Below are positions 1 to 64,000 of a DNA stretch of 64,000 nt, piece by piece. A model generated the notes under the pieces. That model worked only from the letters and a program-made list of their open reading frames with translations, was not told the origin of the DNA and made no database searches. The position numbers were made by a program, and so were the translations under genes. Where the stretch lies: positions 186,001-250,000 of the forward strand of contig NZ_SHLI01000001.1 in the NCBI RefSeq assembly GCF_004217415.1, given 5' to 3'. How positions within the stretch are numbered: position 1 is the stretch's first letter; the number at the start of each line of letters is the position of its first letter. The DNA comes from Spiribacter vilamensis. Its GTDB lineage: Bacteria > Pseudomonadota > Gammaproteobacteria > Nitrococcales > Nitrococcaceae.

Positions 1-1286
1 CTACCGATCTGGAGAAGACCTACCGGGTCAATCTGAACGTCATCGGCCTCGATGGCCGGCCCCGTGTCCGCAATCTCCGCGAAATGCTGACGGAATGGCT
101 CGAATACCGGCGGGATACCGTTCGTCGACGCCTGCAGTGGCGCCTCGAGAAGGTGGAGGCCCGTCTGCACGTACTCGAAGGCCTGCTGGTCGCCTATCTG
201 AACATCGATGAGGTCATCGCCATCATTCGCGAGGCCGATGAGCCCCGGCCGGCGCTGATGGAGCGTTTCGGACTGACCGAGACCCAGGCCGAGGCGATCC
301 TGGAGCTGCGACTGCGCCACCTCGCCCGGCTCGAGGAAATGAAGATCCGTGGTGAGCAGGACGAGCTGGCGACCGAGCGTGACCAGCTCCGGGAAACGCT
401 GGGCTCGGAGACCCGCATGACCCGGCTGATCCAGACCGAGCTCCAGGCCGATGCCGATACCTATGGCGATGAACGTCGATCGGTCATGGTGACCCGCAGT
501 AGTGCGCGGGCGCTGAGTGAGAGCGAACTCGCCCCGACCGAGCCGGTAACGGTCGTGCTCTCGCGCAAGGGCTGGGCACGCACCGCCAAGGGCCACGAGG
601 TCGATCCCGAAAAGCTCTCCTATCGTGCCGGTGACGGATTTGCCGCGGCGGCTGCCGGGCGTAGCAATCAGCTGGCCGTGTTCCTCGATACCCACGGCCG
701 CAGTTACAGCGTTCCCGCCCACTCCCTGCCATCGGCAAGGGGACAGGGCGAGCCCCTCACCGGCCGACTGCAGCCACCGGAGGGGGCATATTTCGTGCAC
801 GTCCTGTGCGCTGATCCGGAGGAGGGCGTGCTCCTTGCATCCGACGGCGGTTACGGGTTCGTGACCCGGGTGCAGTCGCTACAGGCCCGACAGAAGGCCG
901 GCAAGGCCATCATCAATCGGCCCGCGAACAGCGATATACTGGCACCGGTCATGCTGCCCGCCAATGCCAGTCGGGTGGCGGTGGCCACCAGCGCCGGTCG
1001 GCTATTGGTGTTCCCGCTCGCACAGCTGCCCGAAATGTCGCGGGGAAAGGGCAACAAGCTGATCGACATCACCGCCGCCGCCCGGAAGGAGAGCGGTGAA
1101 AAAGTCGTGGGGGTGTGTCCGCTGCGGGCTGATGAGCCGCTGGTGGTCGCAGCGGGCAAGCGCACACTCACGCTCAAGCCCGCCGACCTAGCAGCCTACG
1201 AGGGGGAGCGCGGGCGCCGGGGTCGGTCACTGCCACGGGGTTTCCAGCGCGTCGATGGTCTTTCGCCGCGATCAACAGGAGCGTGA
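1..1286 (+). CDS. parC: DNA topoisomerase IV subunit A (ParC), 5'-truncated by the window
   Basis: The frame is open from the first complete codon at position 3 and shows 427 residues of the C-terminal part of ParC. It begins in the breakage-reunion core ([18 protein letters not shown]), continues through the coiled-coil tower (around [15 protein letters not shown] and [17 protein letters not shown], a hallmark of GyrA/ParC) and ends with the beta-pinwheel DNA-binding domain. ParC rather than GyrA is favoured by the SRGKGNKLI segment in place of a clear GyrA box and by the short C-terminal domain. With ParE it decatenates daughter chromosomes. The catalytic tyrosine and quinolone-determining region lie upstream of the window. 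htpX follows one base after its stop. Confidence 0.95.
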
Positions 1287-1287
1287 C

Positions 1288-2172
1288 ATGAAACGCGTGC
1301 TGCTTTTCCTCGGCACCAACATCGCCATCATCCTGGTGTTGGGAACAGTCCTCCGGCTACTGGGCGTCGATCGTCTGCTCGAGGCCGATGGCGGCGCGCT
1401 TGATTACGGTGCACTGCTCATCTTCGCCGCCGTCTTCGGCATGGGCGGCAGCTTCCTGTCGCTGGCAATCTCGAAGTGGATGGCCAAGAAGGCAATGGGT
1501 GTCCGCGCGATCGACAAGCCATCGAATGCCCGGGAACGGTGGCTGGTGGAAACCGTCAAGCGTCAGGCCACGACCGCCGGTGTCGGTATGCCCGAGGTCG
1601 GGATTTACGACTCGCCACAGGTGAACGCCTTTGCAACGGGGATGAGCCGGAACAATGCCCTGGTGGCGGTGAGCAGCGGTCTGCTCGAGACAATGAGCGC
1701 TGATGAGGCGGAGGCGGTGCTCGCCCATGAGGTCATGCACGTCCAGAACGGCGATATGATTACGCTTGCCCTCATCCAGGGCGTGGTGAATACATTCGTA
1801 ATCTTCTTCGCCCGCGTAATCGGTCATTTCGTCGACCGCGTGATCCTGAAAAACGAGCGCGGTCACGGCATCGGGTTCTGGGTCACGACCATCGTCGCCG
1901 AGATCATGCTCGCGGTGCTCGCCTCGGTGATCGTCATGTGGTTCTCCCGCCAGCGCGAATTCCGTGCGGACGCCGGCGCGGCCGATCTGGCGGGTCGTGA
2001 GAAAATGATTGCTGCCTTACAGCGCCTGGGCGGCGTCTCGCCGGCAGATGACCTGCCGGATCAGATGGAGGCCTTCGGGATCTCCGGGCGTATCGCACGC
2101 GGGGGGTTCAAGCGCTATTTCATGTCGCATCCGCCGATTGAGGCGCGGATCGAGGCATTACGGCGGGGATAG
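1288..2172 (+). CDS. htpX: HtpX-like inner-membrane zinc metalloprotease
   Basis: The 294-residue product has two N-terminal membrane helices (about residues 4-24 and 38-60), the zincin motif HEVMH at residues 147-151 and two further membrane segments around the middle, followed by the [10 protein letters not shown] stretch that supplies the third zinc ligand. Length matches the M48B HtpX family. HtpX degrades damaged membrane proteins together with FtsH in E. coli. The ATG at 1288 was chosen because AGGAG lies at the normal distance and the family begins with MKR; an in-frame ATG at 1255 lies inside parC. It starts one base after the parC stop, so co-transcription is possible. Confidence 0.95.
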
Positions 2173-2178
2173 GGTGCT

Positions 2179-2289
2179 GCCGATTCCGTCTTGTTCCGCC
2201 GGGCTCATGAGAGACGCTCAGTGGGTCCGGATCGGAGATCATACCGATAGGCGTCTCAAAATCGCCCGGCGGAACAAGACGGACTCGGC
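2179..2289 (+). repeat. 111-bp palindromic repeat, copy A
   Basis: The terminal inverted repeats 2179-2204 and 2264-2289 match over 26 bases with one mismatch (a further CT/AG pair at 2177-2178 and 2290-2291 extends them to 28). An inner GAGACGC/GCGTCTC pair continues the palindrome. It is a reverse-complement relative of copy B at 2525-2635: both are exactly 111 bp and share 33 consecutive identical bases (2235-2267 here). It starts six bases after the htpX stop, so its RNA would fold into a long hairpin at the 3' end of htpX. It encodes nothing, which fits a REP/BIME-like or MITE-like element. Confidence 0.8.
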
Positions 2290-2524
2290 AGTCGAGCCAC
2301 TCCGGAGACGAAAGACCCGAAAAAGTCTCTGATTGAAAAAAGGGCGATGCAATGCGGGCGATCCAGGCGCGCCGGGAACTGGTCGCGGACGACTAACCCG
2401 GCCCGACAATCACGCGACGCGGATTCGAGCTACTCGACAGTGAAACCGGGCGCCTTTTCATGTCTATGCACATAGTGGCGGCACATTTCGCGCCTGCGCC
2501 ATGATCTGTTGCTCGCGCCGGATC

Positions 2525-2635
2525 GCCGATTCCGTCTTGTTTCTCCGGGCGATTTTGAGACGCCTATCGGTATGATCTCGGATACTTATCTGCCCTGCGT
2601 CTCTTATGAGCCCGGCGAAATGAGACGGAATCGGC
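2525..2635 (-). repeat. 111-bp palindromic repeat, copy B (opposite orientation)
   Basis: The terminal inverted repeats 2525-2550 and 2610-2635 match over 26 bases with three mismatches. Read on the minus strand it aligns to copy A without gaps; 2547-2579 is the perfectly shared block. It ends 18 bases from the stop codon of epmB, so the two copies sit symmetrically at the 3' ends of two convergent genes. Confidence 0.8.
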
Positions 2636-2653
2636 GCTGGCACCAAACCCGCT

Positions 2654-3658
2654 CTAACTCCCGTCTCCGGTTGCCCACTGAATCGGTACCTTCCACGGCT
2701 CACCAGCCACCTCCCGGACCAGCCGCGGCAGCATGTAACCCGGAGTGACCGCCGCCAGCGCCCGCATCAGCTCGCCGGCCTCGCGCTCGTCCACCTCGAA
2801 ATGCGCCGCGCCGCGAACGCGGTCGAGCAGATGGAGGTAGTAGGGCTGGACGCCGATCTCGAACAGGCGTTCACCCAGCTCACCCAGTGTCTGCGCGTCG
2901 TCATTGACTCCGCGAAGCAGTACGGCCTGGTTGTAGAGCCGGACGCCGTGGCGGGCGAGCCGTTGCAGGGCCTCGGCAACGCGTGCGTCGAGTTCATGTG
3001 GATGATTGGCGTGGATGACCATCACCGGCGTCAGCCGGGTCCCGGCCAGCCAGCCGATGAGCGAGTCGTCGATCCGGCTCGGCAGTACGACCGGCATGCG
3101 GCTGTGCACGCGGATTCGGCGCAGATGCGGGATCGCGACCAGCCCTTCGCTCAGCTCGCCGAGGCGGCGGTCGTTGAGGCTGAGGGGGTCGCCACCGCTG
3201 AGGATGACCTCGCTGATCGATGAATCACCGCCCAGGTAGTCGAGTGCTTCCGCCCACTGACCTTTGCTGGCGCTGGCGTCGGCGTAGGGGAAATGGCGAC
3301 GGAAACAGTAACGACAGTTGATGGCGCAGGCGCCAGTGGCGATCAGCAGGGCCCGACCCCGATATTTATGGATAACGCCGCCATTGGCGAGGCTCGCGTG
3401 GTCGCCGACCGGGTCGTCGGCGAAACCCGGCGTGTCGCTGGCCTCCGCATCCACCGGCAGGACCTGTCGCAGCAGCGGGTCGGCGGGGTTACCCGGTTCC
3501 ATCCGCTCCAGGAACGCCTCGGGCACCCGCAGCCCGAACAGCTGATCGGCCCGTTTTGCCGGCGCCAGCAGCGAGGCATCCAGCCCCAGCCGCTCGAGCA
3601 GGCTTGCCGGGTTGCGGATGGCGTCCCGCCACTCCCGCTGCCAGGGCGCTACGCTCAT
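2654..3658 (-). CDS. epmB: EF-P beta-lysylation protein EpmB (lysine 2,3-aminomutase family)
   Basis: This 334-residue radical-SAM enzyme carries the cluster motif CAINCRYC (CxxxCxxC) near residue 110, preceded by [14 protein letters not shown] as in lysine aminomutases. EpmB converts (S)-alpha-lysine to (R)-beta-lysine, which EpmA attaches to EF-P. It is divergent from efp-epmA with 80 bp between starts, so enzyme, substrate and ligase are all here. The start at 3658 ([10 protein letters not shown]) has an AAAGGG-type site upstream; the frame extends to 3739 but the extension overlaps efp and looks non-coding. The extra C-terminal domain of clostridial KamA is absent, as expected for EpmB. 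Confidence 0.93.
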
Positions 3659-3738
3659 GTGTAATCCCTTTGTCTTTTCCGTTAGCATGCAGCGCTGTTC
3701 GCCGTGCAGGACGCGGCAGCCAGCGCAATGGAGAACCA

Positions 3739-4308
3739 ATGGCGACTTATAGCACCAACCAGTTCAAGTCGGGCCTCAAGCTACTGCTCGATGGCGAGCC
3801 CTATTCGATTGTCGAGAACGAGTTCGTCAAACCCGGCAAGGGTCAGGCATTTAACCGGGTGAAGGTGCGCAACCTCAAGACCGGCAAGGTGATTGACCGG
3901 ACCTTCAAGTCGGGAGAGAGCGTTGAAGCCGCCGACGTGATGGAAACGGAGATGCAGTTCCTCTACAACGACGGCGAGTTCTACTACTTCATGGCGCCGG
4001 AGACGTTCGAGCAGCATGCCGCCCCCGATGCGGCGCTGGGTAATAACGGCAAATGGCTCAAGGAGCAGGACACCTGCAACGTTACGCTCTATAACGGGGA
4101 GCCGCTCTCTGTGGAGCCACCGCCGCATGTCACGCTCGCCGTTACGCAGACCGATCCGGGCATGAAGGGCGATACCAGCAGTGGTGGCAGCAAGCCCGCG
4201 ACCCTCGAGACCGGCGCGGTAGTCCAGGTGCCGCTGTTCATCCAGGAAGGTGAGGTCCTCAAGGTCGATACCCGAACCGGCGAGTACGTCTCCCGCGCCA
4301 AGGACTGA
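3739..4308 (+). CDS. efp: Translation elongation factor P
   Basis: The 189-residue protein has the normal three-domain EF-P length. The modified-lysine loop reads [10 protein letters not shown], with the acceptor at Lys34 as in E. coli. EF-P binds between the P and E sites and rescues ribosomes stalled at polyproline. The neighbouring epmA and epmB strongly imply beta-lysylation of Lys34. The ATG at 3739 gives the canonical MATYSTNQF start; a longer frame from 3556 runs antisense to epmB and was dropped. An EpmC hydroxylase gene is not present in the window. Confidence 0.97.
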
Positions 4309-4315
4309 TCTCTCG

Positions 4316-5263
4316 GTGGAGTCCGATTCGGAGTGGGCGCCGGCGGCATCCCTCGCGGTCCTCCGGCAGCGGGCGGAGTGGTTGGCTGGACTGCGACGGT
4401 TTTTCCACGAGCGGGGCGTGATCGAGGTCGAGACCCCGGTGCTGGCCGCGGCCGGCGTCACTGACCCGCAGGTCGAATGCCTACAGGAATCGACCACCGA
4501 ACGCTGGCTTCAGCCCTCGCCCGAGTACGCCATGAAGCGACTCCTCGCCGCCGGCATCGGTGACTGCTACCAGATCACGCCGGCCTTTCGTGCAGGGGAG
4601 CAGGGGCGTTGGCACAATCCCGAGTTCACGCTGCTTGAGTGGTACCGCGTCGGTTTCTCTGCCGATGCCATGATGGACGAGGTCGAACAATTGACCGCAT
4701 GCGTTCTCGGCGCCGGTCAGACCGCTCGCCTGACCTATCAATCTTCGTTCATTGCTGCGGGTCTGCCGGATCCATTGACCGCGAGCGAAGCCCGATTAGC
4801 GGCGGCGGCCGCTGCTAATCCCTCCGCCCGTCCCGTGCCGGCGGGGCTCTCGCGCCGAGACCTGCTCGACTGGCTGTTCAGCCAGGTCGTGACGTCGCAT
4901 CTACCTGAGCGTTGCTTTATTACCCATTATCCGGCGGACCAGGCGGTCCTGGCGAGGCTCGATCCGACGGATCCAAGCGTGGCCGAGCGTTTCGAACTGT
5001 TCGTGCAGGGTGTCGAGATCGCCAACGGGTTTCGGGAGTTGACCGATGCGGTGGCGCAGCGCGATCGATTCGAGGCCGATCAGGCCGCGCGTCGAGCGGC
5101 GGGTCAGGCCGTCATGGCGATGGATGAACGGCTGCTGGCGGCCATGACGGCGGGGCTGCCCGACTGCGCCGGTGTGGCGATGGGTCTGGATCGTCTGTTT
5201 GCGATCGCCGCGGGGGTGGAGTCACTCGCCGGCGTGCTCGCCTTCCCCTGGCTGCGCGCCTGA
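4316..5263 (+). CDS. epmA: EF-P--(R)-beta-lysine ligase EpmA (GenX/PoxA)
   Basis: The 315-residue class II lysyl-tRNA synthetase paralogue lacks the anticodon-binding domain. Motif 2 appears around QITPAFRAGEQGRWHNPEF and motif 3 as GVAMGLDRLF near the C terminus. It activates beta-lysine and transfers it to Lys34 of EF-P. I chose GTG at 4316, seven bases after the efp stop, because AAGGA precedes it and the length then matches the family (about 325); an ATG at 4250 lies inside efp. Its last 42 bases overlap the 3' end of psd on the other strand, including conserved sequence. Confidence 0.93.
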   Translation: MESDSEWAPAASLAVLRQRAEWLAGLRRFFHERGVIEVETPVLAAAGVTDPQVECLQESTTERWLQPSPEYAMKRLLAAGIGDCYQITPAFRAGEQGRWHNPEFTLLEWYRVGFSADAMMDEVEQLTACVLGAGQTARLTYQSSFIAAGLPDPLTASEARLAAAAAANPSARPVPAGLSRRDLLDWLFSQVVTSHLPERCFITHYPADQAVLARLDPTDPSVAERFELFVQGVEIANGFRELTDAVAQRDRFEADQAARRAAGQAVMAMDERLLAAMTAGLPDCAGVAMGLDRLFAIAAGVESLAGVLAFPWLRA

Positions 5264-6127
5264 GGGCGATGCCGCTATATCGAAATAGGCCAGTGCCTGG
5301 CCCATGCGAACGGGCTGATCCTCGGCAATCGCGTTTGCCCATTGCAGTGCGGTGTCGGCGAACAGCAGGATCACGGTCGAGCCCAGGTTGAAACGGCCCA
5401 TTTCCTCGCCGGCCTCAAGCGTGAGCGAGTCGTGCCGGTAATCCCAGTTACGGATGCGATGCCCGCGCGGCGGTGTTATTTCGCCGGCCCAGGCCGTCTC
5501 GATGCTACCGACCCCGATCGCTCCGACCAGCACCATCGCCATCGGACCGTGCTCGGTATCGAAGAGGCCGATCACCCTTTCGTTGCGGGCGAACAGTCGC
5601 GGGACATGGCGAACCAGCGGCCGGGAGACGCCGAAAAGCCGGCCGGGGACGTGGAGCATTCGCACCAGCGATCCGGCGATCGGCATGTGCACGCGGTGAT
5701 AGTCCCGGGGCGAGAGATATAGCGTCGCGAAGTGTCCGTCGCGAAAGGCTCGCGCCAGTTGCTCGTCACCGCCCAGCAGCTCGGCGACGCTGTAATCCTG
5801 GCGCTTGGCCTGGATCAACCGCCCGTTGCTCACGGCACCATGCTGACTGATCACCCCGTCGACCGGGCTGATCATGGCGCCTCTGGTATCGGCGAGGGGG
5901 CGGACGCCGGGGGCCAGCGGCCGGGTGAAAAACGCGTTGAAGCTGACGTAGGCGTTGCTCTCGCTCGCCGCGGCCTCGCCACGATCCACGCCGTAGGCGC
6001 GCGTGAACCCCTTGATCAGAAGGTTCTTCCAGGGGCGCCAGCGCCAGCGCGCGAGTCGATGGACCACGCGGGAAATGGCATGCTGCGGGAGCAGGGTGAC
6101 GAGGTAACGGAAGAGCCTGGAGATCAT
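5222..6127 (-). CDS. psd: Phosphatidylserine decarboxylase proenzyme
   Basis: The 301-residue inner-membrane enzyme makes phosphatidylethanolamine. The self-cleavage site is visible as FNLGSTVILLF near residue 250 (cleavage between Gly and Ser forms the pyruvoyl group), and the catalytic histidine region reads YHRVHMP. The length is slightly short of E. coli Psd (322). Its 3' end overlaps epmA tail to tail by 42 bp. The SCO-like gene lies six bases upstream on the same strand, so the two probably share a transcript. Confidence 0.95.
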   Translation of the reverse strand: MISRLFRYLVTLLPQHAISRVVHRLARWRWRPWKNLLIKGFTRAYGVDRGEAAASESNAYVSFNAFFTRPLAPGVRPLADTRGAMISPVDGVISQHGAVSNGRLIQAKRQDYSVAELLGGDEQLARAFRDGHFATLYLSPRDYHRVHMPIAGSLVRMLHVPGRLFGVSRPLVRHVPRLFARNERVIGLFDTEHGPMAMVLVGAIGVGSIETAWAGEITPPRGHRIRNWDYRHDSLTLEAGEEMGRFNLGSTVILLFADTALQWANAIAEDQPVRMGQALAYFDIAASPSGAQPGEGEHAGE

Positions 6128-6133
6128 TGCGTG

Positions 6134-6793
6134 CTATCCGGTCGGGAACTGCTGGCGGATCTGACGGAACTCGTCCGCCAGGACATCGCGGCCGTGGGGC
6201 GGCTGCCAGAGCGCCCGCAGGCGTCCCCGGGGATCGATCAGCAGAATGGCCGCACTGTGATCGACGGCGTAATCGCCGTTGCTGTCCGGTTCGTGGAGCT
6301 TGTAGCTGATGCCGAGCGCGCCGGTTAGCCGGTCAATGGCGGCGCGCTCGCCGGTTACCCCGATGAAGTCATCGTGGAAGTGCTCGAGGTAGGTCTTGAT
6401 GGCGGCCGGTTTGTCGCGCTGTGGATCGACGCTGACGAAGACCACCTCCGGAATGACCTCCGCGTCCGACTCATCGAGACGGTCCAGTGCTCCGGCGAGC
6501 GTTGCGAGCGTCAGTGGACAGACATCCGGGCAGTTCGTGAAGCCAAAGAACAGGTATTGCCACTCACCTTCGAGCGCCGCATTCGTCCAGCGTTCGCCTT
6601 CATCGTTGGTGAGCGTTACGGACGGCAGCTCGCGGGCCTCTGGCAGGACCGTGCCCACGGCATCGCCGCTGTCCGCGCCGGACCCGGTCTCCGCTTGCGG
6701 CCAGAATGCCGTAACGACACCGGCAATCACCGCGGCGACCACCGCCACCAGCGCGAACAGTCGGAATTTCTGTCTGGCCATCATGTCGTCCAT
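6134..6793 (-). CDS. SCO1/SenC/PrrC-family copper chaperone for cytochrome oxidase
   Basis: The 219-residue protein has one N-terminal membrane anchor (about residues 10-28) and a thioredoxin-like domain with the copper motif TNCPDVCPLT (CxxxC) and the distal histidine in YAVDHSAAILL. SCO proteins deliver copper to the CuA site of cytochrome c oxidase or reduce its cysteines; no oxidase genes are in the window. Several starts are possible: ATG at 6793 (used, GGA about nine bases upstream), 6784 or 6781. Divergent from prmB. Confidence 0.9.
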   Translation of the reverse strand: MDDMMARQKFRLFALVAVVAAVIAGVVTAFWPQAETGSGADSGDAVGTVLPEARELPSVTLTNDEGERWTNAALEGEWQYLFFGFTNCPDVCPLTLATLAGALDRLDESDAEVIPEVVFVSVDPQRDKPAAIKTYLEHFHDDFIGVTGERAAIDRLTGALGISYKLHEPDSNGDYAVDHSAAILLIDPRGRLRALWQPPHGRDVLADEFRQIRQQFPTG

Positions 6794-6845
6794 TATGCCA
6801 TTTCCGGCGGCCTTCATGACCTGGCGAGCCTGATAGACTAGATAC

Positions 6846-7757
6846 ATGACCCGATCTTCAACCGATGCGCTGCACACGCTGGGCGACTTCATCCGCTGGT
6901 CCGCCAGTCGTTTCCAGGTAGCCGGCCTGCATTACGGACATGGCACGGACAATGCGCTTGATGAGGCCGCAGCACTGGTTCTGGGGTCGCTGCATCTGCC
7001 CCCTGATCTACACTCGGTCTATTTCGGCTGCGCGCTGACAGCGGACGAGCGCGCGCTGCTGTTCGAGCGTATCGATCAGCGTGTCACGCAGCGCCGCCCG
7101 GTACCCTATATTCTCGGCGAGGCCTGGTTCTGCGGGCTTGCCTTCGGTGTCGATGAACAGGTGCTCATCCCGCGTTCACCCATCGCCGAACTCATCGAAT
7201 CGGGGTTTGCGCCCTGGGTGGATCCTGATCGACTGGCGCGTATTGCCGATGTCGGGACCGGCAGTGGCTGTATCGCGATCGCCGCCGCGCTTGCGCTCCC
7301 CGAGGTCGAGGTCGATGCGCTGGATAACGCGCCGGCGGCGCTCGTGCGGGCGAGCGACAACGCGGCCCGTCATGGTGTGGCCGAGCGTGTCCACGTGCAG
7401 GATTCGGACCTGCTCGACGCCATTGCCCCGGAACCGGTGCTTGACCTGATCGTTACCAACCCGCCCTATGTGGACGCAGCGGCGATGGCGGCGCTGCCGC
7501 CCGAGTACCGGCATGAACCGCGGGATGCCCTGGCGGCGGGCAACGATGGCCTGGATGCCGTCCGGCGGCTGCTCCCGCAGGCTGCGGAGCGGCTTACCGA
7601 CCAGGGCATGCTGATCGTCGAGATCGGCCATGGTGCGGACACCTTTGAGGCCGCCTTCCCCGAGCTGCCGGTGACCTGGCTGGAGTTTGAACGCGGCGGG
7701 CAGGGCGTCTTCGCCGTTGATGCCAGTACGTTGCGGAGCGCCTTCACCGCCCGCTGA
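6846..7757 (+). CDS. prmB: 50S ribosomal protein L3 N5-glutamine methyltransferase
   Basis: The 303-residue class I SAM methyltransferase has the glycine-rich motif DVGTGSGCIAIAAAL and the glutamine-binding NPPY motif (IVTNPPYVDAAAM). PrmB rather than PrmC is indicated by YGHGTDNALDEA, AWFCGLAFGVDE and the downstream YRHEPRDALAAGNDGLD segment, all characteristic of PrmB, and by its place just upstream of aroC as in E. coli. It methylates a glutamine of ribosomal protein L3. Confidence 0.93.
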   Translation: MTRSSTDALHTLGDFIRWSASRFQVAGLHYGHGTDNALDEAAALVLGSLHLPPDLHSVYFGCALTADERALLFERIDQRVTQRRPVPYILGEAWFCGLAFGVDEQVLIPRSPIAELIESGFAPWVDPDRLARIADVGTGSGCIAIAAALALPEVEVDALDNAPAALVRASDNAARHGVAERVHVQDSDLLDAIAPEPVLDLIVTNPPYVDAAAMAALPPEYRHEPRDALAAGNDGLDAVRRLLPQAAERLTDQGMLIVEIGHGADTFEAAFPELPVTWLEFERGGQGVFAVDASTLRSAFTAR

Positions 7758-7788
7758 ATTGCCCCTTTGATGGAGACGAGTGACGGAG

Positions 7789-8892
7789 ATGTCCGGAAAT
7801 ACCTTTGGCCGACTGTTTACGGTGACCACGTTCGGCGAGAGCCACGGCCCCGCCCTCGGAGCGGTAGTCGATGGCTGTCCGCCCGGCCTGGCGATTAACG
7901 AAGCGGATCTGCAGGGCGATCTCGACCGGCGTAAGCCGGGGACCTCCCGGCACACCTCGCAGCGCCGTGAGGGCGACGAGGTCCGCATCCTCTCGGGGGT
8001 GTTCGAGGGTCGGACCACCGGGGCGCCGATTGGTCTGCTCATCGAGAATATGGATCAGCGCTCGAAGGATTATTCGAAAATCAGCGAGCTGTTCCGCCCC
8101 GGACATGCCGATTACAGTTACTGGCAGAAATACGGCACTCGGGACTACCGTGGCGGTGGTCGTTCATCGGCCCGTGAGACAGCGGTGCGGGTTGCCGCCG
8201 GCGGTATCGCCCGCAAATACCTCCTCGAGCGCCTGGGTATCGAGATCCGCGGATGGTTGAGCCAGCTCGGTCCCATTCAGCTCGAACTCGAAGACTGGGC
8301 GAGCGTCGATACCAACCCGTTTTTCTGCGGCCAGCCGGATCGCCTTCCCGAGCTCGAGGCCTATATGGATGAGCTGCGCAAGTCGGGCGATTCCGTGGGC
8401 GCATCGGTGGGTGTGATGGCCCGTAACGTCCCGCCGGGACTGGGGGAGCCGGTGTTCGATCGGCTTGATGCCGACATTGCTCATGCGCTGATGAGCATCA
8501 ATGCGGTCCGGGGCGTCGAGATCGGAGCCGGGTTTGCCAGTGCCGCGCAGATGGGTACCGAGCATCGGGACGAGATCACCCCCGAGGGTTTCCTCTCCAA
8601 CAACGCCGGCGGCACGCTCGGGGGCATCTCCACCGGCCAGGATGTGGTGGCCCGCATGGCCCTGAAGCCGACATCCAGCATCCGCATCCCGGGGCGCTCG
8701 GTCGATATCCATGGCGATCCCCGGGAAGTGGTCACCACGGGGCGCCACGACCCCTGCGTGGGGATTCGGGCGACGCCGATCGCCGAGGCGATGCTGGCGC
8801 TGGTCCTCATGGATCATTATCTGCGACATCGCGGCCAGAATGCGGACGTCGACTCGGGCACGCCCGTGATCCCGGCCCGCGTCGACGACTGA
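7789..8892 (+). CDS. aroC: Chorismate synthase
   Basis: The 367-residue FMN-dependent enzyme of the last shikimate step shows [10 protein letters not shown] at the N terminus, the [14 protein letters not shown] signature around residue 130 and the terminal [15 protein letters not shown] region. ATG at 7789 gives the canonical [20 protein letters not shown] start. An in-frame GTG at 7780 has a better spaced GGAG (7772-7775), so the true start could be three residues longer. The MFS gene begins immediately after the stop. Confidence 0.96.
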
Positions 8893-10071
8893 ATGGCGGT
8901 CGTGGGCGCGGCGCTCCCCTTTGTCCGGCTGTCGGCGTTCTACCTGGCATTCTTCGGGGTGCTGGGCGTGCTCTCGCCCTACTGGGGGCCCTACCTCAAG
9001 GCGCGGGGCTTCGACGCGGCGGCGATCGGTACGCTGATCGCGCTGCTCCATGGCACCAAGATCATCGCGCCCAATCTCTGGGCCTGGGTGGCGGACCATA
9101 CCGGCCAGCGGATCGTCATTATACGGATGGCCTGCGTCATGGCGCTGATCGCCTTCTCCGGTGTGCTCCTGCCGGGTGGCGGCTTTGCCTGGATGGCGTT
9201 CGTGATGATCGGTTTCAGCTTCTTCTGGCATGCGGCGATGCCACAGTTCGAAGCCAACACCATGAATCACCTGGTCAACCAGACACATCGCTATCCCCGT
9301 ATCCGCGTTTGGGGAACTGTCGGCTTCATGGTCTCGGTGCTGGGGGTGGGCGAGGGCATCGACCGGCTTGGTGTGGAGATCGTGCCACTGGTGCTGATCG
9401 GGCTGTTTGTCTTCCTGGCGCTGGTGAGTCTGTCGGTCCCACAGGCTGGCCAGGACGATCGCACCAGCGACGCGGGCGGGCTGTTGGCGGTCCTGCGTCA
9501 ACCGCCGGTCTTCGGTCTGTTGATCGCCTGTTTCCTGCTCCAGGCCAGCCATGGTCCCTTTTACGCGTTCTACAGCATCTACCTGCAAGACCACGGCTAC
9601 AGCGCGACGGCCATCGGTATGCTCTGGGCCATCGCGCTGACTGCCGAGATCGGGGTGTTTCTGCTGATGCCGCGCTGGCTGCCCCGGTTCGGGCCACGCC
9701 GGCTGCTGACCATCGCGATGGCCCTGGGGGTGGTGCGCTGGACGCTGGTCGCCCGCTTCCCCGAGCTGGTCGCCGCCCAGGGACTGGCCCAGCTTCTCCA
9801 CGCCGCGACCTTCGGCGTCTATCACGTGGCGGCCATCTCACTGATTCATCGCTATTTCACCGGAAGCCTGCAGGGCCGTGGCCAGGCGATCTACAGCAGC
9901 ATGACCTTTGGCGCCGGCGTCGCCCTCGGCAGCTTCGTGGCCGGCAGTCTATGGGATACGGCCGGCGGCTCGCAGACCTTCTACCTGGCGGCGGGGTTCG
10001 CCGCGCTGGCCGCGGTGACGGCCGCGATGGTCGTCCCTGCCCGGTCCCGACTGTATCCGTCGCACGCTTAA
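8893..10071 (+). CDS. MFS transporter, HcaT/3-phenylpropionate-type (MFS_1_like)
   Basis: The 392-residue protein has about twelve hydrophobic segments and a cytoplasmic loop between helices 2 and 3 (WAWVADHTGQR). The N-terminal YLAFFGVLGVLSPYWGPYLKA pattern resembles the PPP/HcaT and nucleoside-symporter branch of the superfamily. Substrate cannot be read from sequence. It starts with no gap after aroC and has no obvious ribosome-binding site of its own, suggesting translational coupling. Confidence 0.8.
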   Translation: MAVVGAALPFVRLSAFYLAFFGVLGVLSPYWGPYLKARGFDAAAIGTLIALLHGTKIIAPNLWAWVADHTGQRIVIIRMACVMALIAFSGVLLPGGGFAWMAFVMIGFSFFWHAAMPQFEANTMNHLVNQTHRYPRIRVWGTVGFMVSVLGVGEGIDRLGVEIVPLVLIGLFVFLALVSLSVPQAGQDDRTSDAGGLLAVLRQPPVFGLLIACFLLQASHGPFYAFYSIYLQDHGYSATAIGMLWAIALTAEIGVFLLMPRWLPRFGPRRLLTIAMALGVVRWTLVARFPELVAAQGLAQLLHAATFGVYHVAAISLIHRYFTGSLQGRGQAIYSSMTFGAGVALGSFVAGSLWDTAGGSQTFYLAAGFAALAAVTAAMVVPARSRLYPSHA

Positions 10072-10096
10072 CCGGTGCGAGCCGGGCGCGTATACT
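10068..10096 (+). promoter_or_regulatory. Candidate sigma70 promoter for the leuC-metZ gene run
   Basis: TTAACC (10068-10073), a 17-base spacer, and TATACT (10091-10096) match the -35/-10 consensus at four and five of six positions. It lies 42 bases before the leuC start. No leucine-rich leader peptide or attenuator is visible between it and leuC, so leucine control would have to act otherwise. Confidence 0.45.
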
Positions 10097-10137
10097 GCGC
10101 TTAGGACACAGTTGTCACGGCTGCATGAGAGGATTTG

Positions 10138-11547
10138 ATGAGCGGTAAAACCCTCTACGACAAGCTCTGGGATGCCCACATCGTTCGCGATAATGGTGAC
10201 GGGACGGCGCTGCTCTACATCGATCGGCAGCTGGTCCACGAGGTCACCTCGCCGCAGGCATTCGAGGGGCTGCGGCTTGCCGAACGGCCCCTGTGGCGGG
10301 TCAATGCCAACCTCGCCGTGGTCGATCACAATGTCCCGACCACCAACCGTGCCAACGGCATCGCCGATCCCATCTCCGCGCTGCAGGTCGAGACACTCGG
10401 TCGCAACTGCCGCGAATACGGCATCACCCAGTTCGGGCTGATGGACCGGCGACAGGGCATCGTGCATATCATCGGTCCGGAACAGGGCGCTACGCAGCCC
10501 GGTATGACCGTGGTCTGTGGCGACTCGCACACCTCGACGCACGGCGCGCTGGGCGCACTTGCCTTCGGTATCGGCACCTCCGAGGTCGAGCATGCGCTGG
10601 CGACACAGACCGTGGTGCAGGCGCGCTCGAAGCGCATGCTGATCCGCGTGGATGGCCGGCCGGGGCCCGGTGTGACCGCCAAGGACATCATGCTTGCGAT
10701 TATCGGCAAGATCGGCACCGCCGGTGGCACCGGCTATGCCGTGGAATACGGTGGCGAGGCGATCCGCGCCCTGCCCATGTCCGGGCGGATGACGATCTGC
10801 AACATGTCCATCGAAGCGGGAGCGCGCTGCGGCATGGTGGCAGTGGACGACACCACCATTGAATACCTTCGCGACCGCCCCTATGCGCCGAAAGGCGAGA
10901 TGTGGGACCAGGCCGAGGCGTACTGGCGGGCGCTGGTGAGCGATGAAGACGCCGAGTTCGACCGGGTCGTGACACTGGATGCCGCCGAGATCAAGCCCCA
11001 GGTGTCCTGGGGCACCTCGCCGGAGATGGTCGTCCCGGTGGACGGGGTCGTGCCCGATCCGGCCGCGGAGCCCGACGAGACCCGGCGTGCCGGCATGGAG
11101 CGGGCACTGGAATACATGGGGCTCAAGGCCGGGACACCGATCCGCGAGATCCGCCCGGAGAAAATCTTCATTGGCTCCTGCACCAATGCCCGCATCGAGG
11201 ATCTGCGGGCCGCGGCCCGAATCCTCCGCGGCAAGCGGCTCGCCCGGGGGATTCGCGAGGCCATGGTGGTGCCCGGGTCGGGGCTGGTGAAATGGCAGGC
11301 CGAACAGGAGGGGCTCGATCAGGTGTTCAAGGCCGCCGGGTTCGAATGGCGTGATGCCGGCTGCTCGATGTGTCTGGGCATGAATCCCGATCGACTCAGC
11401 CCGGGCGAACGCTGTGCCTCGACCTCGAACCGGAATTTCGAGGGGCGTCAGGGCGGTGGTGGCCGAACCCATCTAGTGAGCCCCGAAATGGCGGCGGCGG
11501 TGGCTGTTGCCGGGCATTTTGTCGACATCAGAGAGCTGGAGCAGTAG
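10138..11547 (+). CDS. leuC: 3-isopropylmalate dehydratase large subunit
   Basis: The 469-residue aconitase-family protein carries the 4Fe-4S ligands: Cys in [12 protein letters not shown] and two in [10 protein letters not shown], plus the [21 protein letters not shown] signature. With LeuD it isomerises 2- to 3-isopropylmalate in leucine synthesis. The ATG at 10138 is preceded by GAGAGGA; a TTG codon just before it is not needed. It heads a 15-gene plus-strand run. Confidence 0.97.
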
Positions 11548-11550
11548 GCG

Positions 11551-12204
11551 ATGGAACCACTCACCCGAGTCAACGGCCTGGTCGCGCCGCTCGACCGGTC
11601 CAACGTCGATACCGACGCGATCATCCCCAAGCAGTTTCTCAAGTCGATCCATCGGACGGGGTTTGGCCCGAACCTGTTCGACGAGTGGCGCTACCTCGAC
11701 GAGGGACAACCGGGACAGGACTGCAGCGATCGCCCGATCAACCACGATTTCGTGCTCAACCAGTCCCGCTACGGGGGCGCCAGCATCCTGCTGACCCGCG
11801 CCAACTTCGGCTGTGGCTCATCGCGCGAGCATGCGCCCTGGGCGCTGGCGGACTTCGGCTTTCGGGTGCTCATCGCACCGAGCTTCGCCGATATCTTCTA
11901 CAATAACTGCTCGAAGAACGGGATCCTCCCCCTCACGCTGCCGGCCGAGACGGTGCAGGCGTTGTTCGAGGCGACCTGGGCGCAACCGGGTTATTCACTC
12001 ACGGTCGATCTGCCATCGCAGTCGGTGACAACGCCGGATGGCACCCGGCACGAATTCGAGATCGATCCCCACCGCAAGCACATGCTGGTGGAGGGGCTCG
12101 ACGAGATCGGGGTCACCCTCAAGCATGCGGAAGAGATTCGTGCCTACGAGCAGCGTCAGCGCCAGGTTACGCCCTGGCTGTTCGCCGACGTGGAGCCGAC
12201 ATGA
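11551..12204 (+). CDS. leuD: 3-isopropylmalate dehydratase small subunit
   Basis: The 217-residue swivel-domain partner of LeuC shows the typical [14 protein letters not shown] and [14 protein letters not shown] motifs. Length matches the bacterial LeuD family (about 200-215). It starts three bases after the leuC stop and its stop overlaps the leuB start (ATGA). Confidence 0.97.
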
Positions 12205-13280
12205 CCCACCGGATCCTGATGCTGCCGGGGGATCATATCGGCCCCGAGATTGTTGCCGAAGCCGATCGGCTTCTGCAGGCCCTGATCAGCGACTTCGGGC
12301 TGGATGCCACGCTTGAATATGCCCATCTGGGCGGGTGCGCCGTTGACGCGGAGGGCGAGCCGTTCCCGACCTCTACGCGGCGGCTTGCCGAGGCCGCCGA
12401 TGCGATATTGCTGGGAGCCGTCGGCGGTCCCCAGTGGGATGGGTTATCCCGGGACAAGCGCCCGGAAACGGGACTGCTCAACATCCGCTCGACGCTGGGT
12501 CTGTTCGCCAATCTGCGCCCGGCGATACTCTTCCCGGAGCTGGTGGACGCCTCGTCGCTGCGCCCGGAGGTCGTGGCCGGGCTTGATATCCTGATTGTCC
12601 GCGAACTGACCGGGGGGATTTATTTCGGTCAGCCACGCGGGTTGAGAACGCGCGACGACGGGATTCGCGAGGGCTTCAACACACTGGTCTACGGAGCCGA
12701 CGAGATCGAGCGCATCGGTCGCACCGCGTTCCGGGCGGCGATGCAACGCGGTGGCCGGTTATGCTCGGTGGACAAGGCCAACGTGCTCGAATCCAGCGAG
12801 CTCTGGCGCGAGGTGATGACATCCATCGCCCCGGACTATCCCGACGTCGAACTCAGTCATCTCTATGTCGATAACGCGGCGATGCAGCTGGTGCGCGACC
12901 CCAAACAGTTCGATGTCATTGTCACCGGTAATCTCTTCGGCGACGTGCTGTCGGACTGCGCGGCGATGCTGACCGGCTCGATCGGCATGCTGCCATCCGC
13001 CTCGCTCGATGCAGCGGGCCGAGGGCTCTACGAACCCGTCCACGGATCCGCGCCGGATATTGCGGGCCAGGGCGTCGCCAACCCGCTGGCGACTCTGCTT
13101 TCGGTGGCTATGCTGCTGCGCTACAGCCTGAACGAAGGTGCGCTCGCTGACCGCATCGAGCAGGCGGTCGGCAGCGTGCTCGCCGCCGGGCAGCGAACGG
13201 CCGATCTTGCCGCCGACCCGAAACGGGCGCTCGGGACCCGGGCGATGGGTGACGCCGTCATCAATGCCCTGTATCGCTAG
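12201..13280 (+). CDS. leuB: 3-isopropylmalate dehydrogenase
   Basis: The 359-residue NAD-dependent beta-decarboxylating dehydrogenase has the substrate-binding [14 protein letters not shown] segment, the catalytic [11 protein letters not shown] tyrosine/lysine region and the NAD site [15 protein letters not shown]. It oxidises 3-isopropylmalate to 2-oxoisocaproate. Its ATG overlaps the leuD stop by four bases. Confidence 0.97.
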
Positions 13281-13310
13281 CGACACATTCGATTCTTTCT
13301 GGGGGTAACC

Positions 13311-14423
13311 ATGCATAAGGTAGGTTTCGTCGGCTGGCGCGGCATGGTCGGCTCGGTGCTCATGGATCGCATGCGCCACGAGCATGACTTTGCCGATATC
13401 GAGCCGGTCTTTTTCTCCACATCCCAGACCGGCCGCCCGGGACCGGATGTCGGCAAGCCGGTTGCCGAGCTTCGCGATGCCCATTCGCTCGAGGCGCTCG
13501 CGGAGATGGACATCATCGTTACCTGCCAGGGCGGCGATTACACCGGTGCCGTTTATGACGATCTGCGCCGGGCCGGCTGGCGCGGCTACTGGATCGATGC
13601 CGCCTCGACGCTGCGTATGGCCGATGACAGCATCATCGTGCTGGATCCGGTCAATGCCAGTGTTATCCGCCAGGGGCTCAGCGACGGCGTTCGGACCTTC
13701 GTCGGTGGCAACTGCACGGTCAGTCTGATGCTCATGGCCATTGGCGGGTTGCTGGAACATGACCTCGTCGAGTGGATTGCGCCGATGACCTACCAGGCCG
13801 CCTCGGGCTCCGGCGCGCAGCACATGCGTGAGCTCCTGCGGCAGATGGGCTACCTGCATGATGCCGCGGGCAGTCGACTCGACGACCCCTCTGGCGCGAT
13901 TCTCGATATCGATCGCGATGTCAGCGCGGCGCTGCGAAGCGAGGACTATCCCGCCGATCACTTCGGCGTGCCATTGGCCGGCAGTCTCATCCCGTGGATT
14001 GACCAGCCCATGGACAGCGGTCAGAGCCGGGAGGAGTGGAAAGCGGGCGTCGAGACCAACAAGATCCTCGGTCGTCATACCAATCCGCTGCCCATCGACG
14101 GGCTCTGTGTCCGGATCGGGGCGATGCGCTCGCACGCCCAGGCACTAACGATCAAGCTGCGCCGGGATGTCCCGCTCGCCGATATCGAGGCGATGCTGGC
14201 CGAGGCCAATGACTGGGTAAGCGTCGTACCCAACGAGCCGGCGGCCAGTCAACGGCAGCTGACACCGGCGGCGGTGAGCGGTGGGCTGGATATCCCGATT
14301 GGCCGGCTGCGCAAGCTCGCGATGGGAGGCGAGTATCTGTCCGCCTTCACCGTGGGGGACCAGCTGCTGTGGGGGGCCGCCGAGCCGCTTCGGCGAATGC
14401 TTCGGTTACTGGTGGAGAACTGA
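13311..14423 (+). CDS. asd: Aspartate-semialdehyde dehydrogenase
   Basis: The 370-residue enzyme reduces aspartyl phosphate for lysine, threonine, methionine and diaminopimelate synthesis. The NADP loop is [14 protein letters not shown], and the active-site cysteine is in [12 protein letters not shown] near residue 135. Length and sequence fit the Gram-negative Asd type of E. coli. GGGGGTAA precedes the ATG. Its stop TGA shares one base with the start of the fimV-like gene; the asd-fimV linkage is the arrangement seen in Pseudomonas. Confidence 0.97.
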
Positions 14424-15982
14424 TGTGGCGTGCGGTCGTCCTGAGCGCCCTGTTGCTGGTGGCCCTGCCATCGGCGCGGGCGCTGGAACTGGGCGACTTG
14501 CAACTGGACTCGGCGCCCGGGGCACCGCTGTCGGGCACCCTGGCGATTTCTGATACCGAAGCCGTTGCGGTTAACCGGCTCGAGGTCGGCCTTGCCAGCG
14601 AACGCGCGCATGCCGAGGCCGGTATCAACCCGGCAGCGTTGCCGACGACGCTGGCGCTGAGACGGAGCGAATCGGCACCGGACAGGATTGAGGTGATGAC
14701 CGCCAATCCACCGGGGCTGGCAGAGGCCGGGGCAACGCTCGAGTTCCTGGTGCGGCTGCGCTGGCCGGAGGGGCAGATCCTGCGCCGTTACCAGGTGGAA
14801 AGCGACGGGACGGCGTTACAGGGCAGGGCATCGTCGAGCGCGCGTTACGGTCCGACCCGGCGCAACGATACGCTCTACAGTATTGCCGAGCAGCTGCGCC
14901 CCCGGGCGGTCACCAACAATCAGATGATGCTCTCGCTGCTGGCCGAGAACCGCGCCAGCTTCAATGCTAACAACGTCAATGCGCTTCAACGCGATGCCTT
15001 TCTGACGGTGCCGCGTGGCGAAGCGCTCGGATTCCCGGATGAATCGACGGCCACCCAGCGCGTGCTGGCCCAGCAAAGGGCCTGGCAGACAGACCAGCGG
15101 TCAGTGGTGGAGACGGGACCGACTTCAATATCCGAATCCGCGCCGCCCCCGGAGCCGACAGAGTCCGCTGAGCCCTCCGGCGATGTTCGCCCTATGCTGG
15201 AGCTACTGCCGGCGGACGCGGTGGCAGAGCGGAGTCAAGCGGTCAGTGAGGCGCTGGCGCCCTTGAAGTCACAACTGGACCGTCTCGAGACGTCCAATGA
15301 ATCTTTGAGCGCGCAGAACCGCTCCCTCCAGGCGACGCTGTTACAGCTCCAGTCGGATGTTCTGCGGCTGGAGGGGCTCCTCGAGCAGTCCACATCGGCG
15401 TCGCGTCCGACCGCTTCCGCGCCGACCGCCGCCGTTCCTACGGAAGAGGCTGCCGACAATGTAACGGCCGCGATGGTCAAAGCGTGGCTGGTCGATCAGG
15501 CACGAGCCGCCATCGACAACCCGCATTCCACACTCAGGATGCCCTGGGCACAGTGGACGCTGGGGGTGACAGCGTTCGTGCTGCTGCTGATCCTGTTCCG
15601 GATGCGACAACGGCGACGCGCCCGGCAGGCAGCGGCCGCCGCCATGCCCTCGCACTGGCAGCCATCGCTCAATGAGACCCGGGTGCGACCACTCGACGAT
15701 GCGCCCGAGGATCCGCTCTCACGGGCGAGCGAATTAATCGCCTACGGGCAGCTCGAGGGGGCACAGTCGATCCTCGACGAGGCCCTGGGAGAGGAGCCGG
15801 ACAGCATCGACCTGCGAGTCAAGCTCCTTGACGTGCTGGCCATGCAGGACGATCGGATCGGCTTCGAGTCCGAGGCCCATGTCCTGCAGGCGCAGATCAA
15901 CGATCCCGAGGACGAGCGCTGGCAGCGGGTCGCGATCCAGGGGCGGAGACTGTCACCGGACTACCCGCTGTTTCAGGCATGA
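14423..15982 (+). CDS. fimV: FimV/HubP-like polar hub protein, short form
   Basis: The 519-residue protein starts with a signal peptide (cleavage predicted after Ala20, SARA|LELG) and the FimV N-terminal domain (LGDLQLDSAPGAPLSG). A LysM-like segment (RNDTLYSIAEQLRP) follows at about 150, an acidic/proline linker, a coiled coil at about 283-322, one membrane helix at about 377-396, and a cytoplasmic tail ending in a TPR-like FimV C-terminal motif (ELIAYGQLEGAQSILDEAL). FimV organises polar type IV pili and cell-pole proteins. It is much shorter than the Pseudomonas protein (over 900 residues); the long acidic cytoplasmic region is missing. A pilin-like gene lies at the window end. Confidence 0.85.
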   Translation: MWRAVVLSALLLVALPSARALELGDLQLDSAPGAPLSGTLAISDTEAVAVNRLEVGLASERAHAEAGINPAALPTTLALRRSESAPDRIEVMTANPPGLAEAGATLEFLVRLRWPEGQILRRYQVESDGTALQGRASSSARYGPTRRNDTLYSIAEQLRPRAVTNNQMMLSLLAENRASFNANNVNALQRDAFLTVPRGEALGFPDESTATQRVLAQQRAWQTDQRSVVETGPTSISESAPPPEPTESAEPSGDVRPMLELLPADAVAERSQAVSEALAPLKSQLDRLETSNESLSAQNRSLQATLLQLQSDVLRLEGLLEQSTSASRPTASAPTAAVPTEEAADNVTAAMVKAWLVDQARAAIDNPHSTLRMPWAQWTLGVTAFVLLLILFRMRQRRRARQAAAAAMPSHWQPSLNETRVRPLDDAPEDPLSRASELIAYGQLEGAQSILDEALGEEPDSIDLRVKLLDVLAMQDDRIGFESEAHVLQAQINDPEDERWQRVAIQGRRLSPDYPLFQA

Positions 15983-16779
15983 CCCGTCTCGCAATCGGCG
16001 TCGAGTATGACGGCGCCGCCTACAGCGGCTGGCAGCGTCAGCACCATGCCGACTCTGTTCAGGGGCACCTCGACAAGGCCCTGGGTGCGATCGCCCGCCA
16101 CCCGATCGACACCGTGGCGGCGGGGCGGACCGATGCCGGTGTGCATGCCTGCGAGCAGGTGGTTCATTTCGATACCGACGCGAACCGCCCCGACCGTGCC
16201 TGGGTCAAGGGTGTCAATACGCACCTGCCGGATAATATCGGAGTGCGCTGGATCGCCTATCCCGGGGACGATTTCGATGCCCGACGCAGTGCTACCTCGC
16301 GGGTGTATCGGTATCTTCTCATCGACAGCCCCGAGCGGCCGGTGCTGTTGCGCGATCGCGTTGGCTGGACCTTCCGAGCCCTGGAGACCGTACCCATGCA
16401 GCAGGCCGCCGAGTCGCTGACTGGCGAGCATGACTTCAGTAGCTTCCGCGCTTCGGCGTGTCAGGCCCATCATCCGATTCGCCGCGTTGATGCGTTGACG
16501 GTCATGCGATACCGGGGGGTGATCATGGTGGATATCCGGGCGAACGCCTTCCTGCATCATATGGTCCGCAATATCGTGGGGACACTGATGGCGGTGGGGA
16601 CCGGTGAGCGGCCGGTCGAGTGGGTGAGTGACGTTCTCGCGGCGCGGGACCGCCGTCGCGCGGGAATTACGGCGCCGGCGCCGGGTCTATATCTCGTGGG
16701 TGTGCGGTATCCACTGCGGTTCGGGTTGCCGGGGCCGCCGGCCGGACCGGTTTTTGCCCCGGCGTGGGGCGACGGGTAG
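15979..16779 (+). CDS. truA: tRNA pseudouridine(38-40) synthase
   Basis: The 266-residue enzyme shows the catalytic aspartate in AAGRTDAGVHACEQVVHF and the N-terminal VEYDGAAYSGWQRQ motif typical of TruA. It isomerises uridines 38-40 in the anticodon arm. Its start overlaps the fimV stop by four bases (ATGA). The C terminus is glycine/proline-rich and slightly extended. Confidence 0.96.
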   Translation: MTRLAIGVEYDGAAYSGWQRQHHADSVQGHLDKALGAIARHPIDTVAAGRTDAGVHACEQVVHFDTDANRPDRAWVKGVNTHLPDNIGVRWIAYPGDDFDARRSATSRVYRYLLIDSPERPVLLRDRVGWTFRALETVPMQQAAESLTGEHDFSSFRASACQAHHPIRRVDALTVMRYRGVIMVDIRANAFLHHMVRNIVGTLMAVGTGERPVEWVSDVLAARDRRRAGITAPAPGLYLVGVRYPLRFGLPGPPAGPVFAPAWGDG

Positions 16780-16782
16780 GAT

Positions 16783-17418
16783 ATGAATGTGAGGTGTCGG
16801 GTAAAAATCTGTGGCGTGACGCGGCCCGAGGATGCGGTCATGGCCGCCGAGGCAGGGGCGGACGCCATCGGGCTGGTGTTCTACCCGCCCAGCCGGCGCC
16901 ATGTGACGGCGGATCAGGCCTCTCGAATCGTCGCGTCACTGCCTCCGATGGTGACGGCGGTGGGGCTGTTTCTGGATGCCGACGCCGAGCAGGTCCGGGC
17001 CATAACCTCGCAGGTGGGGCTGGATCTGTTGCAGTTTCATGGCGCCGAGTCGCCAGCTTTTTGTGAACGATTCGGTTACCGCTACATGAAGGCGATCGGG
17101 ATGGCCGGTGGCGATCCCTGGTCCATCGCCCGTGACCATCCCGGGGCTGCCGGCCTGTTGCTCGACGGTCATCCGCCGGGCGCTGCAGGGGGGAGTGGCG
17201 AGGCTTTCGACTGGGGTCAGCCGCTGCCTGCCAGTCACCGAATCATCGTCGCCGGCGGGCTTCGCGTCGATAATGTCGCCGAGGCCGTCAAAACCATTCG
17301 GCCCTGGGGCGTCGACTGCAGTAGCGGTGTCGAGTCCGCCCCCGGGATCAAGGATCGGCGCCTCGTCGCCGCCTTTATTGAAGAGGTCTATCGTGTCCAA
17401 CGTTATCCAGGCGATTGA
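16783..17418 (+). CDS. trpF: Phosphoribosylanthranilate isomerase
   Basis: The 211-residue TIM-barrel protein carries the [11 protein letters not shown] catalytic-cysteine motif, LLQFHGAE, and the phosphate-binding [12 protein letters not shown] and [14 protein letters not shown] loops. It catalyses the third step of tryptophan synthesis. It is a stand-alone trpF rather than a trpCF fusion. It begins three bases after truA; trpB overlaps its last 26 bases in another frame. Confidence 0.95.
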
Positions 17419-18625
17419 AGCCCCCGCCGATTTCGGCGAGTTTCCCGATCCGCTCGGGCATTTCGGTCCCTACGGCGGTCGATTCGTCCCCGAACTGCTG
17501 ATGGCACCGCTCGAAGAGCTCGCGTCGGCGTACGCGCATTTTCGGGCGGATCCGCAGTTCCAGGCGGAGCTCTATGCCGATCTGCAGTATTACGTCGGCC
17601 GGCCCACGCCTCTTTACTTCGCCCGGCACTGGACCGAGCAAGTCGGTGGGGCGCAGCTCTACCTCAAGCGCGAGGATCTGGATCACACCGGTGCTCACAA
17701 GATCAACAACACCATGGGCCAGGCGTTGCTCGCCTCGCGCATGGGCAAACGCCGAATCGTGGCCGAGACCGGGGCCGGTCAGCATGGCGTCGCGACCGCG
17801 GCGGTCTGCGCGCGACTCGGCATGGAATGCATCGTCTACATGGGTGCGGAGGACGTTCGCCGACAGTCGGTCAACGTCTACCGGATGCGCCTCATGGGGG
17901 CGAAAGTCGTGCCGGTGGAGTCCGGGACGCGCACCCTCAAGGATGCGCTTAACGAGGCTTTCCGTGACTGGGCGGCGAACGTGGATGACACCTTCTATAT
18001 CATCGGCACCGTCGCCGGACCGCATCCCTACCCCGAGATGGTGCGCGATTTCCAGGCAGTCATTGGTCGCGAGACCCGGGAACAGTGCCTGGAGCAACAC
18101 GGACGGTTGCCGGACGCACTCGTTGCCTGCGTGGGCGGCGGTTCCAATGCAATCGGCATGTTCCATCCGTTCCTCGGTGATACGGGCGTCGAGATCTACG
18201 GGGCCGAGGCCGGCGGTGAGGGCGTAGAGACCGAGCGCCACGCAGCGCCCCTGTCGGCCGGTCGCCCTGGTGTCCTGCACGGCAACCGGACCTATCTCAT
18301 GGAAAACGCGGATGGGCAGATTATGCCCACCCACTCGGTTTCCGCCGGACTGGACTATCCGGGTGTCGGGCCCGAGCACGCCTGGCTCAAGGACACGGGA
18401 CGTGTGCGCTATGTCGCCGTGGACGATAACGACGCGCTGGCGGCCTTCCATGGACTGGCGCAGCTCGAGGGGATCATCCCGGCACTGGAAACCGCTCACG
18501 CCATCGCCTACGCCGAGAAGCTCGCCGCGCAGATGGATCCGGATCAGATTATCGTCATCAATTGCTCGGGCCGCGGTGACAAGGACATCGACACCGTCGC
18601 CGAGGTAGAGGGAGCGGACCTATGA
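17393..18625 (+). CDS. trpB: Tryptophan synthase beta chain
   Basis: The 410-residue PLP enzyme has the Schiff-base lysine in [13 protein letters not shown], the [10 protein letters not shown] loop and the serine-binding [10 protein letters not shown] motif. It condenses indole with serine. The start is GTG at 17393 inside trpF, giving [19 protein letters not shown], with GAAGAGG six bases upstream; a longer frame back to 17108 merely shadows trpF. The stop overlaps trpA by four bases. Confidence 0.96.
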
Positions 18626-19446
18626 GTCGCATCGCACATCGTTTCGCCCAGCGTCGCGCCGAACAGCGAAAGGCGCTGGTCACGTATGTTACCGGCGGAG
18701 ATCCGCATCCCGAGGCCACCGTCCCGATCATGCACCGGCTGGTGGGCGCCGGTGCCGATATCATCGAGGTCGGCATGCCGTTTTCCGATCCGATGGCGGA
18801 TGGACCGGTAATCCAGTCCGCCTGTGATCGCGCGCTCGAGAACGGCACCGGTCTCGCCGGTGTGCTCGAGATGGTTCGCGCTTTCCGAAGGACGGATAAC
18901 GATACCCCGGTGGTGCTGATGGGTTATCTCAATCCGATCGAACAGATCGGCTACCAGTCGTTTGCCCGCGATGCCGCGGCGGCGGGTGTCGATGGTGTGC
19001 TGACGGTGGATTTGCCCCCTGAAGAGGGTAGCGAGTTCGTTGCGGCGCTGACCGCGCATGATCTCGATCCGATCTGGCTGATCGCGCCCACCACTCGCAT
19101 GGAGCGAGTCAATGCCATCTGCGACCAGGCCCGAGGATTCGTCTACTACGTCTCGCTCAAGGGGGTTACCGGTGCCGGCACGCTGGATATCGACGACGTG
19201 GGCTCCCATGTCGACACCATCCGCGAAGCCACGCAGACCCCGGTGGGCGTCGGTTTCGGCGTCCGCAGCGGCGATGACGCCGCGCGCCTGGGGCAGGTGG
19301 CCGATGCAGTGGTTGTCGGTACCGCCATCGTCTCGCGGATCGCCGAGAATGTGGGCGACGATGCCGCGATCGGCGATGCGGTCCATGCCATCACGCAGGA
19401 GTTGCGGCAGGGACTGGACTCGCCGCTGGTGGAGTCCGCGCCTTGA
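18622..19446 (+). CDS. trpA: Tryptophan synthase alpha chain
   Basis: The 274-residue TIM barrel cleaves indole-3-glycerol phosphate and channels indole to TrpB. The catalytic glutamate lies in [17 protein letters not shown] and the aspartate in [11 protein letters not shown]; the phosphate loop is [15 protein letters not shown] overlaps the trpB stop (ATGA), and its own stop overlaps the TTG start of accD (TTGA). Confidence 0.97.
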
Positions 19447-20327
19447 GCTGGTTTGAAAAGCTCATGCCCTCGCGGATCCGGACCGAGGGCGGGCGCAGTC
19501 ACAGCATTCCCGAGGGGCTCTGGACCAAGTGCGAGGCTTGCAACTCGGTACTCTATCGGCCGGAGCTCGAGCGCAACCTGGAGGTATGCCCGAAATGCGC
19601 GGCCCACATGCGCATCGGTGCGCGACGGCGGCTCGAAGTCTTCCTGGACGAAGCCGGGCAGGAGGAGATCGGGGCCGAGCTACAACCGGTGGATACCCTT
19701 CGTTTCAAGGACACCAAGCGCTACAAGGATCGGCTCGCCCAGGCCCAGCGGACTACCGGAGAGCGTGACGCGCTGGTCGCCATGAAAGGGACGCTCGTTG
19801 CTCAGCCGGTGATCGCCGTCGCATTCGAGTTTCGTTTCATGGGTGGCTCCATGGGGGCGGTGGTTGGCGAGCGCTTTGTCCGTGCGGTCGATCAGGCCCG
19901 CGAAACCGGCTGCCCACTGGTCTGTTTCAGCGCCAGCGGTGGGGCGAGAATGCAGGAGGCCCTGTTCTCGCTGATGCAGATGGCAAAGACCAGTGCGGCA
20001 CTGAAGCGCCTGTCCGAATCCGGTGTCCCGTTTGTCAGCGTCCTCACGGATCCGACCATGGGGGGTGTCTCTGCCAGCCTGGCGATGCTGGGTGATGTCA
20101 TCGTCGCCGAGCCCGGGGCGCTGATCGGCTTCGCGGGTCCACGCGTGATCGAGCAGACCGTCCGCGAAACGCTCCCCGAGGGTTTCCAGCGCAGCGAGTT
20201 TCTGCTCGAGCACGGCGCCGTGGATCTGATCGTCGATCGACGCGAGCAGCGCATGCGCATCGCGTCGCTGCTCACAATGCTTACGCAGGCACCGGCGCCG
20301 CAGCAGGCCGCTGTCGGCCAGGGCTGA
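19443..20327 (+). CDS. accD: Acetyl-CoA carboxylase carboxyltransferase subunit beta
   Basis: The 294-residue subunit shows the N-terminal four-cysteine zinc ribbon (CEAC at about 29-32 and CPKC at about 48-51) and the crotonase-like carboxyltransferase fold ([34 protein letters not shown]). With AccA it transfers carboxyl from biotin to acetyl-CoA. The start is TTG, fused to the trpA stop as TTGA; no other in-frame start would keep the [10 protein letters not shown] terminus known for AccD. Confidence 0.96.
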
Positions 20328-20336
20328 CCCGGCGCA

Positions 20337-21629
20337 GTGGCGCCGACGACGCTCGACGGCTGGCTGGCCTGGCTGGAGAGGCTGCATCCCCGCGAGATCG
20401 AACTGGGTCTGGGCCGCATCGGCAGGGTGGCCCGGCGGCTCGATCTACCGGCGGAGCAGGCCCCGTTAATCACGGTGGCCGGCACCAATGGCAAGGGCAG
20501 CACCGTCGCCTGCCTGGAATCGATGTTGCGGGCCGGTGGCTACCGCCCCGGCGCCTTTACCTCACCGCATCTACTCGCCTATAACGAGCGCATCCGGATC
20601 GATGGCGAACCGGTGGACGACGAGGCCATCCTCGATGCCTTTCGGGCGATCGATCGCGAACGCGGCGAAATCACGCTGACCTATTTCGAGTTCGCGACAC
20701 TAGCCGCCGTCTGGTGTTTCCGGGAAGCGGGGGCCAGCCCCTGGATCCTGGAGGTCGGGCTCGGTGGCCGGCTCGACGCCACCAATTGCCTCGACGCCGA
20801 TGTGGCAGTGGTTACTGCGATCGATCTGGATCACATGGAATGGCTTGGCAATACGCGGGAGGCAATTGCGACCGAAAAGCTGGGCATCGCCCGACCGGGT
20901 CGGCCGATTATCTGTGCCGATCCGGACCCACCGTCACCGGTTGGCGAAACGGCCCGGGCGCTGTCGTCACCGCTCCATCAACTGGGTCGGCACTACCATT
21001 ACCGGGCGACGGTAACGGACTGGTCGTGGTGGAATGACCAGCGCGTTTTCGACCACCTGCCACGTCCCCACTGGATGGGCGAGGATGCGCTTGCCAACGC
21101 GGCGGGTGCGATCGCCGCTATTACCGACGGACTGCCGGCGCTTGATCTCGATGCAGAGAGCATCGCACGTGGGCTCGCGAATGCGCATATTACCGGTCGT
21201 CAGACATGGGTGCCGGGGCGCGGCGCCGGATGGCTGCTCGATGTGGGGCATAATCCGGCCGCCATCGATCTGCTCGCCCGCCGGCTCGAGGGCTTTCGTC
21301 AGCATGGGCGTGTGCGGCTCGCCTTCGGCCTGATGGCCCGCAAACCGCTGGGCGCGCTTATCGCCCGGTTGGCCCCGGTTGTCGATGAGTGGTTCGCGCT
21401 CTCGCTCGATGATCCGCAGAGTTTTTCAGCCGATGCCATCGAGCGGGCGCTGGATGACGCGGGGCAGGCGGTAATCGGGCAGGGTGATGCGCGATTGGCC
21501 CGATCAATACTGGAAGCACGGGCCGAAGCGGATGATCTGTCGGTCGCGGCCGGGTCGTTCCGGGTGGTCGAGGCCTTCATGCGGGCGGGCGTCGTCCCTT
21601 GCAACCACCGCGTCAGCGGCCGAGACTAG
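20337..21629 (+). CDS. folC: Bifunctional folylpolyglutamate/dihydrofolate synthase
   Basis: The 430-residue Mur-ligase-family protein shows the P-loop VAGTNGKGSTVACLESML, the omega-loop TSPHLLAYNERIRI and the C-terminal domain with DVGHNPAAIDLL. It adds glutamate to dihydropteroate and folates. The start is GTG at 20337, nine bases after accD. The accD-folC-dedD-cvpA-purF order is the same as in E. coli and Pseudomonas. Confidence 0.95.
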   Translation: MAPTTLDGWLAWLERLHPREIELGLGRIGRVARRLDLPAEQAPLITVAGTNGKGSTVACLESMLRAGGYRPGAFTSPHLLAYNERIRIDGEPVDDEAILDAFRAIDRERGEITLTYFEFATLAAVWCFREAGASPWILEVGLGGRLDATNCLDADVAVVTAIDLDHMEWLGNTREAIATEKLGIARPGRPIICADPDPPSPVGETARALSSPLHQLGRHYHYRATVTDWSWWNDQRVFDHLPRPHWMGEDALANAAGAIAAITDGLPALDLDAESIARGLANAHITGRQTWVPGRGAGWLLDVGHNPAAIDLLARRLEGFRQHGRVRLAFGLMARKPLGALIARLAPVVDEWFALSLDDPQSFSADAIERALDDAGQAVIGQGDARLARSILEARAEADDLSVAAGSFRVVEAFMRAGVVPCNHRVSGRD

Positions 21630-21656
21630 CGACGTGGGATAACGCGGAGCACGCAG

Positions 21657-22169
21657 TTGGAGCAGCGGATCAAACAGCGGCTGGTCGGAGCGGTGGTGCT
21701 CGTGGCCCTCGGTGTCATATTCCTGCCTATGCTGCTGAGCGGTCCGGTGGAGCGGACCCGCGTCGATATCCAGCTGGACATGCCCGCCGAGCCGGTGCTG
21801 GATGACGCCCCGGCGCTACCCGACGGATCGACTGTCGAATCACCTCAGCCCGGCCGTGCGCTGGCCGACCAGCCAGCGCTGGGCGAGGGCGATGCGGTTC
21901 CGGATCCGGCGCCGGCGCCCGTGAGTCCTGATGCCGGCTCCGCTTTCTATGTCCAGGTCGGTGCCTTTGGCAGTCTCGATAATGCCCGGCGGCTTGCCGG
22001 CCGCCTTACCGATGACGATCTGGACGTGCGCATCGCCGAAGACGACCGCGAGGGCCGGTTGCCCTACCGGGTTCAGGTCGGACCCCTCGACAGTGAGGCG
22101 GCGGCGGAGCAGATGGCCCAGCGCCTGGCCGATGGCTTTGACCTGCCCGGATTTATCGTCGAGCCGTGA
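21657..22169 (+). CDS. dedD: SPOR-domain cell-division protein, DedD-like
   Basis: The 170-residue protein has a short cytoplasmic start, one membrane helix (about residues 9-28), a proline/acid-rich periplasmic linker and a C-terminal SPOR domain (from about residue 95, FYVQVGAFGSLDNARRLA, ending with PYRVQVGPLDSEAAAEQ). SPOR domains bind denuded glycan at the septum. The start is TTG at 21657 with GGAG seven bases upstream. Its place between folC and cvpA is conserved. Confidence 0.88.
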   Translation: MEQRIKQRLVGAVVLVALGVIFLPMLLSGPVERTRVDIQLDMPAEPVLDDAPALPDGSTVESPQPGRALADQPALGEGDAVPDPAPAPVSPDAGSAFYVQVGAFGSLDNARRLAGRLTDDDLDVRIAEDDREGRLPYRVQVGPLDSEAAAEQMAQRLADGFDLPGFIVEP

Positions 22170-22196
22170 TGGATCGACTGCTACAATAGTGAAGTT

Positions 22197-22787
22197 ATGA
22201 CACCGTTGAACTGGCTTGATCTTGCGTTTATCGGGGTTATTGCCCTGTCGGTGCTCATCGGTGTAATCCGCGGCTTCGTCCGCGAGGTGATATCCGTCCT
22301 TGTCTGGGTGGCGGCTTTCTGGATTGGCGCCCGTTACAGCGCCCAGGTCGGGGAGTATCTCTCGCCGTGGCTGGCATCGTCGATGTTGCGGCTGGTGGCA
22401 GGGTTTGCGGGCCTGTTTATCCTCACCCTGCTGGTCGGCGCACTGATCAGTTACACCGCGCGGGTGCTGGTGGGCCGCACCGGGCTGACCGGGACCGATC
22501 GACTGCTGGGCGTGGTGTTCGGTGCGCTGCGGGGGTTGCTGCTCACCGGCGCGGTGGTGCTGGGCGCCGGCCTGACCGCGATTCCGGGCGAGGCCTGGTG
22601 GCAGGAATCGGTTATTGCCCAGGGCTACCGGCCCTGGGTCTGCCATGCCCGGGTCGGAAGCTGGCTGGATCAGGCGCAGCAGATGCCCGGCGTGGCCCGG
22701 GCACCCGTCAACAGCGCGGCGGCCTTTGCCTACTGGGAGGCCTACTGCCAGATCAATTCGGAGCAGAATAGCGATAGCGGGAGCTGA
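22197..22787 (+). CDS. cvpA: CvpA-family membrane protein
   Basis: The 196-residue protein has four predicted membrane helices and begins with the family hallmark [19 protein letters not shown] followed by RGFVREV. E. coli CvpA is needed for colicin V production; its molecular role is unsettled. It lies four bases upstream of purF, an association conserved across gammaproteobacteria. Confidence 0.92.
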
Positions 22788-22791
22788 ATCT

Positions 22792-24303
22792 ATGTGTGGT
22801 GTAATCGGCATGGTGGCCCGAAATCCGGTCAACCAGGCCCTCTATGATGGCCTGACGGTCCTCCAGCACCGTGGCCAGGATGCCGCGGGGATCATGACGT
22901 TCGATCGTGGCAGACTGCATCTGCGCAAGGACAATGGCCTGGTTCGCGACGTGTTCAGCACCCAGGACATGATGCAGTTGCAGGGGAACATGGGCATCGG
23001 GCATTGCCGCTATCCGACGGCCGGCTGTGCCAGCGCCGCCGAGGCCCAGCCGTTCTACGTCAACTCACCCTATGGTCTGAGCATTGCGCATAACGGCAAT
23101 CTCACCAACGCCGAGGACATTAAACGGGATCTGTTCCTGGAAGATCTCCGCCATATCAACACCACGTCCGATTCCGAGATCCTGCTTAACGTCTTTGCCC
23201 ACAAACTCGCCGAGCTCGGCAAGCTTCGGGTGAGCGAGTCGGACATCTTCGATGCCGTGAGCGGCATACACGAGCGCTGTCACGGCGGCTATGCCGCGGT
23301 GGCGATGATCAATGGCTACGGCGTGCTCGGGTTCCGCGACCGCAAAGGCATCCGGCCGCTGTGTTTCGGCAGTCGCGAGACCGACGCCGGGGTCGAATAC
23401 ATGATCGCCTCGGAGAGCGTGGCACTCAACGTGCTCGGCTTCCGGCTGATCCGGGACGTGGCCCCCGGAGAGGCGGTATTCATTGATCTGGAAGGCAATC
23501 TGCACACCCGCCAGTGCGCCTCGGAAACCCAGCTCTCGCCCTGCATCTTCGAGTATGTCTACCTGTCGCGGCCCGACTCCATGCTTGATGACGTCTCGGT
23601 CTACAAATCGCGTCTCCGGATGGGACGCATGCTGGCCCGGAAGATCAAGCGTGAATGGGCGCATCACAATATCGATGTGGTTATCCCGATCCCGGATACG
23701 AGTCGAACAAGCGCGCTGGATCTGGCCAATGATCTCAACCTCCGCTACCGCGAGGGGTTTATCAAGAATCGCTACATCGGCCGGACTTTCATCATGCCGG
23801 GACAGGCGGTGCGCGAGAAGTCGGTGCGCCAGAAGCTCAACCCCATCGAGCTTGAGTTCCGTGGCAAAAACGTCCTCCTGCTCGATGACTCCATCGTGCG
23901 TGGCACAACCTCGGAACAGATTATCGAAATGGCCCGCGACGCCGGCGCCAACAAGGTCTTCTTCGCCTCTGCAGCGCCGCCCGTGCGCTATCCCAATGTC
24001 TATGGAATCGATATGCCGGCGGCGCACGAGCTGCTCGCCCACGACCGGTCGGTGGAGGAAATCCGCCAGACCATCGGTGCCGACGGCATGATCTACCAGG
24101 ATCTGGAAGATCTGAAAACGGCGGTTCGAGAAGGCAACCGCGATCTTCAGGCATTTGACTGTTCCTGTTTCGACGGCAAGTACGTCACCGACGACATCAG
24201 TGTCGACTACCTCCTCCGGCTCGAAGCCGAACGCGGTGAAGCAGCCCGGCAGGTCGGCCACGAGAGCACCGCGGTCAACGAGCTGGGGCTGGTGCGCTCT
24301 TGA
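22792..24303 (+). CDS. purF: Amidophosphoribosyltransferase
   Basis: The 503-residue enzyme catalyses the first committed purine step. The catalytic cysteine is residue 2 (MCGVIGMVA), exposed after methionine removal; the N-terminal glutaminase domain ends around residue 240 and the phosphoribosyltransferase domain carries the PRPP loop [18 protein letters not shown]. coli-type PurF has no iron-sulfur propeptide, as here. GGGAG precedes the ATG. The metZ start TTG overlaps its stop as TTGA. Confidence 0.97.
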
Positions 24304-25484
24304 CCCGGGGCGAGGACACAACGGGGCTCCGGGCCGGCTGGGAGCGGACACCGGAGCAGGAGCATTCGGAGGCGATATTTCCCACCTCCAGCTTTACTTT
24401 CCGCAGCGCGGCCGAGGCCGCTGCGCGGTTTGGTGGCGAGGAATCCGGGAATATCTACTCGCGCTTCACCAACCCCACGGTACGCGCCTTCGAGACCCGA
24501 CTGGCAGCGATGGAGGGCGGCGAACGGGCCATCGGTACGGCCTCGGGGATGGCGGCGATCCTCAGCCTCTGTATGGGGCTGCTGCGTACCGGCGATCACG
24601 TAATCTGCTCGCTTGGCGTGTTCGGGACCACCGCCTCGCTTTTCGCCAACCAGCTCTCGCGTTTCGGGGTCACTACTGATTTCGTCTCGCCCACGGATGT
24701 CGAGGCGTGGGCGAGGGCGATGCGGCCGGAGACGAAGCTGCTTTTCCTGGAAACCCCCTCGAACCCCCTTACCGAAGTGGCGGACATCCGGGCGTTGGCC
24801 GATCTGGCCCACGCCCACGATGCGCGGCTGGTGGTGGATAACTGCTTTTGCACGTCGGCACTGCAGCGCCCGCTGGACTGGGGCGCCGATATCGTCTCGC
24901 ATTCGGCGACCAAGTACCTGGATGGCCAGGGGCGCTGCGTGGGCGGTGCGCTGGTCGGGGATGCGGATACGCTTGATCGGTACGTTTTCCCTTTCCTGCG
25001 AACGGCCGGCCCGACCATGAGCCCGTTTAACGCCTGGGTTTTTCTCAAGGGACTGGAAACGCTCAACCTGCGCATGCGGGCCCACAGTGACCAGGCGGCG
25101 GCGCTGGCGGAATGGCTACGCTCGCATCCGGCCGTGAGTCGCGTCTTCTACAGCGGACTCGCCGATCACCCCCAGCATGACCTCGCCGCCCGTCAGCAAA
25201 AGGCGTTCGGCGGCATCGTCTCCTTCGAGGTTGCGGGTGGCCGTGCGGCCGCATGGGAGGTCATCGATCGTACCGAAATGCTCTCCATCACCGCGAACCT
25301 GGGCGATGTCCGCACGACCATTACCCATCCGGCCAGTACCACCCACGGCCGGGTGCCGGTGGATCAGCGCGAGGCCATGGGTATTCGCGAGGGCCTCGTT
25401 CGCATCTCGGTCGGGCTCGAGGATCTGGCCGATATACAGACCGATCTCGACCGCGGATTATCGCGCCTCAAACCGACCAACTGA
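24300..25484 (+). CDS. metZ: O-succinylhomoserine sulfhydrylase
   Basis: The 394-residue Cys/Met-metabolism PLP enzyme has its lysine in [13 protein letters not shown] and [15 protein letters not shown] near the N terminus. The position after purF and the [11 protein letters not shown] sequence match MetZ of Pseudomonas, which makes homocysteine directly from O-succinylhomoserine and sulfide. Related MetY, MetB and MdeA are harder to exclude by sequence alone. The start is TTG fused to the purF stop. It is the last gene of the run that begins at leuC. Confidence 0.9.
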
Positions 25485-25517
25485 ACGCCACCCTACTGAA
25501 TGTTGTCTGGCCCCCGC

Positions 25518-25546
25518 TTGAACCGCCGGCGGGTGTTACGTACTGT
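25518..25546 (+). promoter_or_regulatory. Weak candidate promoter for the quaternary-amine importer genes
   Basis: TTGAAC (25518-25523), 17 bases, TACTGT (25541-25546). The -10 matches only three of six. The spacer contains a perfect 10-base palindrome CCGCCGGCGG (25523-25532), which could be an operator or coincidence. Confidence 0.3.
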
Positions 25547-25575
25547 TTAACGCAACGAAGCCATTGCGGAGCAGT

Positions 25576-25686
25576 ATGAAAAGCCAGCTGAAAAGCTACA
25601 AGTCCCTCTCCGATGTCCCGCGCATATCGGTGATCCGCTCCGATTCACTCCCCTCACGCGGCCGCCAGCAGGCGATGCAGCGATGA
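25576..25686 (+). CDS. 36-codon reading frame fused to the importer ATPase start
   Basis: ATG at 25576 is preceded by GCGGAG and opens 36 codons starting MKSQLKSYKS and ending RQQAMQR. Its TGA overlaps the ATG of the ATPase gene as ATGA, the arrangement used for translational coupling elsewhere in this window. The product is basic, has no membrane segment and resembles nothing I know. It may be a leader peptide that sets importer translation, or a chance frame. Confidence 0.35.
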   Translation: MKSQLKSYKSLSDVPRISVIRSDSLPSRGRQQAMQR

Positions 25687-26879
25687 CTACCAAGATTTCC
25701 GTCGATAACCTCTACAAGGTCTTCGGGCCCAATCCCGACGAGGGCATGCGCCTGCTCGGGGACGGGTACGAAAAGGACGCGATCTTCGAGAAGACCGGTA
25801 ATACCGTGGGCGTTCAGCGGGCCTCCTTCGACATCGAAGAGGGCGAGATCTTCGTGATCATGGGGCTTTCCGGCTCCGGCAAGTCCACCATCGTGCGGAT
25901 GTTCAACCGCCTGATCGATGCGACCGCCGGCCATGTGTACGTCGATGGTCGCGATGTCACCGCCATGCCGCGGAACGAGCTCATCGATCTGCGTCGGCAC
26001 GAGATGAGCATGGTCTTCCAGTCATTCGCCCTGATGCCGCACAAGACGGTGCTGCAGAACGCCGCCTTCGGTCTCGAAGTAGCGGGTGCCGATCGGGAGA
26101 CGCGCGAAGGGCGTGCGCTTCAGGCGCTCGAGCAGGTCGGACTGAAGCCCAATGCGCAGAGCTATCCAGACGAGCTATCCGGCGGCATGCAGCAGCGCGT
26201 CGGTCTTGCCCGCGCGCTCGCGGCCGATCCGTCCATCATGCTCATGGATGAGGCCTTCTCGGCGCTCGATCCGTTGATCCGGACCGAAATGCAGGACGAG
26301 CTCGTGCAACTGCAGCGTGACAACCGTCGCACGATCGTTTTCATTTCGCATGACCTTGATGAGGCGATGCGTATCGGCGATCGCATCGCGATCATGCAGG
26401 GCGGACGGGTTGTACAGGTCGGTACGCCGGAAGAAATCGTTACGCAGCCCGCTAACGAATACGTTCGCTCCTTCTTCTACGGGGTTGACGTCACCCGAGT
26501 GTTCTCCGCCGGCGATCTCGCCGATCGTCGCCAGGTAATGGTCTTCGACCGGCCGGGCACGAGTCTCCATGCGGCGCTGGAACGGCTGCATGCCAATAAT
26601 CGCGACCTCGGGGTGGTACTGGACACGGATCAGCGCTATCAGGGAACAGTCACTGCGGATTCACTCAGGCAGGCGATGGATAGCGGTAGTGACGGCGGCT
26701 TCCGGGCGGCATTCCTGGAATCGGTGACGTCGATGGCGGCGGAGACACCGCTCAATGAAGTGGTGACCCAGTCGGCACGCACCGGCTATCCCCTGCCCGT
26801 CATCGATACCGACGGTCGCTATGTGGGAAGCGTCAGCCGCACGGCTGTCCTCAAGACACTGGATCGCTCAGGAGAGTAA
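25683..26879 (+). CDS. proV: Glycine betaine/proline-type ABC transporter ATP-binding protein (ProV/OpuAA-like)
   Basis: The 398-residue ATPase shows Walker A GLSGSGKSTIVRMF (about 62-69), signature LSGGMQQRVGLARAL and Walker B IMLMDEAFSALDP, followed by a pair of CBS domains (about 275-398) as in OpuA/ProV ATPases, where they gate transport by ionic strength. The N-terminal DNLYKVFGPNPDEGMRLL extension is typical of this subfamily. It heads a three-gene importer; accumulation of compatible solutes for osmoprotection is the likely role. Confidence 0.92.
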   Translation: MTTKISVDNLYKVFGPNPDEGMRLLGDGYEKDAIFEKTGNTVGVQRASFDIEEGEIFVIMGLSGSGKSTIVRMFNRLIDATAGHVYVDGRDVTAMPRNELIDLRRHEMSMVFQSFALMPHKTVLQNAAFGLEVAGADRETREGRALQALEQVGLKPNAQSYPDELSGGMQQRVGLARALAADPSIMLMDEAFSALDPLIRTEMQDELVQLQRDNRRTIVFISHDLDEAMRIGDRIAIMQGGRVVQVGTPEEIVTQPANEYVRSFFYGVDVTRVFSAGDLADRRQVMVFDRPGTSLHAALERLHANNRDLGVVLDTDQRYQGTVTADSLRQAMDSGSDGGFRAAFLESVTSMAAETPLNEVVTQSARTGYPLPVIDTDGRYVGSVSRTAVLKTLDRSGE

Positions 26880-26881
26880 TA

Positions 26882-27733
26882 ATGGCGTCTGATCTGCGGG
26901 AAATGATCGATATTCCCATCGGGGACTGGGTGGAAGGCGGCGTGGAATGGGTCCGTTCGACCCTGGCCGGGCCGCTGGATGGCTTCGCCACCGGTGTCGG
27001 GTTTGTTGCCGATGGCCTCGAGAACACGCTGCTGTTTCTCCCGGACTTCGTGCTCGGTCCGCTTCTGGTCGCATTGGCCTGGAATCGGGTTGGTTGGCGC
27101 TTCGGTATCTTTGCGGCCCTGGCGCTCTTCCTTGTCATGGGCATCGGTCTCTGGGAGGAGACGATGCAGACACTGGCGCTGGTGATCGGCGCGAGTCTGA
27201 TTGCTCTGGCGGCCGGGCTTCCGCTGGGAATCACGATGGCCCGCCGGGACTCGGTGGCCATGGTTGTTCGCCCGATCCTCGACTTCATGCAGACCATGCC
27301 GCCCTTCGTCTATCTCATTCCGGCGGCGATCTTCTTCGGTCTGGGCAAGGTGCCGGGCACCATTGCCACCGTGATCTTTGCGATGCCGCCGGCGGTGCGC
27401 CTGACGAACCTGGGTATCCGCCAGGTCAGTCAGGAGAACGTCGAGGCGGGACTCGCGTTCGGGTGTACCCGCCGCCAGCTGCTCTACAAGGTGCAGGTCC
27501 CCCTGGCGATGCCGTCGATCATGGCGGGCGTCAACCAGACCATCATGCTTGCCCTCTCCATGGTGGTGATCGCCTCCATGATCGGTGCCGGTGGTCTGGG
27601 TAACACCGTACTGACGGGCATTCAGCGGCTGGATGTCGGCCTCGGGTTCGAAGGCGGGCTGGGCGTTGTCATTCTCGCAATCCTGCTGGATCGGCTAACG
27701 CAGAGCTTCGGCCTGCGCCGTGGCAAGGATTGA
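26882..27733 (+). CDS. proW: Glycine betaine/proline-type ABC transporter permease (ProW-like)
   Basis: The 283-residue inner-membrane permease has an N-terminal amphipathic stretch and about six helices. The cytoplasmic coupling motif reads EAGLAFGCTRRQLL, followed by VQVPLAMPSIMAGVNQ and the conserved MIGAGGLG. It begins two bases after proV and its stop lies within the spacer before the binding-protein gene. Confidence 0.93.
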   Translation: MASDLREMIDIPIGDWVEGGVEWVRSTLAGPLDGFATGVGFVADGLENTLLFLPDFVLGPLLVALAWNRVGWRFGIFAALALFLVMGIGLWEETMQTLALVIGASLIALAAGLPLGITMARRDSVAMVVRPILDFMQTMPPFVYLIPAAIFFGLGKVPGTIATVIFAMPPAVRLTNLGIRQVSQENVEAGLAFGCTRRQLLYKVQVPLAMPSIMAGVNQTIMLALSMVVIASMIGAGGLGNTVLTGIQRLDVGLGFEGGLGVVILAILLDRLTQSFGLRRGKD

Positions 27734-27768
27734 TGTTTCCGATGCAATGGAAGAAAGGAGAAGACTCT

Positions 27769-28638
27769 ATGTTTAAGCAATCAACTCGACTTCTTATGAC
27801 CGGAGCCCTGGGACTGGCCGTGGCAAGCGGTGCCCAGGCTCAGGACGACACGATCGAGATTGGCTGGACGGCCTGGTCCGATGCGGAATTCGTGACAAAG
27901 CTCGCGTCCCGGCTTATCAATGAGAACACCGACAAGTCGGTAGAGCTGATCCAGACGGACATCGCGCCGCAGTACCAGGGCATCGAGACCGGTGACATCG
28001 ATGCAATGATGATGTCGTGGCTGCCGGCAACGCACGAGGACTATTACGAGAACGTCGCAACCGGCGTTGAAAACCTCGGCGTGCTCTACAATGGTGCCAA
28101 ACTGGGCTGGATCGTGCCGGACCATGTCCCGGAGGAAGAGCTGAACTCGCTGAGTGATCTCAGCAAGGACTCCGTTCAGGACAAGCTCGACGGGACAATC
28201 ACCGGGATCGATCCGGGGGCCGGACTGACCCGGCTCTCCGAAAAGGCTATCGAAGAATACGGCATGGACGATTACAGCCTGCAGACCTCGAGCGGTGCCG
28301 GCATGACGGCCGCGCTGGAGCGGGCCACGACTCGCGACGAGTGGATTGTCGTGACCGGCTGGAGCCCGCACTGGAAGTTCGGTGCCTATGATCTGCGTTA
28401 CCTGGAAGATCCGGAAGGCGTACTCGGTGGACCGGAACGGGTCCATATTCTTGCCCGCGAAGGCTTCGACGCCGATTACCCGGAAATCTCCCAGGTCCTC
28501 TCGCGCATGTACCTGTCACTCGAGAAACTCCAGGGCTACATGTTCGAGGCGCGCGAGGGTTCCTACGAAGAGGCGATTACACGCTTCATCGACGAAAACC
28601 CCGAGCAGGTCGACTACTGGCTGACCGGCGAGTTCTAA
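27769..28638 (+). CDS. proX: Glycine betaine-type substrate-binding protein (OpuAC/ProX family)
   Basis: The 289-residue protein has a Sec signal peptide (cleavage near residue 24, SGAQA|QDD) and no lipobox, so it is probably free in the periplasm. The mature start IEIGWTAWSDAEF and the MMSWLPATHEDYY and GWSPHWKF segments supply the tryptophans that form the aromatic cage for quaternary ammonium in OpuAC-type proteins. GAAAGGAG precedes ATG 27769; an upstream ATG at 27730 lies at the permease end. Betaine, choline or a related amine are all possible ligands. Confidence 0.92.
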   Translation: MFKQSTRLLMTGALGLAVASGAQAQDDTIEIGWTAWSDAEFVTKLASRLINENTDKSVELIQTDIAPQYQGIETGDIDAMMMSWLPATHEDYYENVATGVENLGVLYNGAKLGWIVPDHVPEEELNSLSDLSKDSVQDKLDGTITGIDPGAGLTRLSEKAIEEYGMDDYSLQTSSGAGMTAALERATTRDEWIVVTGWSPHWKFGAYDLRYLEDPEGVLGGPERVHILAREGFDADYPEISQVLSRMYLSLEKLQGYMFEAREGSYEEAITRFIDENPEQVDYWLTGEF

Positions 28639-28643
28639 TGGAT

Positions 28644-28676
28644 GGTGCATACGCACCCTGATCGGTTGAACCGATC
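28644..28676. other. Two small palindromes after the binding-protein gene
   Basis: GGTGC-ATAC-GCACC (28644-28657) and GATCGGTT-G-AACCGATC (28660-28676) are perfect inverted repeats just upstream of the main terminator, giving three hairpins in a row. They may protect the 3' end of the mRNA or add to termination. Confidence 0.5.
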
Positions 28677-28681
28677 GATAC

Positions 28682-28712
28682 ACACCCCGCCGCGCGCGGG
28701 GTGTTCTGTTTT
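28682..28712 (+). terminator. Rho-independent terminator of the importer genes
   Basis: ACACCCCGC (28682-28690) pairs with GCGGGGTGT (28696-28704) around a five-base loop, followed by TCTGTTTT. This is a classic intrinsic terminator 43 bases after the stop codon. Confidence 0.85.
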
Positions 28713-28723
28713 ACACTCTCGGC

Positions 28724-29212
28724 ATGTGGTTACGTCGACGCCCGCGGCCTGATATTCACGATACCGATCCGGCCTGCCGCCGCGCGGCAATCGACGCTGC
28801 CACGGTTGGCCACAACGCCCTTCGCCGGATCGTGATGAATGATCCGGACCACGGTGTTCGGCAGGCGGCCGTGGGTCGGCTCCATGATCTGGTGATCCTC
28901 CGATCGGTTCTCGAGCGCGATCGCGACGCCTCGGTGCGCGAGGCGGCTCGCGCACGTTACCGCCAGCTGCTGGCGGGCGGTGACATGCTCGATATCGGTT
29001 ATCGCCGGGCCGCACTCCAGGCCTGTTCCGATCACCAGATCATCGCGCATGTCGCGCGCAGCGCCCGGGAGCCATGCCTGCGTCACCTGGCGATCGGGCG
29101 TATTCGCGAACCACGCCTGCTCGATGAGATCCGTCAACACGATATCGACGCAACGGTGCGGGCCGCGGCCGACGAGCGCCTAGCCGTCGAAACCCAGCGT
29201 CTCGAGCGTTGA
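28724..29212 (+). CDS. Small HEAT-like repeat protein of unknown function
   Basis: The 162-residue cytoplasmic protein consists of short arginine- and alanine-rich helical repeats, for example DPDHGVRQAAVGRLHDL, DRDASVREAARARYRQL and DIDATVRAAADERLA, each with the D-x-x-V-R-x-A-A pattern of HEAT repeats. Similar repeats precede DUF349 in some gammaproteobacterial proteins, but no DUF349 is present here. The ATG is 12 bases after the terminator T-run and lacks a visible Shine-Dalgarno site. Its last 33 bases overlap the 3' end of lpxH on the other strand. Function unknown; likely a protein-binding scaffold. Confidence 0.65.
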   Translation: MWLRRRPRPDIHDTDPACRRAAIDAATVGHNALRRIVMNDPDHGVRQAAVGRLHDLVILRSVLERDRDASVREAARARYRQLLAGGDMLDIGYRRAALQACSDHQIIAHVARSAREPCLRHLAIGRIREPRLLDEIRQHDIDATVRAAADERLAVETQRLER

Positions 29213-29926
29213 GACACCGTTGTCGATGCGCAGGACGCTGCCCTGCTCGAACCAGTCGCCAAGCACGACGCGGGTGCCCGGGTGATCGTCGACTGTCAGT
29301 TGGTGGATGGCGGGGCGGTGTGTATGACCATGGATCAGGTGTCGCACGCCCCAGTCCCTCAGGCGCTGGTCGACGGTGTCGGCGTTGACGTCCATGATCC
29401 GCGCGGTCTTCCCCGCCATGGCCTCGCCGCTGCGGCGGCGGAGATCCCGGGCCTGTTCGATGCGCCGGTCAACGGGCTGGGCGAGGAACGTTCTCTGCCA
29501 GTCTTGATCCCGGACCTGCCGGCGGAAGGCCTGGTAGGCGACATCGTCGGTGCAGAGGGCATCGCCATGCTCGAGCAGCACCGCCTCGCCGTCTATCGCC
29601 ACAACCGTGGGTTCGGCCAGCAATTGAGCCTGTGCGGCCCGGCAGAAATCCGTGCCGATGAGGAAATCGCGATTGCCATGCATGAGATAGACCGGCGTGC
29701 CCCGGGCACTGAGTGTTGCCAGTGCGGGCGCCACGGGGTCGTCGGACGGCCGGGCATCGTCACCGACCCAGGCCTCGAAGAGATCGCCCAGGATGAACAG
29801 CGCCGCGGCCTCGGCGGCCGTGGTTTCGAGAAATCGCAGAAAGGCGCGGGTCGCCGCCGGACGGTCGGTATCCAGATGCAGGTCGGCAATGAACAGGACG
29901 GGTGATTCAGCGGTGTCAAAACGCAT
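29180..29926 (-). CDS. lpxH: UDP-2,3-diacylglucosamine diphosphatase
   Basis: The 248-residue calcineurin-like phosphoesterase shows FIADLHLDTDRP, GDLFEAWVGDD, MHGNRDFLIG, LEHGDALCTDD and HGHTHRPAIH, the full metal-binding set of LpxH. It hydrolyses UDP-2,3-diacylglucosamine to lipid X in lipid A synthesis. MRFDTAESP at 29926 was chosen (GGAG three bases upstream); ATG at 29935 is an alternative. Divergent from gltX. Confidence 0.94.
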   Translation of the reverse strand: MRFDTAESPVLFIADLHLDTDRPAATRAFLRFLETTAAEAAALFILGDLFEAWVGDDARPSDDPVAPALATLSARGTPVYLMHGNRDFLIGTDFCRAAQAQLLAEPTVVAIDGEAVLLEHGDALCTDDVAYQAFRRQVRDQDWQRTFLAQPVDRRIEQARDLRRRSGEAMAGKTARIMDVNADTVDQRLRDWGVRHLIHGHTHRPAIHQLTVDDHPGTRVVLGDWFEQGSVLRIDNGVSTLETLGFDG

Positions 29927-29996
29927 GCGCTCCATCCGGGCAAGATGACGTTGCCGACGGCTGCATGCAAGCGGTGGTTCCATTACCATTGAGAAG

Positions 29997-31424
29997 ATGA
30001 ACGATAAGGTCGTCCGCACACGTTTCGCGCCAAGCCCCTCGGGTCGGCTGCATATCGGCAATCTCCGCACGGCGCTCTTCAATCGGCTGCTGGCACGACA
30101 CCACCAGGGTGTTTTTATGCTGCGGGTCGAGGATAGTGACGCGGCACGAAGCGACGCCACCGCGATCGACGGGTTGCAGTCGGATCTGCGCTGGCTCGGG
30201 CTTGCGTGGGACGCCGGTCCGGGCATCGACGACCCCGAGGACTGGCAGCAGTCCCGGCGGGCAGCGCTCCATGCCGATGCGGCGGAGCGGTTGCGTACCG
30301 CTGATGCGGCCTATCCCTGTTTCTGCTCCATCGAGCGCCTGGCGGCACTGCGGGATCGACAACAGCGTGCCGGTGAACCGCCGCGTTACGATGGCCGCTG
30401 CGCCGGCATCGATCCGGCGGAGGCGGCGCGGCGGGTCGCGGCCGGCGAACCATCGGTGTTGCGCCTGCGTATGCCGGCGGACGGGGTAATCGGGTTCACC
30501 GATCGGTTGCGGGGTGAGCAGTCATTTCCGGCCGCGGATCTGGATGATCCGGTCATCCAGCGCGCCGACGGCAGCCCGGCCTTCCTCTTTGCCAACGCGC
30601 TGGATGATGCGCTGATGGGAATTACCCATGTGCTCCGTGGCGAGGATCACCTCTCCAACACACCCCGTCAGCTCGTACTTCTTGAACGACTCGGGCTGGA
30701 CGCACCCTGCTACGGGCATCTTTCGCTGGTGGTGGATGAACGGGATGCGCCGCTGTCGAAGCGCCGGGGTGCACCGGGCATCGATGACCTGCGGGATCGT
30801 GGGGTGCTCCCGGAGGCGATCTGCAACTATCTGGCCCGCCTCGGCAACCCCGTCCCCGACGAGACGCTGCAAACGCTCGATCAGCTTGCAGCGGGCTTTG
30901 ACGTCTCCCGGCTGAGTCGGCGTCCCGCCCGCTTTGACGAGCGCCAGTTGCGACACTGGCAATCCCTGGCCATGGCCCGGGCTCCACTCGAGACACTGCG
31001 GCCGGCCCTGCAGGCGAGCTGCATCCCGCATGAACTGATCCCGGCGTTCATCGCCCTGGTACAGCCCAATCTCCAGTCGGCCGGCGAGCTCAACGACTGG
31101 GCCGTGCGGCTGTTCGACGATCGGGACGTTATGACCGACGCCACCCGGGCGCGGGCCACCGAGGTGGGGCCAGAGTTTTTCGAGACCGTCCTGACGATGC
31201 TCGAGTCGGCGGATACCAGCGACTGGAAAGCGCTTCGTGCGCAGCTGGAGGAGGCGACCGGCCGCCGTGGCGGGGCCCTCATGAAGCCCCTGCGCCAGGT
31301 CCTGACCGGCCTCGATCACGGGCCGGCGCTCGGCGCCATTATTCACATCATGCCGGCGGCGATCCGTCGGCTGCGTTTACAGCGGGCGGCGGCCGTCGCC
31401 TCGGGAGCCGGTTCGGATGCTTGA
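29997..31424 (+). CDS. gltX: Glutamate--tRNA ligase
   Basis: The 475-residue class I synthetase shows the HIGH-type motif ([14 protein letters not shown]) and the KMSKS-type motif ([11 protein letters not shown]). Zinc-type cysteines CFC and YDGRC are present around residues 103-130 in the acceptor-binding insertion. The C-terminal helical anticodon domain is complete, so this is a full synthetase and not a GluQ-type truncated enzyme. Whether it charges tRNA-Glu only or also tRNA-Gln cannot be read from sequence. The cysS start overlaps its last codons. Confidence 0.93.
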
Positions 31425-32811
31425 GATCCATGACAGCCTGAGCGCACGGAAGTCTGCCTTCGTGCCCATCGATCCGCCGCGCGTCAATCTCTACGTCTGC
31501 GGCATGACAGTCTATGACTACTGTCACCTCGGACATGCCCGCGCAATGGTCGTCTTCGATATGGTCGTGCGCTATCTGCGCTTCAGCGGCTACGACGTTC
31601 GCTACGTCCGTAACATCACCGACATTGATGACAAGATCATCGCCCGTGCTGCTGCCCTGGGTGAATCGATCGATGCGCTGACGCCGCGCTTCATCGACGC
31701 GATGCACGAGGACGCCGATGCGCTGGGCTGCGAACGCCCGGACGAAGAGCCCTGTGCAACGGCGCACATCGATCAAATCATTGCCATGATCGAGCGGCTC
31801 ATCGAGCGTGGCTATGCGTACCAGTCGGCGGGTGATGTCTATTATGCGGTGGGTCGTTTCCCCGAGTATGGCCGCCTCTCCGGCAAACGCCTCGAGGATT
31901 TGCGCGCGGGTGCCCGTGTCGATGCCGCGGAGGAGAAACGGGACCCGGCCGACTTTGCCCTCTGGAAGGCCGCCCGGCCCGACGAGCCGAGCTGGGATGC
32001 CCCCTGGGGGCGGGGGCGTCCGGGATGGCACATCGAGTGCTCGGCGATGTCGACGCACTGTCTGGGCAACCAGTTCGATATCCATGGCGGCGGCATTGAT
32101 CTGAAATTCCCGCACCATGAAAACGAGATCGCCCAGTCGGAGGCCGCCACCGGCGAGCATTTCGTCAACTACTGGATGCACAACGGTCATGTCCGGATCG
32201 ACGACGAGAAAATGGCGAAGTCGCTGGGGAATTTCACAACGGTCCGCGATGTGCTCGCGCGGCACGATGCGGAGACGGTGCGCCAGTTCCTGCTCTCGAG
32301 CCACTACCGCAGTCCGCTGAATTATACGGCCGACGCCCTGCTGCAGGCGCGCAGCGGCATGGAGCGCCTCTATACCGCGCTGCGGGGACTTCCCGGGGCG
32401 CGTTCGGAGGACACCGACAGCCAGTCGTTCCGGGATCGGTTTCAGTCGGCGATGGATGACGACTTCAATACACCGTTGGCAATGGCGGTTCTCTTCGACC
32501 TGGCGCGGTCGATCAACCGGGCCCGCGAGGCCGATGACGAGGACCGGGCGGATGGGCTTGGTACCACGCTGCGCGAACTCGGTCGGGTCCTGGGGCTGCT
32601 CAACCAAGTGCCGGCGGAGTACCTCCAGGGCGGCGCGACGGCGGACGATGCCAGTGCGGAGCGCATCCGGGAAAGGATAGCCGAGCGGGCCGCCGCCCGG
32701 GCGGCACGGGATTTCGCGCGGGCGGATGCGATCCGCGATGCGCTGCTGGCCGAGGGCATCGTGCTCGAGGACAAGCCCGATGGCACCGTCTGGCGTCGCG
32801 ACGGAGGGTGA
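31417..32811 (+). CDS. cysS: Cysteine--tRNA ligase
   Basis: The 464-residue class I synthetase has the HIGH-type motif [13 protein letters not shown] and the KMSKS-type KMAKSLGNF. The zinc ligands appear in [18 protein letters not shown] and [13 protein letters not shown]. Length agrees with E. coli CysS (461). It overlaps gltX by eight bases, implying a joint transcript. Confidence 0.96.
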
Positions 32812-32828
32812 CTTCCGGCGCTATCCGG

Positions 32829-34118
32829 CTAGTTTTCCATCCCCGCCGGTCGATTCCGGGGATAGACGCGACGTTCCAGCCTTGCCACCTTCACGCGGTT
32901 TTCCTCTGCCTGGAGAACGGTGACCGGGTGGCCGTCGATAAGCAGGCTGATGCCGGGTTCGGGAATGGTTTCGAGATGCTCGAGGATCAGCCCGTTCAGG
33001 GTCTTTGGCCCTTCCGCCGGCAACTCCCAGCCCAGTAGACGTTTCAGCTCCCGCACACTGGCACTGCCGGCGGCGAGGTAGCTGCCGTCGGATTGACGGT
33101 GTATGTCGCGGATCGCCTCGGCAGGGTCGGTGGTGAACTCGCCCACGATTTCCTCGAGGATGTCCTCCAGGGTAACCAGGCCATGGAACTCGCCGTACTC
33201 GTCCACGATCAGGCCGATCCGGCGCCGCTCCGCCTGGAAGTTCAGCATCTGCTGGTGCAGTGGCGTTCCTTCGGGGATGAAATACGGATCGCGCACATGC
33301 TCGAGAAGGCGCTCCCGGGTCAGGGCGCCATCAAGCATGGCGGTGAGTACGCGGCGGATATGAAGCACGCCCCGAATCGTATCCACGCCGCCGTCGAAGA
33401 CCGGTAATCGCGTGTACTCCGAGCCGGCGATCTGCTCGGTGATCCGACCCCAGTCATCGTTAAGGTCGATGCCGACCACCTCGTTGCGCGGCACCATGAT
33501 GTCGTCGACCGTCGCCTGGTCCAGGTCGAGGATGCCAAGCAGCATGCGCTGGTGGCGACGCGGGATCATGGCCCCGGTCTCATTGACCACGGTTCGGAGC
33601 TCTTCGCGACTGAGGGCCGTCTGACCGCCTTCGGTGGGGCTGACGCCCAGAATACGCAGCAGCGTGTTGGCGACCATATTGGTAAGCCACACGAGCGGGT
33701 AGAGGAGTTTGAGCAGTGGTCCGAGGACGATGGCCGCGGGGAAGGCCACGCGTTCCGGCCGCAGCGCCGCCAGCGTTTTCGGCGCCACCTCTGCGAAGAT
33801 CAGGATGGTCAGCGTAAGGAGTCCGGTTGCCGCTGCCAGCGCCCCCTGTCCTCCCAGCCGAAGGGCGATAAGCGTTGCGATTGAAGAGGCGGCGATGTTG
33901 ACGAAGTTGTTGCCCAGAAGAATGATCCCGATCAGTCGATCCGGGCGTGCCAGTAGCCGTTCCGCCCGCTGCGCCCCTCGATGGCCCTGGCGGGACAGGT
34001 GGCGCAGTCGGTAGCGGTTGAGGGTCATCAACGCGGTTTCCGAACTTGAAAACGCGCCGGAAAGGACGATGAGCACGCCCAGCATTCCGAACAGGAAGGG
34101 GAGGGGGATAACGTCCAA
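32829..34118 (-). CDS. corB: CorB/YfjD-like DUF21-CBS membrane protein
   Basis: The 429-residue protein has an N-terminal DUF21/CNNM membrane domain with four helices (about residues 4-170), including the SGAFSSSETALMTLNRYRL motif, a CBS pair (about 195-320) and a C-terminal CorC_HlyC domain (to 429). CNNM/CorB proteins are linked to magnesium export or resistance. The gene pairs with the downstream-strand ccsA/ypjD-like gene next to ffh, an arrangement known in E. coli and Pseudomonas. Confidence 0.9.
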   Translation of the reverse strand: MDVIPLPFLFGMLGVLIVLSGAFSSSETALMTLNRYRLRHLSRQGHRGAQRAERLLARPDRLIGIILLGNNFVNIAASSIATLIALRLGGQGALAAATGLLTLTILIFAEVAPKTLAALRPERVAFPAAIVLGPLLKLLYPLVWLTNMVANTLLRILGVSPTEGGQTALSREELRTVVNETGAMIPRRHQRMLLGILDLDQATVDDIMVPRNEVVGIDLNDDWGRITEQIAGSEYTRLPVFDGGVDTIRGVLHIRRVLTAMLDGALTRERLLEHVRDPYFIPEGTPLHQQMLNFQAERRRIGLIVDEYGEFHGLVTLEDILEEIVGEFTTDPAEAIRDIHRQSDGSYLAAGSASVRELKRLLGWELPAEGPKTLNGLILEHLETIPEPGISLLIDGHPVTVLQAEENRVKVARLERRVYPRNRPAGMEN

Positions 34119-34125
34119 GGTTTTT

Positions 34126-34959
34126 TTACGCCGCCTTACCGAGGATCAGTTCAAGTACGATTTTGCTGCCGAAGTAGGCGACTGCCAGCAGCGCAAAGCC
34201 CCACAGTGTCCAGCGGATCGCGGTGCGCCCCCGCCACCCGGCGAGACTGCGGCCCACCAGCAGTCCTGCGAAAACAAGCCACCCGGTCATCGAAATGACG
34301 GTCTTGTGGACGAGATCCTGCGCGAACAGGTTGTCGACGAACAGCCATCCGCTGATGAGTGCGACGGACAGCATGACAAAACCACTCGCGACGAGCTGGA
34401 AAAGCAGGGCCTCCATGCCCTGGAGCGGCGGGAGGAACCCGAGAATGGGGCCCGCCCGACGTCGCCGCAGAGCGCCCTCCTGCCATGCGAGGAGCAGTGC
34501 CTGGGCACTGGCGAGTCCGAGAATGGCGTACGCCACCACCGATGTGATGACGTGTATGTCGACGGAGGCCCCCACCGGCACCGTTGTCGCGGTGGGAACT
34601 CCGAGCGCCTGTGCCAGGATGAGAGCCAGGGCGGCGAACGGATAGACAACCAGTCCCAGACTATGGAGTGGCTGACGAACGGCGGCGACAACCAGCATCA
34701 GCGCCATCAGCCAGCCGAGCAGCGAAACCGCATTGAACAGTGACAGATCAATGCCGGCCGGCGTCCAGAGCGCAAACCATAGATGCGCGCCATGGATCAG
34801 TGCCGCTGCTGCCGCGAGGCCCAGCGCGAGTGGCTCGGCCCGCTGCATGGCAAGGCGTCCACGCAGTGCCGCGAGTAGCACCGCCACCGCGAGCGCGTAG
34901 AACGCGAACGCGATCCAGGTAGTCAGGGAAAGGATCATCTGCGCGCCGATTTCTGCCAT
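34126..34959 (-). CDS. ypjD: CcsA/YpjD-like cytochrome c assembly membrane protein
   Basis: The 277-residue protein has about eight membrane helices. Histidines in AALIHGAHLWFAL and SVDIHVITSVVAYAIL and the later FAQDLVHKTVISMTGWLVF sit where the haem-handling CcsA/CcmC family has them. Precise role of the YpjD branch is unknown. Start uncertain: ATG 34959 (used), 34938 or 34977; none has a strong ribosome site. Divergent from ffh. Confidence 0.8.
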   Translation of the reverse strand: MAEIGAQMILSLTTWIAFAFYALAVAVLLAALRGRLAMQRAEPLALGLAAAAALIHGAHLWFALWTPAGIDLSLFNAVSLLGWLMALMLVVAAVRQPLHSLGLVVYPFAALALILAQALGVPTATTVPVGASVDIHVITSVVAYAILGLASAQALLLAWQEGALRRRRAGPILGFLPPLQGMEALLFQLVASGFVMLSVALISGWLFVDNLFAQDLVHKTVISMTGWLVFAGLLVGRSLAGWRGRTAIRWTLWGFALLAVAYFGSKIVLELILGKAA

Positions 34960-35081
34960 TACGACCCGAAAGATCATCGCACAGAAAAACCCTGTCTTCG
35001 ACCATCGGCGCGCGATGATCGGATCTGCGCTGATACAATTCCGGAAACTGAATGCAGGTGGCCGCGGAGGTCCCAACGGAC

Positions 35082-36485
35082 ATGTTTGATAATCTGAGTG
35101 ATCGCCTCGAGGCGATTGGCAAGCGCATCAAGGGCAAGGGCCGACTCACCGAGGACAACATCCAGGAGACGCTGCGCGAGGTACGCATGGCGCTGCTGGA
35201 GGCGGACGTGGCTCTGCCGGTTGTCAAGACTTTCGTGGCCAATGTTCGCGAGCGGGCGCTTGGCACCGAGATCACCCGCAGCCTCTCCCCGGGGCAGGCT
35301 TTCGTCAAGATCGTGCACGACCAGCTTGTGCAGGTGATGGGCGAGCAGAATGATGCGCTCAACCTCAATACACGCCCACCGGCCGTCGTGATGGTTGCCG
35401 GCCTGCAGGGTTCGGGCAAGACCACCAGCATCGCGAAGCTCGGCCGTCTGCTGCGGGAACGTGAGAAGAAGAAGGTGCTGGCGGTCTCGGTCGACGTCTA
35501 CCGGCCGGCGGCGATTGACCAGCTGCAACGTCTCAGCGATGAGGTGTCAATCGGCTTCCACCCCACCGACGCCAACGCCGATCCGGTGGCGGCGGTCCAG
35601 GCCGCCTACGATCAGGCGCGCACGGGATATTACGATGTATTGCTCGTAGACACTGCCGGGCGGATGCACATCGATGGCGAGATGATGGACGAGGTCCGCC
35701 GTGTGCACGAGGCGGTGAGCCCCATCGAAACCCTGTTCGTGGTCGACAGTATGACCGGTCAGGATGCTGCCAACACCGCGCGGGCATTCGACGAGGCGTT
35801 ACCGTTGACGGGTGTCATTCTGACCAAGGCGGATGGCGACGCCCGTGGCGGCGCAGCGCTGTCGATCCGCGAGATCACCGGTAAACCCATCAAGTTCCTC
35901 GGCATCGGCGAGAAGACGGACGCGCTGGAGCCTTTCCATCCCGATCGTATGGCCTCACGCATTCTCGGCATGGGTGACGTGCTCTCTCTGGTCGAGGAGG
36001 CCGAACGCAAGGTTGACCGCCAGCAGGCGGAGCGCATGGCCGGCAAGCTGAAAAAGGGCAAGGGCTTCGACCTCGAAGACATGCGCAGCCAGCTACAACA
36101 GGTCACCCAGATGGGTGGCATGAACGGCGTCATGGAAAAGCTCCCCGGCATGGGCCAGCTGAGCGAGCAGGCCAGTCAGCAGATGGACGACAGCCAGATC
36201 CGGCGCCAGATAGCCATTATCAGCGCCATGACGCCCGGTGAGCGGCAGCGCCCGGATGTCATCAACGGCTCGCGTAAACGCCGTATCGCTCGCGGTTCCG
36301 GGCTGCAGGTCCAGGACATCAATCGTTTGCTCAAGCAGCACAAGCAAATGCAGAAAATGATGAAGCAGTTCAAGAACGGTGGCATGAAAAAAATGATGCG
36401 CCAGATGGGCGGTGGCAATGGTATGCCACCGGGTGGAGGAATGCCGCCCGGGGGTGGTCTGCCGCCGGGACTTGGCGGGCGCTGA
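35082..36485 (+). CDS. ffh: Signal recognition particle GTPase Ffh
   Basis: The 467-residue protein has the N domain, G domain with GLQGSGKTTSIAKLGR, DVYRPAAIDQL, DTAGRMHIDGEM and TKADGDARGG, and the methionine-rich M domain ending in a glycine/proline tail (GGGMPPGGGLPPGLGGR). It binds 4.5S RNA and delivers signal-anchor nascent chains to FtsY. GGAGG precedes ATG 35082. A TACAAT at 35034-35039 could be the -10 of its promoter, but no good -35 was found. Confidence 0.97.
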   Translation: MFDNLSDRLEAIGKRIKGKGRLTEDNIQETLREVRMALLEADVALPVVKTFVANVRERALGTEITRSLSPGQAFVKIVHDQLVQVMGEQNDALNLNTRPPAVVMVAGLQGSGKTTSIAKLGRLLREREKKKVLAVSVDVYRPAAIDQLQRLSDEVSIGFHPTDANADPVAAVQAAYDQARTGYYDVLLVDTAGRMHIDGEMMDEVRRVHEAVSPIETLFVVDSMTGQDAANTARAFDEALPLTGVILTKADGDARGGAALSIREITGKPIKFLGIGEKTDALEPFHPDRMASRILGMGDVLSLVEEAERKVDRQQAERMAGKLKKGKGFDLEDMRSQLQQVTQMGGMNGVMEKLPGMGQLSEQASQQMDDSQIRRQIAIISAMTPGERQRPDVINGSRKRRIARGSGLQVQDINRLLKQHKQMQKMMKQFKNGGMKKMMRQMGGGNGMPPGGGMPPGGGLPPGLGGR

Positions 36486-36512
36486 ACACCTAGGTAAACT
36501 GCGCGGTTTAAT
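36483..36512 (+). promoter_or_regulatory. Candidate promoter for rpsP-rimM-trmD-rplS
   Basis: TGAACA (36483-36488), 18 bases, TTTAAT (36507-36512) match four and five of six consensus positions. The -35 overlaps the ffh stop codon and rpsP begins 27 bases downstream. Confidence 0.35.
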
Positions 36513-36539
36513 AGTCACCAGAACTGACTGGGAAATAAT

Positions 36540-36809
36540 ATGGTTACGATTCGTCTGGCGCGTGCTGGCGCCAAAAAGCGTCCTTTCTATCATGTCGTTG
36601 TTACCGACAGCCGGAACGGCCGCGATGGTAGTTTTATCGAGCGGCTCGGGTTCCTGAATCCGGTGGCCCGTGGACAGGAAATCTCCTACAAGCTGGATCT
36701 GGAGCGCGCCGAGCAGTGGATCTCGCAGGGTGCTCAGCCGTCCGAGCGTGCACGGCAGTTGATCCGCCAGGCACGCCGTGGAGCGGCCGAGGGTGCCGAG
36801 AGCGCCTGA
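36540..36809 (+). CDS. rpsP: 30S ribosomal protein S16
   Basis: The 89-residue protein begins [20 protein letters not shown] and carries the S16 hallmark [19 protein letters not shown]. It heads the widely conserved rpsP-rimM-trmD-rplS operon for ribosome and tRNA maturation. The upstream GGGAAA is a weak but properly spaced ribosome site. Confidence 0.97.
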
Positions 36810-36831
36810 ACCGGCAACCGCACAGGCGGGC

Positions 36832-37341
36832 GTGGCGCTCAGTGACTCCCATGTCCTGATGGGAGAGATTGCCGGTGTCAGGGGCGTCAACGGTGAGTTG
36901 AAAGTGCACTCCTGGACGCGCCCACGCGAGAACATACTCGATTATCCGGTCTGGACCCTCCGCCGAGGCGATGAAGTTTGTGACTGGACGCTTGCTGACG
37001 GTGGATGGCGAGGCAAGAACCTTGTTGCGCGCTTCGATGGTATAGCCGATCGGGAGGCGGCGCGGGCACTGCTTGGAAGCCATGTCATGGTAGCGAGGGC
37101 ATTGATGCCCGAAGCCGGCCCGGAGGCGTTTTACTGGTTCGAGCTCCAGGGGCTTGCGGTCGAAACACTCGGTGGCATTAATCTGGGTGTCGTGTCCGGA
37201 CTGATCGAGACCGGTGCAAACGATGTGCTGGTGGTTCGCGGCGAGCGAGAGCGACTGATCCCCTATACGCCGGGTGTGCATGTGCAGTCGGTCGAGCTCG
37301 ATGCCGGGCGGATGCGAGTGGACTGGGATCCGGAGTTCTGA
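36832..37341 (+). CDS. rimM: Ribosome maturation factor RimM
   Basis: The protein has the RimM N-terminal beta-barrel ([18 protein letters not shown]) and the PRC-barrel domain ([13 protein letters not shown]). It binds S19 and aids 16S rRNA 3'-domain folding. I use GTG 36832 (169 residues, about family length); GTG 36778, inside rpsP, would add 18 residues. Neither has a strong ribosome site, so the start is uncertain. Confidence 0.92.
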
Positions 37342-37345
37342 CGGG

Positions 37346-38083
37346 ATGCGTTTCGATGTGATCACGCTGTTCCCCGGGATGGTGGAGTCCATGACCACGC
37401 ATGGCGTCGTGGGCCGGGGCATCGAGAAGGGTTTCATCGAGCTGGTGACCTGGAACCCGCGGGATTTCAGCAATGATCGGCATGGTACGGTCGACGATCG
37501 GCCCTACGGGGGCGGACCGGGAATGGTGATGAAGGTCGAACCGCTTCGGGCGACGATTCGGGCCGCTCGTGAGGCGGCGGATCCAGCGCCGGTCATCTAC
37601 CTGTCGCCTGATGGGCGGATGCTGAACGAATCGCGCGTGCAGGAGCTTGGCCGCTATGAGCGGGTGATCCTGCTCTGCGGGCGCTACGAGGGAATCGACG
37701 AGCGTCTTGTCGAGCTGGAAGTTGACGCGACGCTGTCCGTCGGTGATTACGTTGTCAGCGGTGGTGAGTTGCCGGCGATGATCGTCGTCGACGCAGTCTC
37801 GAGGCTGGTGCCGGGCGTGCTCGGTCATGCCGAGTCGGCTTCGCAGGATGCATTCGCAGACGGGCTCCTCGACTGCCCGCACTACACGCGACCGGAAGTG
37901 GTCGACGGGTTGAAGGTGCCGGCGGTGCTGCTCAGCGGCGACCACCAGGCGGTTGCCCGGTGGCGTCTGCAGCAGGCACTGGGGCGAACGCGGGAAAAGC
38001 GTCCTGACCTGCTTGAAAGGCGCGGGATGAGTGACAGTGAACACGCATTGCTCGAGGATTATCGGGCACTGCAATCGAATTAA
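37346..38083 (+). CDS. trmD: tRNA (guanine37-N1)-methyltransferase
   Basis: The 245-residue SPOUT enzyme begins [14 protein letters not shown] and contains the trefoil-knot SAM-binding segments [24 protein letters not shown] and [10 protein letters not shown]. It methylates G37 next to the anticodon to prevent frameshifting. The ATG at 37346 is four bases after the rimM stop; the frame extension to 37274 lies in rimM. Confidence 0.97.
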
Positions 38084-38101
38084 AGACAAGGGGATGCAGG
38101 C

Positions 38102-38479
38102 ATGACCAACATCATCGAAGAACTGGAGCGCGAAGAGGTCGAGAAAACCGGCCGCTCGCTTGATGACATCAACGCGGGCGATACCGTCCTCGTCAACGTG
38201 TGGGTTCGCGAGGGCAACCGCGAGCGCACCCAGCCCTTCGAGGGTGTAGTGATCGCGATGCGCAACCGTGGCGTCAACTCGTCGTTCACGCTGCGCAAGG
38301 TGTCCCATGGCGTGGGCGTAGAGCGGGTCTTCCAGCTCCACAGCCCTCTCATCGAGAGCATCAAGGTGAAACGCCGGGGTGACGTTCGCCGGGCCAAGCT
38401 CTACTTCCTGCGCGAGCGGCGTGGCAAGGCGGCGCGGATCAAGGAGAAGGTGCGCTCCAAGCGTCGTACCGCCTCCTGA
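38102..38479 (+). CDS. rplS: 50S ribosomal protein L19
   Basis: The 125-residue protein shows the L19 core [21 protein letters not shown] and [13 protein letters not shown]. It sits at the 30S-50S interface. It ends the rpsP operon and its stop codon lies in an inverted repeat shared with the convergent serB stop. Confidence 0.97.
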
Positions 38480-38502
38480 TCGGACACCGACCCGCCGATC
38501 AG
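38476..38502. terminator. Inverted repeat containing both the rplS and serB stop codons
   Basis: CTGATCGG (38476-38483) and CCGATCAG (38495-38502) are perfect inverted repeats separated by 11 bases. The rplS TGA (38477-38479) and the serB TGA (38499-38501, minus strand) each lie within one arm. It could be a bidirectional 3'-end hairpin, but no T-run follows on either strand. Confidence 0.4.
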
Positions 38503-39731
38503 TGCGGATTCTCGGCGTCGTTCATGCCCATCAGGTAGAGGACGCCATCCAGGCCGATCGTCGAGATGGCCTGGCGGGCGCTTCTCTGGACCAGAGGCTT
38601 GGCATGGAAGGCGATACCGAGGCCGGCGTTGCGCAACATGGGTAGGTCATTGGCGCCGTCGCCAACGGCAATGACCTGTGCAAGATCAATCTCCATGTCG
38701 CCGGCGAGGCGCTTGAGGAGCTCAGCCTTCCTTTCGGCGTCGACAATGCGGCCTGTCACTCGACCGGTGAGTCGACCGTTAGCGATTTCAAGCTGATTGG
38801 CGTAAACCGTGTCGAGGTTCAGCCGCGCCTGCAGGTAGCGCCCGAAAAATTCGAAGCCGCCGGAGATCACGGCGGTCCGATAACCGAGCATTTGCAGGGT
38901 CTTCAGCAGTCGCTCGGCACCTTCCGTGAGTGTCAACCGCTCGGCGACGCGCTCGAGGACGCTCTCCTCCAGCCCCTCTAACCAGGCAACGCGTTGGGTG
39001 AGGCTCTCGCGGAAATCGATTTCGCCGCGCATGGCCGCCGCGGTTATATCAGCCACCTTGTCACCTACTCCCGCCTCGCGTGCCAGCTCGTCGATAACCT
39101 CTTCGTGAATGAGGGTCGAGTCCATATCGAAGACCACGAGGCGCCGGTTGCGCCGGTAGAAGTTGTCTTGCTGGAAGGAAATATCGATGTCCATTTCCTG
39201 CGAAATGGACAGGAATTCCGCCTTCATTGCATCGGCATCATCGGGTTCACCCCGCAGGCTCAGCTCGAGGCAGGCGCGGCTCTCCGCGTGATCATCGTGG
39301 AGCGGGCTGCGAGCGGAAAGCCGGACGATATCCTCGATGTTGAGCCCGTGCTGCGTAGTGACGGTGGCGATACGCGCGATCTGACCGGCGGTAACCCGGC
39401 GGCCGAGCAGTGTCAGGACATAGGCCGGCTGACCCTCGCCTCGAACCCACTGTTGATACTCCGCCGGCGGTACGGGCTGGAAACGTACCCGCAGTTCGAG
39501 CTTGTGGGCCTCGTAGAGCAGGTCCTTGAGTACCGGTGCCGACGCCGTATCCCCCGAGAGCTTGATCAGTATGGCCAGCGCGAGATTCTCGTGGACCATC
39601 GCCTGGCTGATATCCAGCACCCGCACCTGGTAGTCGGTGAGTATCCCCATTAATGCCGCCGTGACGCCTGGCCGGTCGCTACCCGAAATGTTGACGAGGA
39701 TAATTTCGCTGGCGGGTTCGGTATCGCTCAT
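38499..39731 (-). CDS. serB: Phosphoserine phosphatase with N-terminal ACT domains
   Basis: The 410-residue protein carries two ACT-like domains (about residues 8-85 and 102-180) and a C-terminal HAD phosphatase with [31 protein letters not shown] and [17 protein letters not shown]. It makes serine from phosphoserine. The long two-ACT form is typical of Pseudomonas, unlike the shorter E. coli SerB. Convergent with rplS and divergent from msrB. Confidence 0.95.
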
Positions 39732-39788
39732 GGAATTCGCTCACTGAATAATCGTCGGAATATTGTAGGTGAAATTACAAAGGAGCCC

Positions 39789-40202
39789 ATGCCCATGACT
39801 GACTCGACTGATCCGAAATCGACCGACTGGCGTGAGCGGCTGACGCCGGCCCAGTTCCGAGTGGCTCGCGAGGGCGGCACGGAGCCGCCGTTCAGTGGCG
39901 AGTACAACAATCTGAAGGCCGACGGCATGTTCCATTGTGTCTGTTGCGGGAAGCTGTTGTTCGATAGCCGGCAGAAATTCGACTCTGGCACTGGCTGGCC
40001 GAGCTTCTGGTCGCCGGCGAATGATGATGCCGTCGCCACCGAGAGCGACGGGAGCATGGGGATGCGTCGCACCGAGGTGCACTGCCCGGAATGCCAGGCG
40101 CATCTCGGCCACGTTTTCCCGGATGGTCCCGAGCCCACCGGGCTGCGTTACTGCATCAACTCCGTGTCGCTACGCTTTGAGGCTCGCGACGGCAATGATT
40201 GA
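39789..40202 (+). CDS. msrB: Peptide-methionine (R)-S-oxide reductase
   Basis: The 137-residue protein has the two zinc CxxC pairs (HCVCCGK and HCPECQAH), the GWPSFW substrate pocket and the catalytic cysteine in [10 protein letters not shown]. It repairs methionine-R-sulfoxide. AGGAG at 39781-39785 is only three bases from ATG 39789 but nine from ATG 39795, so the protein may start two residues later (MTDSTDP). Confidence 0.95.
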
Positions 40203-40205
40203 GGC

Positions 40206-40235
40206 TTGTCGCCGTGCATCAAGCCTCGGTATAGT
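40206..40235 (+). promoter_or_regulatory. Candidate promoter with overlapping inverted repeat before the acetolactate synthase gene
   Basis: TTGTCG (40206-40211), 18 bases, TATAGT (40230-40235). A perfect 8-base inverted repeat GAGGCTTG/CAAGCCTC (40201-40208 and 40220-40227) overlaps the -35 and spacer; it could be an operator or the msrB 3' hairpin. Confidence 0.4.
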
Positions 40236-40269
40236 CGATTGGATAAGTTACTGATTTCAGGATTTCACC

Positions 40270-42159
40270 ATGAACGAACCGGCTCCCCATCTCGACCCCG
40301 AGCAGACCGACCAGACGCCCCGGCACAAGTCGGGCCATCCTCGCGCCGGCGAGGCGATGAGTGGGGCCGAGATGGTCGTCGAGGTAATGGCGCAGGAGGG
40401 AGTCGATACCGTCTTCGGCTACAGCGGTGGTGCGATCCTGCCGACCTACGACGCCGTTTTCCGCTACAACGAGCGTGAGCGCACCGAGACGGACCGGGAC
40501 CCGATGCAACTGGTGGTTCCCGCCAACGAGCAGGGCGCCGGCTTCATGGCGGCCGGTTATGCGCGCAGTACCGGTAAGGTCGGCTGCTTTCTGGTGACGT
40601 CGGGACCGGGGGCAACCAACACGGTAACGCCCATCCGTGACTGCATGGCCGATTCGGTGCCCGTGGTCGGGATCACGGGGCAGGTGGCGCGCGCCGCGAT
40701 GGGTACCGACGCCTTCCAGGAGGCTCCCATCGTCAACATCATGGGGAACTGCGCGAAGCATGTCTTTCTGGTCACCCGTCCGGAACAGCTCGAGGAGACT
40801 ATCCGCACGGCATTCGAGGTAGCGCGCTCCGGCAGGCCGGGGCCGGTTGTCGTCGACCTGCCGAAAGACGTTCAGAACTGGGTCGGAGAGTTCAAGGGCG
40901 ATGGTCTGCTGGGAATCCGCGGCTATCGCCAGCGGATGGAATCACTGCGTCAGACACCCCTTGCCGAGGCCAAGGCCCGACAGTTCTTCGAGATGCTCGG
41001 GCAGTCACGTCGGCCGCTCTTGTATGTGGGTGGCGGCGCAATCCATGGTGAGGGTAGCGCGGCACTGACGGCTCTCGCCCACGAGTACGGGATCCCCAGC
41101 GTGAGCACCCTGATGGGGCTGGGAGCCGTCGATACTACCGATGATCTGCATCTTCACATGCTCGGCATGCATGGGACGGCCTACGCCAACTACGCGGTGG
41201 AAGACTGCGATTTCATCATTGCCGTTGGGTCCCGATTCGATGACCGTGTCGCGGCGAAAGCGGAGCTGTTCGCTCCGAACGCGGAGAATATCGCGCATAT
41301 CGATATCGACGCCGCCGAGATCGGTAAGGTCAAAAAGGTCACCTGGTCGCATGTCGGCGAGGCGGGCAGCACGCTCCACCAGCTCCTTGAACACGGACGC
41401 AGCATGGGCTTCAGTGCCGATTACGACGCCTGGGGCGAGCATTGCCGGACGCTGCGGGAGCGTCATCCGATGGATTTCAAGCGGGACGGCGAGCTCATCC
41501 AGCCGCAGGCGGTGATGCGGGCGCTGAATGACCTGACCGGGGGCAATGCGATCATCACCACCGGTGTCGGCCAGCATCAGATGTGGGCGGCGCAGTACCT
41601 GGATTACTGTCGCCCGCGACTATGGCTGACGTCCGGCTCCATGGGCACCATGGGGTTCGGGCTGCCGGCAGCGATTGGCGCCCAGTTCGCCAATCCCGGT
41701 GAGTTGGTGATCGACATCGATGGCGACGGCAGTCTGCGCATGAATCTCGGCGAGATGGAGACGGTGACGACCTATGGTCTGCCGGTGAAGATCCTGCTAC
41801 TCAACAATGTCGGCGATGGCATGGTGCGGCAGTGGCAAAAACTCTACTTCGGCGACCGTTTTTCGGGGAGTGACAAGTCCCTGCACCGCAAGAACTTTAT
41901 CAAGGCGGCCGAGGCCGATGGCTTCGAGTTTGCCCGCAGTGTTTCCGATCCTGCCGAGATGGCCACTACGCTTGAGGCGTTTATCCAGTTCGATGGTCCG
42001 GCCTTCCTTGAGGTGGGCGTCGACCCCGATACATCGGTCTATCCGATGGTTGGTCCGGGGATGGGCTACAAGCAGATGGTGACCGGTGAGTACATTCCTG
42101 GCCGGGAAATCCCGGAGATCGGCCGCCACGGACGGGTTAATCCCAGCGAGGCCTTCTGA
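40270..42159 (+). CDS. ilvB: Acetolactate synthase large subunit
   Basis: The 629-residue ThDP/FAD enzyme makes acetolactate for valine/leucine or acetohydroxybutyrate for isoleucine. The ThDP glutamate is in ANEQGAGFMAAGYARS, and the metal/ThDP motif runs from DGDGSLRMNLGEM to LLLNN. It is longer than E. coli enzymes (about 560) because of a hydrophilic 30-residue N-terminal extension and an extended C terminus. The usual small regulatory subunit (ilvN/ilvH) and ilvC are not adjacent; htpG follows. A start near residue 30 (MSGAEMVVEV) is possible. Confidence 0.93.
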   Translation: MNEPAPHLDPEQTDQTPRHKSGHPRAGEAMSGAEMVVEVMAQEGVDTVFGYSGGAILPTYDAVFRYNERERTETDRDPMQLVVPANEQGAGFMAAGYARSTGKVGCFLVTSGPGATNTVTPIRDCMADSVPVVGITGQVARAAMGTDAFQEAPIVNIMGNCAKHVFLVTRPEQLEETIRTAFEVARSGRPGPVVVDLPKDVQNWVGEFKGDGLLGIRGYRQRMESLRQTPLAEAKARQFFEMLGQSRRPLLYVGGGAIHGEGSAALTALAHEYGIPSVSTLMGLGAVDTTDDLHLHMLGMHGTAYANYAVEDCDFIIAVGSRFDDRVAAKAELFAPNAENIAHIDIDAAEIGKVKKVTWSHVGEAGSTLHQLLEHGRSMGFSADYDAWGEHCRTLRERHPMDFKRDGELIQPQAVMRALNDLTGGNAIITTGVGQHQMWAAQYLDYCRPRLWLTSGSMGTMGFGLPAAIGAQFANPGELVIDIDGDGSLRMNLGEMETVTTYGLPVKILLLNNVGDGMVRQWQKLYFGDRFSGSDKSLHRKNFIKAAEADGFEFARSVSDPAEMATTLEAFIQFDGPAFLEVGVDPDTSVYPMVGPGMGYKQMVTGEYIPGREIPEIGRHGRVNPSEAF

Positions 42160-42164
42160 CCGCC

Positions 42165-42193
42165 GTTGAAAAAGGGGGCGCCCGCCCCCACTA
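42165..42193 (+). promoter_or_regulatory. Sigma32-like heat-shock promoter before htpG
   Basis: GTTGAAA (42165-42171), a 14-base spacer, and CCCCACTA (42186-42193) resemble the RpoH consensus CTTGAAA-N11-16-CCCCATnT. The inferred start is about 30 bases before the htpG ATG. The spacer and -10 also form a GGGGGCG/CGCCCCC palindrome. htpG belongs to the sigma32 regulon in E. coli, which supports the reading. Confidence 0.5.
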
Positions 42194-42226
42194 CGCGGTC
42201 AGGTTCGGGACAAAACGGAAACAGGA

Positions 42227-44092
42227 ATGAGTAACGAAGAGAAAGCCGCGGAAACCTACGAATTTCAGGCCGAGGTCCGGCAGCTGCTGGATCTGATGAT
42301 CCACTCCCTCTACAGCAACCGCGAGATATTCCTCAGGGAGCTCGTTTCCAACGCTGCGGATGCCGCCGACCGGCTGCGCTTCGAGGCACTGCAGGACAAG
42401 ACACTGCTCGAGGACGATCCGGATCCGCGGGTGTCGATCGCGGTCGACAACGACGCGCGCACGGTGACGATCAGTGACAACGGCATCGGTATGAACCGTG
42501 CGGATGTCATCGACAACCTCGGCACCATCGCGCGCTCCGGGACCCGACGCTTTCTCGACGCGATGACCGGCGACCAGAAACAGGATGCCCAGCTTATCGG
42601 GCAGTTCGGCGTCGGGTTCTATTCCGCTTTCATCGTTGCCGATCAGGTGACCGTGCATACCCGCCGCGCCGGCGAAGCGGCTGACCAGGGTGTTCTCTGG
42701 CGCTCGGACGGGAAGGGGGAGTTCAGCCTCGAATCACTCCCGCGCGATCGGCGAGGCACGGCGGTCACTCTCCACCTGGCCGAAGGTCAGGATGAGTTCC
42801 TCGATCGCAATCGGCTGCGCCAGATCGTGCGTCGCTACTCCGATCACATCGCGTTGCCCATCGAGCTCGAAAACGAGCAGGGCGAGATGGAAACGGCCAA
42901 CCAGGCGTCCGCGATGTGGATGCGGCCCAAATCCGAGATTACCGACGAAGAGTATCGCCAGTTCTATCAGCAGCTCAGTTACGATCCGGAGCCGCCACTG
43001 GAGTGGATTCACAATAAGGTGGAGGGCAATCAGTCCTACACCTCGCTGCTGTTCATACCGGCCCAGCGACCGTTTGATCTCTTCGAGCCGGACTCCAGTC
43101 AGGGCCTGCGTCTCTACGTGCGTCGCGTGTTCATCATGGAAGACCGGGACAGCCGCCTTCTGCCCCGTTATCTGCGCTTCGTGCGCGGACTGGTCGACTC
43201 GGACGACCTGCCGCTCAACGTCTCGCGGGAACTGCTGCAGCACAACAAGCTGGTTGATCGCATTCGGGGCGCCTCGGTCAAGCGCGTGCTCGATACCCTT
43301 GAGCGCATGGCGCGGGATGACAACGATCGCTACGCGCGTTTCTGGGAGGCATTCGGGACCGTACTCAAGGAAGGTCCCGTGGAAGATCCCGCCAACGCCG
43401 AGAAAGTCGCCGGTCTGCTGCGCTTTCATTCGACCCATGGCGACGGTGGCTCGAGTGTCGGCCTTTCCGACTATGTCGGCCGCATGCACGAGGGGCAGAA
43501 GGCGATCTATTACCTGACCGGCGAGAGCCTGGCAGCGGTACGCAACAGCCCGCATCTGGAGGTATTCCGCCAGCGCAACATCGAGGTGCTTCTGCTCGCG
43601 GAGCCGGTGGACGAGTGGCTGGTCGCCCACCTCACGGAATTCAATGGTACCCCGCTGCAGAGCGTGGCAAAGGGCGATCTGGAAATCGACGAGCTCGGCG
43701 GTGCCGATGATGAGACTCCGAAACAGCCGGAGACGAGCGAATCGGTCGAAGCGCTTATCGCCCGCATTGGTGAGGCGCTGGGAGACCGGGTTTCGGCGGT
43801 TCGCGCCAGTAGCCGACTGACCGACTCGCCGGCCTGTATTGTCGTGGGTGACCACGAGTTCGGACTGAACATGCAGCGTATGCTCAAGGCCGCCGGCCAC
43901 GAACTCCCGCAGCAGCCGCCGGTACTGGAGATCAACCCGCAGCATTCGATCATCCAGCGCCTGGCCGAAGACGGAAACGCGCCGCTCGATGAGTGGGCTT
44001 CATTGCTCCTCGAGCAGTCAATGCTCATGGACGGGGGGCGTCTGGAAGATCCGGCGAGCTTCGTCCGGCGCATGAACCGGTTGCTCGACTGA
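42227..44092 (+). CDS. htpG: Molecular chaperone HtpG (Hsp90)
   Basis: The 621-residue protein shows the GHKL ATPase motifs: EIFLRELVSNAADAADRLRF, DNGIGMNRADVIDNLGTIARSGT and GQFGVGFYSAFIVAD, the middle-domain arginine region (LPLNVSRELLQ) and the C-terminal dimerisation domain. Length agrees with E. coli HtpG (624). It is preceded by a sigma32-like promoter and its stop overlaps the minC start by one base. Confidence 0.97.
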   Translation: MSNEEKAAETYEFQAEVRQLLDLMIHSLYSNREIFLRELVSNAADAADRLRFEALQDKTLLEDDPDPRVSIAVDNDARTVTISDNGIGMNRADVIDNLGTIARSGTRRFLDAMTGDQKQDAQLIGQFGVGFYSAFIVADQVTVHTRRAGEAADQGVLWRSDGKGEFSLESLPRDRRGTAVTLHLAEGQDEFLDRNRLRQIVRRYSDHIALPIELENEQGEMETANQASAMWMRPKSEITDEEYRQFYQQLSYDPEPPLEWIHNKVEGNQSYTSLLFIPAQRPFDLFEPDSSQGLRLYVRRVFIMEDRDSRLLPRYLRFVRGLVDSDDLPLNVSRELLQHNKLVDRIRGASVKRVLDTLERMARDDNDRYARFWEAFGTVLKEGPVEDPANAEKVAGLLRFHSTHGDGGSSVGLSDYVGRMHEGQKAIYYLTGESLAAVRNSPHLEVFRQRNIEVLLLAEPVDEWLVAHLTEFNGTPLQSVAKGDLEIDELGGADDETPKQPETSESVEALIARIGEALGDRVSAVRASSRLTDSPACIVVGDHEFGLNMQRMLKAAGHELPQQPPVLEINPQHSIIQRLAEDGNAPLDEWASLLLEQSMLMDGGRLEDPASFVRRMNRLLD

Positions 44093-44802
44093 TGGCGGTG
44101 ACCGAACGCTCCGGAGCGGCCTTTGAACTCAAGGGTCGTATGACCACCCTGACCGTACTGCGGGTGCTGACACCGGATCCAGCGGCACTGTTCCTGCAGC
44201 TTGACGCACGACTCGCACAGGCGCCGGATTTCTTCGACGGCATGCCGCTGGTGCTGGTGCCGGCTGACGGCATCAAGATCGACCCCGATGCCCTGACGAA
44301 ACTGGTGGCCGGCCTTCGTGACCGGCACCTGTTGCCTGTGGCCGCTGCCGGGATGAAGGCACAGGAGGCGGCGACGGCCGGACTGGGGGTCATCAGCAAC
44401 CTCGATGAACCGCGCACGGAGGCCGCGGAAGCGATACCGAGTGAACGCCGCGAGCGGCCAGCGCCAACGGCTACCGGCGCGGCGCGACTGGTAAGCCAGC
44501 CGGTGCGCTCCGGCCAGCAGGTGTACGCCCGGGGCGGCGATCTGATCGTCACTGCGCCGGTCAGTGCCGGTGCAGAACTGATGGCCGATGGCCATATTCA
44601 TGTCTACGATACATTGCGTGGACGGGCGCTGGCAGGTGTGCAGGGCGACGAGAATGCGCGTATCTTTTGTCGATCGTTGCAGGCGGAACTGGTAGCGGTC
44701 GCCGGGCACTATCGGCTGAGTGACCAGATCAACGCCGAACTCCGTGACGCCCCGGCCATGGTCTGGCTGCGCGACGGAGAGCTGGAACTCAACGCGCTCT
44801 GA
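44092..44802 (+). CDS. minC: Septum-site inhibitor MinC
   Basis: The 236-residue protein has the N-terminal FtsZ-inhibiting domain (about residues 1-105, FELKGRMTTLTVLRVL), a short linker and the beta-helical C-terminal domain (QPVRSGQQVYARGGDLIVTAPVS; DGHIHVYDTLRGRALAG) that binds MinD. Start ATG overlaps the htpG TGA by one base; a frame back to 43993 is htpG shadow. First gene of minCDE. Confidence 0.95.
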   Translation: MAVTERSGAAFELKGRMTTLTVLRVLTPDPAALFLQLDARLAQAPDFFDGMPLVLVPADGIKIDPDALTKLVAGLRDRHLLPVAAAGMKAQEAATAGLGVISNLDEPRTEAAEAIPSERRERPAPTATGAARLVSQPVRSGQQVYARGGDLIVTAPVSAGAELMADGHIHVYDTLRGRALAGVQGDENARIFCRSLQAELVAVAGHYRLSDQINAELRDAPAMVWLRDGELELNAL

Positions 44803-44818
44803 TAATCGGGAGGTGACT

Positions 44819-45625
44819 GTGGCGCGAATCGTGGTTGTGACATCGGGCAAGGGGGGCGTTGGTAAGACGACCACCAGTGCTGCATTCGGGGCGGGACTCG
44901 CCCGAGCGGGCTATAAAACGGTCGTCGTCGACTTCGACGTGGGGCTACGCAACCTTGACCTCATTATGGGCTGTGAGCGGCGGGTCGTTTACGATTTCGT
45001 CAATGTGATCAATGGCGAGGCCAATCTCAACCAGGCCCTGATCCGCGACAAGCGGGTTACTGGGCTCGAGATCCTCCCGGCTTCCCAGACCCGCGACAAG
45101 GACGCGCTGACATTTGAGGGGGTCCAGTCGGTCCTCGAGACGCTTGCAAGCACCCATGACTATGTCATTTGTGACTCCCCGGCAGGCATCGAGCGCGGCG
45201 CCCATCTGGCAATGTACTTCGCCGATGATGCCCTCGTGGTCACCAATCCCGAGGTGTCATCGGTCCGCGACTCCGACCGGGTGCTGGGGCTCCTGTCCAG
45301 CAAGACGCGTCGCGCGGAGCAGGGAGACGATCCCGTCAGGGAGCATCTGGTGGTTACCCGCTATGCCCCATCGCGCGTGGGCAAAGGCGAGATGCTTAGT
45401 ATCGAGGACGTTTGCGAGATCCTGTCGATCGATCTGCTCGGCGTTGTCCCCGAGTCCACCGCGGTGCTTAACGCCTCGAACGCTGGTGTGCCGGTGATCA
45501 TGGAAGAGAAAACGGACGCCGGACAGGCCTACGCGGATATCGTCGCGCGTTATCTCGGTGAAGAGCGTGATCAGCGTTTTCTGACCGAGAAGAAGAGCCT
45601 GTTCGGTCGGCTGTTCAAGGGCTAA
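44819..45625 (+). CDS. minD: Septum-site ATPase MinD
   Basis: The 268-residue ATPase has the deviant Walker [39 protein letters not shown] and the C-terminal amphipathic membrane-targeting helix ([12 protein letters not shown]). It recruits MinC and MinE to the inner membrane. The start is GTG 44819 with GGGAGGTG upstream. Confidence 0.97.
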
Positions 45626-45629
45626 CGCA

Positions 45630-45884
45630 ATGGCTTTCCTGGACTATTTCCGCTCAGAGAAGAAACGCAGTGCCTCCGTCGCGAAGGAGCGACTGCAAGT
45701 GATCGTGGCCCGCGAGCGGGGTAACCGCGGCGGTCCGGATTATCTCCCGGCCCTCCAGCAGGAAATCCTGGAGGTTATTCGTCGCTACATCGAAGTCGAG
45801 GACGACGCGGTGCGGATCGAAGTGGATCGCGAGGGGGACTGCGAAGTACTGGAGTTGAACGTAACCCTGCCCGACAGCGAATAG
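45630..45884 (+). CDS. minE: Min topological specificity factor MinE
   Basis: The 84-residue protein starts with the membrane- and MinD-binding [23 protein letters not shown] helix region and ends with the dimerising topological domain ([19 protein letters not shown]). It stimulates MinD ATPase to drive pole-to-pole oscillation. Four bases separate it from minD. Confidence 0.97.
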
Positions 45885-45903
45885 GCGGGCGTTCGGCGAC
45901 CGC

Positions 45904-47517
45904 TCAGGTCTCGCTCTGGGCGGTCACATCCACTTTCATCTGTAACTCCTGTCCGGGTTGCAGATAGGTGCCGGGACTCAGCTCGTTCCATCGTCTCAGG
46001 TCACCGACGCTGACATTGAACTGGCGCGCGATCCTGTATAGGGAATCACCCTGCCGTACGGAATAGGTCACCGACTGCAAACGACTTGACGCGGCAATAC
46101 TGCTGGCGTCGCGGGACCGGGTCCACACGACCAACTGCTCACCCACTTTGAGCGTGTCCCCGGGGGCCATGCCGTTCCAGCTCGCCAGTTCCCGCACCCC
46201 CACATTGAAACGCCTGGCGATGCCCCAGAGGCTGTCGCCGGATCGGACCGCGTAGCGCCGCCGCTCGCCATCTCCCCGGCTGCGGTCGCGGGTGGCCTGT
46301 CGACGCGCGCCCGCGGTCATCGCATACTCACCGCTCGGGCGGCTGGCGATCGGTACGAGCAGGTGATCGCCTCGACGGATCGTGTCGCCGTCGAGCTGGT
46401 TCGCATCGCGGAGGGACGCTACCGTTGTGTGATATTCGTCGGCAATGCCTCCCAGGGTGTCGCCCCGACCGATTCGGTGCCGTTGCCAGCGCATCCACGC
46501 GGTTTCGGGTGTGCCCTCCAGTGCCTGCCGGAATCGGGGTGCGTGGTCTTTTGGCAGGAGTAGACGATGAGGCCCGGATGGTGGCGTGGCCCAGCGGTTG
46601 TAGCCCGGGTTGAGCTGATAGAGGGTCTCCATATCGATATTGGCCAGTTCGGCCGCCAGTGCGAGATCGATCTGGCGGTCAAGGTCAACGGCGATCACCA
46701 CCGGGTCGTTCGGGATCGGTTCCAGCTCGACGCCATGCGCCGACGGATTCGCCACCAGCTCACTGATTGCCAGCAGCCGTGGGACGTAGTTCATGGTCTC
46801 GCGGGGCAGGTCAAGCGACCAGTAATCGGTCGGGCGGCCGGCCTGGCGATTACGCTCGATCGCCCGCAGTACTGTGCCTTCTCCGGCGTTGTAAGCGGCG
46901 GTGGCGAGGAGCCAGTCACCCTCGAACATCTCGCCGAGGTAGCTGAGATAGGTTACCGCTGCGGCGGTGGCGGCGAGTACATCGCGCCGGCCGTCATACC
47001 ACCAGTTCTGCGCCAGGCCGTAATGCCGACCGGTGGCAGGGACGAATTGCCAGATGCCGGCCGCACTGCCGTGGGAATAGGCGAATGGCCGGAATGCACT
47101 CTCGATAATCGGCAGCAGTGCCAGCTCCAGCGGCATATCGCGGGACTCGAGTGTCTCGACGATATGATAGAGATAAGGACGGGCGCGCTGCGACACCCGC
47201 CGCCAGTAGTCGCCATAGGTGGCGTAGTCGGCCAGCTGGCGGCGCACACGCTGATTGTCGTGGTCGGGGATGGCGTATCCACGCCGGATCCGTTCCCAGA
47301 CATCGGTCGCCGTTTCCGCCGTGTCCCCGGCGGCATCAGCATCGCTCGCGTCATGTGGCGATCCCGGGCCGGTCATGGGGTGTGCGGCGGCGCCGGCCGG
47401 GGATCCGCCGGAAGACGCCGCCTTGTCGGCGCCGGGAGATGTCGTTTGCTCGGAGACACCGGCGCAGCCGGCGATTAGAAAGACCGTCAGTAGCGGTCCA
47501 AAGCAGTAGCGGTTCAA
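45904..47517 (-). CDS. mltD: Membrane-bound lytic murein transglycosylase D
   Basis: The 537-residue lipoprotein starts at TTG 47517, with GAGGA seven bases upstream, and its lipobox LIAGC places the lipidated cysteine at residue 18. The SLT domain shows the catalytic glutamate in PIIESAFRPFAYSHG followed by SAAGIWQFVPATGR, then AAYNAGEG. Three C-terminal LysM motifs (for example VRSGDSLWGIARRFNVG and VRQGDSLYRIARQFNVS) bind glycan. The frame extends to 47931 but that part is antisense to gloB. It lies ten bases after gloB, as in E. coli. Confidence 0.94.
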   Translation of the reverse strand: MNRYCFGPLLTVFLIAGCAGVSEQTTSPGADKAASSGGSPAGAAAHPMTGPGSPHDASDADAAGDTAETATDVWERIRRGYAIPDHDNQRVRRQLADYATYGDYWRRVSQRARPYLYHIVETLESRDMPLELALLPIIESAFRPFAYSHGSAAGIWQFVPATGRHYGLAQNWWYDGRRDVLAATAAAVTYLSYLGEMFEGDWLLATAAYNAGEGTVLRAIERNRQAGRPTDYWSLDLPRETMNYVPRLLAISELVANPSAHGVELEPIPNDPVVIAVDLDRQIDLALAAELANIDMETLYQLNPGYNRWATPPSGPHRLLLPKDHAPRFRQALEGTPETAWMRWQRHRIGRGDTLGGIADEYHTTVASLRDANQLDGDTIRRGDHLLVPIASRPSGEYAMTAGARRQATRDRSRGDGERRRYAVRSGDSLWGIARRFNVGVRELASWNGMAPGDTLKVGEQLVVWTRSRDASSIAASSRLQSVTYSVRQGDSLYRIARQFNVSVGDLRRWNELSPGTYLQPGQELQMKVDVTAQSET

Positions 47518-47527
47518 GGGAGGGTCC

Positions 47528-48295
47528 TCAGAAGTGATCTTTCCAGTCGCGGAGGATGGCGAAGACATCTGCCGGGCCCTCGGGAACGCGTCCCGCGCGC
47601 TCGGTCGCATGCCGTACGACCGCCGCGCTGTCCCAGCGCAGGAATGGATTGGTGGCACGCTCCTCGCCGATCGTGGAGGGCACCGTAATGGCACCGCGCC
47701 GACGCTGTTCACGCACACGCTCCAGGCGTGCCTGCAGCGCCTCGTTCTCGGGCTCGGCGGCGACAGCGAATTCGAGGTTTGCCTGCGTGTACTCGTGCCC
47801 GCAATAGACAGCAGTGTCTGCGGGCAGGTCGCGTAACGTGGCGAGATAGCCCTGCATGGGCGCTGGCGTGCCCTCGAACATGCGGCCACAGCCGCCCGCG
47901 AAAAGCGCATCGCCGGCGAAAAGCACGCCATCGCCCCGATAGGCGATATGGTCCAGGGTATGTCCGGGGACCGCGAGCACTTCCAGCGGCATATCTATCC
48001 CGTCAGGCACAAGCCGGTCGCCGGCCCGAAGCGGGTGGGTAAGACAGGGGATGTTACTGTCCGCCGGTCCGTAGACCGGTATAGCGTCCGCCAGAAGCCC
48101 CTCAACGCCGGCAACATGATCGCCATGGTGATGCGTGATCAGGATCGCGCTCAATTGCAGCCCGAGGCTTTCGAGTGCGCGGGCCACCGGCGCCGTGTCG
48201 CCGGGATCGACAACGATCGCTCCGGAAGACTGTGACTCGTGGATGAGCCACGTATAATTGTCCTTGAGAACGGGGATTGGGGTAATTTCAATCAT
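47528..48295 (-). CDS. gloB: Hydroxyacylglutathione hydrolase (glyoxalase II)
   Basis: The 255-residue metallo-beta-lactamase-fold enzyme has the di-metal motif THHHGDHVAGV, further ligands in AVPGHTLDHIAY, FAGDALFAGGCGRMFEG and YCGHEYTQANLEFA. It hydrolyses S-lactoylglutathione from the methylglyoxal pathway. Divergent from the methyltransferase-rnhA-dnaQ group with about 70 bp between starts. Confidence 0.96.
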   Translation of the reverse strand: MIEITPIPVLKDNYTWLIHESQSSGAIVVDPGDTAPVARALESLGLQLSAILITHHHGDHVAGVEGLLADAIPVYGPADSNIPCLTHPLRAGDRLVPDGIDMPLEVLAVPGHTLDHIAYRGDGVLFAGDALFAGGCGRMFEGTPAPMQGYLATLRDLPADTAVYCGHEYTQANLEFAVAAEPENEALQARLERVREQRRRGAITVPSTIGEERATNPFLRWDSAAVVRHATERAGRVPEGPADVFAILRDWKDHF

Positions 48296-48367
48296 TGCCG
48301 CATGCTACCCCGACCGAACAATCGCCTCAATTGGCAATCTCCGGTCAACCGCAGGGAGGAGTCATCA

Positions 48368-49126
48368 ATGCGTGCGCTGCATGAATGGTTTGCCACCCCG
48401 GCGGGGCAGGATCTCGCCGAACGTGAATCGCGGTTGCTGACACGGCGCCTGGCCGGATTGTACGCCCGGCGCGTCCTCCAGATCGGGGCCTACGGGGGCG
48501 GTGTCAGTCCGGCGGTATTCGGTAACGTCCGTCAGTGGGTGATGGACGACTTGCCGGGTGGGCCGATCGACCTGGAGGCGGACAGTCGAGTGATTCCGCT
48601 GGCATCGAGCAGCGTCGATGTGGTTATCCTGATCCACCAGCTGGAATTCAGTGGCGCTCCCCACCAGATCATCCGCGAGTCCGCCCGCGTCCTCGCGCCG
48701 GAGGGGCATCTCATGGTGCTGGGGTTCAACCCCTACAGCCTGTGGGGGCTGCGCCGCGTTATGTCGAGTAATGCCCGGACGCCGCCATGGTCGGGGCGTT
48801 ATCTTGCCGCCCGACGCGTTGCCGACTGGATGATGTTGCTGGGTATGGTGCCCCGGCGACCGGAGGGGCTGGCCGCTCTCCCGCCACCGCTGAGTCGCTG
48901 GTGGTTGCAGCGTCATCCCGACACGAACCATCGCCGGGAAGCGCTGGGGGCAGGCCTCAACTGGATGGGTGGCGTCAACCTGGTGATTGGCCAGAAGCGC
49001 GTCAATGGATCGGTGGATGCGCCCCGTCAGTGGCGACGCCGGTTTGAAATCATCCCCGGCGGTCTGACGCAGGCCGGTGCCGGGGCCACTCGAAATCGAA
49101 GGGAGAGCTGGCATGACGCCGGTTGA
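48368..49126 (+). CDS. Class I SAM-dependent methyltransferase, unknown substrate
   Basis: The 252-residue protein resembles the type 11 methyltransferases regularly found between gloB and rnhA in gammaproteobacteria. A SAM loop appears as [15 protein letters not shown] (less glycine-rich than usual), followed by [15 protein letters not shown] and [21 protein letters not shown]. Substrate unknown. GGGAGGAG precedes ATG 48368; the frame upstream to 48239 overlaps gloB. Confidence 0.85.
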
Positions 49127-49559
49127 GATTTTCACGGACGGCGCCTGTCGGGGGAATCCCGGGGCAGGTGGCTGGGGTGTTCTGATCCGCTGGGACGGGG
49201 TAGAGAAGACCCTGCACGGTGGTGAGCGGGAGACCACGAACAACCGCATGGAGCTCATGGCGGCTATTCAGGCCCTGGAGGCACTCGGTCGGCCATCGTC
49301 GGTGGATCTCACGACCGATTCCCAGTATGTACGCAAGGGCATTACGGAGTGGATCGATGCCTGGAAGCGTCGTGGCTGGAAGACTGCCAGTCGCCAGCCG
49401 GTCAAGAATCGTGACCTGTGGGAGCGTCTGGATACGCTTTCGCAGCGTCATGAGATACGCTGGCACTGGGTGCGTGGCCACACCGGGCACGACGGTAATG
49501 AACGCGTCGATGATCTCGCCAACCAGGGGATCGACGAACTGGAAAGGGCGGCGGATTGA
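49113..49559 (+). CDS. rnhA: Ribonuclease HI
   Basis: The 148-residue enzyme has all four acidic residues: D in [13 protein letters not shown] in [14 protein letters not shown] in [10 protein letters not shown] and D in [12 protein letters not shown]. It degrades RNA in RNA-DNA hybrids. GAAGGGAGAG precedes ATG 49113, which overlaps the methyltransferase 3' end. The stop shares a base with dnaQ. Confidence 0.97.
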
Positions 49560-50287
49560 TGCGCCAGATCATTCTGGATACGGAAACCACCGGCCTCGAG
49601 CCGGAAAACGGTCACCGGATCATCGAGATCGGTTGCTACGAGGTCGAGCAGCGCCGGCCTACCGGGCGCCGCTTTCACGAATACATCAACCCCGACCGGG
49701 CGGTCGATCCCGAGGCGGTCGAAGTGCACGGGATTACCGATCGGTTCCTGATGGACAAGCCTCGTTTTGCGGACATCGCGCGGTCCTTTCTCGATTTCGT
49801 GGCCGACGCCGAGCTGATTATCCATAACGCGCTCTTCGATGTCGGCTTCCTCGACAGCGAACTGGGCCGGCTCGGTACCGACTGGGGCCGAATAGCGGAT
49901 CATTGCCGGGTGACCGACAGCCTGACGCTGGCCCGCCGGCGTCACCCCGGCCAGCGCAACAGCCTCGATGCCCTGTGCCGTCGCTATGCGATCGATAATA
50001 GCGGTCGCTCGCTCCACGGCGCCCTGCTCGACGCCGAGATCCTCGCCGAGGTGTACCTGGCAATGACCGGGGGGCAGGTGACCCTGCACCTTGGCGCCCG
50101 GGAGGAGGATGGCCCCGCGCAACGGATCGAGAGCGACCAGCCAGTCAGCGCCGACCGCCCACGGCTACGGGTCGTCGAGCCCACCGCGGCGGAAATCGCC
50201 GCCCATGCGTCATGGCTCGATCAGCTCGACCGCGAAAGCGACGGACGCTGCGTCTGGCGGGCACTGGACGGGGAGGCTCGAGGATGA
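49559..50287 (+). CDS. dnaQ: DNA polymerase III epsilon subunit (3'-5' proofreading exonuclease)
   Basis: The 242-residue DEDDh exonuclease shows ILDTETTGLEPENGHRIIEIG, HNALFDVGFLDSEL and the terminal HGALLDAEILAEVYLAMTGG motif, followed by a C-terminal polymerase-binding tail. It starts at the ATG overlapping the rnhA stop; in E. coli rnhA and dnaQ are divergent, here they are co-oriented. Stop overlaps the HAD gene as ATGA. Confidence 0.95.
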   Translation: MRQIILDTETTGLEPENGHRIIEIGCYEVEQRRPTGRRFHEYINPDRAVDPEAVEVHGITDRFLMDKPRFADIARSFLDFVADAELIIHNALFDVGFLDSELGRLGTDWGRIADHCRVTDSLTLARRRHPGQRNSLDALCRRYAIDNSGRSLHGALLDAEILAEVYLAMTGGQVTLHLGAREEDGPAQRIESDQPVSADRPRLRVVEPTAAEIAAHASWLDQLDRESDGRCVWRALDGEARG

Positions 50288-51021
50288 CGCGCCGGATGCT
50301 CCGGGCACCGATCGCCGCGGTGACGTTCGACCTCGATTTCACGCTCTGGGACCTGGACGGCGTGCTTCCGCATGCCGAGGCGGTCTGCCAGGGGTTGCTC
50401 GAGCAGCATTATCCGGCCGTTACCCAACACTTCGACGTTGCCGGAATGCGTGAACTGCGTAACCGGATCGCCGCCGAGCGCCCCGAGCTCGCGCATGATG
50501 TAACGGCACTGCGCCGCGCCGGCCTGCGTCGCGCCGGCGAGCAGGCGGGGTACGCCGGCGATGCGCTTGAGGCGCTGGTAGAGGAGGCCTTCGAGGTTTT
50601 CCTCGAGGCCCGTCACGCGGTCAGGCTCTACCCCGATACGCTGCCGATGCTGCGGGCCCTCCAGGGCCGTGTCGCGGTGGGTGCCATCACCAACGGCAAC
50701 GCCGAGATCGCCCGCATCGGGCTGGACGGGTATTTCGATTTCGCGCTCTCGGCAGTCGAGCTGGGTGCGGCCAAGCCCTCGCACCTGGTCTTCGATACGG
50801 CGGCAGGCCGGGCCGGCGTCCCGGCCGGGCAGATCGTTCATGTCGGTGACGATGTCCATAGCGACGTCTACGGCGCAGCGGAGAATGGTATGCAGGCGGT
50901 CTGGCTCAATCGGGACAACGCGGTCTGGCCGGAGGATGTACCCCGTGTGTCGCACACTCCGGTGTCTACGCTGGCGGAGCTCGAGGGCATGTTGCTCGGG
51001 CTGATTCGGGAGTCGATTTAA
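50284..51021 (+). CDS. HAD-superfamily hydrolase (YigB/YjjG-like)
   Basis: The 245-residue protein shows HAD motif I FDLDFTLWDLD, motif II ITNGNAEIARIG, motif III lysine in AAKPSHLVFD and motif IV HVGDDVHSDVYGAAENGM, with a helical cap between I and II. Members dephosphorylate sugar phosphates, FMN or nucleotides; the substrate cannot be assigned. It overlaps dnaQ by four bases and the next gene by one. Confidence 0.85.
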   Translation: MTRRMLRAPIAAVTFDLDFTLWDLDGVLPHAEAVCQGLLEQHYPAVTQHFDVAGMRELRNRIAAERPELAHDVTALRRAGLRRAGEQAGYAGDALEALVEEAFEVFLEARHAVRLYPDTLPMLRALQGRVAVGAITNGNAEIARIGLDGYFDFALSAVELGAAKPSHLVFDTAAGRAGVPAGQIVHVGDDVHSDVYGAAENGMQAVWLNRDNAVWPEDVPRVSHTPVSTLAELEGMLLGLIRESI

Positions 51022-51803
51022 TGACGGAGGCTGTCCCCGGGTTCGGGTTGATCGTAATCGGTGATGAGCTGCTGTCCGGCAAGCGCATGGACAAGCATTT
51101 TCCCCACCTGCTGGGGCTGCTGGCGGAGCGAGGTCTCGAGCTGCGCTGGGTGAGAATGATCAGCGACGAGCCGGCACTGATTACCCGTACGCTGGAGGAA
51201 ACACTGGCGAGTGGTGACGTCGTGTTCAGCTGTGGAGGTATCGGGGCGACTCCCGACGATCGGACGCGTCAGTGCGCAGCCGCGGCACTCGGCCGATCAT
51301 TGAGCTTCCATCCCGAGGGGGTCGCGATACTCGAGGAGCGCTTTGGCCGACCGGTTGAGCCTGCGCATCGACTCCAGCTGGTGGAATTCCCCGAGGGGGC
51401 GGATCTGATCCCCAACCCGGTCAACCAGGTGCCGGGGTTCAGCGCTGCTCATCACCATTTCATGCCGGGCTTTCCGAGTATGGCCTGGCCGATGATGGCC
51501 TGGGTGCTCGACCACCACTATGCGCATTTTCAGGACGCCGAGCGGCTGGCGGAACAGGCTATCGCCGTCGACGGTGCCCGCGAGAGCGACATGATCCCGT
51601 TGCTCGAGCGCTTTGAGCATGACTACCCCGATCTGCGTCTGTCCTGCTTGCCGACGCTGCGTGGCGAGGGCTTCTCCCTGGAGCTGGGGCTCCGGGGTGC
51701 CCCGGCGGCGGTGGAAAAGGCCATGGACGCGCTGCGCGAGGCCGTCGCAGCGATGGGCTTCGAGTGGCGAGTGGTAGCGGTCGATGGTTCCGGCGGCGAC
51801 TGA
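51021..51803 (+). CDS. CinA N-terminal-like (molybdopterin-binding fold, COG1058) protein
   Basis: The 260-residue protein has the MoaB/Mog-like fold: IVIGDELLSGKRMDKHF at the start and VFSCGGIGATPDDRTRQ at about 68-84, the signature of the CinA N-terminal family, which includes NMN/ADP-ribose hydrolases. The C-terminal nicotinamide-nucleotide amidase domain of full CinA is absent. Actual substrate unknown. The next gene starts 20 bases before its stop. Confidence 0.85.
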   Translation: MTEAVPGFGLIVIGDELLSGKRMDKHFPHLLGLLAERGLELRWVRMISDEPALITRTLEETLASGDVVFSCGGIGATPDDRTRQCAAAALGRSLSFHPEGVAILEERFGRPVEPAHRLQLVEFPEGADLIPNPVNQVPGFSAAHHHFMPGFPSMAWPMMAWVLDHHYAHFQDAERLAEQAIAVDGARESDMIPLLERFEHDYPDLRLSCLPTLRGEGFSLELGLRGAPAAVEKAMDALREAVAAMGFEWRVVAVDGSGGD

Positions 51804-52938
51804 GCGGTCGCTCCGCGGCTGGCAGCGTCACGCTCTCCAGACCCTGGTGATCGTGATACTGATGGTGATCGCGCCACTGGTAGGTGTGGCGATCGTTAAC
51901 GGCGATCCGGGGGCGTATCTGCGCTTTCCGCCGCGCCCCCTCGAGCCTGCGCCCGGCAGTTTCGTACCGGTCGCCTTTGCGCTCTACGCGATCCTGATCG
52001 TTGGTACCCTGCTGCCGTTCATCATCCGGATCCTGCGGGCCAATGCCCGGCACCGGGTCCGGGCACCGTCGTCACCGTCATCGTCGCGATTACCGTTTCC
52101 GCGCTGGGGATGGGTTTCGCTGATCGTGCTTGGCGTCTTCTGGGTGATCGCCTGGGTCCCCGTTCCGGGGCTGGAGATGGTGCGTCGACTCAGTTTTACG
52201 CCGCTATGGGTGGCTTATGTCGGTGTGGTCAGCGCCTGGATCCAGCACCGCGGTGGTCGGGTGCTGCTCATCGAGCAGCCATGGCGATTCCTTGCGCTTT
52301 TCCCGGCCAGCGCGCTGTTCTGGTATCTCTTCGAGTACCTCAACCAGTTCACCGGCAACTGGATCTATATCGGTACGGGTGTGGCCGAGCACGATGCCCT
52401 GAACTGGTTCCTGCGCTCAGCGCTGCCGTTCAGCACCGTGCTGCCGGCGGTGCTGGTTACCCGGGATCTGTTCGCGACCTGGCCGTCGCTCTCCCGCGGC
52501 CTGGACCAATTCATCCGGCTGCGGCCAGCGCGGCCGGAAGGCACCGCCAAAGCGGTGCTGGTGGCCGGCGTGCTCGGACTGGTGGCTATCGCCCTGCGGC
52601 CCGATTCATTTTATGCCCTGGTCTGGGTCGCGCCTCCGTTGCTGATCGTGGCTATCCAGGGGGCGTTTGGCGAGCGTCATCTTTTCAGTGGCGTCGCATC
52701 GGGAAACTGGCGTGACCCCTGGCTCGCCGTGCTCGCTGCGCTGTTCTGCGGTTTCTGCTGGGAGCTCTGGAATATCTTCAGCCTGGCTCGCTGGACGTAC
52801 CACATCCCCAATGCCCAGATCCTGCACGTCTTCGAGATGCCGCTGCTAGGGTATGCCGGCTATCTGCCGTTCGGGCTGACCTGTGTCGTGGCGGCGCAGT
52901 TGCTGACCGGAACCGATCCGCGCGCCCGAACGCACTGA
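51784..52938 (+). CDS. Unrecognised ten-helix membrane protein with a duplicated motif
   Basis: The 384-residue protein has about ten hydrophobic segments (roughly 17-38, 60-84, 107-126, 137-156, 169-187, 212-230, 257-271, 276-295, 310-330, 352-374). I do not recognise the family. A motif E-x2-N-x-F-x(3-4)-W-x-Y appears twice, E184-N187-F189-W193-Y195 and E327-N330-F332-W337-Y339, in equivalent membrane-edge positions, suggesting an internal duplication. A serine/arginine-rich loop lies at about 88-103. It overlaps the CinA-like gene by 20 bases and may be co-expressed with it; no function is proposed. Confidence 0.75.
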   Translation: MVPAATERSLRGWQRHALQTLVIVILMVIAPLVGVAIVNGDPGAYLRFPPRPLEPAPGSFVPVAFALYAILIVGTLLPFIIRILRANARHRVRAPSSPSSSRLPFPRWGWVSLIVLGVFWVIAWVPVPGLEMVRRLSFTPLWVAYVGVVSAWIQHRGGRVLLIEQPWRFLALFPASALFWYLFEYLNQFTGNWIYIGTGVAEHDALNWFLRSALPFSTVLPAVLVTRDLFATWPSLSRGLDQFIRLRPARPEGTAKAVLVAGVLGLVAIALRPDSFYALVWVAPPLLIVAIQGAFGERHLFSGVASGNWRDPWLAVLAALFCGFCWELWNIFSLARWTYHIPNAQILHVFEMPLLGYAGYLPFGLTCVVAAQLLTGTDPRARTH

Positions 52939-52961
52939 AGCCCAGGCAAGGGAGGTCCGCC

Positions 52962-53153
52962 ATGAGTGACTATCGTCGACGCAGTCACGCAACATTCGCG
53001 CTTCTCGCCGTCGCTATCGTGCTTGCCTATCTCGTGCCCTACGGGCCACTTCGGGGGGTGGCACTGTGGCAGGGCGCGTTTCTTTTCTGGATGGTCTTCG
53101 GCGTCGTCGTGATCGTTCTGATTGGCCGGCTCGTAGCGGACTGGCGGCCATGA
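52962..53153 (+). CDS. 63-residue two-helix membrane protein paired with a sodium:solute symporter
   Basis: The product has a basic start (MSDYRRRSHATF) and two hydrophobic helices (about residues 12-29 and 36-56). GGGAGG lies upstream of the ATG and its TGA overlaps the symporter start as ATGA. Small two-helix proteins next to SSS symporters (such as YhdT beside PanF) are known partners; this assignment rests on size and position, not on clear sequence identity. Confidence 0.75.
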   Translation: MSDYRRRSHATFALLAVAIVLAYLVPYGPLRGVALWQGAFLFWMVFGVVVIVLIGRLVADWRP

Positions 53154-54616
53154 CGGCAGGGATTGTCACGGCGCTGGTCCTGTATGCGCTCATCGGCCTG
53201 GGTATTGCGTTCGCCGCCCGCCAGGGCCTTGGCGCCGGGGCCGCAGAGTACTACCTGGCGGGACGCCGGGCGGGCGGTGTGATCTCGGCCCTCAGCTACG
53301 GAGCGACGACCTACAGTGCCTTCATGATGATCGGCCTCGCCGGGCTGACCTATGCCGGTGGCGTCGGCGCGCTCGGCTTCGAGCTTGTCTACCTCGCCGG
53401 GCTCGGCCTGGTGGCGATCTTCGGCCCGCGCTTCTGGCTTGCGAGCCGTGCGTTCGGTTTCATTACCCCGGCGGAAATGCTCAGCTATCGCTATGACAGC
53501 CGGCTGGTCGGCGGCGTCATGGCGCTTACCGCCTGCGTGTTCCTGGTGCCCTACAGCGCGGTTCAGCTGATGGGGATCGGTTACCTGGTATCGGGGGTGA
53601 CCGATAATGCCATCAGCTTCCAGCAGGGCATCCTGATCGGGGCGTCGCTTGCACTCATCTGGACGCTCGCTGCGGGGATGCGCTCGGTGCTCTGGACCGA
53701 CGCACTGCAGGTCGTCGTGATGCTGATCACCAGTCTTGTCGCCGTGGGGTTCGTGGTGGCGGCCCTGGGGGGACCGGGGGCTTTCCTCGAGTCGACCACA
53801 GCGAGCCACGGCGACTGGCTGAGTGTCCCCGGGCCGGGGCTGTTCAGCCTCACGACCTTCATCGGCCTGACCCTGCCGTGGTTTTTCTTCTCCATCAGTA
53901 ACCCCCAGGTCAGTCAGCGCCTGTTTACCACGGCCTCCATCGGCGCGATGCGCACCATGCTCATGGGGTTCCTGGTGCTGGGATTCGTCTACACCCTGAT
54001 CTCGGTGACCTGGGGGTTTTCCGCGCTGCAGCTGGTGCCGGATCTGGACCAGGCCGATCTCGCGACACCACGGCTCCTGGCTACCGGTGCCGTACCGGCG
54101 CCGGTGGCGATCGTGCTGGTGGTGGGTATCATCGCAGCGGCGGTTTCGACGGTGGATTCCATCCTGCTGAGCCTCTCGTCGCTAGTGGCCCGCGATATCT
54201 ACCGTCCCCTCGCGCCGCGCGGTGGTCGCGAAATGCTTGCCGGACAGGCAGTGATGCTGGTTATTACCGTGCTCGCGATTCTTTTCGCACGGCTGCAGCT
54301 GGATCTGATAACGGTCCTCTCCGTCGCCGCCTCATCCGGGTTACTGGTAACCGTGCCAGCCATTGTGGGCTGCTTTTTCTGGCGCCGTGGAACCGCCCCT
54401 GGCGCGATTGCCAGCATGGTCGGTGCCGGTGTCACGGTCACCTGGCTGCAGGTAACCGGCATCGACCCGCTGGGTATCCCGGCATCGGTCTGTGGCGGTT
54501 TGCTCGCGGTTGGCCTGTTCGTTGTCGTCAGCGGCGTTACTGCGACCCCGGCGCAGCGCGCTGACGCCTTCCTCGAACCCGTGACACGGGGGCTCGCCCG
54601 GCACCGGATCCGCTAG
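53150..54616 (+). CDS. Sodium:solute symporter (SSS family)
   Basis: The 488-residue protein has about 13 membrane helices. Family markers are YYLAGRRAGGVISALSYGATTYSAFMMIG (starting about residue 38), GFITPAEMLSYRYDSR, GMRSVLWTDALQVVVM and AAVSTVDSILLSLSSLVARDIY, the last containing the conserved sodium-site serines. The solute cannot be assigned; pantothenate, proline or a carboxylate are all possible. It ends one base before the CHI-like gene on the other strand. Confidence 0.9.
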   Translation: MTAGIVTALVLYALIGLGIAFAARQGLGAGAAEYYLAGRRAGGVISALSYGATTYSAFMMIGLAGLTYAGGVGALGFELVYLAGLGLVAIFGPRFWLASRAFGFITPAEMLSYRYDSRLVGGVMALTACVFLVPYSAVQLMGIGYLVSGVTDNAISFQQGILIGASLALIWTLAAGMRSVLWTDALQVVVMLITSLVAVGFVVAALGGPGAFLESTTASHGDWLSVPGPGLFSLTTFIGLTLPWFFFSISNPQVSQRLFTTASIGAMRTMLMGFLVLGFVYTLISVTWGFSALQLVPDLDQADLATPRLLATGAVPAPVAIVLVVGIIAAAVSTVDSILLSLSSLVARDIYRPLAPRGGREMLAGQAVMLVITVLAILFARLQLDLITVLSVAASSGLLVTVPAIVGCFFWRRGTAPGAIASMVGAGVTVTWLQVTGIDPLGIPASVCGGLLAVGLFVVVSGVTATPAQRADAFLEPVTRGLARHRIR

Positions 54617-55207
54617 TCAGTCCGCTGATGTATCGTTGACGTCGGTGAGCAGGCCATCCCGTAGCCGCGTTGACAGCGGGTTGTCTGCGTCCAGCCAGAT
54701 GCCGAAGTAGGCGGCGGCGAATGCCTCGCCTTCCACCTGACCGACCGGTTCACCGTTGAAGGATAGTCGTGTGCCCTCACCGGGGACGTATTCCATACGG
54801 TAGCGATCGCCATCGCTAACCGCCTGGAACAGGGAGTGGAAGCGCTCGATCTTTGGCTGCAGTTCATCCCGTTCCGAAGCGCTGAGTTGTTCGGCCAGCT
54901 TGGTGTTTGCCCCGCGGATGATGTCGTCGGCGCTTATGTCGTGGAAATACTCGATTTCCAGGCGCCGGGGCGTGTCCGCCGCCAGAACTTCGGTGCTGGA
55001 CGTATTCGGCGGGAGGTAGAGGCCGGCGGCATAGACAGTGAAGACGATTCTGTATTTCACGATGCCGGTCCCGGTCAGTTCGAGACGCTCGCCGTCCAGA
55101 TCAATCCGCTCCTCGAAACGCGCGCCTTTCTCCACCACCGCGGCGTTCGCGGCGGACGTCAGACCCAGGGTCAGCATCATGAGGGTGGCCAGGAGGATTC
55201 TAGCCAT
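54617..55207 (-). CDS. Periplasmic chalcone isomerase-fold protein
   Basis: The 196-residue protein has a signal peptide (about 1-22, cleaved near AANA|AVV) and a domain like bacterial CHI-like proteins: YRIVFTVYAAGLYLP, EIEYFHDISADDIIRGAN and RLSFNGEPVGQVEGEAFAAAYFGIWL. Bacterial members have no shown isomerase activity. ATG 55207 has AGGA nine bases upstream. It overlaps the DUF3833 gene by eight bases and probably forms a two-gene unit with it. Confidence 0.85.
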   Translation of the reverse strand: MARILLATLMMLTLGLTSAANAAVVEKGARFEERIDLDGERLELTGTGIVKYRIVFTVYAAGLYLPPNTSSTEVLAADTPRRLEIEYFHDISADDIIRGANTKLAEQLSASERDELQPKIERFHSLFQAVSDGDRYRMEYVPGEGTRLSFNGEPVGQVEGEAFAAAYFGIWLDADNPLSTRLRDGLLTDVNDTSAD

Positions 55208-55766
55208 TGCCGTCATTCCTGTTGGCATCGTCGCGGCGGAAGAAAAGGGTGACCGTACCGACCCGGAAGCCGAACTTGCTGACCTCCGCGGTATTGATGA
55301 GGGTGTCCTCGTCGCTCAGGTACATCCAGTCATCGAATTGAACATTCCAGGTGCGATCACCGACCTCGAGGGCAAGGGTGTACTGCCAGTTGAGGGCGTT
55401 GCCGTAACGCTTGCCTTCGGCGACACCCACCACGTCGCCGGCGGTCCCCTCGTAGGTGTGCTCGTCGATGCGCTCGATTTCCCAGACTCGACGGTCGGTC
55501 TCGCCGTCCGCGTAGGTGAATCGCTCGTCGAGGGTGATGCGGTCGCCTTCGACGGTGCCCTCGATGTCCACCGTAAACCGACGTTTCACCTCGCCACTAC
55601 GTGACTGGAACATTCCCCAGGCCTTCACGTCGCCGTCGAAATAGTCTTCGATCCGGAATTCCGGGGTCTGACCGGCATAATCCTCGGGTGAGACGCCTGC
55701 GCAGCCGGTCAGTGCCAGTGTGGTTGCCGTTATCAGACTCAGTGCCAGCAAACGCAGACGCGACAT
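55200..55766 (-). CDS. DUF3833 lipoprotein
   Basis: The 188-residue protein has a lipobox LTGC near residues 19-22, then the DUF3833 pattern: YFDGDVKAWGMFQSRSGEVKRRFTVDIEG and the terminal FGFRVGTVTLFFRR. Function unknown; a lipocalin-like outer-membrane lipoprotein is plausible. GGAGGT precedes the ATG. It lies next to the CHI-like gene, a pairing that suggests a shared envelope role. Confidence 0.87.
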   Translation of the reverse strand: MSRLRLLALSLITATTLALTGCAGVSPEDYAGQTPEFRIEDYFDGDVKAWGMFQSRSGEVKRRFTVDIEGTVEGDRITLDERFTYADGETDRRVWEIERIDEHTYEGTAGDVVGVAEGKRYGNALNWQYTLALEVGDRTWNVQFDDWMYLSDEDTLINTAEVSKFGFRVGTVTLFFRRDDANRNDGNG

Positions 55767-55854
55767 CGAAACCTCCGGAATACGCGATGATCGATTGGGT
55801 GTTATATCCTTCGACTTTATCATGATCGCGGAATTCTCAACGCCGGGGTGAACC

Positions 55855-56559
55855 ATGTCGGATGAATCGACTCTCGAGGATCTCGCCGCCAGCGCAGAGG
55901 TGGTTGTCTTTCACTCAACCGTTACGGATCTGGGCGGCCTCGATGAGCTGCTGGAGGCCTCCGGCCGGGACTGGCGCGCCATCGAGATGGGTATGGGATC
56001 GGCGGAGAATCGTGAGCGGTTCGCGGGTCTCAAGGCGCTCACCGGGTCGGCGACGCTGCCACAGGTCTTTATTGAGGGACGCTTTGTCGGTGGCCTGCGC
56101 GAAGCGATTGCGCGGATCGATACCCCGCAGAGCCATCCGGTCGCGGCGAACTGGATGGGCTATCTCGGCCTGCTGCCATTCGCGGCGACGGCCGCTGGCC
56201 CGTGGCTCGGGCTGGCGTGGACGCTGGAATGGCTGCTCGCCTACGGCGCGGTCATCCTTTCGTTCATCGGCGCAATTCACTGGGGGCTCGCCATGGGGCA
56301 GCACAACCCGGCGCCGGCCTCATTCCATGCCTCGGTCATCCCCGCGCTGGCGGGATGGATTGCCCTGGGTCTGCCAACCCTGATCGCGCTGCCACTCCTC
56401 GCGGCCGGCTTCATTGCCTGGCGATTCTGGGAGTTTCGCTATGCCACGGTGACCATGCCGCGCTGGTTTCGACGCCTGCGCACGGTCCTGACGCTGGGGG
56501 CCGTGGCCGGGCTGCTTGGCGGCTGGCTCGCGATACTGCCGTCTACAGGTACGGCGTAA
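55855..56559 (+). CDS. Cysteine-free glutaredoxin-like domain fused to DUF3429 membrane domain
   Basis: The 234-residue protein begins with a thioredoxin-fold domain (about 1-90): VVVFHSTVTDLGG where a CxxC/CGFS site would be, and retains the cis-proline loop TLPQVFIEGRFVGG. No cysteine occurs anywhere in the protein, so it cannot be a redox enzyme. The C-terminal part (about 97-234) has four to five membrane helices including IGAIHWGLAMGQ, the DUF3429 hallmark. Its 3' end overlaps cls by 17 bases. Function unknown. Confidence 0.8.
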   Translation: MSDESTLEDLAASAEVVVFHSTVTDLGGLDELLEASGRDWRAIEMGMGSAENRERFAGLKALTGSATLPQVFIEGRFVGGLREAIARIDTPQSHPVAANWMGYLGLLPFAATAAGPWLGLAWTLEWLLAYGAVILSFIGAIHWGLAMGQHNPAPASFHASVIPALAGWIALGLPTLIALPLLAAGFIAWRFWEFRYATVTMPRWFRRLRTVLTLGAVAGLLGGWLAILPSTGTA

Positions 56560-57952
56560 ACAGCCAGGCAATCGCGTCACGGATCCGTGACGGCAGCGGC
56601 CGCTCGTCCAGCTCCGCCAGTGTGACCCGATGGGCGTTTTCCCGGGCCGTCTCGATATGCCGGGCCATCCGGACGCCGAAGTCGGTATCGTAGACCTCGA
56701 CCATGATCTCGAAGTTGAGTCGCAGGCTGCGCGCGTCCAGGTTGGCCGAACCGATCTGGGTGTAGTGCCGGTCGACGACGATCAGCTTGGTGTGATCAAA
56801 CGCACCCGGCTGGTAGTAGACGCCGACATCCCACTTCACCAGTTCCCACAGCATATTGCTGGTTGCCCAGTGCATGAACGGCAGATTGTTGTGTCCCGGC
56901 AGGATGATATCAACGCGGGTGCCGCGGACGGCGGCCGCCTGCAGCGCGGCGACCAGCTCGCGGGGCGGTAGGAAATAGGGCGTCATGATGGCGACATGCT
57001 CGCGCGCCGCGGCCACGGCGCCGACCAGGACCATGGTTAGCCGGTGCAGATCCTCGTTGGGGCCATCGACCAGTGTCCGGCTCATCGCGGTGCCGGCCTG
57101 CGCCGGCTCGACAGGCGCTGGCAGCTCGGGACGGTCGCCGGTGACGAACTCCCAGTCGTCGAGGAAGATGTCCTCGAGCTGCCGGGTCACCGGCCCCTGC
57201 ACGCGGAAATGGATATCGCGGATACCCTCGCGATGGTCGGGCCGGTGATGGAGGTGGCGATCCCCGATGTTCATTCCGCCGACGAAGCCGGTGGTCCCGT
57301 CAGTAATGAGCAGTTTACGGTGATTGCGGAGGTTGATGACCGGGCTCGGGGGGAACAGTCGGGGCGGCAGGAAGCGCTCGACATGAACACCATCGCGTCG
57401 CAGCCGATGTCGGATCGCCGGGCGGTTGTAATACTCACCCGCGCCATCCACCAGCACGCGAACGTCGACGCCCCGCGACCGGGCCGCTGCCAGGGCATCG
57501 GCGAAGCGCTGCCCGGTGGCGTTGCTCTCGAAGATATAGGTGGCGAGGTAGACCCGGTCGGTGGCCTGATCGATCGCGTCGAGCATGGCGGAATAGGCGG
57601 CCTCGCCGCCCACCAGGCTGTCGATGACATTGCCGCGGGTCATGGGCAGCCCCGTCACGGCGCGGGAGATCTGGGCCTGGGTACGGAACGCGGCTGGAAT
57701 CGGGTCGGCGACGCTGGCGTTGTCGACATCGAGGCTGCTGGTGTGTTCACCCCGCAGCTGGCGGGCACGCATCTGGATACGGTTGATCCCCAGCAGGTAA
57801 TAGAACACCGGGCCGACAACGGGAAACAGCAGGCAGAAGGCGATCCAGCCGAATGCCGTCGCCGGGTCGCGCTTGAAGAGCAGGGCGTGGAGGGCGGTAC
57901 CGGTCGAGATCAGCAGGACGGCGGCGACGAGAATCCATTGAAGCGGCTGCAT
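56543..57952 (-). CDS. cls: Cardiolipin synthase (phospholipase D family)
   Basis: The 469-residue protein has two N-terminal membrane helices and two HKD motifs: NHRKLLITDGTTGFVGGMN at about 210-228 and DHTKLIVVDRHYTQIGSANLD at about 390. It condenses phosphatidylglycerol into cardiolipin. Length matches ClsA (about 486). Divergent from the second transglycosylase gene. Confidence 0.94.
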   Translation of the reverse strand: MQPLQWILVAAVLLISTGTALHALLFKRDPATAFGWIAFCLLFPVVGPVFYYLLGINRIQMRARQLRGEHTSSLDVDNASVADPIPAAFRTQAQISRAVTGLPMTRGNVIDSLVGGEAAYSAMLDAIDQATDRVYLATYIFESNATGQRFADALAAARSRGVDVRVLVDGAGEYYNRPAIRHRLRRDGVHVERFLPPRLFPPSPVINLRNHRKLLITDGTTGFVGGMNIGDRHLHHRPDHREGIRDIHFRVQGPVTRQLEDIFLDDWEFVTGDRPELPAPVEPAQAGTAMSRTLVDGPNEDLHRLTMVLVGAVAAAREHVAIMTPYFLPPRELVAALQAAAVRGTRVDIILPGHNNLPFMHWATSNMLWELVKWDVGVYYQPGAFDHTKLIVVDRHYTQIGSANLDARSLRLNFEIMVEVYDTDFGVRMARHIETARENAHRVTLAELDERPLPSRIRDAIAWLFTPYL

Positions 57953-58014
57953 TGTCTGCGACGTCCTCCACGACTAATATCGATCGGGTAGTTCACCCCC
58001 ACATCGAGAATGCC

Positions 58015-59538
58015 ATGTTAACGCTTCGTCGCGCGCTGCAAACCGTCCTGCTGGTGGGGGGTATGGTCTCCGCGTCGGCGGCGGAGACTCCGGCGCTACT
58101 GCCGGTTCCGGAGGCGCTGGAGCCGGCCGTCGAGTTCTGGCAACGGATCTACACCGAGGTGTCCGTCGACGAGGGGGTCATCCACGAGACTGGCCCGCAG
58201 ATGCGGATCATCGCGCGGATCGATGTTCCCCGCCCACCGCACTGGCAGGCGCGTCGTGAAGCCATCCGCGAAGCACTGGATCGACATCGTGACGCCCTGA
58301 ATGCCCTGGCGGATCAGGGGATGCAGCCCGCGAGTGCCCGGCAGTCGGATCTCCTTGCCCGGCTGCCAGGCGGCACGGGCGCCAGCGCCGCGCGCGAAAT
58401 GGCGGAGCGTCTGCGCTTTCAGGGTGGACTGCGGCAGCGCTTCCGCGAGGGACTGGTGCGATCCGGCCGCTGGCGGGCACATATCCGCGCAGAGCTCGCC
58501 AGCCGGGGTGTGCCCGCCGAGCTTGCCGCCCTGCCGCACGTCGAGTCGTCCTTCAACCCGCAAGCCCGCTCTCATGCCGGGGCGGCGGGACTCTGGCAGT
58601 TCACCGCGGGGACCGGGCGACGCTTCCTGCAGATTGACCCGGTGGTCGATGAGCGACTCGACCCGTGGAAAAGCAGCACCGCCGCGGCAGCGCTCCTCGC
58701 CCACAATTACGCCGAACTGGGCCGTTGGCCGCTCGCCATCACCGCCTATAACCATGGCCTCAACGGCATGCGCCGGGCCGTTCGCGAGGTGGGCTCGAAG
58801 CGGTACATGGACATTCGCCAACAATACGAGGGCGGTCGTTTCGGCTTCGCATCGCGTAATTTCTACCCGGCATTCATTGCTGCGGCGCGAATCGACGCAG
58901 ACGCCGAACGCTATTTCCCGGGGCTTCAGCGCGATCCGCCGTTGAAGACGGTACGCGTCCGGCTCCCGCACTACACGCCCGTGGATACGCTGCTGGCGGG
59001 CACTCCGATTGAACGCCCCGTCCTGCAACGCCTCAATCCGGGCCTGGGACCGTCGGTCTGGGACGGTCGCAAATTCATCCCGCGTAAGCATGAACTGGTA
59101 CTGCCGGCGGAGCGAGGCATCGACTGGGCAACCGCCATTGCCGGACTGCCCGGCGATCGGCTCTATCGCAACCAGCGCCCGACCCGCGAGCATGCCGTGA
59201 CGACCGGGCAGACGCTCTCGGCGATAGCGCAACGCTACGATATCGATTTGCAGGCGCTGATGGTTGCCAACGGTATTGCCGATCCGCGGCGGCTGCGCGC
59301 CGGGCAGCGCCTGGATTTGCCAATGGCGGGATCGATGCCGGCCGCGGTGGGTGGCCATCATCACGAGGTCCGTCCCGGTGAGACGTTAGAGGCGATTGCG
59401 ATACGCCACGACGTCGATATCGATGAGCTTGTCCGGCTTAATGAACTCGACGATCCCGACCGGATCCAAGCGGGTCACCGATTGCGGGTTACGCGGTCGG
59501 CATCGGTGGCCGTGGTCGACATGACGGATGAGCCCTGA
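58015..59538 (+). CDS. MltD-like lytic transglycosylase with two LysM motifs
   Basis: The 507-residue protein has a signal peptide (about 1-24) without a lipobox, so it is probably soluble in the periplasm. The SLT domain has the glutamate in LPHVESSFNPQARSHAGAAGLWQF and AYNHGLNGMRRA (AYNHG instead of AYNAG). Two LysM motifs follow at the C terminus (VTTGQTLSAIAQRYDID and VRPGETLEAIAIRHDVD). It is the second MltD-type enzyme in the window but clearly different from mltD at 45904. The terB-like start overlaps its end. Confidence 0.88.
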   Translation: MLTLRRALQTVLLVGGMVSASAAETPALLPVPEALEPAVEFWQRIYTEVSVDEGVIHETGPQMRIIARIDVPRPPHWQARREAIREALDRHRDALNALADQGMQPASARQSDLLARLPGGTGASAAREMAERLRFQGGLRQRFREGLVRSGRWRAHIRAELASRGVPAELAALPHVESSFNPQARSHAGAAGLWQFTAGTGRRFLQIDPVVDERLDPWKSSTAAAALLAHNYAELGRWPLAITAYNHGLNGMRRAVREVGSKRYMDIRQQYEGGRFGFASRNFYPAFIAAARIDADAERYFPGLQRDPPLKTVRVRLPHYTPVDTLLAGTPIERPVLQRLNPGLGPSVWDGRKFIPRKHELVLPAERGIDWATAIAGLPGDRLYRNQRPTREHAVTTGQTLSAIAQRYDIDLQALMVANGIADPRRLRAGQRLDLPMAGSMPAAVGGHHHEVRPGETLEAIAIRHDVDIDELVRLNELDDPDRIQAGHRLRVTRSASVAVVDMTDEP

Positions 59539-60076
59539 TAAGACGGAAAGCCCGGACAGTAGGAAGCAGGTTCTGGAGATGATTGAAGCGATCAAGCAGT
59601 TTTATGAACGGCGGATGAACCCGGCGCGAGCATCAACCGACGACCCCGAAACGCACCGACTGCAGCTTGCCACGGCCGCGCTGCTCATCGAGATGGCGCA
59701 GGCGGACGATCAGCGTGACAGTGTCGAATTCCAGGCGATTCACGACGGCATTATCGAGGTCTTCGGCCTATCGCCCGAAGAGACAGCCGAGGTCATAGAA
59801 CTGGCGGATCAGGAAGTGCATGAGGCGACCGATCACTTCGATTTCAGTCAGCTGATCAACGAGCAATTCAATTATCAGCAGAAGTGCAAGGTGGTGGAGC
59901 TTCTCTGGCGGGTCTGCCTGGCCGATTCGGAGATGGATCGCTACGAGGAACACCTCGTGCGCAAGATCGCCGAACTGCTCCACGTCGAGCACAGCGCTTT
60001 CATCGCCGCGAAACTGCGCGTCCAGCGCGACTACAGCGCGACCAGCCAGTTCAGCGACTATGATGGCTACGAATAG
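59528..60076 (+). CDS. TerB-like protein
   Basis: The 182-residue helical acidic protein matches the TerB/TerB-like family: LATAALLIEMAQADDQRDSVEFQAIHDGI, the FGLSPEETAEVIELA helix and LLWRVCLADSEMDRYEEHLVRKIAELL, with the paired acidic D-x-x-D-x-x-E metal-type sites. No other ter genes are near, so a link to tellurite resistance is not implied. It begins inside the preceding gene and its TAG overlaps the next gene's GTG. Confidence 0.87.
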   Translation: MSPDKTESPDSRKQVLEMIEAIKQFYERRMNPARASTDDPETHRLQLATAALLIEMAQADDQRDSVEFQAIHDGIIEVFGLSPEETAEVIELADQEVHEATDHFDFSQLINEQFNYQQKCKVVELLWRVCLADSEMDRYEEHLVRKIAELLHVEHSAFIAAKLRVQRDYSATSQFSDYDGYE

Positions 60077-60558
60077 TGGCGGTATTTCGAGCCAGACAGG
60101 TGGCACGTATACGTGATGCCGTCGCCGCCGGGCGCCAGGCAGTGCGGCAGTCTGCCCGGCCTGATCGGCTGACCTTTGCCCGTGCGTTCGTCGACGCCGG
60201 GGGCGCGCAAGTCCCGGGAGACCGAAGCGGCGACGCGAGTGGGGCGCTGGGTGAACGCCTGCTGACTGCGGTCGCCAGCGGTCAATCAGCGGCTTCGACC
60301 GATGCCGACCTCGAGCGCGAGCTCCAGCGCGTGCAAACGGAGACCGACTGGGCGCTTGCCCTCGATGATGAACGGATTATCGGTTTCCTGCTCGACCTGC
60401 CCGACTCGGCGATGGATATACCGACGGTCGAGGCGCTCGCCCATCAAAGCCAGGGCCTGGGTCCCGGGATCTTTCGCAAGGCCGATATCCTCGTCCTGCA
60501 ACCGGAGTGCGACGGCGCTCGATTCATCCCGGTTACCGAGCACGATATCGAGTGCTGA
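60076..60558 (+). CDS. Unrecognised 160-residue protein upstream of nrdJ
   Basis: GTG start shares a base with the TerB-like stop. The product has an arginine/alanine-rich start, an acidic middle and a C-terminal half with DERIIGFLLDLP and GIFRKADILVLQPE; no membrane segment or signal peptide and only one cysteine, at the C terminus. I do not recognise it. Tight coupling to the TerB-like gene suggests a shared role. Confidence 0.6.
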   Translation: MAVFRARQVARIRDAVAAGRQAVRQSARPDRLTFARAFVDAGGAQVPGDRSGDASGALGERLLTAVASGQSAASTDADLERELQRVQTETDWALALDDERIIGFLLDLPDSAMDIPTVEALAHQSQGLGPGIFRKADILVLQPECDGARFIPVTEHDIEC

Positions 60559-60574
60559 CCCCCTCCCGCCCGAA

Positions 60575-60602
60575 TTGACTTGTGCCCGTCCTGGTTTAGA
60601 CT
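60575..60602 (+). promoter_or_regulatory. Candidate sigma70 promoter for nrdJa-nrdJb
   Basis: TTGACT (60575-60580), 16 bases, TAGACT (60597-60602) match five and four of six consensus positions. Transcription would begin near 60609, just before the NrdR-like boxes. Confidence 0.5.
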
Positions 60603-60612
60603 GTGGGCCATT

Positions 60613-60659
60613 ACACAATATGTAGTGGTGACTTGGGAAAACACCTGTACATGTTGTGG
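60613..60659 (+). promoter_or_regulatory. Tandem NrdR-like boxes
   Basis: Box 1, ACACAATATGTAGTGG (60613-60628), fits the NrdR consensus well. Box 2, CCTGTACATGTTGTGG (60644-60659), is weaker but keeps the TGT-x-GTGG half and shares ten of sixteen bases with box 1. They are 31 bp apart start to start, the paired spacing reported for NrdR sites, and cover the start of the transcript from the promoter at 60575, the right place for repression. Confidence 0.65.
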
Positions 60660-60725
60660 ATAACCGCCGGCAACCCGCCTCTGGCGGGGTTCCGCAGCCG
60701 AATCGATAAGCGCAAGGAGAACCTC

Positions 60726-62882
60726 ATGACGACCGCAACGAAACTGCGTGCGCTACCCAAAGCCGTAACGGAAATCCCCATCCAGCCCGCCTCCGCAGAT
60801 ATCTGGGACAAGAAGTATCGGCTCAAGTCCAAGGAAGATGTGATCATCGACGAGACGGTGGATGACACTTATCAGCGGGTCGCTCGGGCACTCGCCGATG
60901 TCGAGCCGGAGAAAGATCGGGGCTACTGGTTCGAGCAGTTCCTCTGGGCGTTGCGTCGCGGAGCGATACCGGCCGGTCGCATCACCTCGAATGCCGGTGC
61001 CTGGGATCACAAGCCGGCCACTTCGACGATCAATTGCACCGTCTCGTCCACGGTAGGCGACTCGATGGACGACATCCTCGACAAGGTCCACGAGGCCGGC
61101 CTGACCCTCAAGGCGGGTTGTGGTATCGGCTACGAGTTCTCGACCCTACGTCCCAAGGGCGCCTATGTGTCCGGCGCCGGCGCCTACACCTCGGGACCGC
61201 TGTCGTTCATGGATATCTACGACAAGATGTGCTTTACGGTCTCCTCCGCGGGCGGTCGCCGGGGGGCCCAGATGGCCACTTTCGACGTCGGTCATCCCGA
61301 TGTCATGGACTTTATCCGTGCCAAGCGCGAGGACGGGCGCCTACGTCAGTTCAACCTCTCGCTACTGATCACCGACGGTTTCATGCAGGCGGTCCGCGAC
61401 GGCGATGACTGGCCGCTGGCCTTCCCGATAAAGCCCGACGAGGCGGAGAGCGGAAGCGTCGATGTCAACGATCCCGACCAGGTGCTCTGGCGGGAGTGGC
61501 CCAATCGCACCAGTGGCTATCTGACTCGGGATGACGGCCTGGTCGCCTGCCGGATCTATCGCTGGGTCAAGGCCCAGCGGATCTGGGACATGATCATGAC
61601 CTCGACCTACGACTATGCCGAGCCGGGCTTCGTGCTGATCGACCGGGTCAACGAGATGAACAACAACTGGTTCTGCGAGGAGATCCGCGCGACCAATCCC
61701 TGCGGTGAACAGCCGCTGCCGCCCTATGGTGCCTGCCTGCTCGGTTCGGTGAATCTCACCAAATTCGTGCGTGAGCCGTTTACCGAGCGTGCCCATTTCG
61801 ACTGGGACGAGTATCGCCGCGTAGTGGCGCTTTTCACTCGCATGCTCGACAACGTTGTCGAGATCAACGGGCTGCCGCTCGAGCGCCAGCGCGAAGAGAT
61901 CGAGCGCAAGCGCCGCCACGGCATGGGCTTCCTCGGTCTCGGTTCGACGGTAACCATGCTGCGGATGAAGTATGGCGATGCCGACTCGCTGGCGTTTACC
62001 GACGAGGTGTCCCGCGAGATGGCGCTGGAAGGCTGGCGCGAAGGCCTCCGGCTTGCCGAGGAAAAGGGCCCGGCGCCGATCATGGAGGAGTCGTTCACGG
62101 TCACCGAGCGGATGCTCGCCTGGCGGCCCGAGCTTCGCGACGATGGTTACGGTAGCGGTGACACGATCCCGGGCCGGGTGCTCTGGGGCCGCTACAGCCG
62201 CTACATGCAGCGGATTGCCGGCGAGGAGCCGGAGCTGGTGGATGCGCTAGTCGAGAAGGGCGCGCGCTTTACGCACCACACCTCCATCGCGCCGACCGGC
62301 ACGATTAGTCTGTCGCTGGCGAACAACGCCTCCAATGGCATCGAGCCGAGCTTTGCGCATCACTACTTCCGCAACGTGATCCGCGAGGGCAAGAAATCGA
62401 AGGAGAAGGTGGACGTATTCAGCTTCGAGCTGCTCGCCTATCGCACGCTGATCGACGAGGGGGCGCTCCCGAGCATGGATGCAGAGACCCGGAACCTGCC
62501 CGATTACTTCATTGCCGCGGATGATGTCACGCCGAAACAGCATGTCGACATCCAGTCCGCTGCCCAGAAGTGGGTGGATTCGAGCATCTCCAAGACGGCC
62601 AATGTGCCCACCGAGTATCCCTACGAGGACTTCAAGGGCATCTATCAGTATGCGTATGACAACGGGCTCAAGGGCTGCACGACCTTCCGTTTCAATCCGG
62701 AGGCGTTCCAGGGGGTCCTGGTCAAGGAGTCGGATCTGGAGAACACGACCTACCGCTTCCGCCTCGAGGATGGCCGCACCGTCGAGGTGAAAGGCGGCGA
62801 TGAGGTCGAGTATGACGGCGAAGTGCATACCGCCGCCAACCTCTACGACGCCCTCAAGGAAGGGTACTACGGGAAATTCTGA
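60726..62882 (+). CDS. nrdJa: Adenosylcobalamin-dependent (class II) ribonucleotide reductase, catalytic part
   Basis: The 718-residue protein has the class II/RNR barrel: a redox cysteine in STINCTVSS, the radical-site NPCGEQ loop (asparagine, cysteine, glutamate), and IAPTGTISLSLANNASNG. It is the large half of a split NrdJ as in Pseudomonas aeruginosa; the C-terminal TSCPD/CxxC part is the next gene. It reduces ribonucleotides using B12, with or without oxygen. AAGGAGA precedes ATG 60726; the frame back to 60603 covers the promoter and NrdR-like sites. Confidence 0.95.
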   Translation: MTTATKLRALPKAVTEIPIQPASADIWDKKYRLKSKEDVIIDETVDDTYQRVARALADVEPEKDRGYWFEQFLWALRRGAIPAGRITSNAGAWDHKPATSTINCTVSSTVGDSMDDILDKVHEAGLTLKAGCGIGYEFSTLRPKGAYVSGAGAYTSGPLSFMDIYDKMCFTVSSAGGRRGAQMATFDVGHPDVMDFIRAKREDGRLRQFNLSLLITDGFMQAVRDGDDWPLAFPIKPDEAESGSVDVNDPDQVLWREWPNRTSGYLTRDDGLVACRIYRWVKAQRIWDMIMTSTYDYAEPGFVLIDRVNEMNNNWFCEEIRATNPCGEQPLPPYGACLLGSVNLTKFVREPFTERAHFDWDEYRRVVALFTRMLDNVVEINGLPLERQREEIERKRRHGMGFLGLGSTVTMLRMKYGDADSLAFTDEVSREMALEGWREGLRLAEEKGPAPIMEESFTVTERMLAWRPELRDDGYGSGDTIPGRVLWGRYSRYMQRIAGEEPELVDALVEKGARFTHHTSIAPTGTISLSLANNASNGIEPSFAHHYFRNVIREGKKSKEKVDVFSFELLAYRTLIDEGALPSMDAETRNLPDYFIAADDVTPKQHVDIQSAAQKWVDSSISKTANVPTEYPYEDFKGIYQYAYDNGLKGCTTFRFNPEAFQGVLVKESDLENTTYRFRLEDGRTVEVKGGDEVEYDGEVHTAANLYDALKEGYYGKF

Positions 62883-62893
62883 GGAAAGACGCC

Positions 62894-63607
62894 ATGGCAG
62901 TAAAAATCGATAGCAAAATCGTCGACTACGAAGTCGCCCGGGCCGACGCCGAAGAGGCCTCCCCCAACGATGACGGTGGCGCCCCTGCGGCGGCCCCGAT
63001 TGAGCACATGCACGAGGAGCTCAAGCGCCCTGATCGCCTGGAAGGGCAGACCTACAAGATCAAGACGCCGCTCTCCGAGCACGCTCTCTATGTCACGGTG
63101 AACGACCTGGTTCTCAACGAGGGGACGGAGCACGAACTGCGGCGGCCGTTCGAGGTGTTCATCAACTCGAAGAATATGGATCATTTCCAGTGGATTGTGG
63201 CGCTGACCCGGATCGTCTCGGCGGTTTTCCGCAAGGGCGGCGACTGCACCTTTCTGGTCGAGGAGCTGCGCAGTGTTTTCGATCCGCGTGGCGGCTACTT
63301 CAAGAAAGGTGGTCGGTTCATGCCCTCGCTGGTGGCCGAGATTGGCGAGGTGCTCGAGCAGCACCTGCGCTCTATCGGCATGATCGAGTCGGGAGAACTG
63401 GACGAGCATCAGCGCCGCTACATCGAGCAGAAAAAGGCCGAGGCGATGGACCGTGCCCACCCGGGTGATTCGGCCGGGGATGCCGGGACGGACGATGACG
63501 GCTACCCGTCGGGGGCCGAGCTCTGCGGCAAGTGCCATGTCAAGGCCATGGTGGTCATGGACGGCTGCCTGACCTGTCTCAACTGCGGTGACAGCAAATG
63601 CGGCTGA
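62894..63607 (+). CDS. nrdJb: Class II ribonucleotide reductase, C-terminal subunit (TSCPD domain)
   Basis: The 237-residue protein has the TSCPD-type domain (LYVTVNDLVLNEGTEHELRRPFEVFINSKN; IVSAVFRKGGDCTFLVEELR) and a C-terminal cysteine-rich tail (CGKC ... CLTCLNCG ... CG) expected to re-reduce the active-site cysteines of NrdJa. Eleven bases separate it from nrdJa; GGAAAG precedes its ATG. Split organisation matches P. aeruginosa nrdJab. Confidence 0.93.
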   Translation: MAVKIDSKIVDYEVARADAEEASPNDDGGAPAAAPIEHMHEELKRPDRLEGQTYKIKTPLSEHALYVTVNDLVLNEGTEHELRRPFEVFINSKNMDHFQWIVALTRIVSAVFRKGGDCTFLVEELRSVFDPRGGYFKKGGRFMPSLVAEIGEVLEQHLRSIGMIESGELDEHQRRYIEQKKAEAMDRAHPGDSAGDAGTDDDGYPSGAELCGKCHVKAMVVMDGCLTCLNCGDSKCG

Positions 63608-63626
63608 TCGCCGCCGTCTGACGGCA

Positions 63627-63653
63627 CCGGACGGCCGATCGACGGTCGTCCGG
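63627..63653 (+). terminator. Possible 3'-end hairpin of nrdJab
   Basis: CCGGACGGCCG (63627-63637) pairs with CGGTCGTCCGG (63643-63653), one G-T wobble, around a five-base loop. No T-run follows, so factor-dependent termination or mRNA protection is as likely as intrinsic termination. Confidence 0.4.
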
Positions 63654-63682
63654 CCGCAGGCGGGCCCTGCTACGTTGGGGCC

Positions 63683-64000
63683 ATGCGAGTCACGAAAAAC
63701 CCGCGCTCCCCGAGCAACCAGGCCGGGAGCTCGCTCATCGAAGTGCTGGTCGCCTCTGCCATCCTCGGTGTGGGGCTGCTCGGCCTTATCCTCGGTCAGA
63801 CCCGGGCCGGCATCGACCTGCGCCACTCGCAGTGGCGGACCGATGCCCTTTTCCTCGCGATCGATCTCGCGGAGCAGGTTCGGGCCTACGGTCCCTCCGG
63901 TCTGCCGACCTCTCGTCGTTCGGCATGGCGGGATCGTGTCGTCAAACGGCTGCCCGACGGCGAGGCCACCGTCGAGTGGCCTGCCGAGGCCGGTGGTAGC
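63683..64000 (+). CDS. pilV: PilV-like type IV minor pilin, 3'-truncated by the window
   Basis: The first 106 codons are visible. A short basic leader ends in glycine, followed by SSLIEVLVASAILGVGLLGL: the prepilin-peptidase site G|S with Glu at +5 and the hydrophobic helix of PilV/GspI-type pilins (usual start FSLIEVL). +1 is serine instead of phenylalanine. Minor pilins prime type IV pilus assembly at the inner membrane; the gene pairs functionally with fimV. Start ATG 63683 has only a weak GGGG site. Confidence 0.8.
   Translation, partial: MRVTKNPRSPSNQAGSSLIEVLVASAILGVGLLGLILGQTRAGIDLRHSQWRTDALFLAIDLAEQVRAYGPSGLPTSRRSAWRDRVVKRLPDGEATVEWPAEAGGS

Follow-up and report, generated by a model that had tools for sequence, protein, structure and literature searches.

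The nrdJab operon of Spiribacter vilamensis, encoding a split class II ribonucleotide reductase, is preceded by a promoter-operator on which the regulator NrdR very probably acts. A perfect and conserved DnaA box overlaps the second NrdR box, and the comparative data lean towards DnaA sharing this operator. Taking the two together, we consider it probable that nrdJab is subject to dATP-driven repression by NrdR at an operator shared with DnaA. The operon lies in the 64-kb stretch of DNA that was analysed (hereafter the window), which belongs to the genome labelled G000; the organism is a member of the genus Spiribacter, family Nitrococcaceae, order Nitrococcales, class Gammaproteobacteria. An earlier first-pass annotation of the window did not see the conserved DnaA box over NrdR box 2. 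The features of the region are:

60575..60602, plus strand: sigma70-like promoter (-35 TTGACT at 60575-60580, 16-bp spacer, -10 TAGACT at 60597-60602)
60613..60628, plus strand: NrdR box 1, ACACAATATGTAGTGG, strong, with both C4 and G13
60644..60659, plus strand: NrdR box 2, CCTGTACATGTTGTGG, with a degenerate left half (C4 missing) and a conserved right half
60655..60663, minus strand: perfect DnaA box TTATCCACA (plus strand TGTGGATAA), sharing the last 5 bp of box 2
60726..62882, plus strand: nrdJa, catalytic part of the class II (adenosylcobalamin-dependent) ribonucleotide reductase (TIGR02504, PF02867, PF00317)
62894..63607, plus strand: nrdJb, C-terminal part of the class II reductase (TSCPD domain, Cys-rich tail)

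The first-pass annotation had described, in front of nrdJa, a promoter of sigma70 type followed by a pair of NrdR-like 16-mers, 31 bp apart start to start, and the letters agree with this: box 1 begins 10 bases past the -10 element, and a spacer of 15 bp separates it from box 2. The promoter is the only promoter-like site that the promoter scan found in 60001-61200, where shuffles give 0.2 on average, and many relatives, not all, keep TTGACTT and a TAnnnT -10 element, as judged by eye. The product of nrdJa matches TIGR02504 with 560 bits, above the NCBIfam cut-off, and AAGGAG precedes its start codon, ATG at 60726. A B12 riboswitch in the leader, which the earlier annotation had also failed to see, can be rejected, since RF00174 has no match at the gathering score in the 64-kb window and none at E up to 10 within 60500-60800; no known riboswitch was found in the nrdJa leader. 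In many relatives (L050, L054-L058, L060, L061, L064, L065, L082, and others) the nrdJa frames are about 900-1545 aa long, and the matches to these long frames are interrupted around query residues 122-148 and 282-346, a pattern expected of inteins.

The two boxes were scored with a matrix built solely from the seven E. coli NrdR boxes printed in PMC12176259, 40 first-order simulated windows serving as the null. Box 1 reaches 20.9 bits and ranks first in the window, the top single score in the simulations being 16.6; box 2 by itself has 9.7 bits and ranks fourth. At 30.6 bits, the 31-bp pair outranks every other pair in the window and exceeds all 40 simulations (maximum 17.5), and the best pair among those listed for the 64-kb window that does not include box 1 has 9.3 bits. 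Across the 2.08-Mb genome, ACACNATATNTWGTG is matched without mismatch by box 1 only. Taken by itself, box 2 is weak, and its candidacy as an NrdR site draws solely on its spacing and conservation. The earlier claim that NrdR pairs boxes at this distance fits the published material, where the usual spacer is given as 15-16 bp (PMC12176259, PMC12051234). A wider NrdR regulon deduced from single boxes was rejected, as the genome scan at up to three mismatches gave 114 matches, fewer than the 174 of the reversed control pattern. One of the single-box matches, at C1:559035, has one mismatch.

The search for nrdR suggested by the first-pass annotation located the gene at G000:C1:1297613-1298050 (TIGR00244, 204.5 bits), flanked by genes taken by eye as glyA and ribD; its product is the only ATP-cone match of the genome. 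The translation has CxxC twice, R12, D15, R17, R26-R29 and R37, numbered by eye against PMC9110341, which names the zinc and DNA-contact residues of NrdR. The gene is present in 22 of the 23 genomes of the family. The one without it, G007, is a broken assembly of 660 contigs, in which no close nrdJ match was seen, just a distant class I match.

To follow the operator through relatives, we used nrdJa leaders from 33 of 54 genomes of the order, covering 16 of its 17 genera, and 102 leaders from a class sample of 274 genomes, own order included. Intein-split, cut or unlisted nrdJa genes are mostly left out of this set, and 6 of 141 loci had no usable nrdJa start; the order loci share kinship, so that counts among them are not counts of independent events. 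Most of the 33 leaders from the order keep counterparts of both NrdR boxes, and the loss of the boxes in close relatives, for which the earlier annotation advised looking, was not seen. When the best pair was sought at spacings of 17-60 with an NrdR consensus, it fell at 28-34 in 32 of the 33 leaders and at 31 or 32 in 20; in 101 further leaders of the class 31-32 was again commonest (30/101). Other spacings also exceed shuffles, less strongly, which we attribute to the strength of box 1 alone.

The key bases of the boxes were counted where a pair at spacings of 30-33 scored 14 or more, which was the case in 92 of the 134 leaders, some order pairs being taken one step upstream. Among the scored pairs of the order, box 1 has C4 in 31/32 and G13 in 32/32; box 2 has G13 in 31/32, C4 in merely 12/32 and no C4 in the other 20. 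Outside the order, 49 of 60 scored leaders of the class have C4 in box 2. In S. coelicolor, inverting the conserved GC pairs is reported to weaken NrdR binding about 50-fold (PMC9110341); if these pairs correspond to C4 and G13, which is our own mapping, box 2 without C4 may be a weak NrdR site. Box 1 might be the only NrdR site, box 2 being a DnaA box whose flank happens to resemble half an NrdR box, as the missing C4 and the 9.7 bits would have it. We regard this as very improbable, because the NrdR half-site ATATTGTG is kept 30-31 bp from box 1 (spacings 30-32 tried) in genus leaders that have no DnaA box (L043, L044, L046, L047, L062, L063), and the peak of pair spacing is found class-wide. 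A possible third NrdR-like box lies 30-32 bp upstream of box 1 and overlaps the promoter in L049, L058, L071, L072, L073, L075 and L076, a likeness to the box 0-1-2 layout of E. coli nrdAB.

That the two boxes are arms of a leader RNA hairpin and not protein sites is hardly credible. In the predicted fold CACAAUAUGUA is able to pair with UACAUGUUGUG, and some changes within the genus preserve the pairing (L039 versus L041, by eye). However, the fold is ordinary (z -1.29, with 16 of 200 shuffles equally stable), and in 60 leaders outside the order the complementarity of matched arms is 4.47 versus 4.68 for shuffled partners; on these two results the hairpin was rejected.

The site at 60655-60663 is an exact match to the DnaA-box consensus TTATNCACA. 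It was picked by eye ahead of its statistical tests. The word TTATCCACA has one copy in the 64 kb, where 0.14 are expected, and eight in the 2.08-Mb genome, versus two for the reversed control. Of the seven other copies, one lies in the dnaA-dnaN gap, five within genes and one at C1:799938, inside an open frame that was taken, by eye, as spurious. DnaA-box-like 9-mers form a small cluster around this last copy (L305:1440-1570), at a distance from dnaA-dnaN and in probably intergenic DNA. The genome encodes DnaA (TIGR00362, 613 bits), and both dnaA and dnaN were confirmed. Binding of DnaA at this site is predicted from the motif; a single box could bind weakly, and E. coli DnaA has reportedly been found to prefer closely spaced pairs of boxes.

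Conservation singles out the DnaA box within the order. The exact box recurs in the same orientation in 19 of the 33 order leaders, between -76 and -45 relative to the nrdJa start; the other 14 have no exact box, among them 6 of the 13 leaders of the genus, the same six that keep ATATTGTG. Within -45 to -77 it occurs in one of the 102 other class leaders (at -77), so that a class-wide DnaA box was rejected; in eight others of these 102 leaders, exact boxes lie scattered within 300 bp. When 16 of the 17 order genera were represented by one hand-chosen leader each, TGTGGATAA was the 9-mer most shared upstream of nrdJa, being exact in 11 of 16 genera and within one mismatch in 14, versus at most 3 genera in 100 shuffles and 0/16 for the reversed control. 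The background was counted in 28 of the 33 order loci, together 143,576 bases, and all 19 exact DnaA boxes in them sit in the nrdJa leader.

The same word might be conserved simply as a longer, shifted box 2 of the order, within an ordinary NrdR operator to which DnaA does not bind. This view has in its favour the position of the DnaA box, which overlaps box 2 in 12 of the 19 leaders, 42-43 bp past the start of box 1, and the fact that NrdR control of nrdJab is already known (PMC4409342). However, in the other seven leaders (L068-L072, L074, L075) the DnaA box is separate from box 2, 52-76 bp after box 1; these offsets come from a pair scan at spacings of 30-32 only and are partly by hand, being recalculated where the pair fell upstream of box 1. 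L068-L071 have a box 2 with ATGTTGTGG ahead of the separate DnaA box, and in L049, L072, L073 and L075 TGTGGATAA is kept where no box 2 core (central AT, 31-32 bp away) is recognisable by eye. In leaders from beyond the order the commonest words are those of NrdR boxes, yet TGTGGATAA is found in 1/101 of them. Since the DnaA box lies apart from box 2 in some relatives, it cannot be just a portion of the NrdR site; and as some leaders have the NrdR half-site but no DnaA box, and others a DnaA box but no recognisable box 2 core, the two elements are separable and overlap here. We thus find NrdR alone an unlikely explanation and prefer an operator shared with DnaA.

Under the shared operator that we favour, high dATP would lead an NrdR tetramer carrying dATP and ATP to occupy boxes 1 and 2, which closely follow the -10 element and are about three helical turns apart, and this would block nrdJab transcription. 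Across the order, the left half of box 2 appears to have been largely lost and its right half to have fused with a DnaA box in many species. DnaA most likely occupies the same spot, where it would either rival NrdR for box 2 or itself repress or activate, and would couple the supply of DNA precursors to the initiation of replication, as at E. coli nrdAB. The data show the sequences of the sites, their spacing and how far they are conserved, and that the genome has both nrdR and dnaA; from this we infer binding by NrdR and by DnaA, some direction of the DnaA effect, and competition. Because DnaA on 60655-60663 would span five bases at the right end of box 2, joint binding with NrdR would be difficult, and competition is the simplest reading. 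A more tentative proposal, to which we give somewhat less than even weight, is that the class II reductase of Nitrococcales has a composite operator whose overlapping sites are contested by the dATP sensor NrdR and the replication initiator DnaA, so that replication initiation would lift or tighten NrdR repression.

The genome encodes a second reductase, of class Ib (NrdE, TIGR04170, 1208 bits; NrdF, TIGR04171, 479 bits), a class not seen in any other genome of the genus. The nrdH and nrdI genes of its operon were assigned by eye, the nrdH frame having no NCBIfam match. The nrdHIEF leader (L034:7627-7407, minus strand; G000:C1 about 1621120) contains two NrdR boxes exactly 31 bp apart (25.4 bits for the pair) and a cobalamin riboswitch (RF00174, 146.6 bits, L034 7594-7407). 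Box 2 of this pair (first base 7596) overlaps the start of the riboswitch, and thus repressor site and riboswitch share DNA. Just downstream of nrdHIEF there is a second cobalamin riboswitch (L034:3222-3031, minus strand, 135 bits), followed by a gene for a TonB receptor with a weak BtuB match and then by one for a binding protein with a weak BtuF match, both below the NCBIfam cut-offs.

Among the 80 nrdE relatives considered from the matches listed, the closest are mostly from Rhodobacterales (Paracoccus marinus, 86%), and 58 of the 80 have a B12-box motif within 1500 bp upstream of nrdE. Rfam found the riboswitch in 12 of 14 nrdE loci; these 12 had been picked for having the motif and the other two (L172, L187) for lacking it. 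These patterns suggest that the nrdHIEF operon may have arrived with both controls, the NrdR pair and the riboswitch. The best spacing of NrdR boxes in nrdHIEF leaders gave a less clean picture, being 31 in 15 of 58 loci and 33 in 12, with the others scattered. A cobalamin riboswitch joined with nrdHIEF was not found in the open-licence literature; older work by Vitreschak, Rodionov and Borovok is said to describe B12 elements before reductase genes. The first-pass prediction that NrdR controls nrdJab is supported by the box pair, by nrdR and by conservation; it was incomplete in that box 2 is half-degenerate and overlaps a conserved perfect DnaA box, and in that nrdHIEF carries a cobalamin riboswitch.

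The genus is represented by 14 genomes, five of them assemblies less than 90% complete, and in 12 of the 14 no class I or II reductase was found besides the class II enzyme. The exceptions are G000 with its nrdE and G009, which has a second, interrupted reductase match; in the latter genome a second reductase-like frame, about 605 aa long (G009:C1:1717255-1718697), resembles nrdJ and nrdE only distantly. The class III reductase NrdD and the protein CbiC are both absent from the 14 genus genomes (0/14 each). It follows that the genus probably imports B12 and that the nrdJab operator, if the proposed reading is true, would govern the main DNA-precursor enzyme of such bacteria. The conserved DnaA box over an NrdR box would also extend DnaA control to B12-dependent reductases and would offer a single operator at which the interplay of replication initiation with dATP feedback could be tested directly.

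NrdR control of nrdJab is in itself ordinary and known from P. aeruginosa, where it has a reporter-tested precedent (Crespo et al. 2015, PMC4409342). The two organisms share a class II reductase in split form, a promoter with a pair of NrdR boxes and NrdR as the regulator, here a predicted one. In P. aeruginosa, NrdR is an aerobic repressor, mutation of box 2 in the reporter gives expression like that of an nrdR mutant, and a gel shift with NrdR was not obtained. Box 1 of P. aeruginosa overlaps the -10 element, whereas that of S. vilamensis starts 10 bases after it, and the relevant passages on P. aeruginosa name no DnaA box, the comparison being one of descriptions and not of promoter sequences (PMC4409342). 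DnaA control of ribonucleotide reductase is described as shown for the class Ia enzyme of E. coli and proposed for B. subtilis and Caulobacter, and at E. coli nrdAB DnaA activates or represses depending on nucleotide and level (PMC8203912). In the open-licence literature, a DnaA box and nrdJ co-occur in PMC2864759 alone, with no link drawn between them in the relevant passages. The S. vilamensis operator shares with E. coli nrdAB a reductase promoter with NrdR and DnaA (here putative), an atypical box 2 and the 15-bp distance; the E. coli enzyme is of class Ia with three DnaA boxes, whereas here a class II enzyme has one perfect DnaA box overlapping box 2 (PMC8203912, PMC12176259).

The pairing of the two S. 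vilamensis operons has its closest counterpart in S. coelicolor, with which it shares NrdR boxes on both operons and a cobalamin riboswitch on the B12-independent operon alone. A B12 riboswitch on the B12-independent reductase of S. coelicolor was reportedly described by Borovok in 2006. NrdR acts there on both nrdRJ and nrdAB(S) (PMC9110341). The difference from S. coelicolor is that here the B12-independent enzyme is of class Ib, with an nrdE most like alphaproteobacterial genes among the 80 relatives from the matches listed.
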